From a virus, in the IMG/VR virus record IMGVR_UViG_3300044858_003263, positions 1-29,266 of that record: DNA of 29,266 nt; one strand, 5' to 3'. The translations under genes and the position numbers were made by a program. Shown in pieces: positions 1-29,266 of the stretch. Below the pieces are notes generated by a model. That model did no database searches and had not been told where the DNA came from. It worked only from the letters and a program-made list of their open reading frames with translations. Position 1 is the stretch's first letter. Each line of letters starts with the position of its first letter.

Positions 1-1270
1 GCGTGGTTCGGACGCGAACTTCGTAGTAGCTGTAGCTCGCCGCGGTGCTGCTTGCCTTGACCGGAACGAGCAGCGTGTCACCTCGGGCGAGGTTCGTGAC
101 CGTGGAAGCCGCTGCGTAGTCAGTTCCGACCGTCCCACCCGTGTGGCGAAGGCAAAGCTGATTTTCGTCGGACCCGTACGTCTCCCAGTCCGCATCGGCA
201 AAGACCTTCCACCAGCCCTTGGAGTCTCCGTTGCCAGAGCTTGCGCCCGTGTGGTGATTTACGTTCGTGACGTTCGTCGAGAACCCCGCGGACACCATCC
301 GGTAAAAGTCGACTCCGCCGCCGAACCACTGGTTTTCCCCCGCTCCGCCCGACGAATGCCACGGCCCCATGTCGTTCGTGAGGTAGGTGCCACGGTCCCG
401 CTTGGTCGTCGCGTCCATCAATCCGCGGTGGAGCTGCCGTTCGTCGTTCCCGCTACCGAGCAGCGTTCCGCCCCAATCCTGTAGCGAGATCACGGTCATC
501 GCCCTGCCATCGCTGTCCACGGCGCAGTTGGCGTAGGCGGCGTCGTTCGTCGCGTCGTAGTTGCTGTCGTTGACCTCGGCGTTTTCGGGGGTGTGGGTTC
601 CGGGGTTCGACGCATTCCAGCAGGGGAAGCCGACGAAGACGCCTTTGCCGAGGATCAGCGTCCCGTCTACCTCCATGTAGCCGTTACCGCAGTCGTGGAT
701 CGCGCAGTTCACGTCGTCGATCGTGTCGCGGTAGACGACCTCCCCCGCTGCTTTGCACGCGATGTCCGGCACCGCATCGGCCGTACACGTCACCGCAGAC
801 GAGCCGTCGCCGTCTGCGTCCCACAGGTACGCGACCTCGAATCGGCCGTTGCCGTCGACATCCGACGCAGACCCACCCCCGCTCGTCAGCGGAGCGCAGT
901 CGATCGTCATTACGCTGCCACCTGCGGTCGCATCGGTCGCCACGGCCTTTACCCAGCGCGTGCCGGGGGTGAACGTGACGGCGGTCGTCGTCGAGGCGGT
1001 AAAAGCCTTGATGAGCGTGCCGGACGTGGCGGCCGTGGTCGCGGTCGTCACCGCGTACAGCGAGGCGTCGTCTCCGCTCGCCTGCTGGTAGCGGACGGTG
1101 CAGAAGCCGGACACCGAAATCGCCTCAGACTCCGAAGTGTCGCCTGTGGCGAACTTGACGACGAACGACTGCGTGCGGGACATATTGTTCGCAGAGTCGA
1201 CCTGCGGCCTACTCCACGCTGGAGCGGCCGCCAGGAAAACGAGAACGAAAAAGAAGAGAAAGTGTTTCAT
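1..1270 (-). CDS. Secreted beta-helix-like phage surface protein (3' end beyond window)
   Basis: The frame is open from an ATG at 1270 to the window edge, giving at least 423 residues with no stop. The start follows a GAGGAA ribosome site and lies 2 nt after the stop of the internal virion gene, so it is the last visible gene of the late operon. Residues 1-20 form a clear Sec signal peptide: a Lys/His n-region, a Phe/Leu/Val/Ala core and an A-P-A-W-S cleavage region. A Thr/Ser/Ala-rich beta region follows, then many Cys residues (including GFC, TIDC, VTC, IAC, NCAIHDC, GFPC and CAVD). From about residue 180 the pattern (GNGYMEVDGT, LILGKGVFVG) suggests right-handed beta-helix rungs as in tailspikes. 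An exported, Cys-rich product is odd for a virion protein. It could be a tailspike, a depolymerase or a cell-surface protein; the fold is my inference. Confidence 0.72.
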   Translation of the reverse strand, partial: MKHFLFFFVLVFLAAAPAWSRPQVDSANNMSRTQSFVVKFATGDTSESEAISVSGFCTVRYQQASGDDASLYAVTTATTAATSGTLIKAFTASTTTAVTFTPGTRWVKAVATDATAGGSVMTIDCAPLTSGGGSASDVDGNGRFEVAYLWDADGDGSSAVTCTADAVPDIACKAAGEVVYRDTIDDVNCAIHDCGNGYMEVDGTLILGKGVFVGFPCWNASNPGTHTPENAEVNDSNYDATNDAAYANCAVDSDGRAMTVISLQDWGGTLLGSGNDERQLHRGLMDATTKRDRGTYLTNDMGPWHSSGGAGENQWFGGGVDFYRMVSAGFSTNVTNVNHHTGASSGNGDSKGWWKVFADADWETYGSDENQLCLRHTGGTVGTDYAAASTVTNLARGDTLLVPVKASSTAASYSYYEVRVRTT

Positions 1271-1272
1271 GG

Positions 1273-3771
1273 CTAATTCCTCGAGGACGGCAGCGCCGTA
1301 TTGATCGAAGTTCCGGGGCCGATCGGTTGGAGTGTTCTGTCTGCCGGGGGAGGCGCTTGAACGGATTGCTGCATGTCGATCATTTGGCCCTGGTCTGGCA
1401 TCAGATTCTCGAATGCAAGGAATGACGTATCCATCACGAGCAACTTCTGAAGTGCCATTGCTCGCATCGCGTGAGGCAAGTTGTCGTCCAGAAGGTTTCT
1501 GTAGGACTTGAGGTACTTCGGGTCAGTGAGCCTCTTCGCAGCCCCACCCAGAGTCACGAAGAGGGCGGCGCTCGTGGCCGCTCGGTCGATGAGCTGGAAG
1601 AACGGGTTGTTCGTTTCCCCGAAGATCGCCGTCATCGCTCCGCTCGTGGGCGCAAAGGTCCGAGCTCCAGATCCAAGCCCACCCAGAAAGACGCGGCGCG
1701 TGACGAGCTGGCTTACGTCGGGGACGCCAAACTCGAAAGCCTGATCCGTCAGGTCGAGAAGCTGCTCGAGCTGAATCGGGCTCACCCCGGACTTGCGGAG
1801 CGCGGTGGCCGTGGCCGCGTACGCGGGGGACGTGGGATCGTCCAGCCCGAGATCCTTGCGGAGCCTCTTCGTGTCCGTGATGGGGATCGCGCCGGGGGAC
1901 GAGATGGCGGTGTTCGCCCTGAATCTCGAAGCCAGCCACACGCCATACGACTCGCGGAAGAGCTTTTCGCCCTGACCCTGCTTCAGGTTCGTCGTCAGGA
2001 TCTTGTGCAGATCGTTGATGACGGACGGCTCTTTTGAGTTGAAGATGGTCTTGACCGTCTCGATCGGGTCGACCGTTCCGGCTCGCCTGCCGAGGGACAT
2101 ATTGTTCGCCGTCACGGGAGCGGTCAGCGCGACTCTTCCAAACTCCTGGTCGATCGAACGAATCAGATCGCCGACACGGCCTCCGAAGAGGTCGAGCGAA
2201 GACTTGTAGAAGTCGTCTGCCTTTTTCTTGGCGAGCTTTACCGCGTCCGGACCCTGCAAGTTGTCGGCAAAATCGCGACGCATCGCCGTAAGGGTGTCGA
2301 CGACAATCCCACCGGCGACGGTATCCGGGCCGCCAACCTCATCCACGAGGCTCTGGAGCCTCTGCATCGACCCTCTGAAGTCGAGAACTCCGGGCGCGGG
2401 ATCGGAACCCCTGAGTAGCTTAAGTTCTTTCTGGACCTTCGCGAGATCACCTCGCGCCACAGGCTTCTTGATGACCGTTCTGGTGATTTCGTTACCAGAG
2501 GCGTCGAGAAGTCCGGTCGACACCTCCTCCGGTTTCCCGATCACGCGATTGATCTTCGCCAGATTGGCAGCGACCGTAATGCCTGTGTTGGCAGGAACGA
2601 CTACGGCGCCACTGTCTGCCGCCGCTCTCTCGAAAGCCGCATACCTGCGCCCGTACTCCGATCTGGCAGCGACGAACGCCTCGCTCGCTCCATTCAGAAG
2701 ATTCGAGTTCGCCCGAGCGACGCGACGGCTCGTGCTGTCCGATCCTCGTCCGGCAAGCGCCTTGATCTCCGGGGCGACGGCCGAGAGAACGCTGTTGTAC
2801 GCCTTCCCGAACTGACCCGCGATCCGCTTCGTCTCCTCGACAAAGATCGGGTTGACGAACGGGAATCGGCCGACGCTCTCACTGAACCGCCTCGCGACCT
2901 GATTGCTCGTCACGTCACGAACGGACAGGTCGATGTTGTGGTCGCTCGCCATGCGGACGAGCTCGTTCGCTCGGTCCTCTGTCACACCCAGAACGCGCGC
3001 CAGCTTCTCTCGCGCGCCCCGTGCGCCGAAGACCGCGCCGCCCATCAGAGTCTCAATCGTGGCGTCGCCCAGCGCGCTCACGATGACATCGTTGACGATC
3101 CCGGGCGTCTGGGTTGCCGCCCTGGAGAACGCCTCCGATCGGCTCATCTTCTCGCCCGCGCCATCCGACTCTTGACGCAGCCTCTCGGCCTCCTCAAAGA
3201 TCGGGGCCAGCCCGCCGCCGGCAAGCGCGCCAGCATCCGCAGCGAGAACAGACCGAGCGGCCCGCATGAGCGGGAAGACGCTCTTGCCACGCATCTGCGG
3301 GCTAGCGGCCATGGCTGCCGGCAGAATGTTCCTGACCGTCTCGCCGATGTCGTCCATCCGCGGGCCTTGGCCCGTCACGAGGTCTTGGATGGACTGCAAC
3401 CCGATCAGGTCAGCAGTTCCCCTCGGACGCTCCGATCGGTCCATCGCCTGAATGAGGGGCCGCAGGGGTACGGTCACGGGGAGCTGGGCCGTCGAGAGCA
3501 ACTGGTCGAGCGGATTGGACTCGACGGGCGTCTCGAGGAATCTCGGCGGGGGATGAATTCCCTTCTTCATCGCGCGCGATTCGGACTCGGTTCGGATGCG
3601 ATCGGCAATCGCCTCCTCCGAGTTGTTGACCATGAACTCGTCGTCGGCAAACACCTCGCCCGCAACAGAGAGCGATTCGTTCTCGACGGCCGTCTCGAAC
3701 GCATTGACGCGATTCGTGAGTCGGCTCACGGGATCGAACGTCTGGATGATCGCCTCGCGGGATCCGGCCAT
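1273..3771 (-). CDS. Large internal virion (ejection) protein, 832 aa
   Basis: This is a long, mostly helical, Ala/Arg/Asp-rich protein with no enzymatic motif that I recognise. Its position after the tail genes, next to two other helical proteins, fits the internal virion proteins that short-tailed phages inject to form a conduit across the cell envelope. The ATG at 3771 lies 1 nt after the preceding stop and about 11 nt behind a GGAAGG site. A GTG at 3792 would add seven residues and overlap the upstream gene. The central part (about residues 250-600) is a run of amphipathic helices. The C-terminus becomes Pro/Gln-rich and disordered. No peptidoglycan hydrolase signature was found. The class is inferred from position, size and composition, not from a diagnostic motif. 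Confidence 0.72.
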   Translation of the reverse strand: MAGSREAIIQTFDPVSRLTNRVNAFETAVENESLSVAGEVFADDEFMVNNSEEAIADRIRTESESRAMKKGIHPPPRFLETPVESNPLDQLLSTAQLPVTVPLRPLIQAMDRSERPRGTADLIGLQSIQDLVTGQGPRMDDIGETVRNILPAAMAASPQMRGKSVFPLMRAARSVLAADAGALAGGGLAPIFEEAERLRQESDGAGEKMSRSEAFSRAATQTPGIVNDVIVSALGDATIETLMGGAVFGARGAREKLARVLGVTEDRANELVRMASDHNIDLSVRDVTSNQVARRFSESVGRFPFVNPIFVEETKRIAGQFGKAYNSVLSAVAPEIKALAGRGSDSTSRRVARANSNLLNGASEAFVAARSEYGRRYAAFERAAADSGAVVVPANTGITVAANLAKINRVIGKPEEVSTGLLDASGNEITRTVIKKPVARGDLAKVQKELKLLRGSDPAPGVLDFRGSMQRLQSLVDEVGGPDTVAGGIVVDTLTAMRRDFADNLQGPDAVKLAKKKADDFYKSSLDLFGGRVGDLIRSIDQEFGRVALTAPVTANNMSLGRRAGTVDPIETVKTIFNSKEPSVINDLHKILTTNLKQGQGEKLFRESYGVWLASRFRANTAISSPGAIPITDTKRLRKDLGLDDPTSPAYAATATALRKSGVSPIQLEQLLDLTDQAFEFGVPDVSQLVTRRVFLGGLGSGARTFAPTSGAMTAIFGETNNPFFQLIDRAATSAALFVTLGGAAKRLTDPKYLKSYRNLLDDNLPHAMRAMALQKLLVMDTSFLAFENLMPDQGQMIDMQQSVQAPPPADRTLQPIGPGTSINTALPSSRN

Positions 3772-3772
3772 A

Positions 3773-5323
3773 TCAGTTCTGCCTTCCGACACGGCTCATC
3801 GCCGCCGCCTTAGCCGCCCGGATCGCTTCACTCGCGGTCATGTCCTTGTCCCTCAACGCCTCGACTGGCGACTTCTCGGGCTGGATCTGAACCTGGGGCT
3901 GCCCGGGTGCCGCCGCCTCCGGCTGGATCGACTGAATGCTCGGGATCTCACCCACCGACAGGCGCCCCTTACTGTCAAAGCTGGCTTCGGGCCTGAGTAG
4001 CTTGATGGACCGCATGATCGAGCCGTTCGCGTTTTCGATCTCTCGGAGAGACGCGCGGATTCGACCCTTGGCGCGAAGCTGCGAGGTGAAGAACGTGTTC
4101 ACGTCGGTGATGTTCCCGACCTCCTTCATCTCCTGAAGGGACACGCGGCCTCGGCTTCCTTCGACGATCAGGAACCACTTGAGCCGCGCCATGGCGAGTT
4201 CGGACGTGGAGAGTTCCCGCTGCCGCTCCGGGTCCATACCCTTCACCAGAACGGTGGACAGGCGCTCCTTGAGTTCGGCCGGCACGTCATCGCGGTTCAT
4301 CACCTGCTCGAACGTCCCGCCTTCGACGGCGAAGAGCTGACCGATGTCGTTCACGAGGCCGACGGCATTCGACAGGAACCGCTCCACGTCCGCGGTAGCG
4401 CCGCCCGACTGAACCGCGTCGATCTCCTTCAGGTTCTCGACGAGGTTGACGCCGAGGTCGAGCCGTTGCTGAAGGGCCACGAGTTCTCGAGCGTTCGAGA
4501 TCGCCCCCTCCGGCTGACCGCGCGTGAGCTCGAAGTCGCGCATCGCCGCAAGTCCGGCGGCGTCTTGCTTGAGTTGCGCCTTCTTGACGGGATCCTTCTC
4601 GTTCTCTGCCTTGCGAACCAGATCGCGGATCTGCCCGTTAAGGGCCATGAACTGCTTTGGCTGCCGGTCGATGAGCTGTTGCTCTTCAAGCTTCGACAGC
4701 GCGATCGAGTTGGAGAGGCTTCTGCCTGAAGCGGCGACGGCCGCCTCCTCGGCGCGCTGCTCGGATGCGAGCGTTTCGTCGAGTTCGATCTGAGCCGTTC
4801 GCTGCCGAGCCGCCTCCACTCCCTGCCCAGCCCCCAGCGTCGCGTCGATCGCCATGCCGCGATCCGCTCCTGGCGCCATCGCCATCTGCAAGTCCGATCC
4901 GAGCGCAAGCTGGGTCGCGAGGTTGGCCTCGGCCATGTTCGACCGGCCCACCTGATCGAACGTAGTCGGATCGTTCTGTGCGACGATGCCCGCGAAGTCC
5001 TGACCGCCGCCGTCGCCCATCAGGTCTTGCTCGGTGAAGTTCTTTGAGGTCACGTCCTGCGCGGTACGGCTCGCCGTGTCGACATCGGGCGCCATCGCGC
5101 GGAGCTTGTCCGCGAGGCCGGCGCGAAGCGTCAGCATGTCGAGCTTGTGCTTCTCGTCGGCGCGTGCTTCGTTCTTCGCGTCGATTGCCATCTGCCGAGC
5201 AAACTTCGCCTGCTCGATCTGGTCTTGAAGCGCCATCTCCTCGCGACGCGCCTTCTGATCGAAGAGCATCTTGACGAGGGTCGGGTCAACTGCACCGGCG
5301 TTTGCGTTGCCTTGGAAGGGCAT
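3773..5323 (-). CDS. Internal virion protein, coiled-coil rich, 516 aa
   Basis: The protein is strongly helical and charged. Its N-terminus (residues 15-60) is a heptad-like stretch of Lys/Arg/Glu/Gln/Ala. Long helices continue to about residue 440, followed by a Pro/Gln-rich linker and a short basic C-terminus. Such proteins next to a Gly-rich partner and a larger helical one are typical of the ejection-protein trio of podoviruses. The ATG at 5323 is 2 nt after the preceding stop. A start at 5344 would add seven residues and overlap the upstream gene. No enzymatic motif is visible. A structural or chaperone-like role inside the capsid is an inference from context. Confidence 0.7.
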   Translation of the reverse strand: MPFQGNANAGAVDPTLVKMLFDQKARREEMALQDQIEQAKFARQMAIDAKNEARADEKHKLDMLTLRAGLADKLRAMAPDVDTASRTAQDVTSKNFTEQDLMGDGGGQDFAGIVAQNDPTTFDQVGRSNMAEANLATQLALGSDLQMAMAPGADRGMAIDATLGAGQGVEAARQRTAQIELDETLASEQRAEEAAVAASGRSLSNSIALSKLEEQQLIDRQPKQFMALNGQIRDLVRKAENEKDPVKKAQLKQDAAGLAAMRDFELTRGQPEGAISNARELVALQQRLDLGVNLVENLKEIDAVQSGGATADVERFLSNAVGLVNDIGQLFAVEGGTFEQVMNRDDVPAELKERLSTVLVKGMDPERQRELSTSELAMARLKWFLIVEGSRGRVSLQEMKEVGNITDVNTFFTSQLRAKGRIRASLREIENANGSIMRSIKLLRPEASFDSKGRLSVGEIPSIQSIQPEAAAPGQPQVQIQPEKSPVEALRDKDMTASEAIRAAKAAAMSRVGRQN

Positions 5324-5325
5324 GG

Positions 5326-6555
5326 TTAGAAACCCGACATCCATGGATTGTTTGCGTTCTGCGTCGCGTACTGATTCCCGGTCGATCCGGGGCCGCTGAA
5401 GTCGAGCCCGGCGGTCCGGCCACTCGTTCCGGTGTTGCCAAGCTGGCTGAGGTAGGCGTAGTTCCCGATCGCGCTACCCAGCGAACCCAGTCCGCCCGCA
5501 ATGCCGTTCGCCAGCGCGCTCGAAGAGGTCATCTGAGCTTGACTCCGCAGCGCCGCCGCCGCCTGAGCCTGCTGCGCCGCGATCTGCGCGGAGTTCATCG
5601 AAGCCTGCGATCCGCTGTTTGCAATCCCGGCCGCTGCCGCCGTCGCCGGATTGAGCGCCGCTTGGATCGCGTTGGACATCCCTAGCTGCTGCTCGATGAG
5701 CCGGATGTTCTGGTCGAGCTTCGCGTCCGTCAGGTTCTCGAACATCGTCGCGGGGTTGAGTCCGCCGAAGTTCGCCATCAGGCCGAGTCGGCTCTTGAGA
5801 TCCTCGAGCTGCCGCTCGTCGCGCGCGAAGAGATCCTTCGACAGCGGGTTGCCCGGCTGCCCCGTTCGCGCGAAGTCTGCGGCCCCACCCAGAAGCTCAG
5901 CGGCCGTTCCCGCCGCATTCGCGCGGTTCAAAATGGTGTCCGTGCGGATTCGGTCGAGGCCGTTGTCCTTGAGCTTTTGCATGTCGCTCTTGAACGCATC
6001 ATCTTGCTCGAGAATCCCCTTCAAGTCGTCAAAGGTGATTCCCTGCTCTCGAAGCACCTTCTCTAGTCGACCGAGGTTCTTGATCGGGATTGGGTTTTCA
6101 AGCGTGTTCAGAACGCTGGCGCCCCACTTTCCTGTGCGCTTCCAGTCGTCCCACATATTATTCTTGGCAAGCCGGCGCCCCTCCGGAATCGTCGAGGGGT
6201 CCCTCAAGAATCCGGCAAGCTGCTCTTGGGAAAAGTTCTGACCTCCGGGGTCGAGCAAGAGCGACGGATCGCTGCGGATCCCAGTCAGCGCATTGATGAC
6301 TCTCGCGCGCGTCTTGTCTGCCATCGGACTGGAGCGAAGCTGAGCAATGAGCTGCTGGTACGGACCCGGGATCGTGTTGATGTTCCCGAATCCAAGAGGG
6401 TCCAGGCCGGCGAACTGCGTGGCTTGCAGGGCGTAGTCGAGGGCGGGGGCATACTGAACACCCTTCCCCTGCCCGCCGGCTGCGCCGCCCAACAGCCCAC
6501 CCGCGACCTGCCCGCCCGCTCCAAGAAGGCCGCCGATGATTGCTCCCCATGCCAT
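5326..6555 (-). CDS. Internal virion protein with glycine-rich N-terminus, 409 aa
   Basis: The N-terminus (residues 4-30) is a Gly/Ala/Leu run with repeated GGLLG elements. This kind of hydrophobic small-residue segment occurs at the start of many phage DNA-transfer proteins and may insert into membrane during ejection. The middle is helical and charged. Residues about 290-370 are Ala/Gln/Ser/Asn-rich, and the tail is Gly/Ser/Asn-rich. The gene follows the tail fibre directly (start 2 nt after its stop) and precedes two further helical proteins. The ejection-protein call rests on composition and order; a tail assembly protein is the alternative. Confidence 0.68.
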   Translation of the reverse strand: MAWGAIIGGLLGAGGQVAGGLLGGAAGGQGKGVQYAPALDYALQATQFAGLDPLGFGNINTIPGPYQQLIAQLRSSPMADKTRARVINALTGIRSDPSLLLDPGGQNFSQEQLAGFLRDPSTIPEGRRLAKNNMWDDWKRTGKWGASVLNTLENPIPIKNLGRLEKVLREQGITFDDLKGILEQDDAFKSDMQKLKDNGLDRIRTDTILNRANAAGTAAELLGGAADFARTGQPGNPLSKDLFARDERQLEDLKSRLGLMANFGGLNPATMFENLTDAKLDQNIRLIEQQLGMSNAIQAALNPATAAAAGIANSGSQASMNSAQIAAQQAQAAAALRSQAQMTSSSALANGIAGGLGSLGSAIGNYAYLSQLGNTGTSGRTAGLDFSGPGSTGNQYATQNANNPWMSGF

Positions 6556-6557
6556 GG

Positions 6558-7913
6558 CTAGATCCTTTCCACGACGAGGCGGGCGCGAGACTGCGTGGCG
6601 AGCCCGGTCGCTACCGTGGGATTAAAAATGATCGTCCCGGCGCCGTTGCCAGACCCCTCGGTGTACACGTCGGTCGTAAAGGCGTAGGTCGATCCGGGGG
6701 TCGGGTTGTCGACGATGTAGCTGAGCGTCACAGTCCCGCCGCTGAACTCGTTGTTTCCCGAGTAACAGGTTCGCCATGCGTACGGCCCTTCGACCGTCGT
6801 CGCCGGGTTGGCGTCGATGGTCTGCTGAATGCGGAAGGCGTACTCGGTCTGCTCAGTACCACCGCCGCCGGTCGTGCTCTTGAAGCAGAGCGTGACTTCG
6901 TACATAAGCCGGTATCCGGCGTACGGGATGTACTGGGAAAGAGAAAGGCCGGATCGGTTGCTCCAGGCACCCGCGCCCGCGTTCGTCAGCGTGTCATCAG
7001 CCGTCGAGTAGACGGCCGTTCGGGTCGGGATGCTCGGCACCTCGTGCGGATAGGCATCGGCGAGCTCGAAGGCCCAGACCTCGAAGATGTTCCAGTCTGC
7101 GCCGGTCGCCGTACCCGTGATCGAAACCGTGATGTCGCCCGGGGCCGTCGTCGGCTTGACGATGCCCTGAGTGATCGTCACGGCCGTCGATGCGGTCGTC
7201 GAGTCCGAGATCGAGATGTTGCTGTAGTCGCCAGACGCAAGCGCGCCGGTCGTCGCGAGAGTGATCTCGCCCGCCGTCCTCGAGTACGCCATGCCGATCA
7301 GGTACTTGGTGTCGGTCTTGAGGCCCTTCAGCGTGAACGAGATGCCCTCGTTGCTGGCATCCGTCAGGATCCGCAGCGACCGCTTCTCGACGCCGATCTC
7401 GGTGTGGTTCGCGTTCGGGTTCTCGATGACCACATCGGCCGGAGTGCCAACCAGAGTCCAACTGTTCGGGGCCTGCGTTGCCGTCCCTGTGTGCAGCTCG
7501 AATCCAGGGTTCTGGATCATGTTCCGGCCGACGATGCACGGCTCAAACCACGCTGCCGCCGTCGCCGACCCGGTGTCCATGTAGTAGACGTTCGTCAGGT
7601 AGCCGCGGCTCGCTGCGTGCCTGTAGCGGAGACGTACCATTTCCTGCGAGAGCGTGGCGGGAAGGCTCGGGGTTCCGGTATCGCCCGGATTCGTCGTCGC
7701 CGAGTAGGCTGCAATATCGTCCGCGAGGTCGAGAACCTTCGACATTGCGATGTCGGCAAGCTGCGCGTTCGTGATCGCAGCCGAGCCCGACAGGTTCGTC
7801 GTGTCGAGGTTGCCGTTCACGGTCGACAAAATGTTGTCGAACTCGGCATTGACTTCGGTCGCGCTCGCCGTCGTCCCGGTCACGAAAGTAGTGATTCTGG
7901 AAATGAGGCTCAT
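6558..7913 (-). CDS. Tail fibre protein, 451 aa
   Basis: The first 55 residues have the layout common at the virion-attachment end of podovirus tail fibres: the segment around ASATEVNAEFDNI, then NLDTTNLSG and the ITNAQLADI repeat. From about residue 130 the sequence (NMIQNPGFELHTG, NSWTLVGTP, and later Thr/Gly/Ser beta strands) resembles a carbohydrate-binding beta-sandwich. This suggests receptor recognition by the distal domain. The start codon abuts the stop of the beta-propeller gene. No autocleaving chaperone domain is evident. The role is well supported by the N-terminal signature and position; the receptor is unknown. Confidence 0.8.
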   Translation of the reverse strand: MSLISRITTFVTGTTASATEVNAEFDNILSTVNGNLDTTNLSGSAAITNAQLADIAMSKVLDLADDIAAYSATTNPGDTGTPSLPATLSQEMVRLRYRHAASRGYLTNVYYMDTGSATAAAWFEPCIVGRNMIQNPGFELHTGTATQAPNSWTLVGTPADVVIENPNANHTEIGVEKRSLRILTDASNEGISFTLKGLKTDTKYLIGMAYSRTAGEITLATTGALASGDYSNISISDSTTASTAVTITQGIVKPTTAPGDITVSITGTATGADWNIFEVWAFELADAYPHEVPSIPTRTAVYSTADDTLTNAGAGAWSNRSGLSLSQYIPYAGYRLMYEVTLCFKSTTGGGGTEQTEYAFRIQQTIDANPATTVEGPYAWRTCYSGNNEFSGGTVTLSYIVDNPTPGSTYAFTTDVYTEGSGNGAGTIIFNPTVATGLATQSRARLVVERI

Positions 7914-9629
7914 TTATCCCACCGGGTTCGCTTGCGCGTCGGCGGTTGCGCCGGACACGAAGACTTCTTGAGTCAGTGAACAGATCCAGAAAGGCTGGTT
8001 TGCCGTCGAGTGCGAGAAGCGGTGAGCCACCGTGGGCGACGTGCCGACCGAAGACACGCGATGGCGAATCGTCGCCTCGTTCGAGCCCCACTCGGCCTCG
8101 CCCCAGTTGAAGCTCCCCCAGAGAGCGCCGCCGCCCGGGGACGCGACGAGCGTCGTCTGACCAAGCCGCTGCCCGTCGTCGAGGAGGAGCTGGTGGCTGA
8201 TGTTGTACGAGCCGTTGCCCTGAAGCGCGACGAACGTGTCGCCGATCGTCTTCTGCTTGTACGGCATGTCGTAGTCGTCGTTCTTCGTGATGAAGTCCGA
8301 GGCAATCCCGGCGTCCATATCGCTGTAGACGTTCCGGCCGAATCGCATCACGCGGCCCGACAGATCCCCGACATAGACGTACGGGACATCATCCGTTCCA
8401 CGGGAAACGGTGATGAAGTTCGGGTTGATCCCGCTGAAGTCCCACTTGTACCAGCGCACCGTCTCGTGCGTGAGAACGGTCGCGTCCTTGATGTCCATGC
8501 ACAGAATCAGGTTGTGGGTCGAGCTCGAGCCCGTCGTCACGAGGAAGAGCACCAGCCCCTCGTTGGGCCAGTACGTCCCGCTCGCGTACTTGAGCCTCGA
8601 TCGGTTCAGCGAGTCGAACGTCTTGCGGATCGGCCACGACAGATAGTTGCTCGCGGTGTTGCCGTACTCCTTCGACTGGACGAGCGAGTGGATGCCGTCC
8701 TGGCTCAGATAAACCGCATCGCCGACATCCACGCCAAGGTTCACGAAGGCGTTCTGTCCGACGCACCCGGTCTGGATCGAGTCGACCATCGTGAATGCGG
8801 TCGAGTTGCCGGCCACGGCGGGATTGGGCGCAAACGTGATGATGCGCCGGTTGGTCAACATCAGCAGAAAGTCGTTCCGATTGTCTTGGAACGACCCCAT
8901 CCCGGTGTTGTACTCCTTGCCGTAGGAGCCGGGTCCGAAGTTGTCTCCAAGCGTCTGCCCGGGAATGCAGTTGGCGGCGGCCCACTTGGTGGCATCGGTC
9001 GCGTCTTCGCCCCAGTTGCAGTATCGGATGACAAGCGGGTTGTCGTTGTAGGCCGTCCCGTTCAGGCCGCCAAGGAAAAGGAAGTTCCACTTGGAGAAGA
9101 CGTACCTCGCTCCCGCCGACAGGCCGATCGTTGCCAGATCCAGCTTGTTGAGCGCGCCAGAGCCGGTCCAGTACCAAACGGAATCGACGGTCGCGGTGTC
9201 TTTCCCGCCTGCCGCGAAGACCTTGTTCTGGAACGTGTCGAACGTCCAGAGGTAGTTGTCCCCGGTCGTGATCTGGACCGAGTTCGTCGCCTTGTCGAGC
9301 GAGGTCGTGTCCCCCGTGTAGACCACGCCATCGGCCACGACGATCAGGTCGCGGTTCGCGTCCTTGTTGCGCCGAAACTCGTAGATGCCCTGGACGCCGG
9401 GTGTCCCCGAAATCGCCGCGTCGTAGGCGGCGTCGTTCATGGCGAGGCCGGGACGGGTGCCTGTGGTCCGGCCCTTCCGCACGATGTTCCGCGCGCGCAG
9501 GAGGTCGGTCGGACGCACCGCGGTCGGGTGTTCCTCCTCCACGAGTCCGCCGAGGATCGCGAGGTCGTTCGAGACGCCCTTGCGCTCTTGCCTCTTGGCC
9601 TGCGATGCGGCGAATCCACGCAGAGGCAT
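7914..9629 (-). CDS. Beta-propeller tail hub/stabilization protein (P22 gp10-like), 571 aa
   Basis: The sequence shows repeating beta blades. Their inner strands carry motifs such as VVADGVVYTG, NKVFAAGG, FLFLGGLNG, LLMLTNRRIITF and AVYLSQDGIHSL. This is the pattern of the P22 gp10-type stabilization proteins that plug the portal and anchor fibres. The N-terminal region (DLAILGGLVEEEHPTAVRPTDLLRARNIV) resembles the opening of that family. The start overlaps the preceding stop by one base (TGATG). The gene lies between the tail adaptor and the tail fibre, where a tail hub is expected. The fold assignment comes from the pattern of repeats and motifs. Confidence 0.78.
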   Translation of the reverse strand: MPLRGFAASQAKRQERKGVSNDLAILGGLVEEEHPTAVRPTDLLRARNIVRKGRTTGTRPGLAMNDAAYDAAISGTPGVQGIYEFRRNKDANRDLIVVADGVVYTGDTTSLDKATNSVQITTGDNYLWTFDTFQNKVFAAGGKDTATVDSVWYWTGSGALNKLDLATIGLSAGARYVFSKWNFLFLGGLNGTAYNDNPLVIRYCNWGEDATDATKWAAANCIPGQTLGDNFGPGSYGKEYNTGMGSFQDNRNDFLLMLTNRRIITFAPNPAVAGNSTAFTMVDSIQTGCVGQNAFVNLGVDVGDAVYLSQDGIHSLVQSKEYGNTASNYLSWPIRKTFDSLNRSRLKYASGTYWPNEGLVLFLVTTGSSSTHNLILCMDIKDATVLTHETVRWYKWDFSGINPNFITVSRGTDDVPYVYVGDLSGRVMRFGRNVYSDMDAGIASDFITKNDDYDMPYKQKTIGDTFVALQGNGSYNISHQLLLDDGQRLGQTTLVASPGGGALWGSFNWGEAEWGSNEATIRHRVSSVGTSPTVAHRFSHSTANQPFWICSLTQEVFVSGATADAQANPVG

Positions 9630-10639
9630 CAGGTGTCTCCGATCGTGATGCCGGGGAATCCTTCAGACAGCCCGTTCACGCTGCGGCCCGAGTCCCAGCT
9701 TCGGACGGTGTGGCGGCGCGCCGAGCTGCCGCCGTAGGCGCGGTGCTTCACGGAAGCCATCTGCTGTGCCATGTCGCCGAAGTGCGCGGCGGCGAAGTTC
9801 GCGTCCCACGCCATCGACATGATAGAAGTCGCCGCCCACACGATGTCATTGACGACATCAGGGGGTACGCCCACGAGCTCGTCGTCGCCGTCCGCGAAAT
9901 CGGGGTGGCGGTAGTAGTAGCTGTAGCTGAGGACGTAGGCGTCGTCGGGAATCGGCCAGACGATGGCCCTGAGCTTCGGGTCCGGGTCGGTCGTCGTGAA
10001 GTGCGTCCCCGTGTCGAAGCCGCCGATGCTCAGGGAGCGCGGCGAGCCCTTCTCGAACGAGTAGCTGGGGTAGATCTCGTCGAAGCGGACGGTAGGGTCG
10101 ATCTGGTTGAGACTGACCTCATCCTCTTCGTAGTTCACTCGGACCACTTCCCGCACGGTGTCGGGCAGCAGGTACTCCGAGTAGACGAGATCGCAGGTCG
10201 TCGCGACGAAAGCCTTCGGCATCTCGATCGGGAAGTTCAAGGTCGCGAACGAGAACGTCGGTAGCGTCGTCGTGATGCGGAACGCCGTGTTGGCGTACTC
10301 CGTGTCCCCGGTCGGGACGAGACGGGCCACATAGTCCCCGGCCGTGTAGTCGGAGGCTGTGTAGCCCGTCATCGTGATGACGCCCGTCGTGTCGCCCTGA
10401 GCAGCCGTGAACGTCGCGGCAATGCTGTCCGAAACCAGCGAAGCCTTGGTGACAAGCTGCCCGTCGTGCCGCAGGTCGAACTCCCAGCGCCGGGTGCTGA
10501 GGATGTCCTCCTTGGCTTGATTCAGGGCGTTGAGCGTGGCGAAGTGCTCCGGGTTCGTACTGACGTACGAGGACACCGTGGGCTGACGCCGATAGAGCAT
10601 CACCCGGTTCAGGAGCGCAAGCGCCGTCACTCGAGCCAT
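9629..10639 (-). CDS. Head-tail connector / tail tubular protein A-like adaptor, 336 aa
   Basis: The N-terminal 50 residues (ALALLNRVMLYRR, then LNALNQAKEDIL) form a helical segment like that of podovirus adaptor (tail tubular A, gp4-type) proteins that dock on the portal. A beta-rich insert follows. A second helical segment (VPPDVVNDIVWAATSIMSMAW) then leads into a basic C-terminus. Position between capsid and beta-propeller genes fits. TAA and ATG are directly adjacent to the upstream gene. I recognise the layout rather than a diagnostic catalytic motif. Confidence 0.68.
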   Translation of the reverse strand: MARVTALALLNRVMLYRRQPTVSSYVSTNPEHFATLNALNQAKEDILSTRRWEFDLRHDGQLVTKASLVSDSIAATFTAAQGDTTGVITMTGYTASDYTAGDYVARLVPTGDTEYANTAFRITTTLPTFSFATLNFPIEMPKAFVATTCDLVYSEYLLPDTVREVVRVNYEEDEVSLNQIDPTVRFDEIYPSYSFEKGSPRSLSIGGFDTGTHFTTTDPDPKLRAIVWPIPDDAYVLSYSYYYRHPDFADGDDELVGVPPDVVNDIVWAATSIMSMAWDANFAAAHFGDMAQQMASVKHRAYGGSSARRHTVRSWDSGRSVNGLSEGFPGITIGDT

Positions 10640-11224
10640 TTACGCCCCCACCCTCTTCGGCCCGTTCTTGTCGGGCTGCGTGAGCTTGTCAAGCATCGAC
10701 TGGAGAACCTGGGCGGTGAGCTCCTGGTTCTTCGTGATCTCGACCATCTGGTCGTTGCGCGGGTCGTAGAGATGAGTCGCCTCGATCTCCGCGGGCTTGC
10801 GCGCGTCGTACCCGATCTGGACGAATCCCTTCGAGTCGCTGAACGTGTCGTACGTCTGCGACAGGTAGTCGTTCACGTCGGGGATGAACTCGGCGTCGAG
10901 GTCCGAGTTCTCGGTGAACTGGAACCAGCCGAGGTACTCCTTGTACCGGGTCGTAAAGACTTCCTGCGAGACGAGGCACCCGTTCATGTCGAGTGCGAGA
11001 TCGGCTCGCTCGGGGAAGACATCGCCGAACGTCAGCTTGTGGCCGCAATCCGTGATGAACGGGATACCGTTCCGCTTGATGACCTGATCGGAAGGGAAGT
11101 CCTTCTTGTAGGTCCGGTGGCGGAAGACTCTCCGCTCGTGGATGACTTCGTGGCCTGCGGCCATCCACTTCATCACGAGCTTCTGGTAGTCCTCATCCAT
11201 GTCGAGATATTCGGCTGCCGCCAT
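10640..11224 (-). CDS. Unknown conserved-type virion-region protein, 194 aa
   Basis: I do not recognise the family. The protein is acidic-to-neutral and soluble, with a compact N-terminal region (residues 1-60, including HEVIHERRVFRHRTYKKDF). It has isolated Cys residues near 60 and 83 that do not form a metal site. The C-terminal 45 residues form a helix and basic tail. A good AAGGAG site precedes the ATG. It sits between the decoration-like gene and the tail adaptor and is separated from the former by a hairpin at 11254-11283, so it may begin a separately controlled tail sub-operon. A head-completion role is possible but is only a positional guess. Confidence 0.7.
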   Translation of the reverse strand: MAAAEYLDMDEDYQKLVMKWMAAGHEVIHERRVFRHRTYKKDFPSDQVIKRNGIPFITDCGHKLTFGDVFPERADLALDMNGCLVSQEVFTTRYKEYLGWFQFTENSDLDAEFIPDVNDYLSQTYDTFSDSKGFVQIGYDARKPAEIEATHLYDPRNDQMVEITKNQELTAQVLQSMLDKLTQPDKNGPKRVGA

Positions 11225-11253
11225 GCGTTCGATTCTCCTTGTTGAGTGGACGT

Positions 11254-11283
11254 GGAGTGGAGCCCCTTCCGAGGCCCCACTCC
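11254..11283 (-). terminator. Hairpin between capsid and tail genes (attenuator-like)
   Basis: GGAGTGG and CCACTCC form a 7-bp perfect stem. Inside it GCC and GGC can extend pairing around the loop CCTTCCGA. No T run follows on the minus strand, so it is not a canonical terminator. It may attenuate or stabilise the highly expressed capsid transcript before the tail genes. Confidence 0.45.
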
Positions 11284-11290
11284 ATTGCCA

Positions 11291-12064
11291 CTAGGCGATG
11301 TTCAACCGGACGACGTGGTACTCAGTGTCGACCGGCAAAAGCGCCGCGATCGTTCCGAGATTGACGATCTCGGTTCGATCGGTCGTGTCCGCGTGATCCA
11401 TGGTGACGACCTGGAACGAACCAGCGTCCTCGCCGTGGTAGCAGGGCTGACCAACCGCACCGACGGCCGTGCCGAAGAGCACGTTCGCCAGACCAGTCTT
11501 CTGCACCCAGAAATACTGGCTGGTGGTGTCGCCCGCGCCGACGCTCACGAGCGTCACGCCCGCAGCAACCTCGACAGGCTGAGCCTGAGCAGTCACCGCC
11601 GCCGAGAGCTTCACGGCGTTCGAGTTCTGGACGATGGTCACGGTGGTCGACGTGGTCGTAGCGACGACCAGGGGTCGGTCCAGCGTGAACACCGTCTCGG
11701 AAGCGTGCAGCGGGTGGCTGACGATCCGATAGAGCTCGGCCTCACCCGCATCGTCGTCGATGCTGAGGTAGGCGCCTGCGTACTGGTTGTTGGAAGTCGT
11801 CGCGACGGTCACGGACTGGGTGATCGAACCGATGGCCGAAGCCACGCCGACGGCCAGCTTGTCGACGGCAGCCGCAACCGGGTCGTAGGTAACCAGCTTG
11901 CCCTTGCCAATGGCAGTGGCGCTCTGGCTACGGACGTACTCGAACGCCCGGCCATCCTGGAGATAGCCAAGGGTTCCGACTTCGTGTCGCGGCGAAGTGA
12001 CCACTTCGTAGACGGACTGAGCCGCGGTGCCGCCACCGATGAGAACGGGATTGGTATAGGACAT
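11291..12064 (-). CDS. Decoration-like head protein downstream of capsid, 257 aa
   Basis: The protein is almost entirely predicted beta structure. It is rich in Ala, Val and Thr, with alternating patterns such as TTTSTTVTIVQNSNAVKLS. It carries few charged stretches and no enzyme motif. It lies immediately after the major capsid gene with a strong AAGGAGG ribosome site, indicating high expression. Small beta-rich proteins at this place are commonly capsid decoration or cement proteins. The family itself is not certain, and a minor head protein is the alternative. Confidence 0.65.
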   Translation of the reverse strand: MSYTNPVLIGGGTAAQSVYEVVTSPRHEVGTLGYLQDGRAFEYVRSQSATAIGKGKLVTYDPVAAAVDKLAVGVASAIGSITQSVTVATTSNNQYAGAYLSIDDDAGEAELYRIVSHPLHASETVFTLDRPLVVATTTSTTVTIVQNSNAVKLSAAVTAQAQPVEVAAGVTLVSVGAGDTTSQYFWVQKTGLANVLFGTAVGAVGQPCYHGEDAGSFQVVTMDHADTTDRTEIVNLGTIAALLPVDTEYHVVRLNIA

Positions 12065-12078
12065 GATTCAATCCCTCC

Positions 12079-13122
12079 TTAAGCCGTCTGGCTCGTGACT
12101 TTGTTGTTGAACTTGCGGCCGCTGCACACCAGATTGCCCTGGAAGATGATCTTCACGCTGAAGGCATCCTGGAACGCCTGATCCATCACCGGCGTCATGT
12201 TGAACAGGGCGCCTTCCGCGTACGCCAGGAACAGCGTGTCGGTGTTGATGAAGTAGGTGTACCCACTCGGGCAGTAGGGGTCGTGGAAGACCGTGGTGTC
12301 GCGGAACTTGAGCTTCGAGAAGCCAAGCTGGCCGGTCATCGTGTCCGACGCGAACCGGACCTGCGGGACGAGCGCCGCTTCGTAGAAGAGGTACACGTCG
12401 TCCGTGGTCAGGAGCACGTTCGGGGTCACGGCACCCTCGGTCGCGTTCAGATTGGCCTTGCGCCAGTTGGCGAGGCCAGTCGCAGCGAACGAGCCGCCCG
12501 CGAACGACACCGAAGCCGGAGCCGTTCCCTTGGCCGACAGGCCGCGCGAGGTCCACTTCGAGTAGGTCGAAGCGGCCGCGCCCTGAAGGCTCGTCGAGCC
12601 CGCCGCGACGATCGAGTCGAGCGACGTGATCGCGTTGGCCGGAGAGGCCGTCGAGAACAGGTCACTCGCCACGACATCGACGAGCGCCGAGGTCGAGTCG
12701 GTCTGCTTGTGGGTCCAGAGATCCGCAAGCTGGGCCGAGCCCCGGTTGTTGCGCCGTTCAAGGCCGCTCATGATGGCGGTCGCGCCATAGAGCTTCCAGT
12801 TGGCGCGCGTGCCACGCAGCGTGTCGCTCGTGTCCGGGCTGAACGACGAGTACCCGCTCGACATGCGTCGTGCGGAACCGTTGCTATCGAGCTTGGCACG
12901 AACCTTGATCGACTCGCCGGACATCGAGCGAGCCGCCGTACCAGAAGGAGATCCGTCCGCGCCGATCTGGCCCGAAAGGACCGAACCGATCTTTCCCGCG
13001 AAGATGGAGATGCCAGGGTGAGCGTCGAGAGCATTCTCGAGAATCACCGGATGGATCGCCTCAGCGGTCGTGGAAAGGATCTCGTTCTGAGTACGGGTTT
13101 CAGTCAGATCGGCAATCGCCAT
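12079..13122 (-). CDS. Major capsid protein (HK97-fold class), 347 aa
   Basis: The gene follows the scaffold gene and has a strong AAGGGGAAAG ribosome site. The N-terminal arm (TQNEILSTTAEAIHPVILENAL) is helical, then a flexible Gly/Ser stretch follows. The core contains elements typical of capsid proteins: LWTHKQTDSTSALVDVVASDLFS, the strand VTPNVLLTTDDVYLFYEAAL, and FRDTTVFHDPYCPSGYTYFINTDTLFLAY, the last resembling the P-domain/spine region of many phage coat proteins. Length and position are right for an HK97-fold coat. The exact subfamily is not determined. Confidence 0.86.
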   Translation of the reverse strand: MAIADLTETRTQNEILSTTAEAIHPVILENALDAHPGISIFAGKIGSVLSGQIGADGSPSGTAARSMSGESIKVRAKLDSNGSARRMSSGYSSFSPDTSDTLRGTRANWKLYGATAIMSGLERRNNRGSAQLADLWTHKQTDSTSALVDVVASDLFSTASPANAITSLDSIVAAGSTSLQGAAASTYSKWTSRGLSAKGTAPASVSFAGGSFAATGLANWRKANLNATEGAVTPNVLLTTDDVYLFYEAALVPQVRFASDTMTGQLGFSKLKFRDTTVFHDPYCPSGYTYFINTDTLFLAYAEGALFNMTPVMDQAFQDAFSVKIIFQGNLVCSGRKFNNKVTSQTA

Positions 13123-13157
13123 GATCTTTCCCCTTGGTCAGAAGATTCGAGAGTGAG

Positions 13158-13952
13158 CTAGTTCCAGAAAGACTTGGGGTCCTTCCCCATCTTTGCTGTC
13201 ACAGTCTCCATGATCTCTCTTGTCATTTGCGGTGTGAGCTTTTGGCCGGACCTCACACTCACGGTATTTGCCGGAAGCGCGGCTCGCGTCGAGTGACGCG
13301 CGTCGGTGGCTTTCGACAGGACGGGTGCCTCCGTGGGCTCCGTAGTCTTCTTGGCAGCCTGAGCCAGCCGGCGCTCGTAGAGCTTTTCCTGCTGGTCGAT
13401 CAGCATCATCTTCAGCGTCTTGACGCCGGCTTCCGAGCCAAGCTGTTCGAGTTGCTGCGGCGATGCGCTGGACATGGCCTTCGTGAGCTGGTCGTGGGCC
13501 TCGCGGAAAAGCTCGTCGTCGTCTTTGAACTTTTCGAGCACCTTCTCGATGTTGACCGTCACGTTCTCTTTGTACTGGACCGTCTCGGCGCGGATCAGAC
13601 GCGCCTCGAGCTCGGCATTGCGCCGCTCCAGCGCGTCGAGCTTCGGGTCCACGCGCTCGTGCAGCGCCTTGACCTCGGGGTCGTAGAAGTCGACCGGCTC
13701 AGGCTCCGGGGCCGCGGGCTTGCCGCTGAGGTGGTTTTGGATGACCGCGACGAGATCCGGGTTGTTGCGGATCTGGTATCCGAGCGAGGCAAGCTCCGAC
13801 AGCTTCTCCGCGCCGCCGAGTGCGTCGACGTACTGCTCGAGGCTCGACAGCCGCTCGTACTTCGACTGAAGCTCGACCATCTTCGGATCGACCGCGGGCG
13901 TCTCCTGCGTCGTCTCCTGCTCGGTTCCGTTCAATTCAAGCTGCTCTTCCAT
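13158..13952 (-). CDS. Head scaffolding protein, 264 aa
   Basis: This is an acidic, helical protein upstream of the major capsid gene. It has an acidic N-terminus, heptad-like helices around residues 25-50, a Pro-rich linker, a coiled coil (DPKLDALERRNAELEARLIRAE) and a basic C-terminal segment ending in KMGKDPKSFWN. This charge layout matches scaffolding proteins, whose basic C-terminus contacts the coat protein. The ATG at 13952 overlaps the previous stop (TGATG) and has AGGAG six bases upstream. A GTG at 13955 would add one residue. Confidence 0.8.
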   Translation of the reverse strand: MEEQLELNGTEQETTQETPAVDPKMVELQSKYERLSSLEQYVDALGGAEKLSELASLGYQIRNNPDLVAVIQNHLSGKPAAPEPEPVDFYDPEVKALHERVDPKLDALERRNAELEARLIRAETVQYKENVTVNIEKVLEKFKDDDELFREAHDQLTKAMSSASPQQLEQLGSEAGVKTLKMMLIDQQEKLYERRLAQAAKKTTEPTEAPVLSKATDARHSTRAALPANTVSVRSGQKLTPQMTREIMETVTAKMGKDPKSFWN

Positions 13953-14305
13953 CACTGTCTCCTGACTCCATCGTTGTAGAGTTTGTTTCCGCCTTTGGGG
14001 GAGCCGCGATAAGAGAAGAGCTTGCCCACGTTGTCGTACATGTCGTTTCGCGAGCCGCCGTGCTTGTCCGCAGACGGCGACAGGGAAAGACCCTTCGACT
14101 TGGCGTAGGCGTTGAGTTCAGAGCGGGACGAGAACGGCTCGTCGCGCAGATGCGTGTAGGTGCGAGGTCCGCCCCACTCGAAGTCGTTGACGCGGGTGAT
14201 GAGGACGCGCATCTCGTGGCCGCAGCACTCGGGCACGTCGTCGGTCCACCGATCGTATTCCTCGGCGTCGCAGAACCGGCAGTAGTAGTCGTGGAGCATC
14301 GCCAT
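13952..14305 (-). CDS. Zinc-ribbon protein between portal and scaffold, 117 aa
   Basis: The N-terminal 35 residues form a rubredoxin/FmdB-like zinc ribbon: YYCRFC, then PECCGHEMRV, giving two Cys pairs about 17 residues apart. The remainder is basic and polar, with Gly/Lys/Ser near the end, and probably disordered. TAATG couples it to the upstream gene. Small zinc-ribbon proteins occur in this place in other phage head operons. The function is unknown; packaging or head assembly is the likely setting. Confidence 0.72.
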   Translation of the reverse strand: MAMLHDYYCRFCDAEEYDRWTDDVPECCGHEMRVLITRVNDFEWGGPRTYTHLRDEPFSSRSELNAYAKSKGLSLSPSADKHGGSRNDMYDNVGKLFSYRGSPKGGNKLYNDGVRRQ

Positions 14306-14661
14306 TACTTGCCGCCTTTCGGCCGCGAGTAGCTGCGTCCATCCTTGCCCTTGTAGACCTCGTAGCCGGCTTCTTCTTCACCCTTGATCGTCTTCGAGAA
14401 TGTCGGGTGGTTCGGATTCTTGAGAAGGAGCCCCGTCTGCGGGACGCGAGATCCCATGTGTCCGTCAGGGCCACGCTGCACGCCGTACTTCAGGGCGTTC
14501 CAGTAGTCGTAGTTGTCCTGAAAGCCGGGGCGAAGACCTCGCATTTGATCTTCTGCCCACATCGGCATGAACTGCGCGCGAGACTGAACGGCCTGCGCCT
14601 GAAGCGCAGACTGGAGGCGACGCCTCTGCTCGACCATCTGGAGAAGGGCCGCCATGTCCAT
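14305..14661 (-). CDS. Small head-operon protein of unknown function, 118 aa
   Basis: The N-terminal 35 residues are a Gln/Arg/Ala amphipathic helix. The second half holds a segment (SRVPQTGLLLKNPNHPTFSKTI, split here only for description at residues about 73-94) that I associate with conserved phage proteins beside the portal. The C-terminus is basic (YEVYKGKDGRSY, RPKGGK). The start overlaps the portal stop by one base, so translation is coupled to the portal gene. No catalytic motif is visible. Confidence 0.7.
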   Translation of the reverse strand: MDMAALLQMVEQRRRLQSALQAQAVQSRAQFMPMWAEDQMRGLRPGFQDNYDYWNALKYGVQRGPDGHMGSRVPQTGLLLKNPNHPTFSKTIKGEEEAGYEVYKGKDGRSYSRPKGGK

Positions 14662-16487
14662 CAGGTAGGCGCTCCCGTCGCGTTGGCGAGAGCCGAGGCG
14701 GACTCGAGCGGCGGGGCCTGCCCACCGCCGGGCTGGTCGCCCTGCACGCCCTCTTCGCCCATTTGCTGGGCCACGCGCTGATCGACGACGAGCTGCTGCG
14801 CGTCTTCGCCCGCGAGCGTCGCGAGGCGCTTGCCGAGGTGGACGGGATTCACGATCGGGTTCTGGAAGCCGTTCGTGACTTGCGCGAACGCGGCGACCTT
14901 GGCGAACTCGGCGCCCGGGTCAATCGGCGTCGAGGAGTTCATCTTTACGCCGTAGTCGAACTCGCCGTTCAGATCCGAGAGCGTCGCCTTCACGAAGCCG
15001 GCCTGGACCTCGGAGTCCTGAAGGAACAGGAAGTTCCCCTCGCCGATGATCGGGACGACGAACGGGCGCGCGTCTTCGGTGTTGAGAAGTGCCCGGTGTG
15101 CCGCTCGGATGATGTCAGTCCAAAAGGACTCGAACTTCGATTGGATGCGGCTCTTTGCCATCTGGCTGCCTGCGCCGATCTGGGAGGCTTCTGCCGCTGT
15201 TTGAACGTTCGCTCTTTGACCTCGATCAAAGCTGGACACACCGAGCACTTCTCGGATCTGTTCCTTGAGCTGGTACACGAGCCCGAGGAGCTGACCGTCG
15301 ATGTTGCCGATCGCCACCTCGTTGACGACGCCATCGACGGCATCGCACTCGATGAACTCGACGAGGGAGTCGGGGTTGAGAAGGTTCTCGAGCTGGCCCT
15401 CGGACGAGCCGAAGGCGTTCTTGTTGACGAAGATGATCCGGCGGATTCGATTCGTCAGAGCCTTCAGGACGGTCCAGACCTTGTTGTACATCATCAGCTC
15501 GTGCCAAATGACCTTCGGGAACGGGATCCCGAACGGGCTGTCGAGCTGTTCGTTCAGCGTGAGGATCGACGCGGGAAGCTGTCCCCATTCGAGCGGCCAG
15601 TCGCGCTCGGCGCGCACGAGCTTGTCGCTGCCGTGGCTGATGCCGAAGAACGTCCGCTTGTGGGCGTCGTAGATGACCCACTCTTCCCACATCGAGATCA
15701 TGTTCTTGTCGCCGGGCTTGGCCCCGATGACGCCCGAGTGTGTCGCGGCGGGCTTGCGCCGCTCGTGATAGGGCCGCATGTCGTAGTGGAACGTGGGCTT
15801 CCAGCCGTCCGAGCCCGTCAGCGCCGGGTTGTCTTCGATTTCCTTGCGGGATCGGTAGAGGTTCTGGAACGCGATCCAGCCGCACTCGCCGTCCATGTCG
15901 AACGAGTTGACGAGCGGGTCCATGCGGACCTGCCACGGGCGGACAAACTGAATCCACGGCAGATCGGGCGTCTGGTTCTTGAAGCGCGCGATCACCTCGC
16001 CCTTGTCGTTCTCGAACTCAACATCGGGGGTGAAGCCGTGGCGGACCATTCCGAACGGAAGGAGCAGCGAGGAGAGGAATGCGCGGTCGACCTCGCGGCG
16101 GAACTTCTTCTCGCGGATCAGCGAGGTGACGATCTTTTGGTTCAGCCACGCGCGGCGCCACGCATCTTCACCCGCCGCGGTCCCGCCGAGGGGCCGGATG
16201 ACGGGCTCGGGGTCCTGCGCGCTCGTCTGCGCGGCCACCGTGTTGATGATGCTGAAAAGAATGTTGCCAACGAACTCATCGACCTCTTCGACGGCCCGCG
16301 GCATCGAGCTCGGGAAGTCGCCCCGGAAGCCATCGAGGAACCGCATCGCCATGTAGGACGACGAGGCGCCCTGGCCCGGGTTGTTCGACATGCTGGGGAT
16401 GAGGCCCGCGTTGGCCCACTCCATGTCCGCCATTCGGAGCATGGCCTTGGCGTCTTCCACATCGACGGTCTTCTTGGGGCGTGCCAT
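14661..16487 (-). CDS. Portal protein, 608 aa
   Basis: This gene starts directly after the terminase large subunit stop. It has portal-family features: an N-terminal helical wing, the segment AWRRAWLNQKIVTSLIREKKF, a beta-rich region (LPWIQFVRPWQVRMDPLV), and the helix with SFDRGQRANVQTAAEASQIG, which resembles the conserved QTAxE helix of podovirus portals. The C-terminal 45 residues are Gln/Gly/Pro/Ala-rich and probably disordered. As a dodecameric ring it forms the DNA entry channel and docks the terminase. Length and order are typical. Confidence 0.9.
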   Translation of the reverse strand: MARPKKTVDVEDAKAMLRMADMEWANAGLIPSMSNNPGQGASSSYMAMRFLDGFRGDFPSSMPRAVEEVDEFVGNILFSIINTVAAQTSAQDPEPVIRPLGGTAAGEDAWRRAWLNQKIVTSLIREKKFRREVDRAFLSSLLLPFGMVRHGFTPDVEFENDKGEVIARFKNQTPDLPWIQFVRPWQVRMDPLVNSFDMDGECGWIAFQNLYRSRKEIEDNPALTGSDGWKPTFHYDMRPYHERRKPAATHSGVIGAKPGDKNMISMWEEWVIYDAHKRTFFGISHGSDKLVRAERDWPLEWGQLPASILTLNEQLDSPFGIPFPKVIWHELMMYNKVWTVLKALTNRIRRIIFVNKNAFGSSEGQLENLLNPDSLVEFIECDAVDGVVNEVAIGNIDGQLLGLVYQLKEQIREVLGVSSFDRGQRANVQTAAEASQIGAGSQMAKSRIQSKFESFWTDIIRAAHRALLNTEDARPFVVPIIGEGNFLFLQDSEVQAGFVKATLSDLNGEFDYGVKMNSSTPIDPGAEFAKVAAFAQVTNGFQNPIVNPVHLGKRLATLAGEDAQQLVVDQRVAQQMGEEGVQGDQPGGGQAPPLESASALANATGAPT

Positions 16488-18110
16488 CTACATGCCCGCC
16501 CGCGCGAGGCCCGAGGCCCCGCCCATCGGCACGGTCTGTCGCCGGGTCTTCTGGTGGCGAACGATTATGCGCCGCGTCTTCGCGAAGTCGGTGTCGTCGA
16601 GCTTCACGATCTTCGTGTGATGCGAAATCGGGGGATGGCTCTGGACGAAGTAGCGGGTCATGTCGTAGCCGTCGTCGCGGCCGACCATGGCGCCCGTGGC
16701 ACTCGGGTCCTTGACGCCCTCCTTGTAGGTGAGGGCATCGAACTCCTCGACAATCTCGTGGTTGTCGGAGTGGATCATCATGTAGGGCTCGCCGGTCTTC
16801 GGATTGACGGCGAGGAAGTTCATCAGCTCGAGGTGCCCGGCCTTCCGATCGGCCTGCGCCTTCTTGTCCATCTCGAAGATGGGGAGGCCCCGGCGCCGGA
16901 AGACCTCGACGACCTCGGGCTTCTTCGGGTCGCCGATCATGCGCTTGACGCGCCCTTCCCACTTGTTCTCGGCAATGATCTTCTTGACGCGATCGACGAC
17001 ATCATCGGCCGTCATGTGGTTCTCGTAGATCGAGTGGCGCAGAAAGACCTGCTGCGGACCGACCATCCAGAAGCCGACGACCGTGTAGTCCTCGTAGCCG
17101 TAGTCGAACGCGATATGCACGTCCGCGTTCTCGCACCACCGGGGCGTGTACGGGACGACGTGGGAGGGCTCGCCGCGCATACCCGTCTCGCGGCGGATGG
17201 GGACGACGCGGCCGCGGGAGAACGTCCACTGACCGCCGAACTGCTCGGCAAAGGCGTCGTCCTTCATGGCACGGCATTCGGTCAGGGCATTGAAGCAGTC
17301 GTGGCCGTTGTCGGGGCTGGGACCCTTGAGATCGTCCTGCGGGTAGATGAGGCCGGAGACGGCGCCGCCGCGGAGCTCGGCCTTCTGGTGCTCGATCCAG
17401 TACCGCTCGTACTGGTAGCCGGGGTTCGCGCGCGTCGTGAAGCTGAAGCTCTCGATCTTGAGCGCGGGGTTGCTCTTGCCGCGCTGAATCTCCTGAAAGA
17501 TCCACCGCGCGGAGTTGTCGGGGGTCGTCGGCCAGATGGACCGCTTGACGCGGGTCGAGAGGAACTTCGTCCAGACCAGCTCGGGCAGCCGGGCGGCTTC
17601 CGAGAGAATCGCCCAGTCGACCTCTTCGCCCTGAAGGACGTTGATGTTGGTCGCCGACTTGACGGTGATGATGTCCTTGACTCGTTCGTGGGTGTTCGGA
17701 TTCTCACACCAGTCGATGATGATGGTCATGTCGCCTTGCGACACGTTGTTGATCTTGCGTTCGATCTTGAACTTGAAGCCGACCGAGGCGGCCTTTTCGA
17801 CGAGATCGGTCCAGGCGTAGTCGAACTCTTTGGCGAGGACGTAGTTCGGGGCGACGATCCAGCCAATCTGGGTCTTGGCGTTGGGATCGAGCCCTTGCTG
17901 GGCCTTCGCGCCGTGGATCAGGATGTCGGGGAGAATGTCCTTCCACGCGCTGTACGACTTCGCCGTACGGGCCGGGCAGGAGACGATCTTGGTGCGGGCG
18001 CGGGAGTTGTGAAACGCATCGACGGCGGGCTCGTGCGTGCGATAGCCGAATGCACGCCAGATGAAGCGCCGGGTTTCAGCCTCGGCGGCTTCGATCTCCT
18101 GCGGCGTCAT
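16488..18110 (-). CDS. terL: Terminase large subunit (ATPase and nuclease), 540 aa
   Basis: The motor that packages DNA into the procapsid. The P-loop region near residues 45-52 reads CPARTAKS, a divergent Walker A in which the Gly before Lys is Ala. Walker B with its catalytic acid is VDWAILSEAA near residues 164-173. The C-terminal RNase H-like nuclease begins with VHIAFDYGYEDYTVVGFW near residue 332, containing the first metal-binding Asp; later acidic residues include IGDPKKPEVVEVF and MVGRDDGYD. A TTG at 18131 would add seven residues, but I prefer the ATG at 18110 with GGGAA just upstream. Its usual partner, the small subunit, lies about 3.5 kb away beyond an oppositely oriented island. 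Confidence 0.93.
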   Translation of the reverse strand: MTPQEIEAAEAETRRFIWRAFGYRTHEPAVDAFHNSRARTKIVSCPARTAKSYSAWKDILPDILIHGAKAQQGLDPNAKTQIGWIVAPNYVLAKEFDYAWTDLVEKAASVGFKFKIERKINNVSQGDMTIIIDWCENPNTHERVKDIITVKSATNINVLQGEEVDWAILSEAARLPELVWTKFLSTRVKRSIWPTTPDNSARWIFQEIQRGKSNPALKIESFSFTTRANPGYQYERYWIEHQKAELRGGAVSGLIYPQDDLKGPSPDNGHDCFNALTECRAMKDDAFAEQFGGQWTFSRGRVVPIRRETGMRGEPSHVVPYTPRWCENADVHIAFDYGYEDYTVVGFWMVGPQQVFLRHSIYENHMTADDVVDRVKKIIAENKWEGRVKRMIGDPKKPEVVEVFRRRGLPIFEMDKKAQADRKAGHLELMNFLAVNPKTGEPYMMIHSDNHEIVEEFDALTYKEGVKDPSATGAMVGRDDGYDMTRYFVQSHPPISHHTKIVKLDDTDFAKTRRIIVRHQKTRRQTVPMGGASGLARAGM

Positions 18111-18141
18111 TTCCCGCGCGGGGGCCGTCAATCGGGGCGGC

Positions 18142-18435
18142 CTACTTGCTCGTCCAGACGATCAGGTCGAAGAGCGTCGATCCCGCAGCCGAGAACGTGA
18201 CGACGCCATTCGAGATGGACGAGATCGCGCAGTTCCCGGTCGGATAGGTGGGGACCCCGGAGCTCTGCGTCCCGGTGATCGCCGTTTCGATGATGCCGAC
18301 GCGCGTGCCGAAGCCGGTGTCGTGGGTATCGCCGTTGCCCGCGACGAGGGACCAGCGGTGCATGGACGCATCGCTGAGCGGGTGGGTGAGGTTCCGCTCG
18401 GGACCCCCATAGGTAACGACGGTGGCAGCGGCCAT
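18142..18435 (-). CDS. Small beta-rich phage protein upstream of terL, 97 aa
   Basis: A compact protein of predicted beta strands (TVVTYGGPERN, RVGIIETAITGT, GVVTFSAAGSTLFDLIVWTSK) ending in a hydrophobic strand. The start has a strong GGAGGACC ribosome site, and the gene is the first of the minus-strand late block. It is divergent from the plus-strand island gene at 18574, with a 14-bp palindrome between them. I do not recognise a family. Candidates are a small virion surface protein or a head fibre component. Confidence 0.65.
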   Translation of the reverse strand: MAAATVVTYGGPERNLTHPLSDASMHRWSLVAGNGDTHDTGFGTRVGIIETAITGTQSSGVPTYPTGNCAISSISNGVVTFSAAGSTLFDLIVWTSK

Positions 18436-18458
18436 AAAGGTCCTCCGGGGGCTGTCCT

Positions 18459-18472
18459 AACGAACGTTCGTT
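18459..18472. promoter_or_regulatory. Palindromic operator candidate AACGAACGTTCGTT
   Basis: A perfect 14-bp palindrome sits in the 138-nt divergent gap between the minus-strand late block and the plus-strand island. Its core AACGAACGTTC recurs at 21423-21433 on the other side of the island, where it reads TGAAC-GAAC-GTTCA. A dimeric regulator could bind here. About two perfect 14-mers are expected by chance in a window this size, so position is the main support. Confidence 0.4.
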
Positions 18473-24060: not shown

Positions 24061-25157
24061 GACGCGACACCTCCCCCGATGAGTTCGAGCTTGCGCTGCT
24101 GGATCATTTCGTACGCCTTGGCCCCCGCTTCCTTGGTTCGGCGGGCTCGGGCTTGAGCGGGGGACTCGGCGGTGATGGCCTTGGAGTCTCGAGCCGCGAA
24201 GCGCGCGGAGCGTCTGAGCCAAGTGCGGAACGTGGCGGGCCAGTCTGCCCGGATCTCCCCGAGGCTTCGGAAGTGGTCCCGGCAGGCGTCCCACTCGGCC
24301 CGGAGTCCCGAGAGGTCCATGCCCTGATCTGCGGCCCATGACCGGATCGCGTCACGCTGGTCCGGGTCGAGTTCGTCCGGGCAGACCGACCTCACCCGCT
24401 TGGAGCGAGCCTTGGGCGGGTCGGGGAGCGGCGCAGCCGCGGGCGCCGGAGGCGCCTCCTCCACTCCTTCTTGCGTCTTGCGTCTTGCGTCTTGCGGGGG
24501 CGTCTTGCGGAGGGGGCGACTCTCGGGCATCCCGATCTTCGCAAGCCCCTGAAAGTCCGACCATTTCTCCCAGCGAATGGCGACAATGAGTCGACCGGCG
24601 CGCGACTGCGGCGCGCGTGGCGGTTGACCGCCGGCTGCGTCGGACGCGCGCTTGAGCAGCGCCGCGGTTGCCTGAAACCACTCGCCTTCGACTCGATCAG
24701 CGCCGAACTCGGCGTGGAGTTGCCGCTCAAGGCTCGCGTGCGCCAGGGTCGGAATCCATCCGATGAGCTGCACATCTGCGCGCTCGCGCTTCAACGCATC
24801 GAAACGCTGCCAAAGACTCGAGGTCTTTCCGATCTTCACGAGCCTGGTAGACGGCGAGTGCAGAAAGTAAACGCCCGGAGCGCCAGTCCCAACAAGATCG
24901 ACGGAGATTGACAGCTTCTGCTGAAGACGAGCCAGGATGCCCATTGCCGCGTCCGGCCTGCGAACGTCGGCCAGCGACATCAACGCAGACTCGCTGAGCG
25001 TGATGCGGCAAGCGTCCTCCGCGCTAAGTCCGTTTCTCGCCCACTGGGTATTGAGTGCGGCCATCAGCCGAATCAGAAACGCGAGCTCGTCGTTCCTGAA
25101 GTCTTCATCTGCAATCGAATCCGCCACCCGGAACCAGTGTTTTCGCGGCGTCGCCAC
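24057..25157 (-). CDS. Replication initiator-like protein with embedded GIY-YIG domain, 366 aa
   Basis: GTG start behind GGGAGGGAAG. Residues 1-88 look like a winged-helix replication protein (KHWFRVADSIADEDFRNDEL, ITLSESALMSL, AMGILARLQQKLSISVDLV). Residues about 94-170 form a GIY-YIG domain of the T5orf172/MUG113 kind: GVYFL with Tyr97, VKIGKT, Arg118 in WQRFDAL, Glu144 in SLERQLHAEF, then GEWF. After a linker the winged-helix strand resumes (LIVAIRWEKWSDFQG, about 190-204). A long Pro/Ala/Arg linker and a C-terminal helical domain (PDELDPDQRDAIRSWAADQG, WPATFRTWLRRSARFA) follow. All expected GIY-YIG residues are present, so the inserted domain may be active. Confidence 0.72.
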   Translation of the reverse strand: MATPRKHWFRVADSIADEDFRNDELAFLIRLMAALNTQWARNGLSAEDACRITLSESALMSLADVRRPDAAMGILARLQQKLSISVDLVGTGAPGVYFLHSPSTRLVKIGKTSSLWQRFDALKRERADVQLIGWIPTLAHASLERQLHAEFGADRVEGEWFQATAALLKRASDAAGGQPPRAPQSRAGRLIVAIRWEKWSDFQGLAKIGMPESRPLRKTPPQDARRKTQEGVEEAPPAPAAAPLPDPPKARSKRVRSVCPDELDPDQRDAIRSWAADQGMDLSGLRAEWDACRDHFRSLGEIRADWPATFRTWLRRSARFAARDSKAITAESPAQARARRTKEAGAKAYEMIQQRKLELIGGGVAS

Positions 25158-25234
25158 CGACTTCCCTCCCCCACTTCACCCGGATTCCGGTATTTCCCCG
25201 GCCCGTCCCTGATGCCACTCTCGTGCAGCGACGC

Positions 25235-25534
25235 CTATGCCGGCCTCAGATTCGGGATGAGCCGGTAACGGTGCAGCCCTGCCCCGTCGTACTCCCGGTC
25301 GACACGGTGCCCACCGAAGCGGGCCTTCCTGAGATGGCGAAGCTGGGCGCTGACGCTGGCCTGCGGGTCGCCCGTCGCTCGAGCGATCTCGTCGAGGGTC
25401 CGCCACTCGCCGTCGCGCATCAGGCGGTAGACGCGCTCGATCTGGCCCGAGAGGCGGGCGTCGTCGCGTTCGGGGACGTAGGCCGGGCCGTCGAAGCGGT
25501 GCGGCCGATATGAATCGAGACTGAGCTGTGTCAT
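25235..25534 (-). CDS. Winged-helix phage protein, 99 aa
   Basis: First gene of the leftward block, with a CGAGGGGGTGAG ribosome site next to the ATG. After an N-terminal polar tail, residues 29-75 form a winged helix (SGQIERVYRLMRDGEWRTLDEI, ARATGDPQASVSAQLRHLRK) and a C-terminal beta wing (VDREYDGAGLHRYRLI). Such proteins are common near phage replication or nuclease genes. It is probably DNA-binding; regulator or replication accessory cannot be decided. Confidence 0.72.
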   Translation of the reverse strand: MTQLSLDSYRPHRFDGPAYVPERDDARLSGQIERVYRLMRDGEWRTLDEIARATGDPQASVSAQLRHLRKARFGGHRVDREYDGAGLHRYRLIPNLRPA

Positions 25535-25626
25535 CTCACCCCCTCGAATGAGTTGCCCGGACTTTTCGGGGCCGCGCGCCGGGCCTGCGCGACTCAGCGA
25601 TCCACGACCGCTCCCCTGCCCCCCGC

Positions 25627-25664
25627 CAAAAAAGCAAAACCCGTCAAGGGGCTAGCCTGACGGG
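25627..25664 (-). terminator. Rho-independent terminator behind the leftward repressor
   Basis: On the minus strand CCCGTCA pairs with TGACGGG (25640-25664) around a loop containing the palindrome GGCTAGCC. TTTTGCTTTTTT follows at 25628-25639. This is a good intrinsic terminator for transcripts coming from the HTH gene at 25720-25998, isolating them from the leftward block. Confidence 0.75.
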
Positions 25665-25671
25665 CAGTCTC

Positions 25672-25707
25672 AAAAAAAAAAAAACCGGCTTCTGCACCTC
25701 GTCAGAA
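25672..25707 (-). terminator. Second, upstream terminator with T13 tract
   Basis: On the minus strand TTCTG/CAGAA (25690-25707) closes an 8-nt loop. Four bases later comes a run of 13 Ts (25672-25684). The stem is weak but the T tract is exceptional. Together with the next hairpin it makes a tandem terminator pair. Nothing coding is visible between 25535 and 25719. Confidence 0.55.
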
Positions 25708-25719
25708 AGTGTGCAAGCA

Positions 25720-25998
25720 TCATCTCGCTGCACCCTGCTTCCGTGGAGTTCGTCGCTTGGATGTGGGTACGTCGGGCTGCCTCAGTAGATCCTCGAGCGT
25801 GATGCCCGCGCCTCTGAATTCCTTCCGGTACGCATTCCACAGCCTCATCGCCGCGCGATGCCCGATCGGGTTCACGTCTGATTCGAGCTGGCAGAGATAC
25901 GCCGAGTTGATCCCGGCCTCAGCCGCCATCTCGCCCTGCGTGAGCCCCAGCGTCTCGCGGAATCGTCGGAGCAGGATGTATCCGGGTTCTTTGTCCAT
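25720..25998 (-). CDS. Cro/C1-type HTH regulator (leftward), 92 aa
   Basis: Residues about 9-50 form an HTH_3 domain (ILLRRFRETLGLTQGEMAAEAG, INSAYLCQLESDVNPIG) with the LTQ-x3-A start of the recognition pair. A short helical C-terminus and a basic tail follow. It is divergent from the other HTH gene across an 83-nt gap and is followed by tandem terminators, the usual layout of a lysogeny switch arm. There is no protease domain, so induction by self-cleavage is not expected. I cannot say which of the two is the maintenance repressor. Confidence 0.78.
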   Translation of the reverse strand: MDKEPGYILLRRFRETLGLTQGEMAAEAGINSAYLCQLESDVNPIGHRAAMRLWNAYRKEFRGAGITLEDLLRQPDVPTSKRRTPRKQGAAR

Positions 25999-26006
25999 GC
26001 TGAGGG

Positions 26007-26059
26007 ACAGCCTAAAATACGACCGCCCGAGGCGCAAGGGGGCTTTAGGGAAAGGCTGT
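26007..26059. promoter_or_regulatory. Divergent switch region with inverted half-sites
   Basis: The short gap between the divergent HTH genes holds ACAGCCTAAA at 26007-26016 and the inverted segments TTTAGG (26044-26049) and AGGCTGT (26053-26059). The half-site CCTAAA/TTTAGG is the same as in the perfect inverted repeat at 26565-26582, so one regulator may bind all three. No strong -35/-10 pair is visible in either direction. Confidence 0.4.
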
Positions 26060-26081
26060 TGGGAGTTGCGTATCGCCAGAT

Positions 26082-26525
26082 ATGGCGCCGGCCCTTACCC
26101 TTCCGCCTATGCCCACGAATCGCTCAGTAGTTCGCCCGAACCCGAAGGTCGCAAAGCGCCTTGCTGCGCTGCTCGACTTTCACGGGATGACGAAGAGCGA
26201 GCTCGCCCGCCGGCTTGGCGTGACGCCGTCGTCCGTTACGCAATGGATTCAGGGGATCACCGCCCTGTCTGCGCCGAACGCTTTGAAGATCGCCGAGCTA
26301 TTCGGAGAGGATGTGGAGTTCGTCATGGGGCGGCGTGACCGTGGATCGAGAGGGCTCGGCGCGACGACCTGGGCCACGGACACCATGCTTGGCGGCGAGC
26401 TGATGAAGAAGCTCGACCTGCTTTCTGAAGAGGAACGGGCCGACATTCGGGCGCTCATTGCGGCACATCTTGAGGCTAAGCCCGCGCCGCCAAACGAAAA
26501 ACCGCTTCCCAAGAAAAAAATTTAA
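26082..26525 (+). CDS. HTH_3 transcription regulator (rightward), 147 aa
   Basis: Residues about 20-70 form a Xre-type HTH (KVAKRLAALLDFHGMTKSELARR, LGVTPSSVTQWIQG, ALKIAELFGEDVEFVMG). The C-terminal half is helical with an acidic segment (MKKLDLLSEEERADIRALIAAHLEA), probably for dimerisation, and ends in a Lys-rich tail. No LexA-type serine protease motif is seen. An internal ATG at 26109 would remove nine residues, and neither start has a clear ribosome site. It lies just before the early promoter at 26545 and probably controls it. Confidence 0.75.
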   Translation: MAPALTLPPMPTNRSVVRPNPKVAKRLAALLDFHGMTKSELARRLGVTPSSVTQWIQGITALSAPNALKIAELFGEDVEFVMGRRDRGSRGLGATTWATDTMLGGELMKKLDLLSEEERADIRALIAAHLEAKPAPPNEKPLPKKKI

Positions 26526-26544
26526 GCTGGTCCTACATTTTTTG

Positions 26545-26582
26545 TTGACGTAAGCCGAGATCTTCTTTAGGTTCCCCTAAAG
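26545..26582 (+). promoter_or_regulatory. Early promoter overlapped by a perfect inverted-repeat operator
   Basis: TTGACG (26545-26550), a 17-nt spacer and TAGGTT (26568-26573) make a plausible sigma-70 promoter with a good -35 and weak -10. CTTTAGG-TTCC-CCTAAAG (26565-26582) is a perfect 7-bp inverted repeat covering the -10 region, ideally placed for repression. AAGGAG follows, 10 bases before the ATG at 26595. Confidence 0.55.
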
Positions 26583-26594
26583 GAGATTGAAGCC

Positions 26595-27164
26595 ATGTCC
26601 AGCCCCGTTCCCGCCCCGACCGAAGCCCAGCCCGAGCGCTTGGTCCGCCTTTCCGAGATCCCCACCGAGTTCCGCAATCTGCGCGCTGAGATTGAGCGGT
26701 GGCGGGGCAAGTGGGCCGAGGAACTGACCCGCGCCGAATCGCTGGAGCGCGAGGTGCGCGCCGTCCGCCATGACTTGGCCGACGCCAACCTGCGCACCGA
26801 AATGGCGCAGCGCGAAGCCTCCACCTACCTGATGAAGATCGGCACCGCTGCGGGCGAGAACCTGAAGCGCATGGACGCCCTGCGCGATGCGCACAGGCGC
26901 GACACGGCTGAGCTGCACCGCCGAATCGCCGTCCTCGTCGAGTGGATCAATCACGGCCTCGAACACGCTGGCGAGACGGTCAACGACGAGCACGTTCGCG
27001 AGCTGGTCGAGTCGGCCGGCGTCGAGTGCGGCGAGTGTGACGGCTCGGGCACGGTGCGAGACGAGGAGATGATCGGCGATCCCGGCTCATGGACCGGCTA
27101 CCGGACGAAGGACGTGTGGGACGACTGCTCGGTGTGCCTCGGCGTCGGGAAGCTGCTCCGATGA
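26595..27164 (+). CDS. Coiled-coil protein with DnaJ-like zinc ribbon, 189 aa
   Basis: First gene of the rightward early operon, behind AAGGAG and the repressible promoter. Residues about 20-120 are charged helices with heptads (FRNLRAEIERWRGKWAEEL, SLEREVRAVRHDLADAN). The C-terminus has Cys145/Cys148 in ECGECDGSGTV and Cys178/Cys181 in DCSVCLGVGK, the CxxCxGxG pattern of DnaJ zinc modules. Probably a scaffold or nucleic-acid-associated early protein. Family and role unknown. Confidence 0.7.
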   Translation: MSSPVPAPTEAQPERLVRLSEIPTEFRNLRAEIERWRGKWAEELTRAESLEREVRAVRHDLADANLRTEMAQREASTYLMKIGTAAGENLKRMDALRDAHRRDTAELHRRIAVLVEWINHGLEHAGETVNDEHVRELVESAGVECGECDGSGTVRDEEMIGDPGSWTGYRTKDVWDDCSVCLGVGKLLR

Positions 27165-27283
27165 AGCCCTACATCTGCGCCGTCTGCGACGAAATGCGCG
27201 ATGCGCTCGACAGCCCTCCGACGCGACGCGAGTGCGACCACGAGCTGGTGTGCGAGGAGTGCGGCGAGGTGGGCGAGCAGTGA
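27161..27283 (+). CDS. Tiny zinc-ribbon protein, 40 aa
   Basis: ATG at 27161 overlaps the previous stop (ATGA). The 40 residues contain YICAVC near the start and CEECGE near the end, with one further Cys in RRECDH, enough for one zinc site. The acidic product is too short for an enzyme and may be a small adaptor. The tight coupling on both sides supports its reality. Confidence 0.55.
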   Translation: MKPYICAVCDEMRDALDSPPTRRECDHELVCEECGEVGEQ

Positions 27284-27489
27284 GCGCCATGTATCGGGAC
27301 CGCGCGTATTGCCTGCGATCGAGCGATGACTCGATTGTGCTTGGCCGGCTCTCGTGCGCGAACACCGCTTGCGATCGGTACGTCTCGGAGACGGTAAGGC
27401 GTCTCGCGGAGAAGGCCAAGCTGCCCATCGGTTGGGCGGACCTGAAGACGAGCAAGTGCGGCTACCAGCCGCGGGAGGGTCAATCGTGA
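27280..27489 (+). CDS. Small Cys-containing early protein, 69 aa
   Basis: GTG at 27280 overlaps the preceding stop (GTGA) with GAGGTGGG seven bases upstream; an ATG at 27289 is the alternative. Four Cys residues (AYCLRSS, LSCANTACDRY, SKCGYQ) could bind a metal. The middle is a basic helix (SETVRRLAEKAKL). No family is recognised. Confidence 0.55.
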   Translation: MSAMYRDRAYCLRSSDDSIVLGRLSCANTACDRYVSETVRRLAEKAKLPIGWADLKTSKCGYQPREGQS

Positions 27490-27821
27490 ACGCTCTCATC
27501 GGAATGAACGGCCTCGGAGTCGTCTCGATCATCATCGGCGGTGCGGTGCTCGGCTTCTCGGTGCTCGCCGCATTCGGCGCGGGCCTCGGGATGGTGCTCA
27601 ACGGCCAGATCCGCCGCGAACAAGAAGAGCGCGAGAGCGAAGCGGTCGCCGAGGCGATCATGCGGCGCCAGTACCAGGCGAAGCCCCCGCCGCGACCGAT
27701 CGAGCACGTCCGGCCGATGTCGCACACGCGACGGCTCGAGCTCGACCTCGACACGATGACGAAGGACGACATCCGCCGCGCCATCGACAGTTTTTCGGAG
27801 CCGGGAGTTCCGGCGGCGTAG
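27486..27821 (+). CDS. Small membrane protein, 111 aa
   Basis: GTG at 27486 overlaps the preceding stop (GTGA). Residues 9-39 are one long hydrophobic helix of Gly/Val/Ile/Leu/Ala. A charged helical cytoplasmic part follows (QIRREQEERESEAVAEAIMRRQ), then a Pro-rich turn and an acidic C-terminus. One membrane span with a cytoplasmic tail in an early operon suggests a superinfection-exclusion or host-takeover role, but this is only a possibility; it does not look like a classical holin. Confidence 0.6.
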   Translation: MNALIGMNGLGVVSIIIGGAVLGFSVLAAFGAGLGMVLNGQIRREQEERESEAVAEAIMRRQYQAKPPPRPIEHVRPMSHTRRLELDLDTMTKDDIRRAIDSFSEPGVPAA

Positions 27822-27869
27822 CCAGTGGGTTCGCCACCGGCTGGATGGATCACAACGAAGGAGAAGAAG

Positions 27870-28247
27870 ATGCCGAACCTTTCCACGATCACGATTGCAG
27901 GACACCTCGGGCGCGACGCTGAGCTGCGAGATGCGAAGGGGCAGTCCCTTTGCGAGTTCAGTGTCGCCGTGTCCAAGAAGAACAAGGGCGAGAAGTCGAC
28001 CGCGTGGTATCGCTGCACGCTCTGGGGAAAGCGTGGCGAGGCGGTGGCGCAGTATCTCACGAAGGGGTCGACGGTCATCGTCTCCGGTGAGCTGACGCCG
28101 CGCGAATACAAGGGCAAGAACGACGAGCTGCGGACCAGTCTCGACATCAACGTCCACGAGCTTTCGTTCGGCGGCGGCGAGAAGAGCGACGCCCCTGCGC
28201 CCTCGCCGTCGAAGTCGGGCTACGGGGACGAGGAGGCGCCGTTTTGA
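27870..28247 (+). CDS. ssb: Single-stranded DNA-binding protein (SSB), 125 aa
   Basis: An OB-fold SSB: ITIAGHLGRDAELRD at the start, FSVAVSKKNKGEKSTAWYRC in the middle, LWGKRGEAVAQYLTKGSTVIVSGEL and then the last core strands to about residue 105. The C-terminal tip DEEAPF matches the acidic Pro-Phe tail through which SSBs recruit partner proteins. A good AAGGAGAAG site precedes the ATG. It is slightly shorter than host SSBs, as usual for phages. It coats ssDNA during replication and supplies substrate to the Erf-type protein next to it. Confidence 0.93.
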   Translation: MPNLSTITIAGHLGRDAELRDAKGQSLCEFSVAVSKKNKGEKSTAWYRCTLWGKRGEAVAQYLTKGSTVIVSGELTPREYKGKNDELRTSLDINVHELSFGGGEKSDAPAPSPSKSGYGDEEAPF

Positions 28248-28924
28248 TGACTCCCGAATACGCCGCAGCTTTCCACAAGATGCAGTCGGAACTCCCGACC
28301 GTCCCTAAGTCCCGAAAAGGCCAGGAGGGAAAGCAGAACTACAAGTACGCCGACCTCGCGTCGATCATGGAAGCCGCCGCGCCCGTCATGCAGAAGCACG
28401 GATTCGCCCTGATGCACAAGCCGATCGTCAACACCGACGACAAGGGAACGACGCACGCGGGGGTCGAGGCGATCCTGATCCACGAGTCTGGAGCGTTTGA
28501 GTCGTGCAGCTTCACGATGCCCGTGACGAAAGAGTACGGAACGCTGGCGAAGACCGTTGGCGGCATCATCACCTACGCGCGTCGGTACTCGATGTCGATC
28601 CTCGGGATCTGCACCGAGGACGACTCAGATAACGCGCAGGGAGTCGGAAGCCGCCCGATGGTCGACCCCGCGGTGAGCCGGCCGAACCGGCAACCGGAGC
28701 CTCGCGCCCCGAAGCCCGCCAGCCCGATGTCGAACGCGAGCAAGACGAAGCTGGCCTACGCGGCGCGCGAGCGGATCAAGGAACTCGGCGACGACTCGAT
28801 CGGTCCCGTCGAGATCATCCGCAGCGTCGCGAAGGCGATGGGGTACGCGAGCGAGATCGAGCTGACGGACGACGACTTCGGGTCCGCGCTGTCGAAGGTG
28901 CAGACCTTCGATCCGGGGGAGTAG
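28247..28924 (+). CDS. erf: Erf-family ssDNA-annealing recombinase, 225 aa
   Basis: Starts at ATG 28247 overlapping the SSB stop (TGATG). The N-terminal two-thirds has the Erf pattern: FHKMQSELPTVPKSRKG, YKYADLASIMEAAAPVMQKHG, and then the core strand-helix segment AKTVGGIITYARRYSMSILGIC with the conserved YARRYS. A Pro/Arg linker follows, then a C-terminal helical domain. Erf proteins anneal complementary strands for phage circularisation and recombination. Pairing with SSB is typical. Confidence 0.9.
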   Translation: MTPEYAAAFHKMQSELPTVPKSRKGQEGKQNYKYADLASIMEAAAPVMQKHGFALMHKPIVNTDDKGTTHAGVEAILIHESGAFESCSFTMPVTKEYGTLAKTVGGIITYARRYSMSILGICTEDDSDNAQGVGSRPMVDPAVSRPNRQPEPRAPKPASPMSNASKTKLAYAARERIKELGDDSIGPVEIIRSVAKAMGYASEIELTDDDFGSALSKVQTFDPGE

Positions 28925-28926
28925 CC

Positions 28927-29148
28927 ATGCGCGTCACGTTCAACGACATCGTGAGCGCGCGGATGTGGGCCGAGGAGCATCACGGGGCGGACTCGGTGCT
29001 CGACGTGTACCAGCACAAGCTGCTCGAGCTGGTCGCGGAGTCGCACACGGGAAACGCGGAGTATCACCGACGCCAGGTGGATCAGATCCGCGCGTTGATG
29101 GCCGAGATTGAGAGCCGGTTTGTCGTGGAAGGCGAGCCGGAGTTTTAG
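28927..29148 (+). CDS. Small early protein of unknown function, 73 aa
   Basis: Starts 2 nt after the Erf stop. The product is helical and acidic (IVSARMWAEEHHGADSVLDVYQ, HKLLELVAESHTG, VDQIRALMAEIESRF). No motif is visible. It probably belongs to the recombination operon by position. Confidence 0.65.
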   Translation: MRVTFNDIVSARMWAEEHHGADSVLDVYQHKLLELVAESHTGNAEYHRRQVDQIRALMAEIESRFVVEGEPEF

Positions 29149-29152
29149 AGGA

Positions 29153-29218
29153 CCCTCCCGGGCTCCTTCCCGGGTGAGCGGCGGCATCCGGAACAAGACT
29201 GCGCGTGGCCCGGGAGGG
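29153..29218. repeat. Long-range inverted repeat after the recombination operon
   Basis: CCCTCCCGGGC (29153-29163) and GCCCGGGAGGG (29208-29218) are perfect 11-bp complements around a 44-nt loop. A second CCCGGG copy (29169-29174) offers an alternative small hairpin. No T tract follows. It separates the operon from a further gene whose AGGAG (29249-29253) and ATG (29260) lie at the window edge, too short to annotate. Confidence 0.45.
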
Positions 29219-29266
29219 GCATCCTTCGCGCGTAGTCGTCCGCCGCATAGGAGAGATGGATGAAGA

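Follow-up and report, generated by a model that had tools for sequence, protein, structure and literature searches.

The late gene at the record end

The window analyzed here is an entire virus record of 29,266 bases. At its end, on the minus strand, lies an open reading frame (2 to 1270) that starts with an ATG and stays open for 423 codons up to the record boundary, its 3' end being beyond the record. The initial annotation described the product as an exported, Cys-rich protein encoded behind ejection-type genes, and its position there is confirmed, with a gap of 2 nucleotides separating its start from the gene ahead. That gene, an ejection-type late gene at 1273 to 3792 (minus strand; 839 amino acids, 0 Cys), returned no family match and, matching the gene order of MW202489 and BUCT555, comes after the genes for adaptor and stabilisation.

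The N-terminus of the product (MKHFLFFFVLVFLAAAPAWSRPQV) is charged at its start and hydrophobic in its core, with small residues ahead of the likely cleavage point. Its first 20 residues (MKHFLFFFVLVFLAAAPAWS; positions 1211 to 1270, minus strand) are predicted to form a Sec signal peptide that aligns with those of homologues in three other contigs (G001, G003, and G004). Signal peptides were called by a purpose-written rule that looks for charge, a core of hydrophobic residues, and small amino acids at -3 and -1; the cleavage point is not sharp here, the best cut falling after residue 15 by the rule and after residue 20 by eye. Only this one of the window's 15 late genes passes the rule, as does 1 of 82 late genes in four annotated relatives (MW202489, Mx8, BUCT555, and ppBjS10J-1), that one being annotated as a holin; as a control, 26 of 2,767 internal starts pass in the window and three of these relatives. 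Ahead of the start codon lies a ribosome-binding-site-like GAGGAA (1277 to 1282, minus strand). The closest homologue (G001) has no equivalent of the ATG that comes next in frame, at codon 30. The textbook signal peptide claimed earlier is thus borne out as Sec type by the rule, with a good ribosome site ahead of it, and on sequence grounds we regard the product as very probably exported by the Sec route.

Behind the signal peptide we distinguish a variable N-terminal domain (863 to 1210, minus strand; residues 21 to 136), predicted as a beta-sandwich in the G001 homologue, and a conserved core (455 to 862, minus strand; residues 137 to 272), which in a four-phage alignment carries the motif WDADGDGS and invariant cysteines at positions 162, 172, 189, 194, 217, and 249.

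Homologues and the predicted exported module

Taken alone, the sequence finds no homologue in phages or plasmids, in PHROGs, Pfam, or NCBIfam, or in a single-sequence scan of viral contigs. The family was found by alignment-based scans of viral contigs, which recover the core in three contigs besides the window. G001 (43,098 bases) has most head and tail genes in common with the window at 95 to 99%, G003 (24.5 kb) encodes a P22-type portal (P22_portal, E 1.4e-68) together with Phage_capsid_3, and G004 (11.5 kb) encodes a tape-measure gene (PHROG 167, E 0.0005), its core-bearing gene coming after the tail genes. A scan of genome_contigs with the four-sequence family alignment gave no match. In 4 of 4 core-bearing contigs the protein has its own N-terminal signal peptide, and the domain behind it differs, with a recognisable relationship limited to the window and G001; the core, which has invariant cysteines, is 76% identical between the window and G003. 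Relative to where the preceding late gene stops, the start lies at +2 nucleotides in the window, +24 in G001, and -4 in both G003 and G004. The possibility raised in the initial annotation, that a family alignment might place the start downstream of the hydrophobic segment, was examined in the four-phage alignment and did not occur, because all four homologues begin with a signal peptide.

The G001 relative supplies a full-length homologue and the genes behind it, with the window's own 3' end still beyond the record. Its 859-amino-acid protein begins with a matching signal peptide (MKHILFSLVLVFLAASPGWAKP) and is followed by genes for proteins of 524, 287, and 792 amino acids, a 97-amino-acid PEP-CTERM protein, a protein of 157 amino acids, and a DUF5675 protein. 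The exported gene is therefore last in the window because the record ends, and the claim that it closes the operon holds within the window only, G001 having four further module genes. The 524-amino-acid protein carries a signal peptide and a Pfam Beta_helix domain (E 5.5e-8, above the curated cut-off), and the 287-amino-acid protein a signal peptide and then a TFTAGTTAVASQVNANF stretch, with a match of 17 residues (E 0.003) to the window fibre at 6558 to 7913; the signal peptide of the 792-amino-acid protein is weaker (rule score, 4.37). Among 18 usable late and lysis-region rows in G001 (of 20, two with misplaced coordinates being left out), the 4 that pass the rule are all consecutive, and the other 14 fail. 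The 97-amino-acid protein ends in VPEP, a hydrophobic stretch, and RRRR; it scores 20.1 for PEP-CTERM TIGR02595 (cut-off, 16) and, narrowly under the cut-off of 20.7, 20.5 for Pfam PF07589. By the rule it has no N-terminal signal peptide, and the frame upstream of it closes after three codons.

We observe the same module in G005 (33.7 kb), a phage of the G003 type (97.6% DNA identity over 8 kb). Between G001 and G005, the last 210 residues of the 859-amino-acid protein are 94% identical, the 524-, 287-, and 157-amino-acid proteins 87.5%, 88%, and 95.5% identical, respectively, and the 97-amino-acid PEP-CTERM protein (L010 14262 to 14555 in G001; L036 5651 to 5941 in G005) 97% identical despite unrelated head genes. 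The 792-amino-acid protein of G001 and its 853-amino-acid counterpart in G005 (L010 11874 to 14252 and L036 3080 to 5641) are 36% identical overall, with ends about 85% and a middle about 30% identical, a divergence that would be expected of a diversifying binding part. In both phages the module runs into the 157-amino-acid gene and then DUF5675 or Amidase_2. This distribution suggests that the predicted exported, spike-like proteins form a mobile set exchanged by unrelated phages; the window TerL was not found in G003 to G006, whose records are possibly fragments.

Upstream of the exported gene, the 98.5% DNA identity between the window and G001 ends sharply at window position 4786, inside an ejection-type gene at 3773 to 5344 (minus strand). 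To the left of this point the C-terminus of that ejection protein, the last ejection gene, and the exported protein diverge from G001 as one block. The G001 ejection gene and its counterpart in G003 are 27% identical (E 7e-29).

Two further export candidates form a cassette in reverse orientation (18574 to 20578), which sits outside the late operon in the window phage, between terL (16488 to 18131) and a terS-like gene (21658 to 22218; so labeled by eye from its translation); a promoter scan of 17900 to 22400 found 0, with 0.6 expected. The initial annotation had counted at least three export signals in one phage, and for the third candidate (19304 to 20578, plus strand; 424 amino acids) this stands: it has a signal peptide (MRKSLLLLSLASSLCADPAFS) and shares 90% identity with a gene that lies within the G003 tail operon. 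The second (18574 to 19341, plus strand; 255 amino acids), with a hydrophobic segment at about residues 73 to 93 that ends GYAEIAAAAFAGF, is not textbook, because this stretch lies some 70 residues inside if translation begins at the ATG at 18574, and the part preceding it looks coding. This 62-codon extension (18574 to 18759), in which 8 codon changes relative to G001 are silent and 1 is replacing, is probably coding, as an unusually long pre-signal region. In G003, the gene ahead of the homologue of the third candidate encodes an exported protein of 562 amino acids, the place of which is held in L021 by an exported protein of 100 amino acids that shares its beginning and end but lacks the middle. 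Residues 152 to 373 of the third candidate are 38% identical to a signal-less 269-amino-acid protein of MW202795, the gene for which (L026 3453 to 4262) adjoins capsid genes. In phage searches, the 287-, 524-, 562-, and 792-amino-acid proteins had no match, and the best matches of the 100-amino-acid and PEP-CTERM proteins were at E 2 and E 6, respectively.

An integrase gene in G001 (L007 10436 to 12043; PHROG 1, E 3.4e-23) has a tRNA-like 3' end alongside (12068 to 12099), which makes G001 probably a temperate phage. ARAGORN called no tRNA at this site, and the putative attachment core had 0 exact matches in genome_contigs. The window itself holds, at 24469 to 24496, a perfect tandem repeat of four 7-base units (TCTTGCG).

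Cysteine content and fold

The abundance of cysteines noted earlier is confirmed, with 9 Cys in the 423 visible residues compared to 25 Cys in the 5,582 residues of the window's 14 other late genes. The mature parts of 11 exported proteins, of which three are truncated at contig ends, contain 110 Cys in 4,920 residues. Their Cys density is thus roughly fivefold that of the other late proteins in the window; seven such proteins of G003 contain 5 Cys in 2,599 residues. The Cys count is even in all 15 complete exported proteins, a set that reads the second candidate from 18760, its true start lying possibly 62 codons upstream, and counts the 792/853-amino-acid pair as exported despite the weak signal peptide. 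Because the 15 proteins come from about eight families, the odds of this parity arising by chance are closer to 1 in 250 than to 1 in 30,000. Within related exported pairs the counts differ by an even number (22 and 20; 12 and 2). Among Cys-containing non-exported late proteins, the count is even in 4 and odd in 5 for the window, and even in 11 and odd in 8 for MW202489 and Mx8 taken together. The even counts support oxidative folding of the predicted exported proteins outside the cytoplasm.

The beta-helix-like label given to the product in the initial annotation could not be confirmed: neither PHROG, Pfam, nor NCBIfam gave a match, no PDB sequence match was better than E 0.24, and the full-length G001 homologue has no Pfam hit. 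An AlphaFold model of this 859-amino-acid homologue, built with four sequences, has a mean pLDDT of 38 and is of low confidence outside residues 34 to 122, where a beta-sandwich is predicted at a pLDDT of about 60 to 78; Foldseek found no structure matching this sandwich at E 0.001. In the model of residues 480 to 859 (pLDDT, 32), strands recur every 22 to 25 residues. Foldseek returned no match for it at E ≤ 0.001; neither this strand spacing nor the 36 insignificant PDB matches, which include several beta-helix enzymes and the 9NA tailspike, is evidence of a beta-helix. A hydrophobic periodicity test for beta-helix rungs over residues 536 to 760 was negative (P 0.29). A beta-helix, predicted from the Pfam match, is supported at the family level for the 524-amino-acid neighbour only.

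Possible roles of the exported proteins

Four sequence-level observations bear on the role of the protein, namely, the signal peptide, the coupling to late genes, the Cys pattern, and the exchange of the module. From these we propose, with our confidence evenly poised, that the product is a Sec-exported, disulfide-bonded spike or adhesin working outside the cytoplasm and that its gene belongs to a mobile module. The gene is placed directly behind an ejection-type late gene; its product would cross the inner membrane via the signal peptide and then lose it, form disulfides in the oxidising periplasm during folding, as the even Cys counts would imply, and act, as an adhesin or depolymerase that is either surface-bound or released, on the surface of the host or on its polysaccharide. 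In the exported protein itself, no catalytic or binding domain was recognised. We favor a surface-bound or released protein because near-identical proteins occur in phages whose head genes are unrelated, because the PEP-CTERM protein travels with the module, and because envelope export has precedents in Lom and the Bdellovibrio MAT proteins.

The Lom gene lies in the tail region, and its product is a small outer-membrane barrel. PMC3342100 describes the lambda-type Lom as likewise prophage-encoded and exported, with an outer-membrane location and expression in lysogens. The window protein differs from it in being large, Cys-rich, and modular and in lacking a Pfam match, including any to the Lom/Ail barrel family at E 0.1. 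Mosaic adhesive trimer (MAT) fibres of Bdellovibrio bacteriovorus are, according to PMC10769870, encoded by bacterial chromosomal genes, with one conserved domain of about 130 amino acids in all 21 members. As judged from this published description, they resemble the present proteins in their phage-fibre-like modularity, in a signal peptide followed by a beta-rich domain, both predicted for the phage proteins, in variable, putatively adhesive ends, and in a proposed place outside the cell. However, the genes here belong to phages, the four homologues have different domains behind the signal, which is a misfit, and no S74 domain was found. Likeness to PEP-CTERM/exosortase surface proteins (TIGR02595) is restricted to the 97-amino-acid neighbour in G001 and G005, which, unlike them, has no N-terminal signal peptide and is phage-encoded. 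No description of such an exported module was found in the open-access literature, subscription journals being outside the scope of the search.

P22-type tailspikes of podoviruses likewise come after ejection genes and join a modular N-terminus to a body; they are right-handed beta-helices, and the classical ones are not known to have a signal peptide. That the window protein is itself an exported tailspike, maturing in the periplasm for its disulfides and docking onto finished virions at lysis, seems to us possible but doubtful. The slot after the ejection genes and the tight coupling to them fit such a tailspike, as do the change of the ejection C-terminus, the last ejection gene, and the exported protein as one block at 4786, the phage-type-specific N-terminal domain on a common core, as in swapped tailspikes, and the conserved ends and divergent middle of the 792/853-amino-acid pair. 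The similarity of the third candidate to the signal-less MW202795 protein beside capsid genes points the same way, and the same slot in MW202489, BUCT555, and ppBjS10J-1 holds genes lacking export signals, apparently for tail fibres, which weigh toward a virion role. However, the 524- and 287-amino-acid proteins are 88% identical across unrelated head genes, which tells against a specific dock; the 18574-to-20578 cassette lies apart from the late operon here; and no tailed phage is known to us in which a virion protein carries a cleaved signal peptide. We would only tentatively entertain the broader scheme, in which tailed phages with two or more unrelated types of head Sec-export disulfide-bonded spikes, mature them in the periplasm, load them onto virions at lysis, and trade the module and the PEP-CTERM protein as a unit. 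The pattern pointed out in the initial annotation, export signals on several spike- or fibre-type proteins in one phage, stands, and it recurs in other types of phage, where the signal peptides are conserved and the Cys counts even; virion status and assembly outside the cytoplasm do not follow from it, since a surface or secreted role requires no such assembly step.

A periplasmic helper of lysis or envelope opening, acting with the neighbouring lysis genes, is improbable. The G001 and G005 modules do lead into the 157-amino-acid gene and then DUF5675 or Amidase_2, but their proteins are large and modular, one even carrying Pfam Beta_helix, and do not resemble lysis factors, and the G004 gene follows tail genes. 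Less probable still, and in our judgment very unlikely, is that the protein stays inside the cell, its hydrophobic N-terminus being a membrane anchor or its true start lying downstream. Export is a prediction, and the cleavage point of the window copy, after residue 15 or after residue 20, is not sharp, but the ribosome site ahead of the start, the unconserved next ATG, the signal peptide in all four homologues, and the Cys parity argue for an exported protein.

If the exported spikes decorate the host, as in the surface-bound or released reading that we prefer, these phages would use an exchangeable set of fibres to manipulate the surface of the cells that they lysogenize or kill. If the spikes instead become part of virions, some of tailed-phage assembly would take place outside the cytoplasm, against the usual picture. 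Either way, the module marks phage genes that are usually taken as tail proteins and whose cellular place would be misjudged.
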